Positions 1 through 64,000 of a stretch of 64,000 nt of DNA are shown piece after piece. The position numbers were made by a program, and so were the translations under genes. The notes beneath the pieces are model-generated. The model did not search any database. It saw only the letters and a list, made by a program, of their open reading frames with translations, and was not told where the DNA came from. The DNA is from Pigmentiphaga kullae (lineage in GTDB: Bacteria > Pseudomonadota > Gammaproteobacteria > Burkholderiales > Burkholderiaceae_B). The stretch is from positions 930,001 through 994,000 of the forward strand of contig NZ_SGXC01000002.1 of assembly GCF_004216695.1 (NCBI RefSeq), read 5' to 3'. The stretch's first letter is position 1. Every line of letters begins with the position of its first letter.

Positions 1-61
1 AATCGCCGGCGCGGCGGCCGACAGGGCCGACGTTTCATACCTCTTTCAGACTTGCCGACCC

Positions 62-286
62 ATGCATTTTTCCTTCCTCGTCGCCATCGGCTGGCTTTAC
101 GTGACACTGCTGATGTCCCTGGCGCAGCCCACCGTGCTGGCGGGTATCGCGACCCTGCTGTTCTACGGACTGCTGCCGGTCGCGATCCTGCTCTACATCT
201 TCACCGCGCCCATGCGCAAGCGGCTGCGCCGCGCGCGCGAAGCGGCGCGCGACACCCCGGAAAACCCTGATCAAGAGAAACCCTGA
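62..286 (+). CDS. Small hypothetical membrane protein
   Basis: A 74-residue protein with two hydrophobic stretches, about residues 3-24 and 26-47, followed by a basic, charged tail (RKRLRRAREAAR). This looks like a two-helix inner-membrane protein with its tail in the cytoplasm. The gene runs toward pgeF on the opposite strand. I recognise no family and assign no function. The start is the first ATG after the window edge that gives the hydrophobic N-terminus. Base composition matches its neighbours. Confidence 0.6.
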   Translation: MHFSFLVAIGWLYVTLLMSLAQPTVLAGIATLLFYGLLPVAILLYIFTAPMRKRLRRAREAARDTPENPDQEKP

Positions 287-325
287 TGGAGCCGGCGATC
301 ATGCGTGGCCCCGAGCGCCTGGCGG

Positions 326-1081
326 TCAGGAAGCCAGCCAGGCCAGCGTCGCGAAGCGTCCGGTGACGCCTTCCTTCCGGTAGGAGTAGAAACGGTCGTT
401 GCCGGCCACCGTGCAGAGATTGCTGCGCACGACCGTGGCCACGCCCGCGGCGCGCAGCCGCTGCTCGGCCAGCGCCGGCAGGTCGGCCCGCCACTTGGGC
501 GCGCCCGCCGCGTCGCGGCCGCCCGTCGGCACGAAGGCCTGCGCCGGCGGTTCAGCCATGCGCGCGAAGGCGGCCCGGACTTCGTCGCCCACCTCGAACG
601 CCGCCGGGCCGATGGCCGGCCCTATCCAGGCCCGCAGGTCCGTATCCGGCGCCACCGCCATCGCCGCGACCGCGTTTTCGAGCACGCCGGCCGCCAGCCC
701 GCGCCAGCCGGCATGGGCCACGGCCAGGACACCGGCGCCGGGAGCCGCGATCACGACCGGCAGGCAGTCCGCCGTCATGATGGCCAGCACCCTGCCCGGC
801 GTGCGCGTGACGGCGGCGTCGGCCGGCGCGGGATCCGTTTCGCGATCGGCATCGGCCACCCGCGTGCCGTGTACCTGCTCCAGCCACAACGGACCGGACG
901 GCAGCAGCGCGCGCAGGCGCGCGCGGTTCGCGGCCACGGCCTCGGGCGCATCGCCCACGTGGGCGCCCAGGTTGAACGAGGCGTACGGCCCCGTGCTGAC
1001 GCCGCCGGTACGGGTGGTGGCGACGATGCGCAGCCCGGGCCAGTCCGGGCCCTCGTGCACGAACGGCTCGGCAGCATTCAT
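326..1081 (-). CDS. pgeF: Peptidoglycan editing factor PgeF (YfiH/laccase-domain family)
   Basis: A 251-residue protein of the DUF152/YfiH family, whose members remove misincorporated amino acids from peptidoglycan precursors and were earlier called polyphenol oxidases. The metal-ligand motifs are present in order: His71 in LEQVHG, Cys106 in TADCLPV and His123 in AHAGWRG. The length is normal for the family. Its ATG overlaps the stop codon of the upstream rluD gene (ATGA), so the two are probably translationally coupled; rluD-pgeF is a common arrangement in proteobacteria. The family call is firm. The exact reaction is taken from work on E. coli PgeF. Confidence 0.93.
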   Translation of the reverse strand: MNAAEPFVHEGPDWPGLRIVATTRTGGVSTGPYASFNLGAHVGDAPEAVAANRARLRALLPSGPLWLEQVHGTRVADADRETDPAPADAAVTRTPGRVLAIMTADCLPVVIAAPGAGVLAVAHAGWRGLAAGVLENAVAAMAVAPDTDLRAWIGPAIGPAAFEVGDEVRAAFARMAEPPAQAFVPTGGRDAAGAPKWRADLPALAEQRLRAAGVATVVRSNLCTVAGNDRFYSYRKEGVTGRFATLAWLAS

Positions 1082-2088
1082 TCCTCGTCCCCCTCGTCCA
1101 GGTAGTCGTCCGCCTCCTGCCCGTCATCGTCCCAGGCGATCACGCGCACGACGGCCTGCATGTCGTCCGGTACCGGCGCGCGGAACACGCGGGGCCCGCC
1201 CTGGACCGGATCGTCGAATTGCAGCCGGGCCGCGTGCAGCATCTGCCGCCCGGCGGGCTCCACCGCCTTGCCGCCGTACAGCGTATCGGCCAGCAGCGGA
1301 TGGCCGATGCTGGCCATGTGCACCCGTATCTGGTGGGTGCGGCCGGTTTCCAGGCGGCATTCGACCTCGGTCACCGGCATGCCGCCGTGCGCCCGGCCCT
1401 GGCGCAGGGGCTCGAAATGGGTGATGGCCGGCTTGGCGGCGATGGGCCGCTCCACGCTCATGCGCACCGGCACGCGCGGATCCCGCCCGATGGGCCGGTC
1501 GATGGTGCCGCCGCGCCGCACGTGGCCCGACACCAGCGCCAGATAGCGCCGTCCCACGGTGCGGGCCTGCAACTGCCGCACCAGCGAGGTCTGCGCCGTA
1601 ATGGTGCGCGCCACCACCATCAACCCCGAGGTATCCTTGTCCAGCCGGTGTACGATGCCGGCACGCGGTACCTGGGCCAGCTCGGGGTAGCGGTGCAAGA
1701 GGCCGTTGAGCAGCGTCCCGTGCCAGTTGCCCGCCCCCGGATGCACCACCAGGCCGACCGGCTTGTCGACCACGATCCAGTCGGCGCTGTCGGCCACGAC
1801 CGGAAAATCGATGGCTTCCGGCGTGAAGGCCAGCGACTCGGGCGCCGCTTCCTCCCACACCGTTAGCTGGTCGCCCGGCCCGACCACCTGCCGCACCGAC
1901 GCCTCCTTGCCGTTGACCAGCACCCCGCCGCGCTCGATCCAGCCCTGCAGGCGGCTGCGGGAATGCTCGGGCAGCAGTTGCGCCAGGACCTTGTCCAGGC
2001 GGCCGGCCGGGGTGCCGGGAGGCAGGTCCAGCAGGCGCGGTTCGGCTTCCTGGGTTTCGATATCTTGGGACGGCAGCGAAGATGACAT
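1078..2088 (-). CDS. rluD: 23S rRNA pseudouridine synthase RluD
   Basis: A 336-residue RluA-family pseudouridine synthase, expected to modify helix 69 of 23S rRNA. An S4-like RNA-binding domain lies at about residues 27-90. The catalytic motif HRLDKDTSG has its Asp at residue 150, and RTHQIRVHM appears further on, as in the family. The C-terminus is unusually acidic. The gene is divergent from bamD, as in many beta- and gammaproteobacteria (the comL/rluD pair), which supports RluD over RluA or RluC. The start is the ATG nearest the intergenic gap. Confidence 0.93.
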   Translation of the reverse strand: MSSSLPSQDIETQEAEPRLLDLPPGTPAGRLDKVLAQLLPEHSRSRLQGWIERGGVLVNGKEASVRQVVGPGDQLTVWEEAAPESLAFTPEAIDFPVVADSADWIVVDKPVGLVVHPGAGNWHGTLLNGLLHRYPELAQVPRAGIVHRLDKDTSGLMVVARTITAQTSLVRQLQARTVGRRYLALVSGHVRRGGTIDRPIGRDPRVPVRMSVERPIAAKPAITHFEPLRQGRAHGGMPVTEVECRLETGRTHQIRVHMASIGHPLLADTLYGGKAVEPAGRQMLHAARLQFDDPVQGGPRVFRAPVPDDMQAVVRVIAWDDDGQEADDYLDEGDEE

Positions 2089-2119
2089 GTTTCTGGAGGG
2101 CGTGGCCGCGAAGCCCGAA

Positions 2120-2125
2120 TATAAT
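2120..2125 (+). promoter_or_regulatory. Candidate -10 element for bamD
   Basis: A perfect TATAAT lies in the rluD-bamD divergent gap, 31 nt before the proposed bamD ATG. I cannot find a convincing -35 at 16-18 nt, so this is only a candidate. Confidence 0.4.
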
Positions 2126-2156
2126 CACGGATAGTCTATTGGTGAGGGACACCACC

Positions 2157-3026
2157 ATGCAGTTGAATTCCCTGGCAATGCAAGCGGCCTGCGGGCATGT
2201 GGCCCCGGTCCGGCGGCAAGGCCTCGTCACGCGGCTGGGCCTGGCCCTGGCCTGCCTGCTGGCCTTTTTCGTCCTGGCGGGCTGCGCCAATACCGGCAAG
2301 GAACCCGACCCCACGGTGGGCTGGACTGCCGAAAGATTGTACAAGGAGGCCAAGGACGAGATGGACACCGGCAACTGGACCCAGGCGGCCAAGTTGCTGG
2401 AAAAGCTGGAATCGCGCTACCCGTTCGGCGTCTTTGCCCAGCAGGCGCAGATCGACATCGCCTACGTCTACTGGAAGGACGGCTCGAACGCCCAGGCGCT
2501 GGCCGCGATCGACCGTTTCGAGCGCCTGCACCCGAACCACCCCAGCCTGGACTACATGCTCTACCTGAAGGGGCTGATCAACTTCTACCAGGACAGCGCC
2601 TTCCTGGCCAGCCTGACGCGGCAGGACCCCAGCGAGCGCGACCCCAAGGGCGCGCGCGAGTCGTTCGACGCCTTCAAATCCCTGGTCGCCCGCTTCCCCG
2701 ACAGCAAGTACGCGCCCGACGCCCGCCTGCGGCTGAACTACCTCGTCAACTCCATCGCGATGAACGAGGTCCACGTCGCCCGCCTGTACCTGGATCGCGG
2801 CGCCTATGTGGCCGCGGTCAACCGCGCGCAGACCGCCGTGCGCGACTTCCAGGGTGCCCCGGCGGTCGAGGAAGCGCTCTACATCATGGTGCTGGCCTAC
2901 GACAAGATGGGCATGACCGACCTGCGCGACGACGCCTCGCGCGTGCTGAGCATGAACTATCCCGACAGCACCTTCGTCAAGAGCGGCTTCCAGAAGGAAA
3001 GCGGCCCGTGGTGGAAGATCTGGTAA
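2157..3026 (+). CDS. bamD: Outer membrane protein assembly factor BamD (lipoprotein)
   Basis: A 289-residue lipoprotein of the ComL/BamD family, the essential partner of BamA in the BAM complex that inserts beta-barrel proteins in the outer membrane. The signal peptide ends in the lipobox VLAGC with the lipidated Cys at residue 43. Tetratricopeptide-like helices follow, including the characteristic stretch around FGVFAQQAQIDIAYVYWKDG and LDYMLYLKGL. I chose the ATG at 2157. The ATG at 2178 would give a more standard signal length (Cys36) and remains possible. The open frame extends further upstream, but that part lies across the promoter region and rluD and looks non-coding. Confidence 0.95.
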   Translation: MQLNSLAMQAACGHVAPVRRQGLVTRLGLALACLLAFFVLAGCANTGKEPDPTVGWTAERLYKEAKDEMDTGNWTQAAKLLEKLESRYPFGVFAQQAQIDIAYVYWKDGSNAQALAAIDRFERLHPNHPSLDYMLYLKGLINFYQDSAFLASLTRQDPSERDPKGARESFDAFKSLVARFPDSKYAPDARLRLNYLVNSIAMNEVHVARLYLDRGAYVAAVNRAQTAVRDFQGAPAVEEALYIMVLAYDKMGMTDLRDDASRVLSMNYPDSTFVKSGFQKESGPWWKIW

Positions 3027-3039
3027 GGGCGCCGCGCCC

Positions 3040-3675
3040 GTGACCAGCGCCCTGCTGATCGACGATCACGCCATGTTCCGGGAGGGGCTGGCGCTTGCCC
3101 TGCGGCAAGCGGCCGGCCCCTCGCTGCATCTGCGCACCGCCGCCGGCGGCGCCGAGGCCCTGGCCCTGCTCAAGGACGCCACGGCCGACATCGCGCTGAT
3201 GGATTACTACCTGCCCGACCTGGGCGGCGCGGCGCTGGTGCGCCAGTTGCGGCGAGCGGGGGCCGGCTTGCGGATCATGGTGCTGTCCGCCTCTGAAGAC
3301 CAGGAAGACGCCGAAGCGGCCCTGGCCGCGGGCGCCCACGGCTTCCTGCACAAGTCGGCCGACGTCGGGCAATTGCTGGACGCCATGCGGCGGGTGCTGG
3401 CAGGGGAACTCGTGCGGCCCCCGGACAGCCCCCTTCCCGCCTCGCTGGCGGTCCTGTCCGAACAGCCCCCGGGCCGCCTGACGCCGCGCCAGACCGAGGT
3501 GCTTTGCCTGCTGTGCGAGGGCCTGCGCAACGGCGAGATCGCCGAGCGCCTGGCCACCACCGAGAAAACCGTCAAGGCTCACATCTCGGCCATCTTCGCC
3601 GCACTGGGCGTGGTCAACCGCACCCAGGCGGTACTGGCCGCGCGCCGCGCCGGCCTGTTCGGCAAACCCAGGTAG
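3040..3675 (+). CDS. LuxR/NarL-family response regulator
   Basis: A 211-residue two-component regulator. The receiver domain has the acidic pair Asp8-Asp9, the phospho-acceptor Asp55 (LMDYYLPD) and Lys105 (LHKSAD). A LuxR-type helix-turn-helix fills the C-terminus (LTPRQTEVLCLL...NGEIAERLATTEKTVKAHISAIFAALG). The start is a GTG 13 nt after the bamD stop. The gene converges on the hybrid histidine kinase next door with a gap of only a few bases, so the two probably form a signalling pair. Target genes are unknown. The nearby lipoprotein array is an obvious candidate, but this is inference. Confidence 0.9.
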   Translation: MTSALLIDDHAMFREGLALALRQAAGPSLHLRTAAGGAEALALLKDATADIALMDYYLPDLGGAALVRQLRRAGAGLRIMVLSASEDQEDAEAALAAGAHGFLHKSADVGQLLDAMRRVLAGELVRPPDSPLPASLAVLSEQPPGRLTPRQTEVLCLLCEGLRNGEIAERLATTEKTVKAHISAIFAALGVVNRTQAVLAARRAGLFGKPR

Positions 3676-3682
3676 GCCGAGG

Positions 3683-5428
3683 CTAACCCAGCATTCTTGC
3701 CAGGGCCTCCCGCAGCTCGGCGGGCTCGACCGGCTTGTGCATCAGCGGCCAGGTGCGCGCGGCCGCCTCCGCCAGGCGCTGGGGGTCGGTATCGCCGCTG
3801 ACCAGCATCGCCGGGATGCTCTCGTCGTTGTATTCCTCGTGCAGGGCGTCGATCACCTCGATTCCCGTCTCATGGTTGCGCAGCCGGTAGTCGCTGATGA
3901 TCAGGTCCGGCCGCTCGTTGCGCTGGGCCGCGGCCAGCAGGATCTCGCGGCCGCTGGCGCCGGCCACGACCCTGCAGCCCCAGGCCTCCAGCAGCAACTG
4001 CAAGCCGTGGCGGTTCTCGGTGTCGTCGTCGATCACGAACACCAGCCGCCCCCGCAGCGCGCCGGCGGCACGATGGGCCGGCGCCGCAGCCGGCTGGTCG
4101 ACGTGCCGCTCCGCCATCCGGGGCACGGTAATGGCAAAAACACTGCCCCGCCCCGGGCGCGAGCGCAGCCCGACGGTATGCCCGAGCAGCTTGGCCGTGC
4201 GCCGCACGATGGCCAGCCCCAGGCCCAGGCCCTTGCCCCGGTCGCGCTCGGGATTGTTCAACTGGTGGAACTCCCAGAATACCTTGTCCTGCTCGGATGC
4301 CGGGATGCCCGCCCCGGTGTCCCAGACCTCGATGCGCCAGGCTCCCCGCCGGGGGCGGCACGCCAGCAGCACCCCGCCGCGCGGGGTGTTGCGTATGGCG
4401 TTGTCGACCAGGTTGCGCAGGATCCGGTCCAGCAGCGCCGGATCGGTATAGACCACCGCCCGCGTGGGCCGCACGCGCAGGACCAGCGACTTGGCATCGG
4501 CCTGGGGCGTGAATTCCAGCAGCAACTGGTCGAACAGCGCGGCCAGCGCGAAAGTCCGCCGGTTCACGCGCACCACGCCGGCGTCCAGGCGCGAGATGTT
4601 CAGCAGCGCCTCGAACAGCGTCCCCAGCGCCGAGGCGGCCCGCCCCACGCTGTCGACCAGGCGCCGGCTTTCGTCTGGCAGCGGTTGTTCCTTCAGCACG
4701 CCGATGAACAGGCTGAGCGCATGGACCGGCTGGCGCAGGTCGTGGCTGGCCGCGGCCAGGAAGCGCGACTTGGCCAGGTCGCTGCGCTCGGCGGCATCCT
4801 TCTCGCGCTGCAGGCTCTCGACCAGGGAAAGGTTCTCGAAGCGCAGGCGCAGCGAGTCGATCTGCGTGCGCGACATGCGCTGCGCGAACACCAGCGTGAC
4901 GGCCAGGTACAGCGCCGCCGCCAGCGCCAGCACGGTATGCATGGTGCCCGGAATGGTCAGGATGGCGACGAAAGGCAGCGAGAAATACGGCAGTTCAAAG
5001 GCATACAGCAGCGGCAGGTCGATGCAATAGGCGTAGATCGCCCCCGTGCCCAGGGTCAGCAGCGCGACGATGAGGAACATCTGGTGCGGCAGGTCCACGT
5101 GCAGCATCCAGTAGGCGAACGGAATCCCCCACAGCAGCCCGGCCACCCCGGTCGTGGCGATGGCGGCCCGCCGCCAGCGGGCCAGGCCCGCCGCGCTGCC
5201 GGTCGCCCTGCGATATCGCGTGACGCCCCAGGCACGGACCAGCGTCCAGGCCGCCTGCGCCAGGAACCAGGCCAGCAGTTGCCCCGCGGGCACCGCATCG
5301 CGCAGCGCCGCCCACACCAACCCCACCGTCAATAGCGCGCCGCACAGCGAGAACGGCAGGTTGCGGCGAAGGATCGCCGCCTGTTCGGCCTGGATCTGCT
5401 CGGCAAGGGGAAGGCGGGAGGCGGACAT
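3683..5428 (-). CDS. Membrane hybrid sensor histidine kinase/response regulator
   Basis: A 581-residue protein. Residues 25-185 are hydrophobic, with about six predicted membrane helices and no large periplasmic domain. A HisKA domain follows, with phospho-accepting His229 in ASHDLRQPVHAL, then an HATPase with N-box (LRNLVDNAIRNTPRGG) and G1 box (DTGAGIP). The C-terminal receiver domain has the acidic triplet DDD, phospho-acceptor Asp513 (ISDYRL) and Lys565 (MHKPVEP). The start is the ATG that gives a sensible N-terminus; the frame is open further upstream, across the gap toward the first lipoprotein gene. The signal sensed is unknown. It is encoded tail to tail with the LuxR-type regulator and head to head with the lipoprotein array. 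Confidence 0.9.
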   Translation of the reverse strand: MSASRLPLAEQIQAEQAAILRRNLPFSLCGALLTVGLVWAALRDAVPAGQLLAWFLAQAAWTLVRAWGVTRYRRATGSAAGLARWRRAAIATTGVAGLLWGIPFAYWMLHVDLPHQMFLIVALLTLGTGAIYAYCIDLPLLYAFELPYFSLPFVAILTIPGTMHTVLALAAALYLAVTLVFAQRMSRTQIDSLRLRFENLSLVESLQREKDAAERSDLAKSRFLAAASHDLRQPVHALSLFIGVLKEQPLPDESRRLVDSVGRAASALGTLFEALLNISRLDAGVVRVNRRTFALAALFDQLLLEFTPQADAKSLVLRVRPTRAVVYTDPALLDRILRNLVDNAIRNTPRGGVLLACRPRRGAWRIEVWDTGAGIPASEQDKVFWEFHQLNNPERDRGKGLGLGLAIVRRTAKLLGHTVGLRSRPGRGSVFAITVPRMAERHVDQPAAAPAHRAAGALRGRLVFVIDDDTENRHGLQLLLEAWGCRVVAGASGREILLAAAQRNERPDLIISDYRLRNHETGIEVIDALHEEYNDESIPAMLVSGDTDPQRLAEAAARTWPLMHKPVEPAELREALARMLG

Positions 5429-5483
5429 CGGGCTCGGGATTCCGGAAATTGGCACAACGCTATCACGGACGGGGGCGCCCAGG

Positions 5484-5503
5484 CATTGGACCTTGGGCCA
5501 ATG
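5484..5503. promoter_or_regulatory. Inverted repeat in the kinase/lipoprotein divergent promoter region
   Basis: CATTGG and CCAATG form a perfect 6-bp inverted repeat with an 8-nt spacer. It lies about mid-way in the 133-nt gap between the kinase start and the first array gene. It could be a regulator site, but such short repeats also arise by chance. Confidence 0.25.
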
Positions 5504-5561
5504 TGCGCGGCATGGCATTCCGATACGCTGGCGGCCAATTCCCATCCGACAGGTACCGCCC

Positions 5562-7232
5562 ATGCTCCCTCGACTCCACGCCCGGCCGTTGCGCGTGCTG
5601 TCGCTGCTGTCCATCCTGGCCCTGGCTGCATGCGGCGGGGGGGAAGACGGCTCCGGCCCGGTGCCGCCACCTCCCGAGACCGTGCCGCAACTGGCCGTCG
5701 ATTGCAGCGGCCCCCATTGTGGCGCGGTCGATGCCCACCGCTACGCGGGCTCCGGGATCGGGGTCTGGCAGTACACCAACGACACCGACGACCGCGTGGA
5801 AGTGCCTGTCCGCATCGACGGCATACCGGGCAAGGACGTCCATCTTTCCTACGTGAACCAGTCGGATGCGCGGCAGAAGCTGCCGCCGCTGGAATTGTTC
5901 CTGCGCTCGCCCTACGCCGCCGCGGCCGCATCGGCCGCCCTGCTGCGCGCGGCGGGCCCCGCTCCGGATCCGGCGGAAAGCCGGCTGCCGCACGCGCCCT
6001 ACGACATGCGCGCCTTGCCCCGCCCCCGCATGAAAACCGCCTCCGGCCCGGCTCTGGCCAGCATGGCCGCCGCGGCGTCCCATCGGGTGGGCGACACGAA
6101 GCAATGGTGGGTAAATGATTTTTCGTACCGGGACGACGCCAAGGCGCTGCGTCCGACCACGCTGCGCCGCACTTTCCGCGTCGATGGCGCCGATCCCAGG
6201 ACCCTGAATATCTGGGTCGAGGACGCGGTCACGGACGCCGGCGTGCTGACCGACGAAGCGCTGGACCAACTGCAGGAACGGATCCGGACCACCTACGACC
6301 GGGTGACCAGGATCGCGGGGCCGATCTGGAACGCAACACCCTACGAAGACATCATCGGCGCCGGCGAGGACCTGAACGTGGTGATCGTCGAGCGGATGGA
6401 GGTCCTGGGCTACGTCAGTTTCTCCGACACCTACGTGCGTCACTACTATCCGGACCTTCCTTACATCCAGCAGTCCAACGAAGCCCTGGCGGTGTACATG
6501 CACGCCCGGACCATCTACGCCCCCGATGACGTCTATACCGACTTCATCCAGAATTTCTCGCACGAACTCACGCACCTCGTGTTCTGGTTCTATCGAGGCA
6601 TTCTCGGCGGCAACGAGTACAACTTCGACTCCTGGCTGAACGAAACAGTCGCCGAAGCGATGAAGGACCTGGTCTACCATCCCGACGACCCGGCGCCCTC
6701 CGACACCGCGGCGCGTTTCCGAAGCTGGATGATCTGGGGCCGGTACGGTAGTTTCAACTGCGATCTGCGCGACATGTATCCGATCCCCTCGCCGGACCGG
6801 GCCTGCTACGGCTACAACACGGTCAATTCGCTGGCGGCCTACCTGATGCGCCAGTACGGCGTCGATCTGTTCGTCTCGCTGTTGAACGATTACAGCTCGA
6901 CCGACACCTTCGAGATCCTCGACCACTCCCTCCGGCAGGTGGGGGGCGACGGTTTCAAGGCCATGCTGCGCCGCTTCGGCAGCAGCGCGGCGCTGTTTCC
7001 CGCGGCCGCCTCGCCGGCCGGATTCGGCTATCCCGAGAGGCACGAACACGAGATCTCCCTCGTGCCGCTGGACGGCGCGTCGTATGCAGACATCACCGCA
7101 CTGCCGGCCAGCGTCCCGCTTTACCTGGAACCCTACGGCTTCTTCCCGTTCGTGCGGCCCCGCATCCAGGGCAGCTACAGCGAAACCCTGCTCGTTCCGC
7201 CGCGCTCCAGCCTGAGCATCGTCATCCGATAG
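5562..7232 (+). CDS. Putative M30-like zinc metalloprotease lipoprotein, array member 1
   Basis: A 556-residue predicted lipoprotein; the lipobox LAAC puts the lipidated Cys at residue 24, and +2 Gly favours the outer membrane. After a Pro-rich linker comes a module shared by all five array members: DCSGPHCGAVDAHRY then GVWQYTN. A gluzincin-like site follows: HELTH at 334-338 and a candidate third ligand Glu361 in SWLNE. A second conserved Cys pair surrounds FNCDL...CYGYN, and the chain ends SSLSIVIR. The M30 (hyicolysin-like) assignment is inferred from motif and spacing. A secreted or surface protease is likely; the substrate is unknown. The start is chosen by the signal peptide. The next gene begins 12 nt downstream. 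Confidence 0.8.
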   Translation: MLPRLHARPLRVLSLLSILALAACGGGEDGSGPVPPPPETVPQLAVDCSGPHCGAVDAHRYAGSGIGVWQYTNDTDDRVEVPVRIDGIPGKDVHLSYVNQSDARQKLPPLELFLRSPYAAAAASAALLRAAGPAPDPAESRLPHAPYDMRALPRPRMKTASGPALASMAAAASHRVGDTKQWWVNDFSYRDDAKALRPTTLRRTFRVDGADPRTLNIWVEDAVTDAGVLTDEALDQLQERIRTTYDRVTRIAGPIWNATPYEDIIGAGEDLNVVIVERMEVLGYVSFSDTYVRHYYPDLPYIQQSNEALAVYMHARTIYAPDDVYTDFIQNFSHELTHLVFWFYRGILGGNEYNFDSWLNETVAEAMKDLVYHPDDPAPSDTAARFRSWMIWGRYGSFNCDLRDMYPIPSPDRACYGYNTVNSLAAYLMRQYGVDLFVSLLNDYSSTDTFEILDHSLRQVGGDGFKAMLRRFGSSAALFPAAASPAGFGYPERHEHEISLVPLDGASYADITALPASVPLYLEPYGFFPFVRPRIQGSYSETLLVPPRSSLSIVIR

Positions 7233-7244
7233 CAAGGATCCGCC

Positions 7245-8951
7245 ATGACAAGCACCTCTGCACGAACATGCGTCCCGATCAGGTCCCTGGCCATCCATGG
7301 CGTGTGGCTGCTCCTGGCCGCCTGTGGCGGGGACGGCGACCAAGCCCTGCCGGCCCCGCCCGTCGTGCCTCCCGCGGCCAGCCTGGCGGTGGACTGCGCG
7401 GGCCCTCATTGCGGCGCGATCGCCCCCGACCGCTACGACGGCCAAGGCATCGGCCTGTGGCAATACACGAACGACACGGACGAACGAGTGGCGCTGCCCA
7501 TACGGATAGCCGGCATCCCCGGCAAGGATGTCCAGTTGATCTACGCCAGCCATTCCGATACACCACAAAAACTGCCTGCGCTGGAACTCTTTGTCCGCTC
7601 GCCCTATCCGGGCGCAGCGCTGGCGTCCACCCTGAACGGCCTTTCCCTGCGCGCAGGTCAGCCTTCCACATTCCCCACGATCCGCCATGGCCGCATTCCG
7701 GAGGCCATGTGGCGCAAATTTCGGGCGCAGCGGCAAATCTCGCCGCAGTTGCGGGCCGCGCCCGATGTCCGCGTCCCGCCCCAGGTGGGCGATCGGCGGA
7801 ACTGGTGGATAGACTCATCCGTCGACGAACCAGACTCCATCCGGTCGCGCCCCGCCACGTTGCGCAAGCAGGTCATGGCCTCGGGTATCGATCCTCGCCG
7901 GGTGAACTTCTGGGTCGCCGACCCCACGGAGGGTCCGGACCTCATCACCGATGGCATGCTGGACCAACTGGCCCAACGCGTCCTGGCAGGGGACGATTCA
8001 TCCTATGCCCGCCTGGTGGCGCTTGCCGGGCCGCTCTGGGGGCCCAGCCCATACGAAAACGTTATCCCGCCCGACCAGGACCTTCACATCGTCATTGCCG
8101 ATGGATTGGCCAGCGGCGGCTACGTCGACCTGCTCAACGTGCTGAGGCGAGACATGCCCACCGGCATCCCGGAGATCGACGAATGGCTGCGCTTCAGCAA
8201 CGAGGCCATCGCCGCCGTCCTCCATGCCGCCTCGGTGTACGACCCGCTCGGTCCTGTCGGCTACGGGCCTTCGACGCTGATGCATGAACTGACCCACGCG
8301 GCCACCGCCTATGGACGCGACTTCAGCCGCACGATCTCCTACGCCAACGACACGTGGCTGGAGGAAATGGTCGCCACCATGATGCAGGACGTGCAGTTCC
8401 GGGAAGACCTCGATTCCAAGCACTCGATACGGGACGACAGGCTCGCGAGCTGGCTCCGGTTGGTCAAATGGGGTTCGCTGAACTGCGACCTGCGCTCGGT
8501 CTCGGCCTCGGACTTTACCCAGGCCTGCTACGGCTACGACCGGGTGGGCAGCTTCGGCGCCTTCCTGCTGCGCCAGTTCGGCGTGGCATTCTTCCACGGA
8601 CTGCTGCAGAACACGAGTTCGCGGGACTCGTTCGAGGTCCTGGATGATGCCATCCGGCAGGCGGGCGGCGCCGGGTTCGCCCAGGCCTGGCAGCGGTTCT
8701 CGACGATTGCGGCCCTGCTGCCGGCCACGAATGTACCGACAGGCTTCGGCATGCCGGCGCGCAAGGAGAACGGCTACGCGCTGGTCCCCATGGACGGCGC
8801 ACGCTATGCCGTCAGCGAACTCCCCACGGCCACGCCCATGCAGCTCGCCCCCTACGGCATCTTTCCTTTCGTGCGCCCGGGCATCCAGGGCACCTACCGG
8901 GAAACCGTGACCGTACCTCCCCACACCAGCCTGTCGGTGGTCATCCGATAG
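7245..8951 (+). CDS. Putative M30-like zinc metalloprotease lipoprotein, array member 2
   Basis: A 568-residue paralogue of member 1. The lipobox LAAC gives Cys27. The N-terminal module is DCAGPHCGAIAPDRY plus GLWQYTN. The zinc site is intact: HELTH at 347-351 and Glu374 in TWLEE. The mid-protein pair LNCDL...ACYGYD and the C-terminal FPFVRPGIQGTYRET...TSLSVVIR are conserved. The stretch between the N-terminal module and the catalytic region is poorly conserved among paralogues. A ribosome binding site (AGGA) precedes the ATG. The spacing fits one transcript with its neighbours. Confidence 0.8.
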   Translation: MTSTSARTCVPIRSLAIHGVWLLLAACGGDGDQALPAPPVVPPAASLAVDCAGPHCGAIAPDRYDGQGIGLWQYTNDTDERVALPIRIAGIPGKDVQLIYASHSDTPQKLPALELFVRSPYPGAALASTLNGLSLRAGQPSTFPTIRHGRIPEAMWRKFRAQRQISPQLRAAPDVRVPPQVGDRRNWWIDSSVDEPDSIRSRPATLRKQVMASGIDPRRVNFWVADPTEGPDLITDGMLDQLAQRVLAGDDSSYARLVALAGPLWGPSPYENVIPPDQDLHIVIADGLASGGYVDLLNVLRRDMPTGIPEIDEWLRFSNEAIAAVLHAASVYDPLGPVGYGPSTLMHELTHAATAYGRDFSRTISYANDTWLEEMVATMMQDVQFREDLDSKHSIRDDRLASWLRLVKWGSLNCDLRSVSASDFTQACYGYDRVGSFGAFLLRQFGVAFFHGLLQNTSSRDSFEVLDDAIRQAGGAGFAQAWQRFSTIAALLPATNVPTGFGMPARKENGYALVPMDGARYAVSELPTATPMQLAPYGIFPFVRPGIQGTYRETVTVPPHTSLSVVIR

Positions 8952-8988
8952 GCCCGGACATCACCGGCAATCGTCTCAAGGAAAAGCC

Positions 8989-10656
8989 ATGCTCTCCTTT
9001 TCGCTACGCATGCATACCCTTCCCCTCCGGCTGGCCCTGCTCGGTCCGGCGCTCGTGCTGTCGGCCTGCGGCGGCGACGGCGCCGTGACGCCCGACACCC
9101 CCGAGCCGCCGCCTCCGGCCGTCGCCCAACTGGCCGTCGATTGCAGCGGCCCCCATTGCGGCGCGGTCGACGCCCATCGCTACCTGGGCTCGGGCGTAGG
9201 CATCTGGCAATACACGAACACGACGGGCGAACGGCGCGAGGTGGAGATCGACATCTCGGGCCTGGCCGGCAAGGACGTGCAGTTGATCATGACGAACCAC
9301 GGCGACGCGCCGCAGAAGATGCCCGGCATCGAATTGTTCGAGCGCTCGCCCTACCCGGCGGATGCGCCCGCGGCCGCACGGCGCGCCCCCGCCTTTTCCC
9401 TGGCCGTGCCGTTCGCTGCGGAACAGGCCACGGAGAAACGGGCCACGGAAAAACAGGCCACCGCCAGCCGGGCCGTCGCTCCTGCCTCCGTCGTGGGCGC
9501 CACGCGCCCGTGGTGGGTCGATACGTGGACCGAAGGCCGGGTCGAACGCCCGTTCACGCTGTATCGCCAGGGGCAGGCCCAGGGGCCGGATGGCCCGCGC
9601 CGTGTCAACATCTGGCTCGAGGACGACCAATACGGCGACGCGCTGGTCAGCGACGCCATGCTGGATGCGCTGCTGCAGCGCGTGGCCACGGGCCCCCATG
9701 CCGTCTATGCCAGAGCGACGGACCTCGCCGGCGAGCCTTGGGGGCCGCACGAGACAGCCGGCGCGATACCGCCGGCGCAGGACCTGAACATCGTGCTGGG
9801 CAAGGAGCTGGCCTACGTGTCCTACCCGGGCGGCCGGGACTTGCGCATCCGCCAACAGACGGGCAATCCCGACTTCGACGAATACGTCCGCACCAGCAAC
9901 GAGGCACTTGCCGTGTACCTGACCACGGAGCGCTTCTATCAGCCGGACGACTACTACGCATCCGGCGAACCGGCCGCAGCCATGGCGCTGATGCTGACTC
10001 AGATGGCCAACATCTATCACCGCTCGGCGCTACCCGCCAACGACCAGTCCTTCGAACCCTGGCTCGACATGATGACGGCCCTGATGATGCAGGACATCCT
10101 CTATCTGCCCGGCATCGACGCGTACCAACCCGTGGGCGACATCTACCGCTGGTACTGGCTGTCGGGCGGCGCCGCGGACGGCTTCAACTGCGACCTGAAG
10201 ACCGCGCGGGACGCCAACGGCAACAGTTGCTATGTCCTTGGCGTACAGGCGTCCTTAGGCGCCTACCTGCTGCGGCAGTACGGCATCGGCTTCTATCGGC
10301 AACTGCTGCGCAACACCAGTTCTTCCGATTCCTGGGCCATCCTGGACGACGCCATCAGGCAGGCGGGCGGAGAAGGCGCGGATGCCGCCCTGCGCCGCTT
10401 CGCCACCAACATCGCCCTGCTGCCGGCGGCCGCCTCGCCCAAGGGCTACGGGCTGCCGGAACGGACCGACGGCGCCTACACGCTGGCCGCCATCGACGGC
10501 GCTACCTACGCGAGCGAACTGGCCCTGCCCACCGACACGATCATGACCCTGATGCCGCGCGCCTTCTTCCCCTTTGCCCGGCCGGCCGTGCGGGACACCT
10601 ACCGGGAGAACATCGCCGTGCCGCCGCACGCCAGCCTGTCGGTCGTCGTGCGCTAG
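8989..10656 (+). CDS. Array member 3: paralogous lipoprotein with a degenerate zinc site
   Basis: A 555-residue paralogue with lipobox LSAC (Cys27), DCSGPHCGAVDAHRY, GIWQYTN, the FNCDL...SCYVLG Cys pair and the ending ASLSVVVR, so the overall fold should match the others. The zinc site is gone. Where the paralogues have HE[LM]TH, residues 334-338 read LMLTQ, and the third-ligand Glu is Met361 (WLDMM). Alignment here is gap-free, anchored by the flanking ANIYHRS (ANVYRRG in member 5) and ALMMQDILYLPG. The frame is otherwise intact and full length, so it is probably a pseudoenzyme with a binding or regulatory role, not a decaying gene. A good Shine-Dalgarno (AAGGA) precedes the ATG. Confidence 0.8.
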   Translation: MLSFSLRMHTLPLRLALLGPALVLSACGGDGAVTPDTPEPPPPAVAQLAVDCSGPHCGAVDAHRYLGSGVGIWQYTNTTGERREVEIDISGLAGKDVQLIMTNHGDAPQKMPGIELFERSPYPADAPAAARRAPAFSLAVPFAAEQATEKRATEKQATASRAVAPASVVGATRPWWVDTWTEGRVERPFTLYRQGQAQGPDGPRRVNIWLEDDQYGDALVSDAMLDALLQRVATGPHAVYARATDLAGEPWGPHETAGAIPPAQDLNIVLGKELAYVSYPGGRDLRIRQQTGNPDFDEYVRTSNEALAVYLTTERFYQPDDYYASGEPAAAMALMLTQMANIYHRSALPANDQSFEPWLDMMTALMMQDILYLPGIDAYQPVGDIYRWYWLSGGAADGFNCDLKTARDANGNSCYVLGVQASLGAYLLRQYGIGFYRQLLRNTSSSDSWAILDDAIRQAGGEGADAALRRFATNIALLPAAASPKGYGLPERTDGAYTLAAIDGATYASELALPTDTIMTLMPRAFFPFARPAVRDTYRENIAVPPHASLSVVVR

Positions 10657-10664
10657 GAGCCTCC

Positions 10665-12335
10665 ATGCAAATCGCCGCCCGAGTCCTTTCCCTGCTCGCC
10701 GCCGCCAGCCTGATGCTGCTGTCGGGATGCGGCGGCGATGGCGATCCCATCGCCCCGCCGGAACCGCCGCCTCCCGGTGCGCAACTCGAGGTCGATTGCA
10801 GCGGCCCCCGCTGCGGCGCCATCGATGCCCACCGCTACGCAGGCTCGGGCATCGGCATCTGGCAGTACACCAACACCGGCGACGAGCGGGTCGCGCTGCC
10901 CGTCAGGCTGGCAGGCCTGGCCGGCAAGGACGTGCAACTGATCTACACCAACCATGGGGACACGCCGCAGCGCCTGCCGGCGCTGGAGCTGTACCTGCGA
11001 TCGCCATATCCTCTGGCGGCGCCCGCCGCCAGGCTGGCGGCCCCGGCCGGCGCGGACGCGGCCAAGGGCGAAGGCCCACGCCGCCATCGGCGGCCCGACC
11101 TGCCGCCGATGGCGGCCGATCCGATGCAAGGGTTGAAGAGCCGCAAACCCTCGCCCTCGGCCAAAATCATCGCGCCGCGCGTGGCCGCCCCGGCGCCCCG
11201 GCTCGGAGACGTGCGCACCTGGCGGGTGTCCGGATACGGGATGGGCACGGACGAGGACGCGTTCCGCCGCTCGACCCTGGTCCGCCAGGCCGTGGCCCGC
11301 GACGGGCGCGGCATCCACGTCTGGGTCGATGCGCAAACCCAGGCGGCGGGAAGCGTGACCGACGCGATGCTGGACGGTTTCATCCGTGACCTGGTCGAGG
11401 GAGAAACCGCGGTCTACGACCGAACCGTCGCACTGTCCGGACCGCCATGGGGGCCGTATCCCGACGTCGGGTTGCCGGCCCTTGCCCCTGATCAGGACCT
11501 GCACGTGGCCTTCATCCGCGACATGATGGCGGCCGGGATGGTGCACTGGAACGACGTCGGGCTGAACGACCCGGCTGGCCCTCCGGAGGACAATCTCAGC
11601 AATGAAGCGCTGGTCCTCTTCATCTCCGACGACAATTTCTACAATCCGGTGCTGGATGAACTGGCCACCTTCACCCATGAACTGACTCACCTTTCCACCC
11701 GCTACCGGCAGGTCATCGCCAAGGAGCCGGGGCAGGAATACTTCCACCAATCCTGGTTCGTCGAACTGATGGCGCTGATGGCCGAGGACGCCCTCTACCT
11801 GCCCGGACTGAACCGCCACCACGAGAGCCGGGATTTCTTCGTCCGCTACTGGCTGCGCGGCCAGGGCTTCAACTGCGACATCCTGTCGATCGCCATCCTG
11901 GCCGTGGACCGCTGCGACAGCTACAACATCAACTCGACCATAGGCGCCTACCTGCTGCGCCACTACGGCATGGCCCTTTATCAACGGCTGCTGGACGAGA
12001 CCGGCGCGCCGGACTCCTGGGGCATCCTGGACAAGGCCATCCGCGACGTGGGCGGCCCCGGCGTGCAGACCACGCTGCGCCGCATCGGCACGACCATCGC
12101 GCTGCTGCCGGCAGCTTCGCCGCCGAACTTCGGCCTGGGCGCCAGAAGCGATGCCGGCTACGAGCTCGTGCCGATGGACGGCTCGCTATACGCGGACTAC
12201 GGACTGCCAACGAGCGTACCGATGTACCTGCAGCCGCGAGGATTCTTCCCGTTCGTGCGGCCCGCGGTGCGGGACGTCTATGAGGAAACCATCACCGTCC
12301 CGCCCCATACCAGCGTGTCAGTCGTGGTCCGATGA
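10665..12335 (+). CDS. Putative M30-like zinc metalloprotease lipoprotein, array member 4
   Basis: A 556-residue paralogue with lipobox LSGC (Cys22), DCSGPRCGAIDAHRY and GIWQYTN. The zinc site is HELTH at 338-342, with candidate Glu367 in SWFVE. FNCDI...RCDSYN and the ending TSVSVVVR are conserved. It starts 8 nt after the stop of member 3, and its AGGAG overlaps that stop region. The frame is also open far upstream across member 3; that part is a high-GC shadow, and the signal peptide fixes the start. It has a longer basic Arg/Lys-rich segment around residues 125-175 than members 1 and 3. Confidence 0.8.
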   Translation: MQIAARVLSLLAAASLMLLSGCGGDGDPIAPPEPPPPGAQLEVDCSGPRCGAIDAHRYAGSGIGIWQYTNTGDERVALPVRLAGLAGKDVQLIYTNHGDTPQRLPALELYLRSPYPLAAPAARLAAPAGADAAKGEGPRRHRRPDLPPMAADPMQGLKSRKPSPSAKIIAPRVAAPAPRLGDVRTWRVSGYGMGTDEDAFRRSTLVRQAVARDGRGIHVWVDAQTQAAGSVTDAMLDGFIRDLVEGETAVYDRTVALSGPPWGPYPDVGLPALAPDQDLHVAFIRDMMAAGMVHWNDVGLNDPAGPPEDNLSNEALVLFISDDNFYNPVLDELATFTHELTHLSTRYRQVIAKEPGQEYFHQSWFVELMALMAEDALYLPGLNRHHESRDFFVRYWLRGQGFNCDILSIAILAVDRCDSYNINSTIGAYLLRHYGMALYQRLLDETGAPDSWGILDKAIRDVGGPGVQTTLRRIGTTIALLPAASPPNFGLGARSDAGYELVPMDGSLYADYGLPTSVPMYLQPRGFFPFVRPAVRDVYEETITVPPHTSVSVVVR

Positions 12336-12362
12336 AGCACCTTTCTCCCTGGAGTATCTGCC

Positions 12363-14060
12363 ATGTCCCTGCCCCGGTTCCATCGGCTGCCGCCATCGCT
12401 GCTCGCCATGCTGCTCGGGCTGGCCATGGCCTCCTGCGGCGGCGACTCCCAGCCCGGCTCCACGCCGCAGACCGAAGTCCCCACGTCGCCCGGACTCACG
12501 GTGGATTGCGAAGGCCCCCGTTGCGGCGCGACGGATGCGCATCGCTATGCCGGCGCGGGGGTTGCGGTCTGGCAGTACACCAATGCCACCGCCGCCAACG
12601 TGGAGGTGCCGGTGCGCATCGACGGGATTCCCGGCCGTGACGTACAGCTCGTATTCGCCAATCTGGGCAAGACGCCGCAATCCATGCCGCCGCTCGCACT
12701 GGCAGCGCGCTCGCCCTATCCCGTGGACTTGCTCCCCGCCCCGGCGCAGGTGTCCCGCGCATCCGTATCGCGCCTGGCATCGATTCGGCCCGCGGCGCGG
12801 CTCAATGCCGGTCATCGCCAACGCCCCGCCAGCAGGCTGTCCGACGTGTTGCATCGCGCCACGGCGGTCCCCGAAGCCACTGCGCCGCACGACGAAGCAC
12901 CAGGAAGCACGCGTTCCTGGCTGGTCCAACAGAGTGGCGACGTCATGGATGTCTCCGAGCGCCGGGTCACGCTGGCCCGCCGGCAACACGCGCCGGACGG
13001 GCGCGTGGTCAACCTGTGGATGGAGGATGGCCAGCTCGAGAGCGGTCTGGTCACGGCCGGCCAGCTCGACAAACTGATCGAACGGTTCGCGGTAGGACCA
13101 GCCTCCATCTATGCCAGGGTTTCCGACATCGCCGGACCGCCCTGGGGCCCTCACTCCCGCGCCGGTCTCATACCCGCCGACCAGCCGCTGGACATCGTCT
13201 TCGTCACGGGCATCGCATCGATGGCCCAGGCCTACGTCCGCATCGATGATTTCCCGCTGCGCCCCACGGACCCGGCCCCCGACGATCCGCGCCGCACCAG
13301 CAACGCCGCGCTGTCCATCGTCATGAGCGTCGAGACGCTATACACCTCCCTCTACCCGCGAAACTACGAACCGGCGGCTTCGGTACTGGCCCATGAAATG
13401 ACCCATCTGGCCAACGTCTACCGCCGCGGCATCCAGCGCGGCGACGATGACTACCGCCATGCCGTCTGGCTTGAAGAAACCACGGCACTGATGATGCAGG
13501 ACATCCTGTTCGATCCTGAACGCGACACGCTGCACGAAATCCGCGACAGCGCGCTGTTCGCCTGGATGGTCCTGGGCAGCGAAGGCGGGTTCAACTGCGA
13601 CCTGGCCCGGTACTCCAACGATCCTTCCGAGCTGTGCGTCAGCTTCCCCGTGCAGGGGGCTTTCGGCGCATACCTCCTGCGCCACTACGGATTGGCGTTC
13701 TACCGTGATCTGCTGCGCAACATGTCGTCGACCGACTCCTGGGAAATGCTGAACGACGCCATCCGGCAAGCAGACGGGCCGGGTCTTACGGTCGCGTTGA
13801 GGCGTTTCAGTGCGGCCATCGCCCTGCTTCCCGCCGGCACGTCCCCGCCCGGCTATGGATTCCCCGAACGCAGGGAGTCGGGATACACGCTCGTGCCCCT
13901 GGACGGCTCTCTGGACGCTGACACCCCTCTGCCCGGCAGCCTGCCGGAACAGCTCGTCCCACACGGTTTCTTCGCCACCGCGCGGCCGAACATGCGCGGC
14001 ACCTACCTCGAGACCATTACGGTACCGCCGGGCACGGCACTGTCCGTCGTCGTCCGCTAG
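12363..14060 (+). CDS. Putative M30-like zinc metalloprotease lipoprotein, array member 5
   Basis: A 565-residue paralogue with lipobox MASC (Cys25), DCEGPRCGATDAHRY and AVWQYTN. The zinc site is HEMTH at 344-348, with Glu372 in VWLEE. FNCDL...LCVSFP and the ending TALSVVVR are conserved. It is the last gene of the array and ends 12 nt before the convergent monooxygenase gene. No intrinsic terminator is visible between them. The five genes share orientation and gaps of 8-37 nt, which implies an operon made by tandem duplication. Confidence 0.8.
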   Translation: MSLPRFHRLPPSLLAMLLGLAMASCGGDSQPGSTPQTEVPTSPGLTVDCEGPRCGATDAHRYAGAGVAVWQYTNATAANVEVPVRIDGIPGRDVQLVFANLGKTPQSMPPLALAARSPYPVDLLPAPAQVSRASVSRLASIRPAARLNAGHRQRPASRLSDVLHRATAVPEATAPHDEAPGSTRSWLVQQSGDVMDVSERRVTLARRQHAPDGRVVNLWMEDGQLESGLVTAGQLDKLIERFAVGPASIYARVSDIAGPPWGPHSRAGLIPADQPLDIVFVTGIASMAQAYVRIDDFPLRPTDPAPDDPRRTSNAALSIVMSVETLYTSLYPRNYEPAASVLAHEMTHLANVYRRGIQRGDDDYRHAVWLEETTALMMQDILFDPERDTLHEIRDSALFAWMVLGSEGGFNCDLARYSNDPSELCVSFPVQGAFGAYLLRHYGLAFYRDLLRNMSSTDSWEMLNDAIRQADGPGLTVALRRFSAAIALLPAGTSPPGYGFPERRESGYTLVPLDGSLDADTPLPGSLPEQLVPHGFFATARPNMRGTYLETITVPPGTALSVVVR

Positions 14061-14072
14061 GGCCTGTTCACG

Positions 14073-15341
14073 CTAGCGAATGCGCACGCCAGGCTCGATC
14101 GTGGGCGGCCGTTCGTTGGTGGCCTGCACCGAGTACCCCGCTATCGCCTTGTACTGGACGGAATGCCGCGCCAGCTCTTCCTGCGGGACCACGTCCTCGA
14201 TGCGGTCGAAACGTCCGCCGCAGCGCTCCTCGACCAGGTCCAGGATGCTGTCCGGCCCGGCAACGCGATTGGTCAGGATGACCTGGGCCGTAGCCGGCCG
14301 CATCCTGGCCTCGTAGGCCGACAGCGCCTCGGGCGTCAATCCATGTTCCAGGAACGCCCTCCCCAGTTCCCTGGCATCGATGATGGCCGAACCCGCACCG
14401 TTCGAACCCACTGGATAGGCCGCATGAGCGGCGTCTCCCATCAGGCTGGTACGGCCGACCGTCCAATGGCCGAGCGGGTCGCGGTCCACCATCGGATACT
14501 CGTATACGGTATCCGCGGCCGCGATCAGCGCCGGCACGTCCAGCCAGTCGAAGCGCATGTCAGTAAAACGCGGCAGGAAATCCTCCAGGCGCGCCTCCCG
14601 GTTCCAGTCTTCCTTGTTCCAAGGCTGGCCGGGCTCGTAGTTCAGGTTCGCGATCCAGTTGATGGTCGCCAATCCGGTGCGGGGATCCGGCGCGGAAATC
14701 GGATAGGCGACGAAGCGCAGGCCGGAGTGGCCGATCATGACCATGGAGGCCCCCGTCTTGTAGGGAATCGCACGCGAAGTGCCGCGCCACAGGACGGCCC
14801 CTCCCCAGACGGGCTCGCCTTCGTCCGGCGCGATCTGCCGGCGAATGGCCGAATGGATGCCGTCGGCCCCGACCAGGATGTCTCCTCGTTCGATGCGGTC
14901 CGCGCCTTCGGCATTGCGTAGATGAAGCACCGCCTTGCCTCCCTCGTCGGCAAATCCGGTCGCCGCCCATCCGCACTCCACGCAATCCGGTCCGGCGCGC
15001 CGCAACAACTCTTCATACAGCATCATGTGCAGCCTGCCCCGATGGACCGAATATTGCGGCCACCGGTACCCCGCCTGCAAGCCGCGGGGCTCCGTCCAGA
15101 TGTGCAGGCCATGCTTGGTGTACATGCCATAGTCGCGGGTCCGGACGCCTATGTCATCGAGCAGGTGGCCAAGGCCGAGGTCCATCAATTCGCGGACCGC
15201 GCTCGGTTGAAGGTTGATACCCACCCCAAGGGGGCGGATCCGGCGGACGGTTTCAAAGACTTTGAAGGAAACGCCGATCTGCTGGCAGGTCAGCGCGAGG
15301 GACAGGCCGGCGATTCCGCCGCCGGCGATCAATACGGTCAT
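14073..15341 (-). CDS. FAD-dependent monooxygenase (PhzS/3-hydroxybenzoate hydroxylase-like)
   Basis: A 422-residue class A flavoprotein monooxygenase. The FAD-binding GGGIAG is at residues 7-12, the DG motif reads GADGIHSAIRR, and the GD motif reads LMGDAAHAAYPVGSNGAGSA. The RPLGVGINLQPSAVRELMDLG stretch resembles PhzS-type oxidoreductases. It probably uses NAD(P)H and O2 to hydroxylate an aromatic or heteroaromatic acid; the substrate is unknown. It lies downstream of a Bug receptor gene in the same direction, with a LysR gene divergent to that, so it is likely a small catabolic operon. The start is the ATG just before the dinucleotide-binding strand. Confidence 0.85.
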   Translation of the reverse strand: MTVLIAGGGIAGLSLALTCQQIGVSFKVFETVRRIRPLGVGINLQPSAVRELMDLGLGHLLDDIGVRTRDYGMYTKHGLHIWTEPRGLQAGYRWPQYSVHRGRLHMMLYEELLRRAGPDCVECGWAATGFADEGGKAVLHLRNAEGADRIERGDILVGADGIHSAIRRQIAPDEGEPVWGGAVLWRGTSRAIPYKTGASMVMIGHSGLRFVAYPISAPDPRTGLATINWIANLNYEPGQPWNKEDWNREARLEDFLPRFTDMRFDWLDVPALIAAADTVYEYPMVDRDPLGHWTVGRTSLMGDAAHAAYPVGSNGAGSAIIDARELGRAFLEHGLTPEALSAYEARMRPATAQVILTNRVAGPDSILDLVEERCGGRFDRIEDVVPQEELARHSVQYKAIAGYSVQATNERPPTIEPGVRIR

Positions 15342-15414
15342 GGTTGCGATACCTCGGGGTCGTGGTGCTTGCCACGGAGAAGAACGATGGGAAGGTCGTG
15401 AATGACGAGCGGGA

Positions 15415-16370
15415 TCACGGGCCCGCGTATCCCGCGCGCTCCACCATCGTGGCGAAGGCCGCCGTCGTCTCCTTGATGCGCGCGCCAAGCGCATCGGGCG
15501 AACTGGCGGCGGGAGCACGCCCAGCTCGCTGACCTTGGCCGCGAATGCGGGCGACTCCACGACGCGGGTAACCGCCCGGTTGTAGCGGCGCACGAGGTCG
15601 GTAGGTAATCCCGCAGGAGCAAGCACCGCGACGAAGCCGCTTACGCCGTAGCCGGCCAGCCCCTGTTCCACATAGGTCGGGACATGAGGTATCGAAGGCA
15701 GCCGTCTCGGACCGCTGACCGCGATGACGCGCACGCGGCCTTCCCGCTCGTACTGCATCATGGCCCCGATGGAACCGATGCCCGCGGGGATCTGCCCGGC
15801 GACGACATCCTGCACCACGGGTCCATCGCCCCGATACGGTATCGGCGTGACGTCGCCCCCGAAATCCCTGGCCAGGATCTGGACGCCGAAGTACGGATCG
15901 CTCGCGGGGGCCGGAACGCCCACGCTGCCCTTTCCGGGATGGGCATTCGCCCAGTCGATCAAGCCCTTCAGGTTGCGCACGTCGCCCAGCAGTTTGGGAT
16001 TGACCGCCAGGACATCGTTGGAGATCGCCACCAGCCCGACCGGCACGAAATCTCTTTGCGGATCGTAGCCGGGCTGGCGCACGGTCAACGGGATCATGGC
16101 CAGCGCATGGCTGTTCGACAGGAACAACGTATTGCCGTCGGCGGCGGCGCTCCTCAGCGCCACCGCCGCCAGTTGCCCACCGGCTCCAGGCTTGTTCTCG
16201 ACGATGACATTTCGCTGCAACTGGTCCGACATCCCCTGCGCCAGGTGGCGGGCGATGACGTCGTTGCTGCCGCCGGCGGGAAAGCCCACCAGCAGGCGCA
16301 GCGGAGGCTGCTGGGCAATGGCGATGCAGGGCAGCAGCACTGCCAGCATCAGGCTCAAGCGGCGTTTCAT
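15415..16370 (-). pseudogene. Bug-type tripartite tricarboxylate receptor, frameshifted near its 3' end
   Basis: The N-terminus has a signal peptide (MKRRLSLMLAVLLPCIAIAQ) and the Bug hallmark LLVGFPAGGSNDVIARHLAQ, and homology continues to SELGVLPPP. Near position 15505 the frame then breaks. The missing C-terminus, SSPDALGARIKETTAAFATM and on to a TGA, is present in the next frame. The length is one base short of 319 codons, so a single-base loss in the CCGCCGCC run explains it. Read without correction, the frame runs on through the downstream monooxygenase and would make a nonsense-linked fusion. It may be a true inactivating mutation or a sequencing error. Bug proteins bind small carboxylates in the periplasm. 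Confidence 0.8.
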
Positions 16371-16478
16371 GGGTTCGCTCCTTGGCGGGTGGCGTTCGGC
16401 ATTCCCGGTGCAGGCACAGGGGCTGGAACGCATTCTGCGAACAAAGCGGGCGAAGTGGAATTGATGAAATCGAACCTA

Positions 16479-16497
16479 TATTGCGTAATATGCAATA
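16479..16497. promoter_or_regulatory. LysR-type operator candidate (T-N11-A palindrome)
   Basis: TATTGC and GCAATA flank a 7-nt spacer, giving a T-N11-A dyad typical of LysR-family boxes. It lies 24 nt before the LysR ATG and about 110 nt upstream of the divergent Bug gene, which fits autoregulation and control of that gene. Confidence 0.5.
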
Positions 16498-16521
16498 CCA
16501 GGCTCACTCTCCTTTCCTGCC

Positions 16522-17391
16522 ATGAACGTCGACCTGTTCGCCCTGAAAGCCTTCGTCATCCTGGCCGAACACCTGCATTTCGCCCAGGCCGCAACCGCGC
16601 TGCATGTTTCGCCGTCCCGCCTGACACGCGTCGTCCAGTCGCTGGAACGGGAAATGGGCGTCCGCCTGCTGGCCCGTTCGACGCACGGCACCGCCCTGAC
16701 CGCCGACGGGACGGAATTTCTTCGCAGCGCCCGGCGCATCGTGGCCGAAATGGATTGGGCGGGCCGACGACTCACGCGGCGCAGCGTGGCGTCGGCCGCC
16801 ACGTTCACGGTGGGCTGCCTGGCAGGCAGCCTCTACGACTTGCTGCCCGAGCGCGTCCGCGCCGCCCGCCTCGCGCACCCCAAGGTGCAGATCCGGCTGA
16901 TCGAGATGCAGGAGGACGAGATGACCAGCCAGGTACTGGACGGGACGTTGGACATGGGCTTCCTGTATTTCCCCACGCCCGACGACGAAATGATCAGCCG
17001 GGTCGTCGCCCGCCGGGCCCAATGGGTCGCGATGGGCCCCGATCATCCCCTTGCCCGGCTGCAATCCCTGTCCATCAAGGATCTTGCCGGCCACACCATG
17101 ATTCTCCCCGACGAGACCGCGGCCCCACGGCTGCACCGGTGGTATCGCGGCTTCCTCGAAAAGAAGGGACGCCGCGCCGTCCAATATGTGGGAGCCAATC
17201 AGATCCACGTCGCCCTGGGCCTGTGCGCGGCCGGGGAAGGCCTGTGCGTGGTGGCGGAGAACCTGATGCATGTGCGGCGCGACGATCTGCACTACGTGCC
17301 GCTGGCCGATGCGCCCAAGACCGAGCTGACCGCCATCTGGCGCACCGATTCCCCGGTGCGCCAGGTCGCCCAGTTCATCGCGAAATGGTGA
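16522..17391 (+). CDS. LysR-family transcriptional regulator
   Basis: A 289-residue regulator. The N-terminal winged helix-turn-helix reads ALKAFVILAEHLHFAQAATALHVSPSRLTRVVQSLE, and the remainder is a LysR substrate-binding domain with no membrane segments. It is divergent from the Bug/monooxygenase pair and likely controls it in response to the pathway substrate. Its 3' end overlaps the convergent helicase gene by 17 nt. Confidence 0.9.
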   Translation: MNVDLFALKAFVILAEHLHFAQAATALHVSPSRLTRVVQSLEREMGVRLLARSTHGTALTADGTEFLRSARRIVAEMDWAGRRLTRRSVASAATFTVGCLAGSLYDLLPERVRAARLAHPKVQIRLIEMQEDEMTSQVLDGTLDMGFLYFPTPDDEMISRVVARRAQWVAMGPDHPLARLQSLSIKDLAGHTMILPDETAAPRLHRWYRGFLEKKGRRAVQYVGANQIHVALGLCAAGEGLCVVAENLMHVRRDDLHYVPLADAPKTELTAIWRTDSPVRQVAQFIAKW

Positions 17392-19498
17392 GCCTTTCCG
17401 GGCAGGTCTCGGGCGAGACGACCTCGCCCCTTTGAGCGTAGAAAGCCTCCACGTCCACCACGTTGCGCGTGCGCGTGAACGGCGGCAGGCCGCGCCACAG
17501 CAGCTTGCCGTAGGGCTTCTCGACCAGCCGGCGGTCGCCCACCATCAGCACGCCCCAGTCGGTTTCGGTGCGGATCAGCCGTCCCGCGCCCTGCTTGAGC
17601 GCGATGGCCGCCTCGGGCAGCTGGTATTCGAAGAAGGGATTGCCGCCCCGCTCGCGGCTGGCGCGGATGCGCGCGTCCAGCACCGGATCGTCGGGCGGCG
17701 CGAACGGCAGCTTGTCGATGGCCACCAGGGTCAACGCGTCGCCGGGCACGTCTATGCCTTCCCAGAAGCTGGCGCTGCCCACCAGCACGGCGTGTGCACT
17801 GGTCCGGAAGCGCTCCAGCAATTCGCGGCGGGAACGGTCGCCCTGCCTGAACAGGGGCCACTCCCAGCCGCGCTCGCGGAAGGCTTCCTGCAACAGCTCG
17901 GCCACCCGGTCCACCGCGCGCAGGGTCGTGCACAACACCAGCGCCGAACCCCGGCTGGCCGCCAGCACGGGCAACAGGGCCTCGACGAATCCTTCGGTGA
18001 AACGTGGATCCTGCGGCGCGGGAATGCCGTGCGGCACGAACAGCCGGCCGTTCGTACCATAGTCGAATGGCGATTCCCAGCGGCCGGTCGTGGCCTCGTA
18101 CAGGCCGAGCTGGCGTGTGAAATGGGAGAAATCCTCGCGCACCGACAAGGTGGCCGAGGTCAGGATCCAGGCCTGGCCCGCCGGCCGGTACTGCGAAAAC
18201 GCCTGCGCGACGGACAAGGGTGCGGTGTGCAGGCGGATGTGGCTGGCGCCGGTTTCCACCCAGCGCACCCAGCCGTCGTCGGCCCGCTGTTGGGGCGGCT
18301 CGGCAGGCTGTCCGGAAGACGACTCGGCCGCCGGCTCGGGCCAGGCGGATTCGGCCGGCTTGGCGGTCTGCTCCGGATGCGCCGGCGGCACGCCATGGGC
18401 CTCGGTCCAGCGCGCCAGCCGCGCGATCAGGTCGGGGCCGCGCTTGGCCACCATGTCCAGGTCGGGGTGGCGCTCGCCCACGGCCATCAGGATACGGCCC
18501 AGGGTGTGGACCGTATCGATCACCTGCTGCACCGCCTTGCCGAAGTCCCGGGGATTGGGCAGCGTGTCGAAGGTGCTGCGCTGGCCGGGCATTTTCTCGA
18601 CCGCCGCGCAGGACAGCCGAAGCTCGCGCGTGGCCTGCTCGACGGCCTGCCCCAGCACCGGCCAGTCCGCGCTTTCGCGCGCATGCGACAGGCCGGCGAC
18701 GGTGGCGTCGCGCGCGAAGTCCAGCAACTGGTGCGACGACACCGACTCGCCCAGGAAACGGGTGGCGGCGGCCGGCAACTGGTGGGCCTCGTCGAACACC
18801 ACGGTGTCGGCAGCCGGCAGCAGGTCGGTGATGCCTTCGTCCTTGAGCGCGAGGTCGGCCAGGAACAGCGCATGGTTCACCACCACAACGTCGGCCTCGA
18901 TCGCGCGCTTGCGGGCCTGCATGACGAAGCACTCGCGAAAGGCAGGACAATCGGATCCCAGGCAGTTGTCGCGGGTGGAGGTCACCTTGTGCCAGATGTC
19001 CGCATTCTCGGGCACTTCGGCCAGTTCGGCCTTGTCGCCGCTGCGGGTGTGCTTGGCAAACACCTCGATCTTGCGCAGTTGCGCGACCTCCGCGCGCGAG
19101 GCCAGCCGGCCGTCGCCCACGGTGCGTTCGAGGTGGTAGTGGCACAGGTAGTTGGACCGGCCTTTCAGCAGCGCGATGACCACTGGCAGTCCCAGCGCGT
19201 CCCGCACGGCCGGCAGGTCGCGGGCGAACAACTGATCCTGCAGCGTCTTGGTCCCGGTCGAGACCAGCACCTTGCCGCCATGCATCAGCACCGGCACCAG
19301 GTATGCGAAGGTCTTGCCGGTACCGGTGCCGGCCTCGGCCACGAGCGTGCCGCGATCGCCAATGGCCTGCGCGATGGCCTGCGCCAGTTCGATCTGCTGG
19401 ATGCGGGGCCGATAGCCCTTGAGCCGGGCGGCCAGCGGGCCATCGGCCGCGAACACGGCGGCCACGTCGGCGCCGATGTCCATGATCGAAGCCGTCAT
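17375..19498 (-). CDS. ATP-dependent DNA helicase of the DinG/YoaA (XPD-like) family
   Basis: A 707-residue superfamily 2 helicase. Walker A (AGTGTGKT) ends with Lys62-Thr63, and the DEAH box is at 236-239. Four cysteines at 119, 179, 184 and 190 match the iron-sulfur cluster of the XPD/DinG/YoaA group. A helicase domain 2 with the LKQGAGRLIR motif is near the C-terminus. The length and cluster spacing suit YoaA/DinG, which act in DNA repair and R-loop or replication-fork processing. The ATG overlaps the stop codon of the small DUF465 gene upstream (ATGA), so the two are coupled. Confidence 0.9.
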   Translation of the reverse strand: MTASIMDIGADVAAVFAADGPLAARLKGYRPRIQQIELAQAIAQAIGDRGTLVAEAGTGTGKTFAYLVPVLMHGGKVLVSTGTKTLQDQLFARDLPAVRDALGLPVVIALLKGRSNYLCHYHLERTVGDGRLASRAEVAQLRKIEVFAKHTRSGDKAELAEVPENADIWHKVTSTRDNCLGSDCPAFRECFVMQARKRAIEADVVVVNHALFLADLALKDEGITDLLPAADTVVFDEAHQLPAAATRFLGESVSSHQLLDFARDATVAGLSHARESADWPVLGQAVEQATRELRLSCAAVEKMPGQRSTFDTLPNPRDFGKAVQQVIDTVHTLGRILMAVGERHPDLDMVAKRGPDLIARLARWTEAHGVPPAHPEQTAKPAESAWPEPAAESSSGQPAEPPQQRADDGWVRWVETGASHIRLHTAPLSVAQAFSQYRPAGQAWILTSATLSVREDFSHFTRQLGLYEATTGRWESPFDYGTNGRLFVPHGIPAPQDPRFTEGFVEALLPVLAASRGSALVLCTTLRAVDRVAELLQEAFRERGWEWPLFRQGDRSRRELLERFRTSAHAVLVGSASFWEGIDVPGDALTLVAIDKLPFAPPDDPVLDARIRASRERGGNPFFEYQLPEAAIALKQGAGRLIRTETDWGVLMVGDRRLVEKPYGKLLWRGLPPFTRTRNVVDVEAFYAQRGEVVSPETCPERLTISR

Positions 19499-19698
19499 GC
19501 AGGAATGTCCGGAATCAACTGCATCTGCAAGGCCACGATGTGGTCCTTGAGCTGGAGCTTGCGCTTCTTCATGCGCTTCAGGCGCAGTTCGTCCACCGCG
19601 GTGTCGACCGCCAGCCGCTCGATGGCGGCGTCGAGGTCGCGGTGCTCGAGCTGCAGTTCGACGATGCGCGCGGTCAGCGCCTGGATCCTGTCGTCCAT
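19495..19698 (-). CDS. YdcH-like (DUF465) small coiled-coil protein
   Basis: A 67-residue protein, mostly one amphipathic helix, with the DUF465 hallmark RMKKRKLQLKDHIVALQ near the C-terminus. The function of the family is unknown. It is coupled on both sides: its ATG overlaps the stop of the upstream gene, and its stop overlaps the ATG of the helicase. The start is the ATG that gives the standard family length. Confidence 0.8.
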   Translation of the reverse strand: MDDRIQALTARIVELQLEHRDLDAAIERLAVDTAVDELRLKRMKKRKLQLKDHIVALQMQLIPDIPA

Positions 19699-20471
19699 CA
19701 CGGCTTCCCGGCGGGCGCCGGCGCCCCCTCCTCCTGCTGCTGCGCCTTCAGGCGCCCGGCCTCTTCCTCGCGCTCGGCCCGGCGCCGGGCGCGCTTGGCC
19801 TCGGCTTCCTGGCGCTCGCGCGCCTGCTTCTCGGCGTATTCGCGCGCCTCGGCCTGCTTGCGTTCGAAATCGGCGCGGTTGCGCGCGCGAACGGCGGGAT
19901 CGTCCACGTCGCGGGGCGGACGCGGCGCCGGCGCGGCGGCGGGGGCCGACGGGCGCGGCGGCGGGGCCGGCTCGGCCTTGGGCGGCGGGCGGCTGGCCGC
20001 TTCCTCGGCCTTGCGGGCGGCGCGGTCGGTGGCCTTGGCGTCGCGCTCGGCATTGTCGCGGTCGCGCTTCTCGTGCCGCTCGCGGGCCTCCTCGCGCCGG
20101 ATGTACAGTTCGGCCGCGCGGCGGTCCGCATCGGTGCGCGTCACGCCGGCATTGCGCTCGAGCCTGGCCTTTTCGGCGCAGCGGTTGGCGAAGAACTTGT
20201 GCATGCACTCGGCCGCCTCGACGTCGTACTGCCGCTTGATGCGGTCGGACTCGGCCTTGGCGGCGTCGGCGGCGGCCTGGGCCGCCTCTTTCGAGGCATA
20301 GGCCTGGGCGGGGACGGACTGCCCGTCACCCTCGGCCGCCAGCGCCGGCACGGCGGCAAGGGCCACGGCGGCAGGCAGCAGCCAGCGCGCCAGCCGTGCG
20401 GCCCGGCGGCTCGTGGCGGGCAGGCCATCGACACATTGCGTAACGCCCGGTCGGAAAGCAATTAAGGACAT
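19698..20471 (-). CDS. Predicted exported, charged Ala/Arg/Pro-rich hypothetical protein
   Basis: A 257-residue protein with an N-terminal hydrophobic signal ([20 protein letters not shown], cleavage likely after ALAA near residue 45). A conserved part contains [18 protein letters not shown] (two Cys, possible disulfide). A long low-complexity tail follows, rich in Glu-Arg-Ala repeats with a Pro-rich stretch, likely helical or disordered. I recognise no enzyme domain. It is the first gene of a three-gene coupled unit ending with the helicase and is divergent from tex. The ATG chosen lies at the edge of the tex promoter gap. Confidence 0.6.
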
Positions 20472-20526
20472 ATTCTCAGACTGTGGCAAAATCCGCGGCT
20501 TCATTTTCCAAGGTAGGACGGACTCG

Positions 20527-22902
20527 ATGGCTATGGTCACCGACCGGGGCGAGGCACTCGACACCCAGGCCCAATCCCGCATTATCGCCCAGCTTGCCGA
20601 AGAACTCGGCGCGCGCCCGGCGCAGGTCTCCGCCGCGGTGGAACTCCTGGATGACGGCGCGACCGTGCCGTTCATCGCCCGCTACCGGAAGGAAGTGACC
20701 GGCGGCCTGGACGATACCGTCCTGCGCAACCTGGAAGTACGGCTGGAATACCTGCGCGACATGGAAAGCCGCCGCGCGGCCATCCTGGCCTCGATCGACC
20801 AGCAGGGCAAGCTGACGCCGGAACTCAAGGACGCGCTGACCGCCGCCGACACCAAGCAGCGCCTGGAAGACCTTTACGCCCCGTACAAGCCCAAGCGCCG
20901 GACCCGCGCCCAGATCGCCCGGGAAGCGGGCCTGGAGCCCCTGGCCGACGCCATTCTCGCCGATCCGGCCATCGATCCGCAAACCGCCGCCGCCACCTAC
21001 GTCAACGCCGAGGCCGGCGTGGCCGACGCCAAGGCCGCGCTGGACGGCGCCCGCGACATCCTGACCGAGCGCTTCTCCGAGAACGCCGAGGTGCTGGAGA
21101 ACCTGCGCGGCTACCTGTGGAGCACCGGCCTGGTCTACTCCAAGGTGGCCGAGGGCAAGGAAGCCGAAGGCGCCAACTTCCGCGACTGGTTCGACTTCAA
21201 CGAACCGCTGCGCACCCTGCCCTCGCACCGTGTGTTGGCCATGCTGCGCGGCCGCCAGCAAGGCGTGCTCGAACTGCGCCTGGGCCTGGAACCCGAACTG
21301 GAAGAACAACTGCCGCATCCCTGCGTGGCGCGCGTCGCCAAGCTGGTCGGCCTGGACGGCGTGTTCGGCCTGGACGTCAGCCCTCGCCAGAAGTGGCTGG
21401 GTGAAGTCTGCCGCTGGACCTGGCGCGTCAAGCTGCTGCCTTCGTTCGAGACCGAGAACCTGGCCCGCCTGCGCGAGGAAGCCGAAACCGAGGCCATCCG
21501 CGTTTTCGCCCTGAACCTGAAGGACCTGCTGCTGGCCGCGCCCGCCGGCCCGAAAGCCGTGCTGGGCCTGGACCCCGGCATCCGCACCGGCGTCAAGGTC
21601 GCGGCCATCGACCGTACCGGCAAGCTGCTGGACACCGCGACCGTCTACCCGCACGAGCCCCGCCGCGACTGGGACGGCTCGATCGAGACCCTGGCCCGCA
21701 TCGCCCGACGCCACCAGATCGAGCTCATCGCCATCGGCAACGGCACCGCCTCGCGCGAGACCGAGAAGCTGGCCGCCGACCTGATGAAGCGCTATCCCGA
21801 CCTGAACCTGACCCGCATCGTCGTGTCCGAGGCCGGCGCCTCCGTCTACTCGGCCTCGGAACTGGCCGCCACCGAATTCCCCGAACTCGACGTCAGCCTG
21901 CGCGGCGCCGTCTCCATCGCCCGCCGCCTGCAGGATCCGCTGGCCGAGCTGGTCAAGATCGATCCCAAGTCCATCGGCGTCGGGCAGTACCAGCACGACG
22001 TCAACCAGCGCGAACTGGCCCGCATGCTGGACAGCGTGGTCGAGGACTGCGTGAACGCCGTGGGCGTGGACGTGAATACCGCCTCGGTGCCGCTCCTGAC
22101 CCGCGTCTCCGGCCTGAACGCCGCGCTGGCAAAGAACATCGTGTCCTGGCGCGACCAGAACGGCGCCTTCCCCTCGCGCGCCAAACTCATGGACGTGCCG
22201 CGCTTCGGCGACAAGGCCTTCGAACAGGCCGCCGGCTTCCTGCGCGTGGCCGACGGCGACAATCCGCTCGACTGCTCGTCCGTCCACCCGGAAGCCTACC
22301 CGGTGGTCGAACGCATCCTGGCCAGGCTGCAGACCGAGATCCGCGAAGTCATCGGCAACCGCGCCGCCCTCAAGGGCGTCTCGCCCGCGCAATTTACCGA
22401 CGAACGCTTCGGCCTGCCCACCGTCCAGGACATCTTCAGCGAACTCGAAAAGCCCGGCCGCGACCCCCGCCCCGAGTTCAAGACCGCCACCTTCCAGGAC
22501 GGCGTCGAGACGCTGAACGACCTGCGCCAGGGCATGATCCTGGAAGGCGTGGTCACCAACGTCGCCAACTTCGGCGCCTTCGTCGACATCGGCGTCCACC
22601 AGGACGGCCTGGTCCACATCTCGGCGCTGTCCGAGAAATTCGTCAAGGACCCGCGCGACGTGGTGCGCGTGGGCCAGACGGTGAAGGTCAAGGTCCAGGA
22701 AGTCGATCTGCAGCGCCAGCGCATCGCGCTGACCATGCGCCTGAACGACGACTCGGTCCCCGCGCGCCGCGGCGACGGCGGCAGCGCCGGCACAGGCCGC
22801 CCGGCGGGCGGCGGGCGCGGGCGCGGGCGCGATCGCGGCATGAGCTCGCCGCCGCCGGGCGAAAGCGCGATGGCCGCAGCCTTCGCGAAGCTGAAGCGGT
22901 AG
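20527..22902 (+). CDS. tex: RNA-binding transcriptional accessory protein Tex
   Basis: A 791-residue Tex protein. It has the helical N-terminal domain, a YqgF-like RNase H fold ([20 protein letters not shown]), helix-hairpin-helix segments ([38 protein letters not shown]) and a C-terminal S1 RNA-binding domain ([20 protein letters not shown]...GLVHIS). A Gly/Arg-rich low-complexity tail ends the protein. Tex affects transcription and was first described in Bordetella pertussis as a toxin-expression factor. The ATG at 20527 is used; a second ATG two codons later is equally possible. A strong terminator follows. Confidence 0.96.
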
Positions 22903-22927
22903 GCGGCGACGCCGGACGGCGCACCAA

Positions 22928-22956
22928 GGGGAAGCGAACGCGCTTCCCCTTTTTTT
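22928..22956 (+). terminator. Rho-independent terminator of tex
   Basis: A perfect 9-bp stem, GGGGAAGCG with CGCTTCCCC, closes a 4-nt loop and is followed by seven T residues, starting 25 nt after the tex stop. Confidence 0.92.
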
Positions 22957-23037
22957 GCCGCCGGGCCGCCCCAAGGCAAAAAAGCGCCCCCTCGGGGGGC
23001 AGCGCTGCCGCGTAGCGGCAAGCGTGGGGGCATTTTT
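22957..23037. repeat. GC-rich palindromic intergenic repeat, family 2, copy 1
   Basis: Right after the tex terminator lies CCGGGCCGCCCCAAGGC, an A-run, GCGCCCCCTCGGGGGGC, then GCTGCCGCGTAGCGGC (a second hairpin) and GCGTGGGGGC. The first part recurs inverted near 50142-50186 beside the ygaP-like gene. It looks like a dispersed non-coding repeat between convergent genes. Confidence 0.6.
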
Positions 23038-23044
23038 CGTCAGA

Positions 23045-23896
23045 TCACGAATAAGTGCGGCCGTCCCCCACCGGCCAGATCGCCGCAAGCCGGGCCACGG
23101 TCTCCTTGACCCTGGGGGCGATGTCCTCCAGCGCCTGGCGGTTCATCCGGGCGCACGGCGCCGCCAGCGTCACCACGCCCACGCATTCCTTGTGGTCTCC
23201 GAACCGGCGCACCATCACGGGCACGCCGATCGCGCCCACGCCCAGGGAATGCTCTTCGTAGGAAATCGAATAGCCCCGCTGGGCGGACAGCTTCAGGTCG
23301 TCCAGGATCGCCTCGACCGTGGCGAGCGAATGTTCCGTGGCGGGCTCCAGGCCCCGCTGCAGCACGAGGCCCAGCGCGCGCTCGCTGCTCATCGTGGACA
23401 GCCAGGCCTTGCCGGCCGCATGCAGGTGCAGCCGCACTTCGAAGCCATAGCTGGGATTGAGCTGCAGCAGCCGGCTTTGCGCCAGGATGGAGGAGACCCA
23501 CGTGATGCTGTCGCCCTCGGCCACGGCCAGCCGGATGAGTTCTCCCGTGGCATCCGCCAGTTCGCGCAGGATGGCGTTGCTCTGGTCCAGCAGCAGCGAC
23601 CGGGACATCTTGCGCAGCCCCAGGTTGCTGAGCTTGAACGTCAGGCAATACCGCCCGGAAGCGGGGTCGCGGAAGACGTAGCGGCAGGCGACGAGCGTGT
23701 TGAGCAGCTTGAAGGCGATGGCCTTGTTCACCGCCAGCAGGCCGACGATGTCCGTGAATGACAACCCGTCCTTGGCGTCCGCCAGGGCCTCCACGACCTC
23801 GAACGCGCGCTGCACGGCGGCGATCTGCTCGACCTTGGCCGGGTCGCCCGCGTCCGCCGCGTCGTTCACGGCCGGCGTCGATTGGGGTTCATCCAT
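23045..23896 (-). CDS. IclR-family transcriptional regulator
   Basis: A 283-residue IclR-type regulator. The N-terminal winged helix-turn-helix (AFEVVEALADAKDGLSFTDIVGLLAVNKAIAFKLLNTL) is followed by the effector domain with GYSISYEEHSLGVGAIGVPV and CVGVVTLAAP. I use the ATG at 23896; an in-frame TTG 9 nt upstream is less likely. It is divergent from the hydantoinase operon, and a perfect 16-bp palindrome lies between them, so it probably controls that operon. Confidence 0.9.
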   Translation of the reverse strand: MDEPQSTPAVNDAADAGDPAKVEQIAAVQRAFEVVEALADAKDGLSFTDIVGLLAVNKAIAFKLLNTLVACRYVFRDPASGRYCLTFKLSNLGLRKMSRSLLLDQSNAILRELADATGELIRLAVAEGDSITWVSSILAQSRLLQLNPSYGFEVRLHLHAAGKAWLSTMSSERALGLVLQRGLEPATEHSLATVEAILDDLKLSAQRGYSISYEEHSLGVGAIGVPVMVRRFGDHKECVGVVTLAAPCARMNRQALEDIAPRVKETVARLAAIWPVGDGRTYS

Positions 23897-23987
23897 GGCT
23901 GACAACCACGCCGAGTTTCATGAAAACCATAGTTACTCTCCATTAAGTTTTTGATTTTAATGGAATTAATCCCTCACATCCATCTCT

Positions 23988-24021
23988 TTGACGATTACAG
24001 GTAACCTAGGTTACCTTATAA
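23988..24021 (+). promoter_or_regulatory. Promoter/operator of the hydantoinase operon with a perfect 16-bp palindrome
   Basis: GGTAACCTAGGTTACC, a perfect palindrome, spans 24000-24015 in the divergent gap. A -35-like TTGACG is at 23988-23993, so the palindrome would sit between -35 and a weak AT-rich -10 (around 24012-24021). This placement suits repression by the adjacent IclR regulator. The palindrome is directly visible; the regulator link is inference. Confidence 0.6.
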
Positions 24022-24055
24022 AAAAGACAACGATTCATCACAAGGGTTGGATTTC

Positions 24056-26122
24056 ATGAGAACAGGCAGCAGGCTGGCCGCGGACATCGGAGGCACCTTC
24101 ACCGACGTGGCCTATTTCGACGCGGGGACCGGCAATTTGTCGCTGGGCAAGTCCCTGAGCACACCCGACCATCTGGTCGAAGGCATCGCCAGCGGCGTCG
24201 CTCAGGCGGACACCCGCTTCGGGGATGCCGAGATATTCCTGCATGGCTCGACGGTGGCGATCAACGCCCTGCTCGAGCGCAAGGGCGCGCGCACGGCGCT
24301 GCTGATCACCGAAGGCTTCCGCGACATCTACGAGATCGGCCGCATCAACCGGCCCGACGCCTATAACCTTTTCTTCGCCAAGCACGTGCCGCTGGTCGAG
24401 CGCGCGCTGCGCTTCGAGGTGGCCGAGCGGATGACGGCCGACGGCACGGTCCACGCCGCGCTGGACGAAGCCCAGGTGCATCGCATTTGCGACGATCTCA
24501 TCGCCCGCGGCGTCGAGGCCGTCGCCATCCTGCTGCTGCATTGCTACGCCAATCCGGACCACGAGGCCCGGGTCAAGGCTATCGTGCAGTCCCGCCTGCC
24601 TCACGCCTTCGTGACCGCTTCGCACGAACTGTCGCAGGAATACCGCGAGTTCGAGCGCTGTTCGACGGCCGTGGCCAACGCCTATGTCGGCCCCACCGTC
24701 AGCCGCTACATCGGCGAAATCGAAGGCCACCTGCAAGAGCAGGGATTCGCCGGCTCGTTCCTGCTGGTCCAGTCGACCGGCGGCCTGTATGTGCCGGACC
24801 AGGCCAGGCAGCAATGCGTGCGCATGCTGGAGTCGGGTCCCGCAGCCGGCGTCGTCGGCGCCCACGCCCTGTGCGCCCGCCTGGGCATCGCCAATGCCGT
24901 GGCCTTCGACATGGGCGGCACCACCGCCAAGGCCGGCGTCATCCTGGACGGCCGCATCCTGACCGGCAATCTCGCGCTGGTGGGGGGCTACAACGAAGGC
25001 CTGCCGGTGCAGATCCCGCTGGTGGACGTCTTCGAAGTCGGCACGGGCGGCGGCAGCATCGCCGAACTCGACCACGGCGGCGCCCTGCGCGTCGGCCCCC
25101 GCAGCGCCGGCGCCGCGCCGGGGCCGGCCTGCTACGGCCGCGGCGGCGAAGCCCCCACCGTCACCGACGCCAATCTGGTCCTGGGCCGCCTGGGCGCCGA
25201 CCGCTTCCTGGGCGGGCAGATGCCGCTGGACCTCGAAGCGGCCCGCGGGGCGATCGACGCCCGTGTCGCCTCGCCGCTGGGCCTGGACGTGCAACAGGCG
25301 GCCGAAGGCATCCTGCGCATCGCGGCGACGAAGATGTCCTACGCGGTCAAGGGCGTCTCGACGGAACGCGGCCTGGACGCCGCCTCGTTCACGCTGGTCG
25401 CCTATGGCGGCGCCGGCCCCCTGCACGCCGCCGCGGTGGCGCGCGAAATCGGCATGCGCCACGTCATCATCCCCCGGGCGCCAGGCCATTTCTGCGCCTT
25501 CGGCATGCTGCACTCCGACCTGCGCTACGACTACGTCCGCACCAGCTTCGCCAGGCTGGCCGACGTCGGCCTGGACGACGTCATGGACCAGCTCGACCAG
25601 CTCGCCGGCCAGGGCCGCGCGGCCCTGGAAAGCAGCACCGTCCGGCCCCGATCGATCACCGTCGCCTACTCCGCCGACATGCGCTACGTGGGCCAGGAAC
25701 ACTCCGTGACGGTCGAGCTGGACGAGTCCGCGCTGCGATCCGGCGACAAACCCGCCATCAAGGCCCAGTTCGATCTCGTCCATCAGCAGCGGTACGGCAC
25801 CTGCGCGCCCGGCGAGCCCGTCGAGATCGTGACGCTGCGCGCCGCCACCACCGGCGTCATGCCCAAGCCGCCCATGGAAGAGCTTTCCCCGTCTGCGGAA
25901 AGATCGATAGCGGCCGCTCGCGCGGGACACCGCCGCGTCTATTTCTCGGCCCAGGCCCGCGACATCGAAACCCCCGTGTTCCGCCGCGACGCCCTGCCCG
26001 CGGGCGCCGGCATCGACGGCCCCGCCCTGATCGAGGAACACGCCTCGACCACGGTCGTGTTTCCCGGCGACCGCCTTGCCGTGGACGCCTACGGCAACCT
26101 GCACATCGAACTTGGAGCCTGA
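24056..26122 (+). CDS. Hydantoinase/oxoprolinase A subunit (HyuA-like)
   Basis: A 688-residue protein with the nucleotide-binding N-terminal motif DIGGTFTDVAYFD at residues 10-22, FDMGGTTAKAG mid-protein, and the HyuA domain. The family hydrolyses cyclic amides such as hydantoins or 5-oxoproline using ATP, together with the B subunit encoded next. A TTG 9 nt upstream is in frame, but the ATG follows AAGGG at a good distance and is preferred. Its stop overlaps the ATG of the B-subunit gene (ATGA-type). The substrate is unknown. Confidence 0.9.
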   Translation: MRTGSRLAADIGGTFTDVAYFDAGTGNLSLGKSLSTPDHLVEGIASGVAQADTRFGDAEIFLHGSTVAINALLERKGARTALLITEGFRDIYEIGRINRPDAYNLFFAKHVPLVERALRFEVAERMTADGTVHAALDEAQVHRICDDLIARGVEAVAILLLHCYANPDHEARVKAIVQSRLPHAFVTASHELSQEYREFERCSTAVANAYVGPTVSRYIGEIEGHLQEQGFAGSFLLVQSTGGLYVPDQARQQCVRMLESGPAAGVVGAHALCARLGIANAVAFDMGGTTAKAGVILDGRILTGNLALVGGYNEGLPVQIPLVDVFEVGTGGGSIAELDHGGALRVGPRSAGAAPGPACYGRGGEAPTVTDANLVLGRLGADRFLGGQMPLDLEAARGAIDARVASPLGLDVQQAAEGILRIAATKMSYAVKGVSTERGLDAASFTLVAYGGAGPLHAAAVAREIGMRHVIIPRAPGHFCAFGMLHSDLRYDYVRTSFARLADVGLDDVMDQLDQLAGQGRAALESSTVRPRSITVAYSADMRYVGQEHSVTVELDESALRSGDKPAIKAQFDLVHQQRYGTCAPGEPVEIVTLRAATTGVMPKPPMEELSPSAERSIAAARAGHRRVYFSAQARDIETPVFRRDALPAGAGIDGPALIEEHASTTVVFPGDRLAVDAYGNLHIELGA

Positions 26123-27888
26123 TGACCATGCCCGCCCCTTCCGCGCCGCCCGACCTGGACACCCCGCGCCCGGACGCCGTCCTGACCGAGATCGTCCGCA
26201 ACGGCGTCCTGGCCGTGACCGAGGAGATGAAGACCAACCTCATGCGCACGGCCTACAACATGATCATCTATGAAGCGCTGGACTTCACCGTGGGCCTTTT
26301 CACCGCCGACGGGCAGACCGTCTCCATCGGCATCGGCCTGCCCAGCTTCATCCGCGGCATGGCCAACACGATCAAGGCCAACCTGGACCGGTACGGCAGC
26401 GACGGCATCGAGCCCGGCGACATCCTGGTGACCAACGACGCCTACATCACCGGCAGCCACCTCAACCACTTCACCTTCAGCCAGCCCATCTTCTTCGACG
26501 GCCGGCTCACGGCCTGGGCCTGCTGCATGGCGCACTGGCCCGACGTCGGCGGCGCGCTGGGCGGCGTGACCTCGGACATCTATGCCGAAGGGATACAGAT
26601 CCCGGTGCTCAAATACCAGCGGGCAGGCGTGGTCAACGAGGATCTGGTCGAGATCATCCGCACCAACGTCCGCCTGCCCGAACGGGCGATGGGCGACCTG
26701 CGCGCGCAGATCGTGGCGGTCACCACCGGCGCGCGGCGCTTCTCCGAACTGCTGGAGCGATACGGCCGCGGGCCCGTGCTGGGCGCCATCATGAACATCA
26801 TGGACCAGTCCGAGGCCGCGGCCCGGCAGCGGACGCTGTCGATTCCCGACGGCGTCTACGAAGCGGAATCCTTCATGGACGACGACGGCCTGGACATCGG
26901 CAGGCCCGTGCCGATCAAGGTGCGCGTGATCAAGCAAGGCGACGAATTGACCGTCGATCTGTCCGACATCAGCCCGCAGGTTCGCGGCTTCTTCAACTCA
27001 GGCCCCAGCACCGGCTATTCCTGCGCGCAAGTCGCCTACAAATGCCTGACCTCGCCCACGGACTACCCCATCAACGAAGGCAGCTTCCGCCCGTTGAAAG
27101 TGATCGTCCCGCAGGGAACGGTGGTCAGCGCCATCAAGCCCGCGGCCATGCGCAAGTGGATGACCTTCCCCATGACCGTGGTGGACACCATCTTCAAGGC
27201 GCTGGCCAGCGCGATTCCCGACCGCACCATCGCCGCGCACCACGCCGACCTGGTGATCGCCATGTTCCATGGCATCGCGCCGGCGGACGGCCAGTTCTTC
27301 ATCGGCTTCATCGGCCCGACCGGCGGCGGCTGGGGCGCCAAGCAGTCGGCCGACGGCATGAGCGGCGTGGTCTGCTCCAACGACGGCGACACCCACAACA
27401 GCCCCTGCGAACAGCTCGAATCCAAGTACCCCATCCTGATCGAACGCCACGCCCTGCGCCCCGACTCCGGCGGCGCCGGCAAATACCGGGGAGGACTGGG
27501 CACCGAGGTCGTCGTCCGGGCCCGCTCGACGCTGTCGGTCGACGTCCAGGCCGACCGCATGCAATGCGCGCCCTGGGGCCTGCATGGCGGCCACGCCGGC
27601 CTACCCAACGAGGTCGTCGTGACCCGCCACGGCTCGGGCCGGCCCGAAACGGTGGCCGGCAAGATACGCAACGAACGCCTCAAGGCCGGCGACACGCTGC
27701 ATCTGCGCGCGGGCGGCGGGGGCGGTTTCGGCCCGCCCGCCGAAAGAGATCCCGAGTCCGTGCTCGACGACGTGCGGCAGGGCTACGTCAGCGCCGGCAA
27801 CGCACGCGACGTCTATCAGGTCGTGATCGTCGACGACAGAATCGACGTCACGGCAACACGGCGGCTCCGGCAAGACGCCCGCCGCTGA
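26122..27888 (+). CDS. Hydantoinase/oxoprolinase B subunit (HyuB-like)
   Basis: A 588-residue HyuB-domain protein with the family motifs EEMKTNLMRTAYNMIIYEALDF, GDILVTNDAYITGSHLNH and the C-terminal DSGGAGKYRGGLGTE and GGGGGFGPP. It forms the ATP-dependent cyclic-amidohydrolase complex with the A subunit. It is translationally coupled to that gene and followed 24 nt later by a Bug receptor that probably imports the substrate. A second ATG two codons downstream is possible as the start. Confidence 0.9.
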   Translation: MTMPAPSAPPDLDTPRPDAVLTEIVRNGVLAVTEEMKTNLMRTAYNMIIYEALDFTVGLFTADGQTVSIGIGLPSFIRGMANTIKANLDRYGSDGIEPGDILVTNDAYITGSHLNHFTFSQPIFFDGRLTAWACCMAHWPDVGGALGGVTSDIYAEGIQIPVLKYQRAGVVNEDLVEIIRTNVRLPERAMGDLRAQIVAVTTGARRFSELLERYGRGPVLGAIMNIMDQSEAAARQRTLSIPDGVYEAESFMDDDGLDIGRPVPIKVRVIKQGDELTVDLSDISPQVRGFFNSGPSTGYSCAQVAYKCLTSPTDYPINEGSFRPLKVIVPQGTVVSAIKPAAMRKWMTFPMTVVDTIFKALASAIPDRTIAAHHADLVIAMFHGIAPADGQFFIGFIGPTGGGWGAKQSADGMSGVVCSNDGDTHNSPCEQLESKYPILIERHALRPDSGGAGKYRGGLGTEVVVRARSTLSVDVQADRMQCAPWGLHGGHAGLPNEVVVTRHGSGRPETVAGKIRNERLKAGDTLHLRAGGGGGFGPPAERDPESVLDDVRQGYVSAGNARDVYQVVIVDDRIDVTATRRLRQDARR

Positions 27889-27912
27889 TCGTTCCACCCC
27901 AGAGGAGACACC

Positions 27913-28914
27913 ATGACGTCCGAAAGACCCGATCCCTTGCAGGCGGCCCGCAAGATGGCCGCGATAGGCGCAGCAACCTGCGCCGCCCTGGCGGCCGGCC
28001 CGGCCCCGGCGCTGGCCGCCGACGCCTTTCCCTCGCGGCCGGTGATCCTGGTCGTTCCCTACGCCCCCGGCGGCGGCGCCGACATCCTCGCCCGCACCGT
28101 CGCCAAGTACCTGGGCCGCGAATGGAACCAGCCCGTCGTCGTCGAATCGCGCGCGGGGGGCGGCACCACGATAGGCGCGAGCTACGTCGCGCGGGCCAGG
28201 CCCGACGGCTACACGCTCCTGGTCAGCGTGACCCAGCACGCCATCGCGCCGTCGCTGTTCAAGCAATTGCCCTACGACTATCTCAAGGACCTGGCGCCGG
28301 TGGCGCTGCTGTCCGACAGTCCCTTCATCCTGACCGTGCCCGAACGTTCGCCCTACGCGAACCTGTCCGACCTGCTGGCGGCGCTCCAGCACAAGGGCGG
28401 TTCCATGAACTTCGGCTCGTCGGGTCCGGCCAGCGTGCCGCACCTGGCCGGCGAAATGCTGAACCAGGCCACGGGCGCCAAGGCCACGCACATCCCCTTC
28501 CCCGGCACGGCGCCGGCGTTCACCGCGCTGCTGGGCGAGCAGATCGACTACCTGTTCGGCGACACCTCGGTGCTGCCCAGCGTGCTGGCCGGCAAGGTCA
28601 AGGCGCTGGCCGTCACGACCCGCGATCGCAGCCCGGCGCTGCCCAAGGTCCCCGCCATGTCCGAGACCATTCCGGGTTTCGCGCTGTCCTCATGGGTGGG
28701 GCTGGAAGCGCCCGCGGGCACGCCCCCGGCCGTCATCGCGGCGATCAACGCCGCGGTACAGAAGATCCTGAAGGATCCTGACCTGCTCAAGTCCTTCGCG
28801 GAAACCGCGAAGGTGCCGCTGCCCTCGACCCCGGCCGAATACGGCGACTTCCGCAAAGCCGAGGTCGAGAAATTCCGCGCCCTGACGCAGAAGATCGGAG
28901 TCAAGCTCGAGTGA
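27913..28914 (+). CDS. Bug-type tripartite tricarboxylate receptor (periplasmic)
   Basis: A 333-residue binding protein. The signal peptide looks Tat-like or Sec with cleavage near PALAA (about residue 36), then FPSRPVILVVPYAPGGGADILARTVAKYLG, the Bug signature, and VVESRAGGGTTIGASYVARA. It binds a small carboxylate in the periplasm. No membrane transporter subunits are encoded here, which is usual for Bug genes in Bordetella. It is encoded in the hydantoinase operon and likely serves its substrate. AGAGGAG precedes the ATG. Confidence 0.92.
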   Translation: MTSERPDPLQAARKMAAIGAATCAALAAGPAPALAADAFPSRPVILVVPYAPGGGADILARTVAKYLGREWNQPVVVESRAGGGTTIGASYVARARPDGYTLLVSVTQHAIAPSLFKQLPYDYLKDLAPVALLSDSPFILTVPERSPYANLSDLLAALQHKGGSMNFGSSGPASVPHLAGEMLNQATGAKATHIPFPGTAPAFTALLGEQIDYLFGDTSVLPSVLAGKVKALAVTTRDRSPALPKVPAMSETIPGFALSSWVGLEAPAGTPPAVIAAINAAVQKILKDPDLLKSFAETAKVPLPSTPAEYGDFRKAEVEKFRALTQKIGVKLE

Positions 28915-29270
28915 GCACGCCGCGCGCCACTTCCTCCCGGCTCAAGGCCGTTGCGCTGGCCGGCCGCTGGCAGGGCCTGGTGCAGCGCCACCTGCCGCTG
29001 CGCGGCGGACCCTGTTCATGCGTGATGGGCATCGGCAACGTCACCGTTGCCGATTTCGAGATCGACCTGCTCGATTTCCTGCGCAGGAAATATGCGGGCG
29101 ACGGATCGCTCGATCCGCATTTCGCGCACGCCGGCCATGAAGAAGCCACGGCGGGCAGCCTGCTCCTGCTGTTGCAGTCGCTTGCCCGCGACCCGGCGCT
29201 TCCCGAAAGCGCCGCCGACCTGCTCGACGGCCTCGATGCCTCGCTGGGATCGCTGGAAGCCGGCCACTGA
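28911..29270 (+). CDS. Small hypothetical protein coupled to the Bug gene
   Basis: A 119-residue soluble protein with no signal or membrane segment. The start is a GTG overlapping the Bug stop (GTGA), with GGAG 10 nt upstream, which supports translational coupling. A basic N-terminus leads to GPCSCVMGIGNVTVADFEIDLLDFLRRKY, with a Cys-Ser-Cys that could bind metal. A Leu-rich helical C-terminus follows. I do not recognise the family. Being last in the hydantoinase operon suggests an accessory role, but this is inference. Confidence 0.6.
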   Translation: MSTPRATSSRLKAVALAGRWQGLVQRHLPLRGGPCSCVMGIGNVTVADFEIDLLDFLRRKYAGDGSLDPHFAHAGHEEATAGSLLLLLQSLARDPALPESAADLLDGLDASLGSLEAGH

Positions 29271-29291
29271 TCGAACCGCCCCCGGAGGCGG

Positions 29292-30386
29292 CTACAGGAC
29301 CACCGCCTCCCGCCGCTCGGCATCCAGGTATTCCCTGGACTGCATCTCCAGTATCCGCGACACCGTCCGGTGGAATTCGTTGGCCAGCGCCCCTTCGGTA
29401 TAAAGCTCCTCGGGTTCGCAGGCCGCCGACATGATCAGCTTGATCTTGTGGTCGTAGAACACGTCCACCAGCCAGGTGAAGCGCCGGGCCTCGGACGCCT
29501 GCCGCGGCCCCATGGCCGGCACGTCCGACAGGATCACCGCGTGGAAGCGGCTGGCCAGTTCCAGGTAGTCGTTCTGCGACCGCGGCCCGCCGCACAGCGT
29601 CGCGAAATCGAACCACACCACCGTCCCGCTCAGCTTGCGGGCCTTGACCTGGCGATTCTCGATCGACAGCACCGGCGGCTCGATGGGCGGGGTATCGGCC
29701 AGCGCGGCAAAGGCCTTCTCCAGCGCCGCGTCCGCCTCCGGGCCCAGCGGGCTGTGGTAGATCTCGACCTGCTCCAGCGCCCGCCGGCGATAGTCCACGC
29801 CGGAATCGACGTTCATCACGTCCATCTTTTCCTGGATCAGCGCGATGGCCGGCAGGATGCGGTCGCGGTGCAGGCCGTCGGGATACAGCGTCGAAGGTTC
29901 GTAGTTGGACGTCATCACGAACGACGTGCCGTTGGCGAACAGCGCCAGCAGCAGCCGGTACAGGATCATGGCGTCGGCCACGTCCGAGACGTGGAACTCG
30001 TCGAAGCAGATCAGCCGGTAGCGGCGCGAGATGCGGCGCGCCACTTCGTCCAGCGGGTCGGCCATGCCCTTGACCTCGTCCAGTTCGCGATGCACGCCGC
30101 GCATGAATTCGTGGAAATGCAGCCGTGTCTTGCGCTGGACCGGCACCGTGGCATAGAAGGCGTCCATCAGGAAGCTCTTGCCGCGCCCGACGCCGCCCCA
30201 CATGTAGACGCCGCGCGGCACGCCCGGCCGGTTCAACAGACGTTTCAGGGCATTGGAACGCAGCGACTTGAACTCCACCCAATCGTCGTAGTAGCGCTGC
30301 AGGCGCTCGATGGCGGCACGCTGGGCCGAATCCGGGGCGAACCCGCGCTCGGCCAGGGCTTGTTCATAGTATTCGCGGACGTTCAT
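29292..30386 (-). CDS. zapE: Cell division protein ZapE (AFG1-like ATPase)
   Basis: A 364-residue AFG1/ZapE ATPase. Walker A GGVGRGKS is followed by FHEFMRGVHREL, the Walker B region LICFDEFHVSDVADAMIL, and SNYEPSTLYPDGLHRDRILP. ZapE is a cytoplasmic ATPase that acts on the Z-ring late in division; mitochondrial homologues assist proteostasis. The length is normal. It is divergent from ku across a 169-nt gap. Confidence 0.93.
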   Translation of the reverse strand: MNVREYYEQALAERGFAPDSAQRAAIERLQRYYDDWVEFKSLRSNALKRLLNRPGVPRGVYMWGGVGRGKSFLMDAFYATVPVQRKTRLHFHEFMRGVHRELDEVKGMADPLDEVARRISRRYRLICFDEFHVSDVADAMILYRLLLALFANGTSFVMTSNYEPSTLYPDGLHRDRILPAIALIQEKMDVMNVDSGVDYRRRALEQVEIYHSPLGPEADAALEKAFAALADTPPIEPPVLSIENRQVKARKLSGTVVWFDFATLCGGPRSQNDYLELASRFHAVILSDVPAMGPRQASEARRFTWLVDVFYDHKIKLIMSAACEPEELYTEGALANEFHRTVSRILEMQSREYLDAERREAVVL

Positions 30387-30555
30387 TACGGTCGGGCAAA
30401 AGACGAAAGTATACGTCCAGCGCGCGGCCGCCCTTCCCCGCGGGCCCTGGCGGCGGATAACACTCTGCTACCAGTTCACCCAGGATTTTCACCGCCTGTG
30501 CCCCCGGCCTCGGATATGCTGGACGTGACGATTCCGCACCACAAGGGGAACGGCC

Positions 30556-31425
30556 ATGGCCACCACGGCACGCACACTCTGGAAAGGCGCCATCAGCTTC
30601 GGCCTGGTCCACATTCCGGTGGCGCTGTACACCGCCACCCAGGAAAACGAGCTGGACTTCGACTGGCTGGACAAGCGCAGCATGGACCCGGTGGGCTACA
30701 AGCGCGTCAACAAGCGCACCGGACGCGAGATCGCGCGCGAAAACATCGTCAAGGGCATCGCCTATGAAGACGGCCGCTACGTCGTGCTGTCCGACGACGA
30801 GATCCGCGCCGCCTATCCCGAATCCACGCAAACCATAGAGATCGAGACCTTCGTGGCGGCCGACGCCATTCCGTTCGTCTATCTCGAACGCCCGTACTAC
30901 CTGGCCCCCCTGGGCAAGGGCGCCAAGGTCTACGCGCTGCTGCGCGAGGCGCTGTTCAAGACCGGCCGGATAGGCGTGGCGCGCGTGGTCATCCAGACCA
31001 AGCAGCACCTGGCCGCGCTGATTCCCGCCGGCCCCGGCCTGGTCCTGAACCTGCTGCGCTGGGGCGACGAGATCCGCTCGTGGGAAAACCTCGACCTGCC
31101 CGAGGAAGGCAGCCACGCCGAAGGCATCTCGGCGCGCGAAATGAAGATGGCCGTCCAGCTGATCGAGGACATGGCTGGCGACTGGGATCCGGAGCAGTTC
31201 CACGACGAGTTCAAGGAGAAGATCCTGCAACTGGTGCAGGCCAAGATCGAGGCCGAGGAGACCGAAGCCGTCCATCCCATCGAGTCCATGGAGCAAGCGC
31301 GTCCCACCGCCGACATCGTGGACCTGACGGAGCTGCTCAAGCGCAGCCTGGACAAGCGCCAGGGCGGCGCGGGCTCCACCGGCGGCAGGCCCGCCCGCGG
31401 CGGCAAGACCCGGCGCAGCGCCTGA
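30556..31425 (+). CDS. ku: Non-homologous end joining protein Ku
   Basis: A 289-residue bacterial Ku with WKGAISFGLVHIPVALYTAT at the N-terminus, the beta-barrel core (YVVLSDDEIRAAYPESTQTIEIETFV), and a basic Gly/Arg/Lys-rich C-terminal tail as in LigD-interacting Ku proteins. As a homodimer it rings broken DNA ends and recruits LigD, which is encoded 21 nt downstream. The start ATG gives the canonical N-terminus. Confidence 0.96.
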   Translation: MATTARTLWKGAISFGLVHIPVALYTATQENELDFDWLDKRSMDPVGYKRVNKRTGREIARENIVKGIAYEDGRYVVLSDDEIRAAYPESTQTIEIETFVAADAIPFVYLERPYYLAPLGKGAKVYALLREALFKTGRIGVARVVIQTKQHLAALIPAGPGLVLNLLRWGDEIRSWENLDLPEEGSHAEGISAREMKMAVQLIEDMAGDWDPEQFHDEFKEKILQLVQAKIEAEETEAVHPIESMEQARPTADIVDLTELLKRSLDKRQGGAGSTGGRPARGGKTRRSA

Positions 31426-31446
31426 CCCCGGCCACCGGAGCCCGTC

Positions 31447-33867
31447 ATGGCCAGCAACGACGCCCTGCGGACCTACCGCGCCAAGCGCGACTTCGCCCAC
31501 ACGCCCGAACCCGCCGAGGGCGGCAAGCCCGGCGCGCACGCCCTGTCCTTCGTCGTCCAGCGCCATGCGGCGCGGCGCCTGCACTACGACTTCCGGCTGG
31601 AACTGGACGGCACGCTCAAGAGCTGGGCCGTACCCAAGGGCCCGAGCCTGGACCCGGGCGTCAAGCGCATGGCCGTCCAGGTCGAGGACCACCCGCTGTC
31701 CTACGGCAGCTTCGAAGGCCGCATCCCCGAGGGCCACTATGGCGCCGGCGACGTCGCCATCTGGGATGCCGGGACCTGGATTCCGCTGGAGGATCCGCGC
31801 AAGGGCTATCGCGCGGGCAAGCTCAAGTTCGAGCTGCGCGGCGCCAAGCTGCACGGCCAATGGGCGCTGGTGCGGATGCGCAAGGCCGAGAAGCAGCCCG
31901 CCTGGCTGTTGATCAAGGAGAAGGACGACTACGCGGTCACCGGCCCCGAGGCCGATGCCGAGGAAGCGTCCGCCCCGGCGCCGGCCTACGCCAGGCTGCC
32001 CGCCACGCTCGAGCCTCAGCTGGCAACGCTGGTGAACGCGCCGCCGCCCGATCCCGAACACTGGCAATACGAACTGAAGTTCGACGGCTACCGGATCCTG
32101 GCCCGCGTCGAAGGCGGCCAGGTGCGCCTGTACACACGCACCGGCAAGGACTGGACGCGCAAGCTGGAGGAGTTGCGCACCGCCATCGCGGCCCTGAACC
32201 TGGCCGACGCCTGGCTGGACGGCGAGATCATCGTGCCCGACGAACACGGCATCCCCGACTTCCAGGCCCTGCAGAACGCCTTCGAGACGGGTTCCGCCCG
32301 CGATGCCGTCTACTACCTGTTCGACCTGCCCTTCTATGCCGACCGCGACCTGCGCCGGCTGCCGCTGGCCGAGCGGCGCACGACGCTGCGCAGCCTGCTG
32401 GAACACGCCGACCCGGCGCGCCTGCGCTTCAGCGACGCGTTCGAGGCCGCGCCGCGCGACCTGGTCGCCTCGGCATGCCGGCTGGGCTTCGAAGGCGTGA
32501 TCGGCAAGCGCAAGGACGGCGGCTACCGTTCGGGCCGCTCGACCGACTGGATCAAGCTCAAGTGCCAGAACCGCCAGGAGTTCGTCATCGGCGGCTATAC
32601 CGATCCGCAAGGTACGCGCTCGGGACTGGGTTCGCTGCTGCTGGGCGTGCACGACGAAGATGGGCGTCTGCGCTACGCGGGCAACGTCGGTTCGGGATTC
32701 GACCAGCGCACCTTGCTGTCGCTGAAGAAGCGCCTGGATGAACTGGCCGCGCCGCACTCCCCGTTCGAGCGCAACACGAAAGGGCTGGGCAAGGCCCACT
32801 GGGTGCGTCCCGAACTGCTGGCCGAAGTCTCGTTCGCCGAATGGACCGGCGGCGGCCACATCCGCCAGGGCGTCTTCCGCGGGCTGCGCACCGACAAGCC
32901 CGCCGGCGCCGTCACCCGCGAACAGGCAGCCGCACCGCCCAAGGAGTCCGACACCATGCAAAGCAACGGCCTGCCCGCCTCTTTTCGCGTGACGCATCCG
33001 GGGCGCGTGATCGACAAGCAGAGCGGCATCACCAAGCTGCAACTGGTCCAGTGCTACGCGGCCATGGCGCCCTTGCTGCTGCCGCATCTGAAAAACCGGC
33101 CCGTGGCCCTGGTGCGCGCCCCCGATGGCGTGGGAGGCGAACTCTTCTTCCAGAAGCACGCCGACCGCGCCGCGCTGCCCGGCGTGGTGCGGCTGCCGCG
33201 CGAGATCGACCCGGGCCATCCGCCGCTGATGAAGATCGACGACCAGCAGGGCCTCCTGTCCGCGGCGCAGATGAACACCATCGAGCTGCATACCTGGAAC
33301 GGCACGGACGACGCGATCGGCACGCCCGACCGCATGACCTTCGACCTGGACCCCGGCGAAGGCGTGGACTGGCCGCGCATCCGCGAAGGCACCCGGCTCG
33401 TGCACGCCTTCCTGCAAGAGCTGGGCCTGCCTGCCTTCCTGAAGACCAGCGGCGGCAAGGGCATGCACATCATCGTGCCGCTGCGGCCGCAATACGACTG
33501 GGACACCGTCAAGGCCTTCTCGCGCGCCATCGTCCAGCACCTGGCGCAGACCCTGCCCAGCCATTTCGTGGCCAAGAGCGGGCCGAAGAACCGGGTCGGC
33601 CGGATCTTCATCGACTACCTGCGCAACGGCTTCGGCGCCACCACGGTATCGGCCTGGTCGGTGCGCGCCCGGCCGGGACTGGCCGTGTCGGTGCCGGTGG
33701 CCTGGGAGGAACTGGACGACTTGTCGGGTTCGGCCCACTGGACCCTGCACACCCTGGGCGAGCGGCTGGCCACGGGCAACACGCCCTGGGCCGACTACGA
33801 GCGGTCGCGGATCTCGCTGGCGGACGCGATGCGGCGCCTGGACTTCGATCCGGGCGAAGACGCCTGA
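31447..33867 (+). CDS. ligD: Multifunctional DNA ligase D (LigD)
   Basis: An 806-residue three-domain LigD in the order phosphoesterase, ligase, polymerase. The 3'-phosphoesterase part has HAARRLHYDFRLELDG and EGHYGAGDV. The ATP-dependent ligase has the nucleophile Lys211 in KFDGYR, plus EGVIGKRKDGGYRSGRS and DWIKLKC. The primase-polymerase part (from about residue 515) has Asp633 and Asp635 in FDLDPGEG, and SGGKGMHI. It seals double-strand breaks with Ku. The domain order is that of Pseudomonas LigD, not Mycobacterium. All catalytic motifs I can check are intact. Confidence 0.96.
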   Translation: MASNDALRTYRAKRDFAHTPEPAEGGKPGAHALSFVVQRHAARRLHYDFRLELDGTLKSWAVPKGPSLDPGVKRMAVQVEDHPLSYGSFEGRIPEGHYGAGDVAIWDAGTWIPLEDPRKGYRAGKLKFELRGAKLHGQWALVRMRKAEKQPAWLLIKEKDDYAVTGPEADAEEASAPAPAYARLPATLEPQLATLVNAPPPDPEHWQYELKFDGYRILARVEGGQVRLYTRTGKDWTRKLEELRTAIAALNLADAWLDGEIIVPDEHGIPDFQALQNAFETGSARDAVYYLFDLPFYADRDLRRLPLAERRTTLRSLLEHADPARLRFSDAFEAAPRDLVASACRLGFEGVIGKRKDGGYRSGRSTDWIKLKCQNRQEFVIGGYTDPQGTRSGLGSLLLGVHDEDGRLRYAGNVGSGFDQRTLLSLKKRLDELAAPHSPFERNTKGLGKAHWVRPELLAEVSFAEWTGGGHIRQGVFRGLRTDKPAGAVTREQAAAPPKESDTMQSNGLPASFRVTHPGRVIDKQSGITKLQLVQCYAAMAPLLLPHLKNRPVALVRAPDGVGGELFFQKHADRAALPGVVRLPREIDPGHPPLMKIDDQQGLLSAAQMNTIELHTWNGTDDAIGTPDRMTFDLDPGEGVDWPRIREGTRLVHAFLQELGLPAFLKTSGGKGMHIIVPLRPQYDWDTVKAFSRAIVQHLAQTLPSHFVAKSGPKNRVGRIFIDYLRNGFGATTVSAWSVRARPGLAVSVPVAWEELDDLSGSAHWTLHTLGERLATGNTPWADYERSRISLADAMRRLDFDPGEDA

Positions 33868-34321
33868 AACGCCGCCGACTTGACGCATTCCCCATAACTG
33901 GTAGCATCCGGCGCGTCGGCCATCCTTCCCCGCTCCGCCGGGCCCGGGGTGGCCGGAACCCTAGCCACGACGATACCGTGTTGTCCGCCCAGATCGCCCG
34001 CCTGATTCCGCCGGGCCCCCTGCCGACGGGGCTGCGCCTATGGTGCTTTGCGCCAGGCACGGCCATGCACGGCGATTTCGCGCCTTGCGGATTCTCCAGG
34101 CCCTTGCGCGCCACCTTCCTCGACGCCCAGGAAGCCGCCGCCCGCTGCGCCTACGCCCGGTCCAAACCGGGCTAACTCCAGGCTCGCGGCGCATTGCGCC
34201 GCCCCCCGCCCCCCTACGGACGCCGACCGGCGCGCGCCTCGATGGCCGCGCCGCGGCACCGCCTCGACACGGCGCCCTTCGCGCGCCCGTGCCGGTTCGC
34301 TCGTTCAGCCTGGATGGCACC
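33868..34321. other. 454-nt gap after ligD
   Basis: This gap holds one possible small reading frame (33978-34175, listed separately) and a GCGGCGC/GCGCCGC hairpin at 34186-34202. There is no T-run, so the hairpin is not a standard terminator. The rest is high-GC DNA with shadow frames and no gene that I can support. Confidence 0.5.
33978..34175 (+). CDS. Possible 65-residue hypothetical protein
   Basis: An open frame from a GTG encodes MLSAQIARLIPPGPLPTGLR, then WCFAPGTAMHGDFAPCGF and a short charged tail. There is no recognisable family or strong ribosome binding site, and the GTG is directly followed by an in-frame TTG. It could be a real small protein or a chance frame in high-GC DNA. Confidence 0.25.
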   Translation: MLSAQIARLIPPGPLPTGLRLWCFAPGTAMHGDFAPCGFSRPLRATFLDAQEAAARCAYARSKPG

Positions 34322-35191
34322 ATGGAACTCACCAAGCAATTCGTCAAAGCCAAGAACCCCTGCACCGGCGGCTACCGCTGGTTCATCCGCGACCATAACG
34401 GACACGGAGACTACCAAGCCATCCTGGATGCCCTGGTGGCCGACGGCCGGGTCGACGACGCCTGCTGGCTGCTGGACCAGTTCGGGCCGGTGGATACCGT
34501 CCTGCGCCTGGATGCCGTGGACGCCCATGCCATCGTGTTCGCCGGCACGCTCGAAGTCCGCAGCGGCATCAACGTGGACACCCTGGTGCGCGCCGGCCGC
34601 CATCTCTGCACCGGCGGCGGCATACGGGCCGGCACCGCCATCGTGGCCGGCAGCGACATCCAGGCGGCGGGCAACCTGGCCAGCGGCGGCCACATCCGCG
34701 CCGGCGGCGACATCTCGGCCGGCTGGGGCATCGAGGCGGCCACCCAGCTCGACGCGGGCGGACACTGCCGCGCCAAATGGGACATCCAGACCGGCGGCGA
34801 CATCGTGGCCGGCCTGATGCTCCAGGCCGACGGCAGCATCCAGGCCGGCCACGCCCTGCGCAGCGGACGCGGCATCAAGGCCGGCGCCGACATCAGCGCC
34901 GGGCACGACCTGGCGGCGGCCCAAGGCATCCTGGCCGGCGGCAACGTCACGGCCGGCAATCACATCGAATCGGCGTGGGGCATCAAGGCCCTGGGCGACA
35001 TCCTGGCCCAGGGCGCGATCCGGGCCGGCGAAGGCGTCGAGGCCGGCGGCGAGATCGGCTGCGGCGCGGGCTACGGCATCTACGCGGGCCTCCAGGTCAG
35101 GCGCGACGCCTGGGCCGACAGCGCGCGCATCCAGGCCCGGCAGAGGCCGGACGGCCTGATCAGCGGCCACTGGGCCGGCAGCGCCTCCTGA
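34322..35191 (+). CDS. Hexapeptide-repeat predicted beta-solenoid protein
   Basis: A 289-residue protein. Residues 1-81 form a non-repetitive head (CTGGYRWFIRDHNGHGDYQAIL...). Residues 82-249 are about 28 consecutive six-residue units, consensus [GDNH]-[ILV]-x-A-G-x, with an aliphatic residue at position 2 almost without exception (one Cys). GIKAGA, GILAGG, GIKALG and GVEAGG recur exactly 18 residues apart, which is three hexads per turn, as in left-handed beta-helices. There is no signal peptide or acyltransferase loop, so a cytoplasmic structural or scaffold protein, perhaps bactofilin-like, is more likely than an acyltransferase. The function is unknown. The start ATG precedes the head domain. 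Confidence 0.75.
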   Translation: MELTKQFVKAKNPCTGGYRWFIRDHNGHGDYQAILDALVADGRVDDACWLLDQFGPVDTVLRLDAVDAHAIVFAGTLEVRSGINVDTLVRAGRHLCTGGGIRAGTAIVAGSDIQAAGNLASGGHIRAGGDISAGWGIEAATQLDAGGHCRAKWDIQTGGDIVAGLMLQADGSIQAGHALRSGRGIKAGADISAGHDLAAAQGILAGGNVTAGNHIESAWGIKALGDILAQGAIRAGEGVEAGGEIGCGAGYGIYAGLQVRRDAWADSARIQARQRPDGLISGHWAGSAS

Positions 35192-35209
35192 ACGCCGCAC
35201 GCGGCGGCG

Positions 35210-35998
35210 CTAGGGCCGCCAGGCGCTGGCCACATGGGACAGGCCGTGATGCGGCCCGCCCGACAGCCCCTCGGAAAGTTCGCGGGCGGCCAGCAGCACG
35301 CGCTCGGAGAACTCGCGCAGCCGGCGCGGCTTGAATCTGGCATCCGGCCCGGAGACGCCGATGGCCGCGATGACGTTGCCCATGCCGTCGCGTATCGGCG
35401 CCGCCACGCCGCTGACCGCCTCGCGCCACTCGCAGCGATTGACGGCATAGCCGCGCTTGCGGATCTGCGCCATCTCGGCCGTGAAGGCGGCCGGATCGAC
35501 GATGGTATGGGGCGTGTAGGCGGTCAGCTCCTGGGACATCGCCGCCAGCCACTGCTGGGTGCGAAACGCGATCATCGCCTTGCCCGTGGCCACGCAGTGG
35601 GCGGCCGCGCGCCCGCCTATCTGCGAATACGCCCGGACCGGGTTCAGGCTTTCGACCTTGTGGACATAGACGACTTCCTTCTGGTCCAGAACCGACAGGT
35701 GCACGGACTCGCCAGTGGCGTCCATCAGGGCGTCCATCACGCCTTCCGCATGGCGGCGCAGGTCGAACCCCGACAAGGCCGCCGACCCCAGTTCCCATAG
35801 CTTGATCGAGATGCTGTACGACCCGCCGTCGTGGCGGATCACGTAGCGCTGCGCGGCCAGCGCCTGCAACAGCCGGTGCGCGTTGCTCTTGGGCAGACCC
35901 AGCGCCCGCGCGATGTCGGTGACGCCCATGGCGCCCTGGCTGCGCGCCAGCAATTCGATGACGGCCAGCCCCTTGAGCAAGGTGTTGTTCATGTCCAT
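35210..35998 (-). CDS. IclR-family transcriptional regulator
   Basis: A 262-residue IclR regulator with an N-terminal winged helix (LLKGLAVIELLARSQGAMGVTDIARALGLPKSNAHRLLQAL) and an effector domain (CVATGKAMIAF; IRDGMGNVIAAIGVSGP). I use the ATG at 35998; one two codons later is equally plausible, and the upstream extension covers the promoter region. It is divergent from the CoA-transferase operon and is its probable regulator. Confidence 0.9.
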   Translation of the reverse strand: MDMNNTLLKGLAVIELLARSQGAMGVTDIARALGLPKSNAHRLLQALAAQRYVIRHDGGSYSISIKLWELGSAALSGFDLRRHAEGVMDALMDATGESVHLSVLDQKEVVYVHKVESLNPVRAYSQIGGRAAAHCVATGKAMIAFRTQQWLAAMSQELTAYTPHTIVDPAAFTAEMAQIRKRGYAVNRCEWREAVSGVAAPIRDGMGNVIAAIGVSGPDARFKPRRLREFSERVLLAARELSEGLSGGPHHGLSHVASAWRP

Positions 35999-36011
35999 GC
36001 CTCGCCAGATC

Positions 36012-36028
36012 GTTCCATATTCTAGAAC
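36012..36028. promoter_or_regulatory. Candidate IclR operator
   Basis: GTTCCATATTCTAGAAC has GTTC/GAAC arms and an inner TTCTAGAA palindrome, in the 93-nt gap between the IclR gene and the CoA-transferase gene. A partial second dyad (TTCTGGGAAC) lies 22 nt further on. The assignment rests on position and weak symmetry only. Confidence 0.35.
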
Positions 36029-36091
36029 AGTTGTACCTCTTCTGGGAACGCCCATAAGCTCTCTCCAACCCGACAAGGAGACATAGCCCTC

Positions 36092-37258
36092 ATGAGCGAC
36101 ATCGAACCCCGCGAACTGCCGTTGGCCGGCATCACCGTCATCGAGTTCTGCTCGATCGCGGCCGGCCCGTTCTGCGGCATGCTGCTGGCCGACCTGGGCG
36201 CCGAGGTCGTCAAGGTGGAGGCGCCCGGGGGCGACGCCATGCGCGCCTGGCCGCCGCTGAACGAGGGATACAGCGAGAACTTCGCCTCGTTGAACCGCAA
36301 CAAGCGCTCGGTCGTGCTGGACCTGAAGAATCCCGTGGACGTCGCCACCGCCCGGTCGCTGGTGGACCAGGCCGACGTCCTGATCGAGAACAACCGCCCT
36401 GGCGTCATGGATCGCCTGGGGCTGGGCTACGCGGCGCTGTCGGCGCGCAATCCGGCCCTGGTGTATTGCTCGATCTCCGCCTACGGACAGAGCGGCCCGC
36501 GCGCCCAGGAAGGCGGCTTCGACCTGACCATGCAGGCGGCCGCCGGCGTGATGAGTGTGACCGGCGACTCGGAGGCGCCGGTCAAGTGCGGCGTCCCCAT
36601 CTCCGACTTCTCGTCCGGCCTGTACGCGGCCTTCACCGTGGCCTCGTCGCTACTGAAGGCGGTACGGACCGGCCGCGGCGCGCACCTCGACATTCCCATG
36701 TTCGGCTGCACGCTCGCCATCGGCGCGCTGCAGACCAGCGAGTATTTCGGTACCGGGGTGAACCCGCGCAAGCTGGGCTCGGCCCACCCCCGCAACGCTC
36801 CCTACCAGGCCTATCGCGCCGCGGACGGCCATTTCGCGATCGCGGCCGGCAACGACAACCTGTGGCGCGCGGTCGTGCGCGCCGTCGAGCAGCCCGGGCT
36901 GGCGGACGACCCGCGCTTCGGCACCATCCTGGACCGGGCGCGCAACCAGGGCGCCCTGAAGGAAATCCTGGAGACCCGCTTCGCGCTGCACGGCGTGGAC
37001 CATTGGATCGACGTCTTCCGGCAGGCCGGCGTGCCCCATGCCCGCATCAACGACTACGCCTCGGCGCTGGCCGATCCCCAGGTCGAGCACATGGACTGGG
37101 TACGCGGACTGCGCCTGCCCAGCGGTCGCGAAACGCGCACCTTCGCCTCGCCGGTCCGGCTGGACGGACAATCGCCGCCGATACGGCGCACCCCGCCCGC
37201 GCTGGGCGAGCACGGCGAAGAAATCCGCGGCACCTTGAACCAGGAGACTCAGGCATGA
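36092..37258 (+). CDS. Class III (CaiB/BaiF-type) CoA-transferase
   Basis: A 388-residue family III CoA-transferase with the N-terminal signature LPLAGITVIEFCSIAAGPFCGMLLADLGAEVVKVE, NRNKRSVVLDLK, and the likely nucleophile Asp144 in GGFDLTMQA. It moves CoA between an acyl-CoA and a free acid by a ping-pong mechanism. It is coupled (ATGA) to a thiol dioxygenase gene. In Variovorax and Advenella a family III CoA-transferase activates 3-sulfinopropionate made by a thiol dioxygenase, so a similar role is attractive here but unproven. Confidence 0.9.
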   Translation: MSDIEPRELPLAGITVIEFCSIAAGPFCGMLLADLGAEVVKVEAPGGDAMRAWPPLNEGYSENFASLNRNKRSVVLDLKNPVDVATARSLVDQADVLIENNRPGVMDRLGLGYAALSARNPALVYCSISAYGQSGPRAQEGGFDLTMQAAAGVMSVTGDSEAPVKCGVPISDFSSGLYAAFTVASSLLKAVRTGRGAHLDIPMFGCTLAIGALQTSEYFGTGVNPRKLGSAHPRNAPYQAYRAADGHFAIAAGNDNLWRAVVRAVEQPGLADDPRFGTILDRARNQGALKEILETRFALHGVDHWIDVFRQAGVPHARINDYASALADPQVEHMDWVRGLRLPSGRETRTFASPVRLDGQSPPIRRTPPALGEHGEEIRGTLNQETQA

Positions 37259-37821
37259 CGGCCACGACCACCCTTCCCGGCCGGCTGGCCTCCTTCGTCC
37301 AGGGCATGGACGCCGCGCTCGACGCCGGGCCGGACGAGCCGCTCGCCGTCGAGGCCTGCGCGGCGCTGCTGCGCGAACTCGTCGCCCACGACGACTGGCT
37401 GCCCGAGGACTGCTCGCGCCCCCACCCGGTCCACTACCAGCAGTACCTGCTGCACCGGGATCCCGCCGACCGCTACTCGGTGGTCAGCTTCGTCTGGGGC
37501 CCGGGGCAGCGCACCCCCGTTCACGACCATTGCACCTGGGGCGTGATCGGCATGCTGCGCGGCGCCGAATACTCGCGCGCCTATGCCAGGGAAAGCGGGC
37601 GCCTGGTCCCCGCTTCCACCGAAGAACGCATCGAGCCCGGGCAGACCACCTGCGTGTCGCCGTCCATCGGCGACATCCATCTCGTGCGCAATGCCTACGA
37701 CGACCGGGTCTCGATCAGCATCCACGTCTACGGCACCGACATCGGCAAGCAGCCGCGCCATGTCTACGATGCCGAGACCGGCGCCGCCAAGTCCTTCGTT
37801 TCCGGATACGCCAATGCCTGA
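37255..37821 (+). CDS. Cysteine dioxygenase-family thiol dioxygenase (3-mercaptopropionate dioxygenase-like)
   Basis: A 188-residue cupin of the CDO type. The three iron ligands are visible: His90 and His92 in PVHDHCTWG, and His142 in GDIHLV. The Ser155-His157-Tyr159 (SIHVY) triad typical of the family follows. These enzymes add O2 to a thiol to make a sulfinate. The HDHxxWGxIGMLRG stretch resembles bacterial 3-mercaptopropionate dioxygenases. Mercaptosuccinate or cysteine are alternative substrates. The gene overlaps the CoA-transferase stop and, by 8 nt, the next gene. Confidence 0.85.
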   Translation: MTATTTLPGRLASFVQGMDAALDAGPDEPLAVEACAALLRELVAHDDWLPEDCSRPHPVHYQQYLLHRDPADRYSVVSFVWGPGQRTPVHDHCTWGVIGMLRGAEYSRAYARESGRLVPASTEERIEPGQTTCVSPSIGDIHLVRNAYDDRVSISIHVYGTDIGKQPRHVYDAETGAAKSFVSGYANA

Positions 37822-38551
37822 GGCCCTGCTCCAGATCCAGGCCGGCGCCGAAGCGGGCGTGCGCCGCATCCTGCTCGACCGGCCGGCCAGCGGCAACGCC
37901 TTGTCGGCGGATCTCGTGGCCGCGCTGACCGAGGCCGTCGACGCCTGCGTCCGCGACGGCGTGCGCCGCCTCGTGATCGAGGGCGCGGGCCGCCACTTCT
38001 GCACCGGCGTGGACCTGTCGGCGCTGGACCGGGAAACCGACGACTCCCTGCTGGCCCGCTTCGTCCGCATCGAACTGTTATTGCAGGCGGTGCACCAGGC
38101 CCCGTTCGAGACGGTCGCCATCGCCCATGGCCGGGTCGCCGGTGCCGGCGCCGATCTCTTCGCCGCCTGCCGCCGGCGCCTCGTGCGCGGCGATGCCTCG
38201 TTCGCCTTCCCGGGCGCCGCCGGCTTCGGCCTGGTGCTCGGCACGCGCCGCCTGGCCCTGCTGGTGGGCGGCGATACGGCCCAGGCCTGGGTACGATCGG
38301 GCCGCTGGATCGACGCGGACGAGGCCCTGGCGGTCGGCCTGGCGCAGGCACGCATCGACGCGGCGGAGAAGCTGGATGCGCCTTGCGCCCACGCTCCCGA
38401 TGCCCGCACCCAGGCCTGGCTCGACCAGGCGGTGCAGGCTCCGCAGGCCGACGATCTCGACCTTGCCCTGCTGGCCCGCTCGGCGGCCCGGCCGGGGCTC
38501 AGGCAACGCATCCAGGAGTACGCCGCACGCGTGCGCGCGGCCAGGCAGTAA
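37814..38551 (+). CDS. Crotonase-fold (enoyl-CoA hydratase/isomerase) protein
   Basis: A 245-residue crotonase-superfamily protein. The N-terminus (VRRILLDRPASGNALSADLVAALTEAV) and oxyanion-hole regions (GRHFCTGVDLSAL; GRVAGAGADLFAAC) are clear. The usual catalytic Glu positions in the following loop are occupied by Ala-Ala-Gly (FPGAAGFGLVLG), so ordinary hydration is doubtful. It could be a lyase, hydrolase or desulfinase-like enzyme acting on the CoA thioester made by the transferase. It overlaps the dioxygenase gene by 8 nt. Confidence 0.85.
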   Translation: MPEALLQIQAGAEAGVRRILLDRPASGNALSADLVAALTEAVDACVRDGVRRLVIEGAGRHFCTGVDLSALDRETDDSLLARFVRIELLLQAVHQAPFETVAIAHGRVAGAGADLFAACRRRLVRGDASFAFPGAAGFGLVLGTRRLALLVGGDTAQAWVRSGRWIDADEALAVGLAQARIDAAEKLDAPCAHAPDARTQAWLDQAVQAPQADDLDLALLARSAARPGLRQRIQEYAARVRAARQ

Positions 38552-38600
38552 CCCCTTCCACAACAAGCGCGCTCGCAAAGGCGCCCGACAGGAGACATCC

Positions 38601-39572
38601 ATGTTTCATCGTCTTGCCGCAGGCGCGGCACTGGTATTGCTGAGCCCGTTGTCCCAGGCGGCCCCCGACGCCGCGTCCTTTCCTACCCGCGCGGTCAAGA
38701 TCGTGGTCGGCTATACGCCCGGCGGCGGCACCGACATGACGGCCCGCCTGCTCGCGCAGCAACTCGGGGAAAAGCTCGGCCAATCGGTGATCGTCGAGAA
38801 CCGGCCGGGCGCCGGCCAGAACATCGGCGCTACCTACGTGTCCCGCGCCGACCCCGACGGCTACACGCTGTTCCTGAGTTCGTCGGCGCTGGCGATCAAC
38901 GTCAGTCTGTTTCCCAAGCTCGACTACGACCCCATCAAGAGCTTCGCGCCCATCGCCGTATTCGGCCAGAGCCCCAACCTGCTCGTGGTGTCCAGCAAGC
39001 TGCCGGTGAACGACGTCAAGCAGCTTGTCGCCTACGGCAAGCAGCATCCCGGGGCGCTGAACTTCTCGTCGTCGGGGCACGGCAGCACCCAGCACCTGTC
39101 CGCCGAGCTGTTCAAGCTGCGCACCGGCATCTCGGCCACGCACGTCCCCTACAAGGGTTCGGGGCCGTCCATCAACGGCGTGCAGACGGGCGAGGTCCAG
39201 TTCACCTTCATCAACATCCCGTCCATGTCGGCGCTGATGGGCAGCGACAAGGTCAAGGTCCTCGGGCTGACCAGTTCGAAGCGGTCCGCGGCCGTGCCCG
39301 ACGTGCCCACGCTGGCCGAATCCGGCGTGCAGGGCATGGACGTCGCCGCGTGGTACGGCCTGCTCGCGCCGGCCGGCACGCCGCCGGCCATCGTCAAGCG
39401 CCTGAACCAGGCGGTGAACGACGCGCTGGCCGACGAGAAATTCCGCACCCAGCTGATGCAGGCCGGCGTGGAACCCATGAACAGCACGCCCGAATTCTTC
39501 GCCTCTTTCCTTGCCGACGACATCGCCCTCTGGAAGAAGGTGATCACCGCCGCCGGCACCAAAGTCGATTGA
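38601..39572 (+). CDS. Bug-type tripartite tricarboxylate receptor (periplasmic)
   Basis: A 323-residue binding protein with a signal peptide (MFHRLAAGAALVLLSPLSQA), FPTRAVKIVVGYTPGGGTDMTARLLAQQ, VIVENRPGAGQNIGATYVSRA and the usual alpha/beta clamshell length. It probably captures the acid degraded by this operon. An AGGAGA ribosome site precedes the ATG. It is the fourth gene after the CoA-transferase, in the same direction. Confidence 0.92.
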   Translation: MFHRLAAGAALVLLSPLSQAAPDAASFPTRAVKIVVGYTPGGGTDMTARLLAQQLGEKLGQSVIVENRPGAGQNIGATYVSRADPDGYTLFLSSSALAINVSLFPKLDYDPIKSFAPIAVFGQSPNLLVVSSKLPVNDVKQLVAYGKQHPGALNFSSSGHGSTQHLSAELFKLRTGISATHVPYKGSGPSINGVQTGEVQFTFINIPSMSALMGSDKVKVLGLTSSKRSAAVPDVPTLAESGVQGMDVAAWYGLLAPAGTPPAIVKRLNQAVNDALADEKFRTQLMQAGVEPMNSTPEFFASFLADDIALWKKVITAAGTKVD

Positions 39573-39604
39573 TGTCCCCTCATCCCCTTAGACAGGAGCA
39601 ACAC

Positions 39605-39949
39605 ATGTTCGAGAACTGGAAGGAACTGCTGGGCACGCTGCGCCAATCGTCCGGCAAGCTGGGCAACACCAACCCCAAGGTGCTGGACGCCTACCGGGGC
39701 CTGAACGCGGCCCTGGGCACCAACGGCGCGCTGGATGCCAAGACGCGCGAACTGATCGCCCTGGCCGTGGCCGTCACCACGCGCTGCGACGGCTGCATTT
39801 CCTCGCATGCCGCGGCGGCGGTCAAGGCCGGCGCCACCGAGGCCGAAGTAAGCGATGCGCTGGGAACGGCCATCGCGCTGAACGCCGGCGCGGCCTACGT
39901 CTATTCGCTGCATGCCATGGAAGCCTTCCAGCAGAACGCCTCCGCGTGA
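39605..39949 (+). CDS. Carboxymuconolactone decarboxylase/AhpD-like protein
   Basis: A 114-residue single-domain protein with the AhpD-type redox motif: Glu49, Cys61-x-x-Cys64 (RCDGC) and His68. This suggests thiol-disulfide or alkylhydroperoxidase chemistry more than lactone decarboxylation. In an operon with a thiol dioxygenase, a role in disulfide or peroxide handling is plausible but unproven. ACAGGAG precedes the ATG. Confidence 0.85.
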   Translation: MFENWKELLGTLRQSSGKLGNTNPKVLDAYRGLNAALGTNGALDAKTRELIALAVAVTTRCDGCISSHAAAAVKAGATEAEVSDALGTAIALNAGAAYVYSLHAMEAFQQNASA

Positions 39950-40004
39950 AAGCCGCCATCGCCACGCATCGTCCATCGACGCCCCCAGACAGGAGACCCG
40001 CCCC

Positions 40005-41363
40005 ATGAGCGCCTACGTCATCGACAGCGCGCTGTTCCGAGACCAGTTCAGCACCGCCGCCACCCGGAGCATTTTCAGCGACGAACAGACCGTCCAGAAA
40101 TGGCTGGACGTGGAAGCCGCCCTTGCCCGCGTGCAAGCCCGCCTGGGCATCATTCCCCAGCAAGCCGCCGACGAGATCCAGGCCAAGGCCCGGGTGGAAC
40201 TCATCGATCTGGCGGAGCTCAAGCAGGAAATGGATCGCACCAGCCACCCCATCGTTCCGTTGCTGCGGGCCATGAAGAAAGTGTGCGACGGCGACACCGG
40301 GGAATTCATCCACTGGGGCGCGACGACGCAGGACATCGTCGACACCGGCACCATCCTGCAGGTCAAGGAAGCGCTGGAGCAGATCGAGAACAACTACCGC
40401 CGCGCGCAGGCCCATGTCATCGCGCTGGCCGAACGGCATCGCGACCAGACCATGGCGGGACGCAGCCACGGCCAGCAGGCCCTGCCCATCACCTTCGGTT
40501 TCAAGGCCGCGGTGTGGGCGGCCGAGATCGGCCGCAACCTGGAACGCCTGCGGCAGATGAAGGAACGGGTGCTGGTCGGCCAGTTCTCCGGCGCGGTGGG
40601 GACGCTGGCCGCCCTGGGCGAACAGGGCATCGCGGTCCAGGAAGCGCTGTTCAGGGAACTGGGCCTGGCCTGCCCCGAGATCTGCTGGCACGTGGCCCGC
40701 GACGGCATGGCCGAACTGGCCTGCGTGCTGGCGATCTGCACCAGCACCGCGGGCAAGATCGCGCACGAGATCTACAGCCTGCAGAAAACCGAGACGGCCG
40801 AACTCGAAGAGCCCTTCACCATGGGGAAAGTGGGCAGCAGCACCATGCCCCACAAGCGCAACCCGCCCGCCTGCGAAGGCATCGTGGCGATCTCGCGCGT
40901 CGTCCGCAGCACCGTGGCGCTGGGGCTGGAAGGCATGATGGCCGAGCACGAGCGCGACAAGATCGTGCTGCAGACCGAACGCGAATTCGTCGCCCGCCTG
41001 TGCTGCATGGCCGATGCGGCCTTCGCCAAGCTGGCCTACGTCACGGCCGGCCTGACCGTCCGGGGCAACAACATGGAACGCAACCTGTCCGTGCAGAAGG
41101 GCCTGTTGCTGTCCGAGGCCGTCATGATGAAGCTGGGCGACCATCTGGGCCGGCAGGAAGCCCACGAGCTGGTCTACGAGATCTGCATGGACGTGTTCGA
41201 GCAAGGCGGCACGTTCAAGGACGGCCTGCTGGCCAACCCGACCATTGCCCGCCACCTCAAGCCCGAGGACATCGACCGCATGCTGGACCCCCAGGCCTAC
41301 ACCGGTGCTGCCGGCACCTTCGTGGATCGCGTCGTTGCCTCCCATCGCGGCGTCGCGACCTGA
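40005..41363 (+). CDS. Fumarase/aspartase-superfamily lyase (adenylosuccinate lyase/PcaB-like)
   Basis: A 452-residue lyase with the superfamily signature GSSTMPHKRNP starting at Gly277, plus TSHPIVPLLRAM and HWGATTQDIVDTG. The superfamily eliminates a group from a succinyl-type substrate to release fumarate; PcaB members instead cyclise carboxymuconate. The C-terminus fits the adenylosuccinate lyase/PcaB branch. True purB is unlikely in this catabolic setting. It is the last gene of the operon. The substrate is unknown; a thio-succinate would fit the context but is speculative. Confidence 0.85.
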   Translation: MSAYVIDSALFRDQFSTAATRSIFSDEQTVQKWLDVEAALARVQARLGIIPQQAADEIQAKARVELIDLAELKQEMDRTSHPIVPLLRAMKKVCDGDTGEFIHWGATTQDIVDTGTILQVKEALEQIENNYRRAQAHVIALAERHRDQTMAGRSHGQQALPITFGFKAAVWAAEIGRNLERLRQMKERVLVGQFSGAVGTLAALGEQGIAVQEALFRELGLACPEICWHVARDGMAELACVLAICTSTAGKIAHEIYSLQKTETAELEEPFTMGKVGSSTMPHKRNPPACEGIVAISRVVRSTVALGLEGMMAEHERDKIVLQTEREFVARLCCMADAAFAKLAYVTAGLTVRGNNMERNLSVQKGLLLSEAVMMKLGDHLGRQEAHELVYEICMDVFEQGGTFKDGLLANPTIARHLKPEDIDRMLDPQAYTGAAGTFVDRVVASHRGVAT

Positions 41364-41432
41364 CCGTCCCCCCGGGCAAAAGAAAAGCGGCCTCGCAATG
41401 AATGCAAGACCGCCCTTGTAATGCCACTCGCC

Positions 41433-41515
41433 CCACCCCCAGGGCACAGCGGATCCGGCTTCGCCGGTCCGCCAGTGCCGCCCCTGGGGGCGCGCGTAAG
41501 CGCGTAGGGGGGTTA
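41433..41515. repeat. GC-rich palindromic intergenic repeat, family 1, copy A
   Basis: It contains GGATCCGGCTTCGCCGGTCC (hairpin), then CGCCCCTGGGGGCG and GCGCGTAAGCGCGTAGGGGGG. It lies between the convergent lyase and lpdA genes. The same modules recur at 42996-43072, 52632-52711 and 57628-57706. Confidence 0.7.
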
Positions 41516-42940
41516 AAAATTCAAAGAACGCTTGTCTACCGCCAAAGCGGCTTCCTTGACGGCTTCGGACAGCGACGGATGCGCATGGCAGATGCGGGCG
41601 ATGTCTTCCGACGCCGCGCGGAACTCCATGGCCACCACGCATTCCGAGATCAGTTCGGAGGCCTGCGGGCCGATGATGTGCACGCCCAGGATCTCGTCCG
41701 TCTTGGCGTCGGCGATGACCTTGACCATGCCGGTCGTGTCGCCCAGCGCGCGGGCACGGCCGTTGGCCAGGAACGGGAAGGTGCCGGTCTTGTAGGCGCG
41801 GCCTTCGGTCTTGAGCGCCTGCTCGGTCTGGCCCACCCAGGAGATCTCGGGCGAGGTGTAGATGACCGACGGGATGGTGTTGAAGTTGACGTGGCCGTGC
41901 TGGCCGGCGATACGCTCGGCCACGGCAACGCCCTCTTCTTCCGCCTTGTGCGCCAGCATGGGGCCGCGCACCACGTCGCCGATGGCCCAGACGTTGGGCA
42001 GGCCGGTACGGCAGTCTTCGTCGACCGTCACGAAGCCGCGCTCGTCCAGCTTCAGGCCCACGCCTTCGGCGTTCAGGCCCTGGGTATTGGGCACCCGGCC
42101 GATGGACACGATCAGCTTGTCGACGACCAGCGACTGCTCGGCGCCGGCGGCGTCGGTGTACTTGACCGTGACGGACTTGGCCGCGGCCTTGACCTCGGAG
42201 ATCTTCACGCCCAGGTTGATCTTCAGGCCCTGCTTGGTCAGGACCTTCAGCGCTTCCTTGGCGATCTGCTCGTCGGCGGCGGGCAGGAAGTTGGGCATGG
42301 CTTCCAGGATGGTCACGTCCGAACCCAGGCGGCGCCACACGCTGCCCAGTTCCAGGCCGATCACGCCGGCGCCGATCACGCCCAGGCGCTTGGGCACGCC
42401 GCCGATGGCCAGCGCGCCGTCGTTGGACAGCACCTGCTTTTCATCGAACGGCAGGTCCGGCAGCGCGCGCGGGCTGGAACCGGTCGCCACGATCACGTGC
42501 TTGGCGACGAGCTCTTCCTCGGCCGGGCCGGAAACCTTGATCGACCAGCCGCCGTCGACCTGGCCCGAGAACGCGCCCGTGCCATGGAAGAAGGTGACCT
42601 TGTTCTTCTTGAACAGGAACAGGATGCCGTCGTTGTTCTGCTTGACGACGGTGTCCTTGCGGCTGATCAGCTTGCCCAGGTCCAGGCCCAGGCCCTTGAC
42701 CTCGATGCCGTGGTCGGCAAAGTGGTGGCCGGCATGCTCGTAGTACTCGGACGATTGCAGCAGCGCCTTCGAGGGAATGCAGCCCACGTTGGTGCAGGTG
42801 CCGCCGGGGGCGGGACCGCCCTTGGCATTGCTCCAGGCGTCGATGCAGGCGACCGACATGCCCAGTTGTGCGGCGCGGATCGCGGCGATGTACCCGCCAG
42901 GACCGGCACCGATGACGACGACGTCGAATTGCTTACTCAT
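41513..42940 (-). CDS. lpdA: Dihydrolipoamide dehydrogenase (E3)
   Basis: A 475-residue flavoprotein. FAD-binding GAGPGG starts at residue 11, the redox disulfide is Cys49/Cys54 ([16 protein letters not shown]), and the NAD-binding region reads [16 protein letters not shown]. The C-terminal His-Glu catalytic pair lies in [10 protein letters not shown]. It reoxidises the lipoyl arm of OdhB and completes the 2-oxoglutarate dehydrogenase complex. The start is the ATG before the Rossmann strand; a longer frame upstream is not supported. The stop codon abuts repeat copy A. Confidence 0.96.
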
Positions 42941-42995
42941 TTCATTCTTCCAGTTAGAAGGACCCAACTACCCCAAGTGCCAACGCGGGTATTGA

Positions 42996-43072
42996 CCCAG
43001 GATGCGGTGGATCCGGCTCCGCCGGTCCACCCGCATCGCCCCCTGGGGGGGCGCGTCAGCGCGTAGGGGGGA
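42996..43072. repeat. GC-rich palindromic intergenic repeat, family 1, copy B
   Basis: A long hairpin (GATGCGGTGGATCCGGC pairing with GCCGGTCCACCCGCATC) is followed by CGCCCCCTGGGGGGGC and GCGTCAGCGCGTAGGGGGG. It lies inside the odh operon, between odhB and lpdA, so it would be present in the mRNA. Confidence 0.7.
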
Positions 43073-44305
43073 TCAGATATCTAGCAGCAGGCGCTGCGGA
43101 TCTTCCAGAGCTTCCTTCATGGCGACCAGGCCCAGGACGGCTTCGCGGCCGTCGATGATGCGGTGGTCGTAGGACATCGCCAGGTAGTTCATCGGGCGGA
43201 TGACGATCTGGCCGTTTTCCACCACGGCGCGGTCCTTGGTGGCATGCACGCCCAGGATGGCCGATTGCGGCGGGTTGATGATGGGGGTCGACAGCATCGA
43301 GCCGAAGGTGCCGCCGTTCGAGATCGAGAACGTGCCGCCGGTCAGGTCGTCCAGGCTGAGCTTGCCTTCCTTGGCCTTCTGGCCGAATTCGGCGATCTTC
43401 TTCTCGATGTCGGCCAGGCTGAGCTGGTCGGCGTTGCGCAGGATGGGCACCACCAGGCCGCGCGGGCTGCCGACGGCGATGCCGATGTCGAAGTAGCCGT
43501 GGTAGACGATGTCCTTGCCGTCGACCGAGGCGTTGATGATGGGATAGCGCTTGAGCGCGGCCACGGCGGCCTTCACGAAGAAGGACATGAAGCCCAGCTT
43601 GACGCCGTGTTCCTTCTCGAACTTGTCCTTGTACTTGGCGCGCAGGTCCATCACGGCCTGCATGTTGACCTCGTTGAACGTGGTCAGGATGGCGTTTTCC
43701 GATTGCGACTGCAGCAGGCGCTCGGCCACGCGGGCGCGCAGGCGGCTCATCGGCACGCGCTGCTCGGGGCGGCCGTTGACCAGGGTCGCGGCTTCGTTGA
43801 CGACGGGCGCGGCGGCGGGCTTGGCGGCCGGCGCGGCGGCGGCGCCCAGGGCGTCGCCCTTGGTGATGCGGCCGCCACGGCCCGTGCCCTGCACGGACTC
43901 GGGCGCGATGCCCTGCTCGGCCAGCAGCTTGGCGGCGGCGGGCGACGGGATCGAGGTCGCGGGCGCGGCGGACGCAGCGGCGGCGGGCGCAGCGGCAGGA
44001 GCCGGCGCGGCGGCGGCCGGGGCGGGAGCCGCGGCGGCGGGCGCGGCAGCGGCGCCGGCCTTGCCTTCCGTGTCGATCTTGGCGATCACTTCTTCCGAGG
44101 CGACGGTGCTGCCGTCGGCCTTGACGATCTCGGCCAGCACGCCGTCGGCGGGCGCCGGCACTTCCAGCACGACCTTGTCGGTCTCGATCTCGATCACGAT
44201 CTCATCGCGCGAGATGGCTTCGCCCGGCTTCTTCTTCCAGGTCAGCAGGGTGCCTTCCGACACCGATTCAGAAAATTGGGGGACTTTTACGTCGACTATG
44301 GCCAT
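43073..44305 (-). CDS. odhB: 2-oxoglutarate dehydrogenase E2 (dihydrolipoyl succinyltransferase)
   Basis: A 410-residue E2. One lipoyl domain has the modified Lys44 in ETDKV. An Ala/Pro-rich linker follows at about residues 83-135, then a peripheral-subunit-binding domain ([14 protein letters not shown]...[10 protein letters not shown]) and the catalytic domain with [13 protein letters not shown]. It transfers the succinyl group to CoA. It is encoded between odhA and lpdA on the same strand. The start is the ATG of [15 protein letters not shown], a canonical E2 N-terminus. Confidence 0.96.
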
Positions 44306-44402
44306 GTCAGTTATTCCGCAAGTATGGGGAGTTCTTTCTGGTTCCGGCGCCAGGCGGCCGGAAGCCGGGACCGCCTGCAAGCGGCGGTCCCGGACGTAAG
44401 GA

Positions 44403-47270
44403 TCACTTGGTCAGCACGATGCCCTTGAGACGGCCGAAGGACTGGTCGAGCAGCGACTTCAGCTGTTCCATGTGCTTGGAGTAGTAGCCGACGGCCGGCG
44501 ACGCCGAGGCCGGACGGCCGGCGTACGCGAGCTTCTGGCCCTCGTTCATGTTCTCGTACAGGTGATGCTGCACGTAGAACCACGGGCCCTGGTTCTGCGG
44601 CTCGTCCTGCACCCAGACCACCTCGGTGGCGTTCGGGTACTTCTTGAGCTCGGCGGCCAGGCTCTTGTGCGGGAAGGGATACAGCTGTTCGGCGCGGGCG
44701 ATGGCCACGTCGTTGGCGCCGCGCTCCTTGCGGGCATTGACCAGGTCGTAGTAGACCTTGCCCGAGCACACCAGCAGGCGCTTGACCTTGGAGGCGTCGA
44801 TGGTTTCGTCGACTTCGCCGATCAGCGTCTGGAACGAACCCTTGCTCAGGTCGGACAGCGGCGAGGTGGCGTCCTTGTTGCGCAGCAGCGACTTGGGCGT
44901 GAAGATGACCAGCGGCTTGCGGAACTGGCGGATCATCTGGCGGCGCAGCAGATGGAAGATCTGCGCGGCCGTGGTCGGCTGCACCACTTGCATGTTGGTG
45001 TCGGCGCACAGTTGCAGGAAGCGCTCGATGCGGCCCGACGAATGTTCCGGGCCCTGCCCTTCGTAGCCGTGCGGCAGCATCAGCACCAGGCCCGACTGGC
45101 GGCCCCACTTGGCTTCGCCCGAGCTGATGAACTGGTCGATCACGACCTGGGCGCCGTTGGCGAAGTCGCCGAACTGGCCTTCCCAGATCACCATCGAATT
45201 GGGTTCGGCGGTCGAGTAGCCGTATTCGAAGCCCATGACGGCTTCCTCGGACAGCAGCGAGTCGATGACGCGGAACGGCGCCTGCGCCTCGGACACGTTC
45301 TGCAGCGGCACGTACACGCCCGAATCCCAGCGCTCGCGCTTCTGGTCGTGCAGCACGGCGTGGCGGTGGGTGAAGGTGCCGCGGCCCGAATCCTGGCCGG
45401 TCAGGCGCACCGGGTAGCCCGCGGCCACCAGGCTGGCGAAGGCCAGGTGCTCGCCCATGCCCCAGTCCAGGTTCATTTCACCGCGCGCCATGGCGCGGCG
45501 ATCGGCCAGGACCTTCTCGACGATGGGGTGGACCTTGAAGCCTTCCGGCACCGTGGTGATGCGCTCGCCCAGGCGCTTCAACTCGGCCTGCGGCATCGAG
45601 GTGTCGGCGGCATCCGTCCACTTGCGGCCCAGGAAGGGCGACCAGTCGACGGCGTACTTGTTCTTGTAGTCGGTCAGGACGGGGTCGACCGTATGGCGGC
45701 CTTCGTCCATCGCCGAACGGAAGCGCTTGACGTATTCGTCGCCCTCGCCCTCGCCGATCACGCCCTGCACCGCCAGCTTGTCGGCGTACAGCTTGCGCGT
45801 GCCGGGGTGCTGGCCGATGCGCTTGTACATCAGCGGCTGGGTCAGCGCGGGGGTGTCCTGCTCGTTGTGGCCCAGCTTGCGGAAGCAGACGATGTCGACC
45901 ACGATGTCCTTCTGGAACTCGACGCGGAAGTCCAGGGCCAGGCGGGTGGCGAACACGACGGCTTCGGGATCGTCGCCGTTCACGTGCAGCACCGGCGCCT
46001 CGATCATCTTGACCACGTCGGTGCAATACAGCGTGGAACGGGTGTCGCGCGGATCGGAGGTGGTGAAGCCGATCTGGTTGTTGATGACCAGATGGACCGT
46101 GCCGCCCGTGCCGTAGCCGCGGGTCTGCGCCAGGTTCAGGGTTTCCATCACGACGCCCTGGCCGATGAAGGCGGCGTCGCCGTGGACCAGCACCGGCAGC
46201 ACCTGCTTGCCGCCTTCCATGCCGCGGCGTTCCTGGCGCGCACGGGCGCTGCCTTCGACCACGGGGTTGACGATTTCCAGGTGCGAGGGGTTGAACGCCA
46301 GCGACACGTGGACGGGACCGCCACGGGTCGAGATATCGCTCGAGAAGCCCTTGTGGTATTTCACGTCGCCGGCGGCCAGGCCGCCGTCGTCGTACTTGCC
46401 TTCGAATTCGGCGAACAGGTCCTTGGGCATCTTGCCCAGCGTGTTCACCAGCACGTTCAGGCGGCCGCGGTGGGCCATGCCCAGGACGACTTCCTGGATG
46501 CCGACTTCGCCGGCATGCTGGATCAACTCGTCGATGGCGGCGATGAAGCTTTCGCCGCCTTCCAGCGAGAAGCGCTTCTGGCCGACGTACTTGGTGTGCA
46601 GGTAGCGTTCCAGGCCTTCGGCCGCGGTCAGGCGGTCCAGCACGTGCTTCTTCTGCTCGGCCGACAGGCTGGGCGTGGCCTGGGTGCTTTCCAGGCGCTG
46701 CTGGATCCAGCGCTTGATGACCGGGTCGGACACGTGCATGAACTCGACGCCGATGCTGCGGCAGTACGTGTCGCGCAGCGCCTTCACGATCTCGCGCAGC
46801 GTCATGTGCTCGGCGGTCGTGAAGTAGGTGTTGGTGGCGGAGTAGACCTTGTCCATGTCCGCTTCGGTCAGGCCGTAGAAGCTGGGCTCCAGCTCGGGGA
46901 TGGCCGGGCGCTCCTGGCGCTGCAGCGGGTCGAGGTCGGCCCAGCGCGCGCCGAGGTAGCGGTAGGCGGCGATGATGGACTGGACGTGGACTTGCTTGCC
47001 CGCGACAGACAGGTCGCTTTCGGCGGTACGCGGCAGGAAGGCATTGGCGCGCGCGCGCTGGGCAAAGGATTCGATGACCGGCGCATGGGCCTGGTCGCGG
47101 GTGGATTCCTGGCCGTCAACCGCCGGCGTGTGCTGCAACTGGTCGAAGTAATTGCGCCAGTTGTCGGGAACGGAACCCGGATTGTCGAGGTAGGCCTCGT
47201 AGAGTTCTTCCACGTACGGCGCATTACCCCCGAACAGATACGAGGTGCTGGATTCTTGGATGCTGGACAT
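44403..47270 (-). CDS. odhA: 2-oxoglutarate dehydrogenase E1
   Basis: A 955-residue thiamine diphosphate-dependent E1. The N-terminal motif ([26 protein letters not shown]) is the OdhA/SucA hallmark. [30 protein letters not shown] and [16 protein letters not shown] form the cofactor and active-site regions, and the C-terminal transketolase-like part has [14 protein letters not shown]. It oxidatively decarboxylates 2-oxoglutarate in the TCA cycle. It is the first gene of odhA-odhB-lpdA. Confidence 0.97.
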
Positions 47271-47601
47271 GATTTGCGCTTCACCTTGCCGGGTGTTTCA
47301 CCCGTTCGATGCAGGACGGACCTTCCGCGACACGGCTTGGCCGATTAGCGGATAGCTAGTGCAGAAGGCGGTTGATGGAACCTTTCGGTTGGAAGGAATT
47401 AAATCAATAAACCTGTAAAGCATAGCACTTAGGGACTTCCCTCGCTCGGAAAAGCCAGGCGAGTGTGGCGGTTTGAACGACAGCCACTGTACTGGATGAC
47501 CCCGCGCATGTCCTTAAGTTCCGGTGCTGCAACGCAGCGCCTGTCCGCTCCCGATGCGGTGCATGCACCACACCGGGAGCGCCATCACGCACTCTTCACG
47601 C
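47271..47601. other. 331-nt gap between aceA and odhA
   Basis: The odhA-proximal half is locally AT-rich (around 47395-47440) and presumably holds the odhA promoter on the minus strand; I cannot single out convincing boxes. The aceA-proximal part has a hairpin at 47548-47580 (listed separately). Short open frames here look like chance. Confidence 0.5.
47548..47580 (-). terminator. Large hairpin downstream of aceA
   Basis: GCTCCCG and CGGGAGC flank a perfect 12-bp palindrome, GGTGCATGCACC (47558-47569), just past the aceA stop. It lacks a T-run, so it may terminate weakly, stabilise the 3' end, or serve as a binding site. Confidence 0.4.
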
Positions 47602-48921
<1,320 letters not shown>

Positions 48922-48989
48922 GAATGTCTCCTTCAAGGGTAGGGAACGACGGTTGGAAATCCTGGCGGCCGCGGTGCCGGGTAAGAAAC

Positions 48990-49018
48990 AATCTATAGAT
49001 ATGCTGCAACGCAATCAA
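48990..49018 (-). promoter_or_regulatory. Candidate sigma-70 promoter of aceA
   Basis: On the minus strand, TTGATT (49018-49013) and TAGATT (48995-48990) are separated by exactly 17 nt, about 70 nt before the aceA ATG. The -10 overlaps a perfect ATCTATAGAT palindrome (48991-49000). Confidence 0.5.
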
Positions 49019-49096
49019 TCTTTCTTCTCTTGTATAAGAATTATTTTTTATTTAATAAAATCAATAACTTAAAATTTAAATTCCATGATGAGAAAC

Positions 49097-49127
49097 AAAA
49101 AACCGGCCTATGAAAGCCGGTTTTTTT
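49097..49127. terminator. Bidirectional intrinsic terminator in a divergent gap
   Basis: AAAAAACCGGC and GCCGGTTTTTT form an 11-bp stem with an 8-nt loop, so A- and T-runs make it functional on both strands. It would end a short transcript started in the AT-rich tract (plus) or in 49130-49260 (minus). Confidence 0.8.
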
Positions 49128-49223
49128 GCGAAGCAACGATTTTCTTCGTGCGATTTTGCGATGTGCGGGATCGAACCAAGATACGAGAATTGGCCATCTT
49201 GATGGACAATTTCCGCCCATTTG

Positions 49224-49253
49224 TTTAGAATTTTCTAAATTAGATTTTACTAA
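49224..49253 (+). promoter_or_regulatory. Operator candidate for the ArsR/BigR-type regulator
   Basis: TTTAGAA-TT-TTCTAAA (49224-49239) is a near-perfect palindrome, followed by TTAG-N6-CTAA (49240-49253). It sits 27-42 nt before the ATG, overlapping any promoter, as expected for an autorepressor. Confidence 0.6.
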
Positions 49254-49265
49254 TCAATCAACACC

Positions 49266-49598
49266 ATGCCCTCATCCCCGGAAGACAAACGCTTCATGCA
49301 AGAAGGAGCCGCCCAGGCCGCGGCGCTGCTGCGCTCGGTAGGCAACGAATCCCGGCTGCTGGTGCTGTGCCTGCTGATCGAACACGGCGAGCTCACCGTG
49401 GGCGAACTGCTGGCCCAGGTGCCGCTCAGCCAGTCCGCGCTGTCCCAGCACCTGGCCAGGATGCGCGACGAAGGCCTGGTCTCGTTCCGCAGGACGTCCC
49501 AGACCCTGCACTACCGCATCGCCAACCCCGACGTGGCGCGGCTGATCGCCACGCTCAAGGCGATCTTCTGCCCCCCTTCCAAGGACAGCACATCATGA
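49266..49598 (+). CDS. ArsR-family regulator, BigR/SqrR/YgaV-like
   Basis: A 110-residue winged-helix repressor (LLRSVGNESRLLVLCLLIEHGELTVGELL...SQSALSQHLARMRDEGLV). It has only two cysteines, Cys35 and Cys102, 67 apart, nearly the spacing of the persulfide-sensing pair in BigR/SqrR. With a rhodanese gene coupled downstream it resembles E. coli ygaV-ygaP. It is likely released from DNA by sulfane sulfur or oxidation. No arsenic-type metal motif (ELCVCD) is present. Confidence 0.85.
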   Translation: MPSSPEDKRFMQEGAAQAAALLRSVGNESRLLVLCLLIEHGELTVGELLAQVPLSQSALSQHLARMRDEGLVSFRRTSQTLHYRIANPDVARLIATLKAIFCPPSKDSTS

Positions 49599-50131
49599 TG
49601 CCCCGCCTGCTTCCCCCCCACGCCGCCTCCGCCCTGCTCGACCAGGGCGCCCTGCTGGTCGACATCCGCGATGCCGACGAACACGCGCGGGAACGCATCC
49701 CGGGCGCGCGCCACATACCGCTTGCCCGGCTGGCCGACGCCGGGCCGCTGGCGGCCCCCGGCACGTCCATCGTCTTTCACTGCCGATCCGGCAACCGCAC
49801 GCGCATGCATGCGCAGGCGCTGGCCGCCCAAGCCCCTGGCGACGCCTGCATCCTGGAAGGCGGACTCGATGCCTGGAAACGCGCCGGCCTGCCCGTGGTG
49901 CGGGATCGCTCCCAGCCGCTGGAGCTCCAGCGGCAGGTCCAGATCGTTGCCGGCACGCTGGTCGTGCTGGGCGTGGTCCTGGGCGTGACGATCAGCCCCT
50001 GGTTCCACCTGTTGTCCGGGCTGGTCGGTGGCGGGCTGGTATTCGCCGGGCTGTCCGGCTTCTGCGGCCTGGCCCGTGTGCTGGCCAGGCTGCCGTGGAA
50101 CCGGCGCGGCCTGGCCGCCCGAAGCCTCTGA
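49595..50131 (+). CDS. Membrane-anchored rhodanese, YgaP-like
   Basis: A 178-residue protein. The N-terminal rhodanese domain has the active-site loop CRSGNRT. Two C-terminal membrane helices (about 117-160, DUF2892-like, LVVLGVVLGVTISPWFHLLSGLVGGGLVFAG) anchor it in the inner membrane. It transfers sulfane sulfur and probably works in sulfide or persulfide homeostasis. Its ATG overlaps the regulator's stop (ATGA). A terminator follows. Confidence 0.88.
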   Translation: MMPRLLPPHAASALLDQGALLVDIRDADEHARERIPGARHIPLARLADAGPLAAPGTSIVFHCRSGNRTRMHAQALAAQAPGDACILEGGLDAWKRAGLPVVRDRSQPLELQRQVQIVAGTLVVLGVVLGVTISPWFHLLSGLVGGGLVFAGLSGFCGLARVLARLPWNRRGLAARSL

Positions 50132-50141
50132 CCCGCGGCGA

Positions 50142-50170
50142 TGCCCCCTCAAGGGGGCACTTTTTCTTCT
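50142..50170 (+). terminator. Terminator of the ygaVP-like pair
   Basis: TGCCCCC-TCAA-GGGGGCA followed by TTTTTCTTCTT. The element, with the next GACGGCCCGGC (to 50186), is an inverted copy of part of the repeat after tex. Confidence 0.8.
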
Positions 50171-50188
50171 TGGGACGGCCCGGCGATG

Positions 50189-50218
50189 AAAAAAACCCGC
50201 CTGCAAGCAGGCGGGTTT
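50189..50218 (-). terminator. Terminator of the sdh-gltA operon
   Basis: On the minus strand, AAACCCGCCTGC and GCAGGCGGGTTT form a 12-bp stem with a 2-nt centre, followed by a T-run. It lies about 45 nt after the gltA stop. Confidence 0.88.
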
Positions 50219-50263
50219 CGGGGAAGGACCTCGCTCGCCGGCGGCAAGCCGCCGGCCAAGGGA

Positions 50264-51574
<1,311 letters not shown>

Positions 51575-51621
51575 CGGATGTTCCTCTTCCATCAAAATCA
51601 ATTCACATGGACTCCGGCCGC

Positions 51622-51885
51622 TCACACCGAGCGCAGCCGATTCAGCAAGTCCCGCATGGCTGGCGTAGCAAGGTCTCCCTCGGGTTCCTTGCGAGCCAAC
51701 AGATAGTCCATCAGCTCGTTGTCGGACAGCTCGAGCAACCGGGTCAGCTCCGCCACGTCGGCGTCGGTAAGCCGGGATTCGTACGCGTCCAGGAAACGCG
51801 TCAGTATCAGGTCGTTCTCGAGCAGTCCACGCCGGGCGCGCCAGCGCAGGCGCGTCCGGTCATGCAGGGAAAACTCCGGCACCAC
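51622..51885 (-). CDS. sdhE: Succinate dehydrogenase FAD assembly factor SdhE
   Basis: An 87-residue SdhE/YgfY-family protein with the functional RGxxE motif at Arg19-Gly20...Glu23 (RRGLLEND). It helps attach FAD covalently to SdhA. It lies between sdhB and gltA, its usual place in this group. The start is a GTG; a second GTG follows directly. Confidence 0.92.
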
Positions 51886-51889
51886 GGCG

Positions 51890-52606
51890 TCAGATCGCCC
51901 GCCGGGCCATCATTTCCTTGATCTTGCCTATTGCCCGGGTGGGGTTCAGCCCCTTGGGACAGACATCGACGCAGTTCATGATGGTGTGGCAACGGAACAA
52001 ACGGTATGGATCCTCGAGGTTATCCAAACGTTCCCCGGTCGCTTCGTCGCGGCTGTCCGCCAGGAAGCGGTATGCCTGCAGCAGCCCGGCCGGGCCCACG
52101 AACTTGTCGGGGTTCCACCAGAACGACGGGCACGACGTCGAGCAGCAAGCACACAGAATACACTCATACAGGCCGTCCAGCTCTTCGCGGGCCTCGGGCG
52201 ACTGCAGCCGCTCCTTCTCGGGCGGCGGCGTGTCGTTGATCAGGAACGGCTTGACCGAGTGGTACTGGTTGAAGAAGTGGGTCATGTCCACGATCAGGTC
52301 GCGGATGACCGGCAGGCCGGGCAGCGGCTTGAGCACGATGGGCTGCTTCAGGTCGAGCAGGTTGGTCGTGCACGACAGGCCGTTCTTGCCATTGATGTTC
52401 ATGGCGTCGGACCCGCACACGCCCTCGCGGCACGAGCGGCGGAAGGACAGGCTGTCGTCGACGTCGTTCTTGATGCGCACCAGCGCATCGAGCAGCATCT
52501 TGTCGTTCGGACCCAGCTCGACCTCGAGCTTCTGCATGTAGGGACGCTGGTCCTTGTCGGGGTCGTAGCGGTAGATCTCGAACTTCACAACACGTTTAGC
52601 ACTCAT
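51890..52606 (-). CDS. sdhB: Succinate dehydrogenase iron-sulfur subunit
   Basis: A 238-residue protein with the [2Fe-2S] ligands in [21 protein letters not shown] and the [4Fe-4S]/[3Fe-4S] ligands in [13 protein letters not shown] and [17 protein letters not shown]. It passes electrons from SdhA to ubiquinone at the SdhCD anchor. It is separated from sdhA by 121 nt that hold a palindromic repeat. Confidence 0.97.
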
Positions 52607-52631
52607 CCGAGCACTCCAAAAAAAGTTGGGG

Positions 52632-52711
52632 TCCCCCCCTACGCGCTTCGCGCGCCCCCCAGGGGGCGGCGCTGGCGGACCGGCGGAGCCGGATCCCCGG
52701 CGCCCTGGGAA
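52632..52711. repeat. GC-rich palindromic intergenic repeat, family 1, copy C
   Basis: It reads CCCCCCTACGCGCTTCGCGC, CCCCCCAGGGGGCGGCGC, then GGACCGGCGGAGCCGGATCC. It is in the opposite orientation to copies A and B and lies within the sdh operon, between sdhA and sdhB. Confidence 0.7.
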
Positions 52712-52727
52712 GGGGTTGTCATATCGG

Positions 52728-54506
52728 TTAGAACGTTCTGGCTTTGGGCGGGAAGCTGTCGACGGTCAGCGGTTTCATCGTCACGGGCTTGTAGTCCAGG
52801 CGGTTGCCTTCGGAATACCACAGCGAGTGGCGCAGCCAGTTCTGGTCGTCGCGCTCGGGGAAGTCGCTGTGCGCATGGGCGCCGCGGCTCTCGTTGCGGG
52901 CGGCGGCCGACACGATGGTCGCCTTGGCCACCTCGATCAGGTTCTCCAGCTCCAGCGCTTCCACGCGGGCCATGTTGAAGACCTTGGAATGGTCCTGGAA
53001 GGCAACGTTCTTGGCGCGCTCGGCCAGTTCCAGGATCTGTCCCACGCCTTCGTCCAGCAGCGTCTGGGTGCGGAACACGCCGCAGTGGCGCTGCATGGAG
53101 TTGCGGATGTCGTTGGCGACGTTCTGCACGCGCTCGCCCTGCTTGCGGCTTTCCATCGCGTCGACGCGGCCCAGCGTGAAGTCCGCGGCGTCGCCCGGCA
53201 GGTCCTTGTGGCTGCGGCGCTTGAGATCGGCGCCGACGATGTGGTTGCCGGCCGCGCGGCCGAACACCACCAGGTCCAGCAGCGAGTTCGTGCCCAGGCG
53301 GTTGGCGCCGTGCACCGACACGCAGGCGCATTCGCCGATGGCGTACAGGCCGTTGACCACGGCGTTCGGGTTGCCGTCCTTGGGCACGACCACCTGGCCG
53401 TGGTAGTTGGTCGGGATGCCGCCCATCTGGTAGTGGATGGTCGGCACGACCGGGATCGGTTCCTTGATGGGATCGACGTTCGCGAACTTGATCGCGATCT
53501 CGCGGATCGACGGCAGACGCTTGTTGATCGTCTCGGCGCCCAGGTGGTCGAGCTTGAGCAGCACGTAGTCGCCATGGGGGCCCGCGCCGCGGCCTTCCTT
53601 GATTTCCTGGTCCATCGAGCGCGACACGAAGTCGCGCGGCGCCAGGTCCTTCAGCGTCGGGGCATAGCGCTCCATGAAGCGCTCGCCATCCTTGTTCAGC
53701 AGGATGCCGCCCTCGCCGCGCACGCCTTCGGTGATCAGCACGCCGGCGCCGGCCACGCCGGTGGGGTGGAATTGCCAGAATTCCATGTCTTCCAGCGGCA
53801 GGCCCGCGCGCGCCGCCATGCCCAGGCCGTCGCCGGTGTTGATGAAGGCATTGGTCGAGGCGGCCCAGATGCGGCCCGCGCCGCCCGTGGCCAGCACGGT
53901 GGTCTTGGCTTCGAAGATGTAGATCTCGCCGGTTTCCATTTCCAGCGCGGTCACGCCCACCACGTCGCCTTCGGCGTCGCGGATGAGGTCCAGCGCCATC
54001 CATTCGACGAAGAACTGGGTACGGGCGGCGACGTTGCGCTGGTACAGCGTGTGCAGCAGCGCGTGGCCGGTCCGGTCGGCGGCGGCACAGGCGCGCTGCA
54101 CCGGCTTTTCGCCGAAGTTGGCGGTATGGCCGCCGAACGGACGCTGGTAGATCGTGCCGTTGGGGTTGCGGTCGAACGGCATGCCGAAGTGCTCGAGCTC
54201 GTAGACCGCGTTGGTGGCCTCGCGGCACATGAATTCGATGGCGTCCTGGTCGCCCAGCCAGTCCGACCCCTTGACGGTGTCGTACATGTGCCAGAACCAG
54301 TTGTCCTCGCTCATGTTGCCCAGCGAGGCGCCGATGCCGCCCTGCGCCGCGACGGTGTGCGAACGGGTCGGGAACACCTTGGAGAAGACGGCGACGCTCA
54401 GGCCGGCCTGGGCCAGCTGGAGCGAGCAACGCATGCCGGATCCACCGGCGCCGACGACCACCACATCGAACTGGCGGCGCGGAAGAGAAGATTTAACGGC
54501 GGCCAC
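52728..54506 (-). CDS. sdhA: Succinate dehydrogenase flavoprotein subunit
   Basis: A 592-residue flavoprotein with FAD-binding GAGGSG from residue 19 and the covalent-FAD His50 in SHTVAAQGG. The active-site regions [21 protein letters not shown] and [35 protein letters not shown] are intact. It oxidises succinate to fumarate. The start is a GTG 3 nt after the sdhD stop codon. Confidence 0.97.
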
Positions 54507-54509
54507 GAC

Positions 54510-54893
54510 TTAGATTCTCCACAGAATTTGAGCGGCATAGACGACGGAGCCGACCAGCCACAGAACGGTCAGGACTTCCAGCGCCAGGCGGATGCCCGTC
54601 GGCTTGACGTAGTCCATCCAGATGTCACGCACGCCGATCCAGGCGTGATAGGCAAGCGATATGAAGGCCAGCATGGCCAGCAGCTTGCCCAGGGGGAAGC
54701 TGAGCACTTCGAAATTGAACAGGCGCACCCAGTTTTCGTAGGTGAATTCCGGAGTGATCAGCGCGCCGATGCCCAGCACCAGCGTGTAGATGACGAGGAT
54801 GACGGCGGTGACGCGCTGGAGGACCCAGTCCTTCACGCCGTAGTGCGCGCCGACGACCAGGCGCTTGGGACCGATATTTTGCGGGGCCGACAT
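54510..54893 (-). CDS. sdhD: Succinate dehydrogenase membrane anchor subunit SdhD
   Basis: A 127-residue protein with three membrane helices (about 28-48, 65-87, 100-122). The heme/quinone-side motif LAYHAWIGVRDIWMDYVKP is typical of SdhD. Its ATG overlaps the sdhC stop. Confidence 0.95.
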   Translation of the reverse strand: MSAPQNIGPKRLVVGAHYGVKDWVLQRVTAVILVIYTLVLGIGALITPEFTYENWVRLFNFEVLSFPLGKLLAMLAFISLAYHAWIGVRDIWMDYVKPTGIRLALEVLTVLWLVGSVVYAAQILWRI

Positions 54894-55306
54894 CAGAATA
54901 CTCCGAACAGTTTCAAACCGAAGACGACGGTCAGCGCCAGGCTGACGACCAGCACGGCGCCCGCGGTGCGCTGGGCGGTGTGCTTTTCCAGTCCCTTGTG
55001 CAGATCCAGCGCCAGGAACCGGATGCCCGCACAGAAGTGATGCAGGTACGCCCAGATCAGGCCCAGCAGGACGATCTTGACCAAGGGATGCGAAGCGAAA
55101 TCGTGGAACTGCGCGAAGCCGATCTCAGAAATCAGGCTGCGCTCGAACAGCGGCAGCAGCACCAGCGGCAGCGCCAGGAACAGCGCGAAGCCGGAAATGC
55201 GATGCAGGATCGACACCTTGCCGGCCAGCGGTAGCCGGTAGCGCGCGATCTGCGTGATATTGATATTTCTGAACTGTGGGCGGGGTTTTGCGGCAGAGTC
55301 GGACAT
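54893..55306 (-). CDS. sdhC: Succinate dehydrogenase cytochrome b556 subunit SdhC
   Basis: A 137-residue three-helix membrane protein with the SdhC motifs SILHRISGFALFLALP (quinone site Ser/Arg) and YLHHFCAGIRFLALDLHKG (heme His). It is the first gene of sdhCDAB-sdhE-gltA. I use the ATG; a GTG one codon upstream is possible. Confidence 0.95.
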   Translation of the reverse strand: MSDSAAKPRPQFRNINITQIARYRLPLAGKVSILHRISGFALFLALPLVLLPLFERSLISEIGFAQFHDFASHPLVKIVLLGLIWAYLHHFCAGIRFLALDLHKGLEKHTAQRTAGAVLVVSLALTVVFGLKLFGVF

Positions 55307-55521
55307 CACGACCTCGGGTAAAGTAAGCGAACCATGAAAAGAACCATTGTTGCGTGACAGGGCGTCAGGAGTCGTCCAGGAAAGCCGGGCCGGCGGGCCA
55401 GGCTTTCGTCGGGGTTCCAGGAGCCGGCGTCGTGGAGCCGCCCGAAAGCCGCCGAGTAAGGCAAACCCTGCTATTTTCGCCCATTCAGCGCCACCGTATC
55501 AAATCGTGTCCCAAAACGGCA

Positions 55522-56331
55522 TCAATTGAGGCTGTTCCGGTAGTGGTAGCGCGAGGTCAGATACAGCCCGCGGCGCATCTCGACCGGACGGTCGCCGTAG
55601 GTGAACGAGATCCGTTCCACCTGCAGCAAAGGCGTTCCCGCCTCGATATCCAGCAGCTCGGCCTCGGGCGCTCCGGCCGGGACCGCGCGGATCTTCTCGT
55701 CGGCGCGGATCATGCGCACGCCGAACTCGCTTTCGAACAGGCCGTACATCGGCCCCTTGTATTCGGCCAGGCGTTCGGCCGTCAGCCCCCTGAACAGGGA
55801 GCCCGGCAGCCAGATCTCGTCGATGACCGTGGGAATTTCGCCGAACGACAGCACGCGGCGCACCAGCACCACGCTGTCGCCCGCGCGCAGCTCCAGCGCC
55901 TTGGCCACCTCGGCCGGCGCGCGCAGGCGGCGGCACTCCAGGAAGCGGCTGCGCGAACGCGCGTGCTGCCCGTCGTCGGGCGCCAGGCGCAGGAAGCGGA
56001 AGCGGACGCGGTCCTCGTGATGGGTGGCGACGAAGGTGCCCTTGCCCTGGCGGCGCAGCAGGATGTTGTCGGCGGCCAGTTCGTCGATGGCCTTGCGCAC
56101 CGTGCCCTGGCTGACCTTGAACCGGGCGGCCAGATCCAGCTCGCTGGGGATGGCCTCGCCCGGCTTCCATTCGCCGCGATCCAGGCTTTGCAGGATCAGG
56201 CCCTTGATTTGCCTGTATAAAGGACTGAATGCCGCGCCCGGGGCCCCCGGCTCCGGAGCCACGGCCGGACCGGCCGTCGCGGGCGCGTCGGTCGAAGCGG
56301 ACAGGCAGGGCGGATGGGGCTTGAACGGCAT
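55522..56331 (-). CDS. GntR/HutC-family transcriptional regulator (UTRA domain)
   Basis: A 269-residue regulator with an N-terminal GntR winged helix (PLYRQIKGLILQSLDRGEWKPGEAIPSELDLAARFKVSQGTVRKAIDELAADNILLRRQGKGTFV) and a UTRA effector domain. It sits between sdhC and mdh, a placement seen in related genera, so it may govern TCA genes. A near-perfect 28-bp palindrome lies 55 nt upstream, next to the mdh promoter. An alternative ATG 42 nt upstream is possible. Confidence 0.88.
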   Translation of the reverse strand: MPFKPHPPCLSASTDAPATAGPAVAPEPGAPGAAFSPLYRQIKGLILQSLDRGEWKPGEAIPSELDLAARFKVSQGTVRKAIDELAADNILLRRQGKGTFVATHHEDRVRFRFLRLAPDDGQHARSRSRFLECRRLRAPAEVAKALELRAGDSVVLVRRVLSFGEIPTVIDEIWLPGSLFRGLTAERLAEYKGPMYGLFESEFGVRMIRADEKIRAVPAGAPEAELLDIEAGTPLLQVERISFTYGDRPVEMRRGLYLTSRYHYRNSLN

Positions 56332-56385
56332 GGCCGGGATTGTGTCACAGCGTAACCCGCGATGTCCAACCAAACCCGTAAAAAA

Positions 56386-56413
56386 ATCTTATGTCTTATA
56401 TAAAACATAAGAT
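56386..56413. promoter_or_regulatory. 28-bp palindromic operator (GntR candidate)
   Basis: ATCTTATGTCTTAT pairs with ATAAAACATAAGAT; one of 14 base pairs is mismatched. The core GTCTTATATAAAAC resembles GntR/HutC sites. It lies between the GntR gene and mdh, 7 nt before the mdh -35. Confidence 0.7.
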
Positions 56414-56420
56414 ATGTTTA

Positions 56421-56449
56421 TTGACGCTCAACGGCGATTTTTCTACACT
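56421..56449 (+). promoter_or_regulatory. Sigma-70 promoter of mdh
   Basis: TTGACG and TACACT are exactly 17 nt apart, about 190 nt before the mdh ATG, leaving a long 5' leader. No riboswitch is recognised in the leader. Confidence 0.65.
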
Positions 56450-56640
56450 CCCACGATCATGCCGACCCACGCTTGCCGCGCCGCCCGCAGCACCCTGGCG
56501 CCCAGCCGCCCTCCCCTGGCCGTGGCCGTCGATTCCGCATCCCCCATTCCCCATCGTGCATCGCGCCGTGCCCTTCCCCGGCGGAGTTACACTGCGCGTC
56601 GCGTCATTCCTACTCACCCCCATCCTCTTCGGAGACTCAT

Positions 56641-57627
56641 ATGACCAAGCCCGCAATGCGCGTCGCCGTCACCGGCGCCGCCGGCCAGATCGGCTACGCC
56701 CTGTTGTTCCGCATCGCTTCCGGCGAAATGCTCGGCAAGGACCAGCCGGTCATCCTGCAGCTGCTGGAAATCCCCGATGAAAAGGCGCAGAAGGCGCTCA
56801 AGGGCGTCATCATGGAGCTCGAGGACTGCGCCTTCCCGCTGCTCAAGGAAGTCACCGCCCACAGCGACCCCATGACCGCCTTCAAGGATGCCGACGTGGC
56901 CTTGCTGGTCGGCGCCCGCCCCCGCGGCCCCGGCATGGAGCGCAAGGACCTGCTGACGGTCAATGCCCAGATCTTCACGGCCCAGGGCAAGGCCCTGAAC
57001 GCCGTCGCCAGCCGCAACGTCAAGGTGCTGGTCGTGGGCAACCCCGCCAACACCAACGCCTACATCGCGATGAAGTCGGCCCCGGACCTGCCCGCCCGCA
57101 ACTTCACCGCCATGCTGCGCCTGGACCACAACCGCGCTCTGTCGCAACTGGCCGCCAAGGCCGGCTGCGCCGTCGGCGACATCGAGAAGCTGATCGTCTG
57201 GGGCAACCACTCGCCCACGATGTACCCCGACTTCCGCTTCGCCACCCTGGCCGGCAAGCCCGCCCTGTCGGTGGTCAATGACGACGAGTGGAACCGCAAC
57301 ACCTTCATCCCGACCGTGGGCAAGCGCGGCGCCGCCATCATCGACGCCCGCGGCCTCTCGTCGGCCGCCTCCGCCGCCAACGCCGCCATCGACCACGTCC
57401 GCGACTGGATCCTGGGCAGCAACGGCAAGTGGGTCACGATGGGCGTTCCCTCGGACGGCTCGTACGGCATCCCCGAAGGCATCATCTACGGCGTTCCCGT
57501 CATCACGAAGAACGGCGAATACGCGGTCGTCAAGGACCTGGAAATCGACGCTTTCTCGCGCGAGCGCATGGACCTGACGCTGAAAGAGCTCACGGAAGAG
57601 CGCGACGGCGTCAAGCATCTGTTGTAA
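56641..57627 (+). CDS. mdh: Malate dehydrogenase (NAD)
   Basis: A 328-residue MDH of the cytoplasmic-type clade common in betaproteobacteria. The NAD motif [11 protein letters not shown] is at residues 11-21, followed by [23 protein letters not shown] and the catalytic His in [11 protein letters not shown]. It interconverts malate and oxaloacetate. The ATG is preceded by GGAGA. The open frame extends far upstream across the leader, but the family N-terminus fixes the start. Confidence 0.96.
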
Positions 57628-57706
57628 CCCCCCCTACGCGCTTCGCGCGCCCCCCAGGGGGCGATGCGGGTGGACCGGCAAAGCCGGATCCACCCGCATC
57701 CTGGGG
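57628..57706. repeat. GC-rich palindromic intergenic repeat, family 1, copy D
   Basis: It reads CCCCCCTACGCGCTTCGCGC, CCCCCCAGGGGGCGATGCGG, then GTGGACCGGC and GCCGGATCCAC, ending CCGCATCCTGGGG. It begins immediately after the mdh stop codon and has the same orientation as copy C. Confidence 0.7.
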
Positions 57707-57753
57707 CACAACCGGGCTGGCGGGGAACGGCGTTCTTTTGGCCCGGCAAGGAA

Positions 57754-57790
57754 GCACGCGAGTACGATATCGTCTCGCGTGCTTTTTTTT
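57754..57790 (+). terminator. Terminator of mdh
   Basis: GCACGCGAG-T-ACGAT pairs with ATCGT-CTCGCGTGC (14 bp with a one-base bulge), followed by eight T residues. Confidence 0.88.
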
Positions 57791-57830
57791 CGCCCCCCAC
57801 CCCTGCGGCGCGACAATACTCGCTGCCGCA

Positions 57831-58060
57831 GGCCGTGTCCGGGGCGGTGGGCTTGCGGGGCGCATTCGGCGCCGCCGGTTTTGTCAGGCTCGGCGGGGAA
57901 GCAAGGGCGCAGCTGTTCGAGCGCGGCAGTAGGGACAGTCCGGGGGACTGTCCCCGCGCGAGTTCTGCGCCCGCCCCGCCGAGCCTGACAAAACCGGGAA
58001 GTCCCGCGCAGCGGGACCGGCGTCGCTGCGCCCCGCAAGCCCACCGCCCCGGACACGGCC
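57831..58060. repeat. 230-bp nested inverted repeat between mdh and the CitE-like gene
   Basis: The outer arms (57831-57864 and 58027-58060) are perfect 34-bp inverted repeats beginning GGCCGTGTCCGGGGCGG. The inner arms (57875-57898 and 57974-57997) are perfect 24-bp repeats around TTTTGTCAGGCTCGGCGG. The centre is a perfect 10-bp hairpin, GGGACAGTCC-GGG-GGACTGTCCC. Unpaired asymmetric stretches separate the three. There is no protein gene. It may be a MITE-like element or a structured RNA. Confidence 0.8.
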
Positions 58061-58102
58061 GTCTCAAGAACTCAGACCGAACATAGACCAGAACAGCGCC
58101 CC

Positions 58103-59098
58103 ATGAAACACCCCTCTGAAGTCCTGCACCAGTCCGCCAAGCCCCCCGCGGTGCTTCCCGTCTGCGATCACTACGCGGGCTCCGAAAAGCTGATGCAGAA
58201 AAGCCTGGAGCGCCAGGCCCAGGCCGGCCCCGTGTTCGATGTCACCCTGGACTGCGAGGACGGCGCCGCCGTCGGCCGCGAAGCCGAGCATGCGGAAATG
58301 GCCGCCCGCCTGGCCGCCAGCGACGCCAACCGACACGGCCGCGTCGGCGTGCGCGTCCATGACGTCAACCACCCCTCCTTCATCAGCGACCTCGACATCC
58401 TCATCGGCATCGCCGGCCCCAGACTGGCCTACATCACCGTCCCCAAGGTCAACTCCGCCAACGACGCCCTGAACGCCGCCGAATCCATCGAACGCATAGG
58501 CATGGAACTGGGACTGGACCGCAAGATCCCCGTCCACGTGCTGATCGAGACCCACGGCGCGCTGCGCGAGGTCTTCCGCATCGCCGCCCACCCCGCCATC
58601 GAATGCCTGTCCTTCGGACTGATGGACTTCGTGTCTTCGCACCACGGCGCCATCCCCGCGCACGCGCTGACCGCCGAAGGCCAGTTCGACCATCCGCTCA
58701 TCGCCCGCGCCAAGCTCGAGATCGCGGCCGCCTGCCACGCCTACGGCAAGGTGCCCTCGCACAACGTCGTCACCGAACTGAACGCGCCCGACGTCATCTC
58801 GCGCGCCGCCCAGCGCGCCGGACGCGAGTTCGGCTACACGCGCATGTGGAGCATCCACCCCTCGCAGATCGACCCCATCGTCGAGGCCCTGTCGCCCAGC
58901 GCGGCCGACGTTGCCGATGCCGAGCGCATCCTGCTGGCCGCCGCGCGCGCCGACTGGGGCCCCATCCGCGACGGCGACCCGCAGGCCGGCCGGCTGCACG
59001 ACCGCGCCAGCTACCGCTACTACTGGGACGTGCTGCGGCGCGCCCATGCCGCCGGCGTGGACGTGTCGGCCGAAGCGCGGCGCCAGTTCTTTTCCTGA
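58103..59098 (+). CDS. HpcH/HpaI aldolase/citrate lyase beta (CitE)-like protein
   Basis: A 331-residue CitE-superfamily TIM barrel. Metal/substrate motifs are DVTLDCEDGAAVG, VGVRVHDVNHPSF, ITVPKVNSANDA and HVLIETHGALREV, with WSIHPSQIDPI near the C-terminus. Such proteins act as malyl-CoA, citramalyl-CoA or related lyases or thioesterases. A citrate lyase alpha or gamma gene is absent, so it is not a classic citrate lyase. It lies downstream of mdh in the same direction, after the terminator and the nested inverted repeat, and thus needs its own promoter. Confidence 0.88.
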   Translation: MKHPSEVLHQSAKPPAVLPVCDHYAGSEKLMQKSLERQAQAGPVFDVTLDCEDGAAVGREAEHAEMAARLAASDANRHGRVGVRVHDVNHPSFISDLDILIGIAGPRLAYITVPKVNSANDALNAAESIERIGMELGLDRKIPVHVLIETHGALREVFRIAAHPAIECLSFGLMDFVSSHHGAIPAHALTAEGQFDHPLIARAKLEIAAACHAYGKVPSHNVVTELNAPDVISRAAQRAGREFGYTRMWSIHPSQIDPIVEALSPSAADVADAERILLAAARADWGPIRDGDPQAGRLHDRASYRYYWDVLRRAHAAGVDVSAEARRQFFS

Positions 59099-59113
59099 AC
59101 CGGGCCGCCGGCC

Positions 59114-60070
59114 TCAGTTCCCGCCCGCTTCCAGGTAGCGGGCGAACAGCCCCAGGAAACGCTCCACCACCTCTTCGCGATTGCCGTCCGAGGTCCCCGC
59201 CATGTGGGGCGTCACGAGGAAATCGTCGCAGTCCCACAATGGATGATCCGGCGGCAGCGGCTCGGTGGTGAAGACGTCCAGGTGGGCATGGCGCACCAGC
59301 CCGCGCTCATGGGCCGCCAGCAACGCCTGCGTGTCGATCAGGGGCCCGCGCGCCACGTTGACCACGCCCAGCGGCCGCTCGGCCCGTAGCGCATCCAGCG
59401 TGCGCATGTTGAACAGCCCTCTCGTGGCCGGCGACAGCGGGCAGGCGAAGAACACCCAGTCCACCTGCCCCACCCAGTCGTTGAAACGCTCGTAGCCGCC
59501 GGTGGCGCCCACGCCCGCCACCGGTTCCGCGCTCTGGCGCAGCACCCGCAGCGGCATGCCCAGCGTGGCCAGGTATTGCCCGATGCGGCTGCCGATCTCG
59601 CCCCACCCCACCACCATGGCCTCGGTGCTGCGCAGCGCGCGAACCTCGTCGTGCGCCATCGGCTGCCAGCGCTTCTCCAACTGCTGGCGGCGCGCCGTGT
59701 GCAGCCGGCGGGCGAAATACAGGAACCCCGCCAGCGCCGTCTGGGCCACCGCGCCGGCGTTGGCGCCGGCGGAGTTGGTGACCTTGACGCCGCGCGCGCG
59801 CAGGTCGTGATAGATGCGCCGGTCGGCGCCCGAGGCATAGGTGTGGACCCAGCGCAGCCTGGGGGCGGCCAGCATCGCGTCGTAGAACGCCGCGGTAGCC
59901 GGCGCCAGCCAGTCGTCGGTCGAAGGCCAGACGACGTCGCGCGTCAGGAAGACCACGTCCGCCTGGTCGGCCTGCCCGATGCCGATCAGATTGACCTGGC
60001 CCGGCCAGCGCGCCAGGATGCCGGCGTCGGCCAGTTCCCTCGCGCCGCGTTCCGAACAAAGAATATTCAT
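59114..60070 (-). CDS. D-2-hydroxyacid dehydrogenase family protein
   Basis: A 318-residue NAD(P)-dependent 2-hydroxyacid dehydrogenase. The dinucleotide motif is VGWGEIGSRIG, the catalytic Arg is in NVARGPLID, and the His is in VTPHMAGTSDG. It starts 4 nt after the Bug gene. With an acid-sugar dehydratase upstream, it probably reduces a 2-keto acid product, but the substrate is unknown. The N-terminal half is less conserved, as usual in this family. Confidence 0.88.
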   Translation of the reverse strand: MNILCSERGARELADAGILARWPGQVNLIGIGQADQADVVFLTRDVVWPSTDDWLAPATAAFYDAMLAAPRLRWVHTYASGADRRIYHDLRARGVKVTNSAGANAGAVAQTALAGFLYFARRLHTARRQQLEKRWQPMAHDEVRALRSTEAMVVGWGEIGSRIGQYLATLGMPLRVLRQSAEPVAGVGATGGYERFNDWVGQVDWVFFACPLSPATRGLFNMRTLDALRAERPLGVVNVARGPLIDTQALLAAHERGLVRHAHLDVFTTEPLPPDHPLWDCDDFLVTPHMAGTSDGNREEVVERFLGLFARYLEAGGN

Positions 60071-60074
60071 TGCC

Positions 60075-61037
60075 TTATTTCTTCTGCAGCGACATCAGGA
60101 ACTGCCGCCGGTCGGCGACCTCGCTGGCGACGAAACGCTGCAGGTCAGGCTGCGACAGCGGCATGCTGTCCTGCATGTTCTCGCGCATGAAGGTCTTCCA
60201 CGCGGGCCGCTTCTCGACGTCCTCCATGCCTCGCACCAGCCGTGCCGTGACCGCGGGCGGCGTGCCCTTGGCCACCATCACGCCGCGCCACAGCGTCTCC
60301 ACCACATCGTACCCCTGCTCGCGAAAGGTCGGCACGTCGGGAAAGAATTCGCTGCGCGACTCGCTGCTGATGCCCAGCAGGCGCACGTCGCCGTTGCGGA
60401 TCTGGGCCATGGCCGTGCTGGGCGTGATCACCGCGGCGTGCAGGTGACCGCCCATCAGCGCTAGCAGCGCCTGGTTGCCGCCCTGGTAGGGAATCCAGGT
60501 CGACTTGAAGCCCGCCTTCTGCTCCAGGCGGTACATCACGTACTGGTGGAAGCCGGCGGTGGCATAGCCGCCGACGTTGACCTTGTCGGGCTGGCGCTTC
60601 AGTGCCTCGACCAGATCCTTCAGGCTGCGGTACGGGCTGTCCTTGCGCACCGCCACGCTGGACGGCTCGGTCTGCAAAGCCCGCAGGAAGATGAAATCGG
60701 ACGGCTGGAAACGGCTGTCCTTCTCGGCCATCAGGAACGAGGTGGACCCGGTGGCCGACACGACCGTGTAGCCGTCGGCCGGCGCGTTCAAGGCCATGTT
60801 CATCCCCACCGCGCCGGTGCCGCCCGGGCGGTTCTCCACCACCACCGTCTGTCCCAGGACATCGCCCAGCTCCTTGCCCAGCGAACGCATCATGGTGTCG
60901 AGCGGCGAGCCCGCGGCGGACGTCGTGATGAAGTGCAATGGGCGCTCGGGCCATTCGGCGGCCCGTGCCGGCGACAGCGCCGCCAGCAGCGATCCCGCCA
61001 GGGCGCATGCGCCCCACCATCGGACTGAGTATTTCAT
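60075..61037 (-). CDS. Bug-type tripartite tricarboxylate receptor (periplasmic)
   Basis: A 320-residue binding protein with a signal peptide ending SPARAA, then EWPERPLHFITTSAAGSPLDTMMRSLGKELG (a variant of the Bug loop, with SAAGSPLD in place of PPGGxxD) and VVVENRPGGTGAVGMNMAL. It lies between the dehydratase and dehydrogenase genes of one operon and likely delivers their substrate. GGAGA precedes the ATG. Confidence 0.9.
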   Translation of the reverse strand: MKYSVRWWGACALAGSLLAALSPARAAEWPERPLHFITTSAAGSPLDTMMRSLGKELGDVLGQTVVVENRPGGTGAVGMNMALNAPADGYTVVSATGSTSFLMAEKDSRFQPSDFIFLRALQTEPSSVAVRKDSPYRSLKDLVEALKRQPDKVNVGGYATAGFHQYVMYRLEQKAGFKSTWIPYQGGNQALLALMGGHLHAAVITPSTAMAQIRNGDVRLLGISSESRSEFFPDVPTFREQGYDVVETLWRGVMVAKGTPPAVTARLVRGMEDVEKRPAWKTFMRENMQDSMPLSQPDLQRFVASEVADRRQFLMSLQKK

Positions 61038-61072
61038 GGTTGTCTCCTTGGTTTTCGTCGTGGGCCCGGCCG

Positions 61073-62233
61073 TCAGAACGTGGCTTCGAGATCGTCCTCG
61101 CTGTGCCGCAGGCTGCGCGTCGGATAAGGCTGCGAAGGCATGGACCGCAGCGCGGCCTCGTCGATGTCCAGCCCCAGGCCCGGCAGTTCCGGCACCTGGA
61201 TATATCCATCCACGGGCTTGAGCGCCTGGCGCGAGATACGCTGCGAAAACGACTCGAAAGGCACGAAGTATTCGGTGATCGTGAAATTGGGCATGCAGGC
61301 CGACGCGTGCACGGTGGCCGACAGCGACAGCAGCGTCGAGTTGTAGTTGTGCGGGGACACCGCGATCATCTCGGTCTCGGCCTGCGCCGCGATGAACAGC
61401 AGTTCCAGGATGCCGCCGCAGTTGGACACGTCCGGGTTGATGATGTCGGCGGCCCGGCTGCGGAACACGCTGCGGAAATCCGCGCGCCCGTACAGCGCCT
61501 CGCCCGTCACCACCGGGATGGTCGTGGCCTGGCGTACCTCCTGGATGGCGTCCATGTTCTCCTTCTGGCAGGGTTCCTCGATCCAGTACGGATTCAATTC
61601 CTCCAATTGCTTCGCCAGTTCGATGGCATGCACCGGCGCGAGCCGGCGGTGCAGGTCGAGCAGCAATTCGGTATCCGGCCCGACCGCGTCCCGCACCGCG
61701 CGCACCACCGCCACGGCGTGCAGTATGTGCTCGCGCGGGATGTAGGTGCGCCAGGGCCGTGGCAGCGGATCGAACTTCAGCGCGGTATGGCCTTCGGCCA
61801 CCACTTTCTCGGCCGCGCGCGCGTGATCGTCCGGCGTCTTGAGCTTGTACCCCCAGCCGTTCGCGTAGACGCGCACGCGCTCGCGGCAGCGGCCGCCCAG
61901 CAGACGGTGCACGGGCTGGCCGAGCAGCTTGCCCACGGCATCCCACATCGCCATTTCGATGCCCGACAGCGCGCTCCAGAATTCCAGGGACGATCGGCGC
62001 TGCGCGTAGTCGTCGAACGCCACCTGGCAGAAATACCGGATGTTGAAAACGTCGCGCCCCACCAGGTAGCGCAGCAGTTCGCGGGCCTGCGCCGCCACGG
62101 CCTCGTCGCGGTCGTACTGGCTGTAGCTTTCGCCCCAGCCGACCGTGCCGTCCTCCAGCTCCAGCCGGATGAAGATCAGGTTCTTGCGCCAGCCGGGATG
62201 AACGGCCAGGCACTCCGCGTTTCGCACTTTCAC
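61073..62233 (-). CDS. Mandelate racemase/muconate lactonizing enzyme family, predicted acid-sugar dehydratase
   Basis: A 386-residue enolase-superfamily protein. Probable Mg ligands are Asp193 (LLDLHRR), Glu219 (WIEEP) and Glu245 (VTGEALYG); the acid/base candidates are His195 and the His in VSPHNYNS. The Asp-x-His-Arg pattern points to mannonate- or galactonate-type dehydratases. The product would be a 2-keto-3-deoxy acid. The start is a GTG with AAGGGG 7 nt upstream. It is the first gene of an operon with a Bug receptor and a 2-hydroxyacid dehydrogenase, divergent from a LysR gene. Confidence 0.88.
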   Translation of the reverse strand: MKVRNAECLAVHPGWRKNLIFIRLELEDGTVGWGESYSQYDRDEAVAAQARELLRYLVGRDVFNIRYFCQVAFDDYAQRRSSLEFWSALSGIEMAMWDAVGKLLGQPVHRLLGGRCRERVRVYANGWGYKLKTPDDHARAAEKVVAEGHTALKFDPLPRPWRTYIPREHILHAVAVVRAVRDAVGPDTELLLDLHRRLAPVHAIELAKQLEELNPYWIEEPCQKENMDAIQEVRQATTIPVVTGEALYGRADFRSVFRSRAADIINPDVSNCGGILELLFIAAQAETEMIAVSPHNYNSTLLSLSATVHASACMPNFTITEYFVPFESFSQRISRQALKPVDGYIQVPELPGLGLDIDEAALRSMPSQPYPTRSLRHSEDDLEATF

Positions 62234-62300
62234 GACATACCCCTTGCATGGGTTGGAATGTCGCCAGCGTACGCAAGCCTGGGCTATTTGAAAATGATAT

Positions 62301-62315
62301 GTATATGAGATATAC
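62301..62315. promoter_or_regulatory. LysR operator candidate
   Basis: GTATAT-GAG-ATATAC is a perfect inverted repeat in the 120-nt divergent gap between the dehydratase and LysR genes, flanked by GATAT and ATATC. It is AT-rich against a GC-rich background, as LysR boxes often are. Confidence 0.45.
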
Positions 62316-62353
62316 CGATATCAGATTCGTATCCCATTCGACCTCAGCCCATC

Positions 62354-63259
62354 ATGAGCAAATCCCTGGAACTGCGCCACCTGCGCGCCGTGCTGGCCAC
62401 CGCCGAGACCGGATCGCTGCACCAGGCCGCCGTCGCCCTGGAAACCTCCCAGCCGGCGCTGTCGCGGCTGCTGCGCGAGGCCGAGGAACGCATGGGCGTG
62501 CGCCTGTTCGAGCGATCGTCGCAAGGCAGCCGCGCCACGGCGGCCGGCGCCCTGGCCGAGCAGGTGGCGCGCCGCGTCGCGGCCGACGTGCGGCGCCTGC
62601 AGGACATGGCGCGGGACGGCCGCTGGCACCTGCGCGTGGGCTGCATTCCCCGCGCGCTGGACCTGGTCGTGCCCGGCCTGCTGCATCGCCCCGCCGGCGC
62701 GCTGGCCGACGAGATCGAGATCGATCTGCGGGAAGACGACAGCCTGACCTTGCTGGCCGCGCTGGCGCGGGGGGAACTGGATCTGGCGATCCTGTCGCTG
62801 TTCGGCGAAATGCCGGCGAATCTGCTCTCGCGCCAGCTCTACCTAGACCGCAACGTGTTCGTGTGCGGCGTGCCCGGCCCGGAGATCCCCGACGGGCCGC
62901 TGGCGCCCGAGGCCCTGGCGCGGCATCCGTTCGCCGCACCCGCGCCCGGCACGCCCTCGCGGTTGGAGTTCGACCGCTATTGGCAGCGCCACGACGTGCC
63001 GCCGCCCGCCTGCCGGGTGGCGGCGCGGACCTACGACGCCATCGCCAGCGTGCTGCCCGGCACACCCATGCTGGCCGTCATGCCCCGCCAGGTCGCGCAG
63101 CGCCATGCCGGCAACGGCAGCCTGCGGATATTGAAAATCGTGCACGCCCTGCCCGAGCGCCCCATCCACGTGGTCTGGCCCAGGCAGGCGCTGCAACCCG
63201 TCACGGATCAGTTGATTACCCTGATCCGGCCGGCGCGGCCACGGCGCGGACGGTCGTGA
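62354..63259 (+). CDS. LysR-family transcriptional regulator
   Basis: A 301-residue regulator. The helix-turn-helix reads LRHLRAVLATAETGSLHQAAVALETSQPALSRLLREAEERMG, followed by a standard effector domain (LTLLAALARGELDLAILSLFG). It is divergent from the acid-sugar operon and is its probable regulator. Confidence 0.9.
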   Translation: MSKSLELRHLRAVLATAETGSLHQAAVALETSQPALSRLLREAEERMGVRLFERSSQGSRATAAGALAEQVARRVAADVRRLQDMARDGRWHLRVGCIPRALDLVVPGLLHRPAGALADEIEIDLREDDSLTLLAALARGELDLAILSLFGEMPANLLSRQLYLDRNVFVCGVPGPEIPDGPLAPEALARHPFAAPAPGTPSRLEFDRYWQRHDVPPPACRVAARTYDAIASVLPGTPMLAVMPRQVAQRHAGNGSLRILKIVHALPERPIHVVWPRQALQPVTDQLITLIRPARPRRGRS

Positions 63260-63272
63260 CCATCCCCCGGGC

Positions 63273-63476
63273 CTACTGGTCGTTCAGGCTGGCCTTGGCG
63301 GCTTCCTCGGGCGTCAGGCCGTCGTAGAACTGGTCGGTGAACCACTCGGCTTCCTGCTCGATGTAGTCCTGGGCCTCTTCACGGCTGGCGCCCGCTGCCA
63401 CCAGGAAGCCCTCGACTTCGGTGCACCACTGGATGAGGGCTTGCAGGTCGGGATCGTTGTCTTTGTCGGTAGCCAT
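63273..63476 (-). CDS. Small acidic hypothetical protein
   Basis: A 67-residue acidic protein (MATDKDNDPDLQALIQWCTE...GASREEAQDYIEQEAEWFTDQFYDGLTPEEAAKASLNDQ) with no signal or membrane helix. It is mostly helical by composition. I do not recognise the family. The start chosen is the ATG that gives a compact acidic protein; an upstream ATG adds a basic stretch that looks non-coding. Confidence 0.6.
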   Translation of the reverse strand: MATDKDNDPDLQALIQWCTEVEGFLVAAGASREEAQDYIEQEAEWFTDQFYDGLTPEEAAKASLNDQ

Positions 63477-63590
63477 AGGCCGGTTCCATCGAAAATCACG
63501 CCACATGGCATTCCGGCAAGGATAGCGCAAGTCCCCTTCGCGGTCCCGCCCCAGGGTTTCCCCTCCTGACGCCTGCCCGCCGTCTCCGTA

Positions 63591-63625
63591 TAGTTATGAA
63601 AAATATCTATTATGTTTTATAACTA
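63591..63625. promoter_or_regulatory. AT-rich inverted repeat before the amidohydrolase gene
   Basis: TAGTTAT and ATAACTA are perfect 7-bp arms with a 21-nt AT-rich spacer. The symmetry extends 4-5 bp inward with one mismatch (GAAAA/TTTT). It ends 3 nt before the ATG and so overlaps the promoter or leader. Confidence 0.4.
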
Positions 63626-63628
63626 ATC

Positions 63629-64000
63629 ATGAACATCGACGACCTCATCGCCATCGACATCCACGTCCATGCCGAAGTCTCCTGCCGCTGCGCGCCCGAC
63701 GCCTTCGGCAGGGAATTCGACGAGGCGGCCGAGAAATACTTCAAGTTCACCCATCGGCCGACCATACCCGAGACCATCGCCCGCTATCGCGAAAAACGCA
63801 TCGGCCTGGTCATGTTCACCGTCGACGCCGAGGCCAACCTGGGCCGGCGGCGCATTCCCAACGAAGAGATCGCCGAGGCGGCGCTGGAAAACCGCGACAT
63901 GATGCTGGCCTTCGCCAGCATCGACCCGCACAAGGGCAAGATGGGCGTGCGCGAGGCGCGCCGCCTGATCGAGGACTACCAGGTCGCCGGCTTCAAGTTC
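63629..64000 (+). CDS. Amidohydrolase (amidohydrolase 2 family), 5' part only
   Basis: The first 124 residues of a gene that runs off the window. The metal-binding His-x-His is in IDIHVHAE near the N-terminus, followed by VMFTVDAEANLG and FASIDPHKG, as in the ACMSD/aminocarboxymuconate-type amidohydrolase 2 group (decarboxylases or hydrolases). The substrate cannot be inferred from this part. Confidence 0.8.
   Translation, partial: MNIDDLIAIDIHVHAEVSCRCAPDAFGREFDEAAEKYFKFTHRPTIPETIARYREKRIGLVMFTVDAEANLGRRRIPNEEIAEAALENRDMMLAFASIDPHKGKMGVREARRLIEDYQVAGFKF

Follow-up and report, generated by a model that had tools for sequence, protein, structure and literature searches.

Hyicolysin, which we take to be the type member of peptidase family M30 (Pfam family PF10460), is a secreted enzyme of a Gram-positive bacterium, and a second member of the family, the zinc metallopeptidase lugdulysin of Staphylococcus lugdunensis, is represented by PDB entries 7bb8 and 7bb9. 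Proteases with catalytically dead partner subunits are known elsewhere, as in the mitochondrial processing peptidase and ClpP/ClpR. A passage of PMC3268031 places hyicolysin in subclan MA(E), and a passage of PMC3110197 lists "Peptidase M30" among the nanopod proteins of Delftia. Neither an M30 array, nor an M30 pseudoprotease, nor a mixed active/inactive M30 complex was found among the titles and abstract openings listed by searches of open-licence papers.

The locus described here lies in a 64,000-nucleotide stretch of Pigmentiphaga kullae DNA (the window) and consists of five head-to-tail genes, A to E, of 555–568 codons each, which form a tandem array at 5562–14060 on the + strand. Like hyicolysin, the encoded proteins belong to PF10460, but they are lipoproteins of a Gram-negative bacterium. 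They share the catalytic fold of lugdulysin, with which HExxH, the distal Glu and the catalytic Tyr align, but in addition have an N-terminal module, with approximately residues 44–92 of A preceding the aligned range. As in the mitochondrial processing peptidase and ClpP/ClpR, a conserved dead paralogue is kept beside active ones; those proteases belong to unrelated families, however, and a complex of the array proteins is hypothetical. The array is a genuine and long one of a known kind, M30, and what is new is its conserved dead member and a co-inherited sensor–regulator pair. We consider it probable that the M30 lipoprotein genes form an accessory operon connected to the two-component pair, with four array genomes as the sample behind this reading. 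Conserved pseudoproteases reveal non-cutting roles of a protease fold. In this case four genomes retain a dead member alongside active paralogues, the adjoining sensor is likely a dedicated one, and the protease family has received little study. Should the locus prove ordinary, it would still hold the longest M30 array among the genomes sampled, and the view of five working proteases would still be corrected.

Architecture and predicted localization of the array proteins

A preliminary description had proposed a five-gene array of paralogous lipoproteins related to the M30 gluzincins, and both parts were borne out. The PF10460 profile matched all five proteins (E 3e-44 to 1e-70; 151.6–238.3 bits against a curated cut-off of 25.8 bits), no NCBIfam profile matched any of them above a cut-off, and orthologous arrays of three or four genes were found in three other genomes, which rules out chance or an assembly artefact as the source of the array. 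Structure prediction, which had been proposed as a check alongside the profile search, gave the same assignment, as did the sequence relation to lugdulysin: the M30 catalytic fold was predicted in both array proteins modelled, A and C. The model of C keeps this fold, although the alignments behind both models contain active homologues, so that it is not independent of them. Lugdulysin structure 7bb8 was ranked first by a second-look aligner and was not among the best 50 of 173 Foldseek rows.

Table 1. Features of the array locus (positions in the window)
Feature	Position	Strand	Description
Response regulator	3040–3675	+	Receiver and LuxR-type HTH (Pfam Response_reg and GerE); co-inherited with the array
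Hybrid sensor histidine kinase	3683–5428	-	Divergent from A; Pfam HisKA, HATPase and receiver; N-terminus hydrophobic by eye
Kinase/A intergenic region	5429–5561		Divergent; contains a dyad at 5484–5503
A	5562–7232	+	556 aa M30 lipoprotein; catalytic set H,E,H,E,Y complete
B	7245–8951	+	568 aa M30 lipoprotein; catalytic set complete; absent from the G002 array
C	8989–10656	+	555 aa predicted M30 pseudoprotease lipoprotein; L,M,Q,M,L at the H,E,H,E,Y positions
D	10665–12335	+	556 aa M30 lipoprotein; catalytic set complete; final array gene in G006, G008 and G002
E	12363–14060	+	565 aa M30 lipoprotein; zinc site H,E,H,E present; Phe in place of the catalytic Tyr
Segment of E, TctC/FAD-monooxygenase frame and LysR	12336–17402		Between D and dinG; whole only in this genome of 11

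Each array protein comprises a lipobox ending in Cys-Gly-Gly, a 75-residue N-terminal module with the pattern VDC..GP.CGA ... WQYTN ... RSPY, a variable linker (of low confidence in the models of A and C) and the catalytic region matching PF10460. The motifs DC-x-GP-[HR]-CGA and [VIL]WQYTN, a second Cys pair (NCD...C) and a C-terminus in S[VI]V[VI]R are common to all five, and B, C, D and E are 40–44% identical to A. The genes are separated by 12, 37, 8 and 27 nt (A/B, B/C, C/D and D/E, respectively), and A to E would be co-transcribed.

Across the 44 M30 proteins compared, 37 have Cys-Gly-Gly at the lipobox, one (G522_d) has Cys-Pro-Ser, and six gave no clear call in the scan. Lipoproteins whose lipobox Cys is not followed by Asp at +2 are as a rule sorted to the outer membrane, and Gly occupies this position in all five array proteins, which may thus be anchored in the outer membrane and cut proteins in the periplasm or outside the cell. 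Exposure on the cell surface and host, prey or competitor targets, which the preliminary description suggested, are hypothetical. Two systems that could export lipoproteins are encoded in the genome, by a Slam gene and by genes for type II secretion proteins D, E, F and G, and nothing ties either of them to the array. On contig C1 (L148:42-7320), the Slam gene is preceded by genes for a TonB-dependent receptor and for a PKD-domain lipoprotein that begins with CGGGDGGG, probably a Slam-dependent surface lipoprotein locus.

Sensor–regulator pair and the unit between bamD and dinG

In 4 of the 11 genomes of the genus examined, the site between bamD and dinG is occupied by a single unit made up of the array, the kinase divergent from it and the LuxR-type regulator. 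The gene order here is bamD, regulator, kinase (reverse), A-B-C-D-E, a TctC/FAD frame (reverse), LysR and dinG (reverse), whereas dinG follows A-B-C-D in G006 and G008 and A-C-D in G002; E occurs only in this genome among the 11. The frame behind E (14073–16433, - strand) is a single one of 786 residues in which a TctC-like part (residues 60–306) is joined to an FAD monooxygenase-like part (365–719); the final 30 positions of the TctC profile find no match in it, and it looks like a frameshift or fusion.

Five of the 11 genomes (G001, G003, G004, G005 and G010) have an empty site, in which bamD adjoins dinG with approximately 31–220 bp between the matched stretches. In G007, decayed pieces of the regulator and a remnant of the 3' end of D lie between bamD and dinG. 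G009, with a contamination estimate of 8%, has approximately 63 bp of the regulator start past bamD and no dinG within the 16 kb fetched; the match to the window ends after this short remnant (L115, 1–12431), a rearrangement. The simplest history is one gain between bamD and dinG followed by two losses, in two related genomes, and a unit that was probably lost twice would therefore be dispensable.

Close matches to the regulator (94–97%) and the kinase (87–94%) were found only in the three other array genomes among the 11. Regulator paralogues of 32–42% occur in eight genomes, and a kinase paralogue of 42–43% occurs in five, four of which bear the array. By adjacency and co-inheritance, the pair is a candidate for control of the array. 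The open frame of the kinase extends to 5614 with a conserved Met at 5428, and the kinase of G002 is not a pseudogene, as both of its stops lie upstream of this Met. In the region between kinase and A, a dyad with 6-bp arms (5484–5503) is kept in the four genomes; as an operator it does not go beyond chance by itself, being equalled in 212 of 500 shuffles. No sigma-70-like site was found upstream of A, in a scan that expects approximately one per whole region by chance.

Catalytic residues, selection and the N-terminal module

The M30 alignment has 45 rows, of which one, the G007 remnant, does not cover the catalytic positions. Among the other 44 proteins, 39 carry HEHEY at the His, Glu, His, Glu and Tyr positions, and the exceptions are E of this genome (HEHEF) and C of this genome (LMQML), G006 (LLQFA), G008 (LLQML) and G002 (LLQID). 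In all four array genomes, C thus lacks the two His, the catalytic Glu and Tyr, and the distal Glu. A, B, D and E all have HExxH with the distal Glu zinc ligand, in the form HE[LM]TH with Glu 23–25 residues past the second His, neither of which is seen in C, and the catalytic Tyr (Tyr315 of lugdulysin) is present in A, B and D and replaced by Phe in E and Leu in C. The earlier view of a zinc-protease family accordingly stands for A, B and D, with full predicted catalytic sets, but not for C, and it is weakened for E, in which the Tyr is changed in the same way as was done, together with E242Q, in a lugdulysin mutant structure. C is best classed from its residues as an M30 homologue, not an M30 peptidase, and E, whose zinc site is intact, as an M30 homologue of doubtful activity.

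That C gained a new chemistry or a metal-free active site, instead of losing activity, is suggested by several replacing residues that agree among the four orthologues (L-[ML]-x-x-Q and L-D-[MFI]), but it is very improbable given that C has kept neither the Tyr nor any of the four metal/acid-base residues, that the Tyr position varies among orthologues (L, A, L and D) and that the four C proteins contain no HExxH at any other place. These proteins form one group in the tree (support 100/100), and the catalytic loss therefore most likely predates the split of the species. In the same 44-protein tree, the 16 array proteins stand apart from their nearest relative, a Neisseriaceae protein (98/93), and the single-copy M30 genes of the genus form a separate group (100/100); the program itself warned that the positions of E and of some other long branches are uncertain. 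Judged from this tree, the five array genes are paralogues of one old array clade.

Pairwise Nei–Gojobori dN/dS over six genome pairs per gene (three for B) was 0.21–0.29 for A, 0.36–0.44 for B, 0.23–0.28 for C and 0.17–0.24 for D, as compared with 0.17–0.24 for the kinase, 0.08–0.14 for the regulator and 0.09–0.26 for bamD. The value for C is like that of its active neighbours and gives no support to a decaying pseudogene; by this measure C is a conserved pseudoprotease, retained under purifying selection about as strong as that on A and D, together with which it is found in all four arrays. It is quite unlikely that the array is a set of redundant nutrient-scavenging proteases produced by tandem duplication, with C a dead leftover heading to loss. 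Such a set would agree with the single or paired M30 lipoprotein genes of other Burkholderiales and with the probable loss of the unit in two related genomes, but the C frame is uninterrupted in all four arrays, its dN/dS matches that of active genes at 80–92% identity, and the gene missing from G002 is the active B, not C.

The single M30 gene that these genomes also carry diverges more slowly (0.06–0.12) than the array proteins (0.17–0.44), as might be expected if the array were a competition or defence system that degrades antimicrobial peptides or the surface proteins of competitors or predators and is driven to divergence by conflict. The patchy presence of the unit and its adjoining sensor–regulator pair would also suit this alternative, which is unlikely but worth keeping in view: relaxed constraint also fits the faster divergence, no pairwise dN/dS over whole genes exceeds 1, and the unit holds only regulator, kinase and M30 genes. 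Between this genome and G006 (L072:7029-8744), dS for B is 0.073, as compared with 0.22–0.33 for A, C and D, which suggests a recent exchange of B between the two.

Within the array, the N-module has a mean identity of 65% and the catalytic domain 41%, with the N-module higher in 10 of 10 pairs, whereas 13 M30 proteins from other genera show 38% and 45%, respectively, with the N-module higher in 14 of 78 pairs. Comparison of the array with the single-copy gene of the genus gives 36% for the N-module and 37% for the catalytic domain, and comparison with the Neisseriaceae relative gives 56% and 42% (N-module higher in 5 of 5). On these identities, a special constraint acts on the N-module in the array lineage, as might be expected of a part used in common for docking or display. 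Recent gene conversion does not account for this: four-fold sites differ at 116 of 271 positions in the N-module (0.43) and 474 of 913 in the catalytic domain (0.52), near the saturation value of 0.54 expected of unrelated codons, and the N-modules of paralogues are only 56–72% alike, as compared with 91–97% for G006/G008 orthologues. Old gene conversion is possible because synonymous sites are slightly less saturated in the N-module.

The array might even form a membrane-anchored hetero-oligomeric protease, in which the paralogues are joined through the N-module, C is obligate as scaffold or substrate gate and the level is set by a dedicated two-component system. The Neisseriaceae relative, whose locus contains one M30 gene, has this N-module trend in common with the array; the constraint may therefore have another source than the array, which makes an already unlikely hetero-oligomer slightly less likely still. 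Under the preferred reading of an accessory operon, the N-module would be a common docking or display module, the divergent catalytic domains would give different specificities, and C would be a non-cutting partner of A and D that scaffolds, binds substrate or regulates. Substrate diversification, which had been put forward from the array itself, may have occurred, in agreement with catalytic domains more divergent than the common N-module.

Distribution of M30 genes and comparison loci

Relatives of the array proteins at E 1e-10 were found in 8 of 268 genomes of the family (43 genera), all 8 from this genus, and in none of the 257 genomes outside it. The earlier pointer to Bordetella or Achromobacter was not upheld, as the named relatives indicate Pigmentiphaga (Alcaligenaceae); the nearest of seven named loci are those of the MAG Burkholderiales bacterium 67-32 (91%) and Pigmentiphaga sp. 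NML030171 (78%). PF10460 was present in 3 of 398 genomes of a phylum sample and 10 of 399 of an order sample (this genome being in both), where at most four candidates were scored per genome and high copy numbers are lower bounds, and in 11 of 43 genomes of one family. No M30 protein was found in 14 control genomes.

Adjacent M30 paralogues, as in the array, occur in G845, G1026 and Undibacterium squillarum, but these loci have two genes, and the proteins of G845 and U. squillarum have complete catalytic sets and an N-module no better conserved than the catalytic domain. No arrays longer than pairs were seen outside the genus in the genomes sampled. The single M30 lipoprotein of the genus (G000:C3:372155) resembles the array proteins in its lipobox with a Gly run and its full catalytic set, but it is one gene in 8 of 11 genomes, slower-evolving and of a separate clade.

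Twelve M30 loci of other genera were annotated with a home-made gene caller, which missed many genes in L053 and L130. No partner gene common to M30 loci was seen in the 3 of these 12 whose neighbours were scanned with Pfam. M30 has a LysR regulator as its neighbour in L052 and L129. The M30 gene of G999 is faced by one frame (L132:5869-7662) that combines receiver, LuxR-type, PAS, HisKA and HATPase domains, a second instance of two-component domains next to M30. The array is therefore not unique in having a regulator at its side. Among 72,556 plasmid records searched with B only, 15 contained one relative each at E 1e-10; those in Cupriavidus and Variovorax are annotated "hemagglutinin," a name unsupported by their relation to M30. 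The M30 frames of Undibacterium (L053, L054, L055 and L056) span 827–862 codons from stop to stop, with approximately 300 extra residues ahead of the M30 core.
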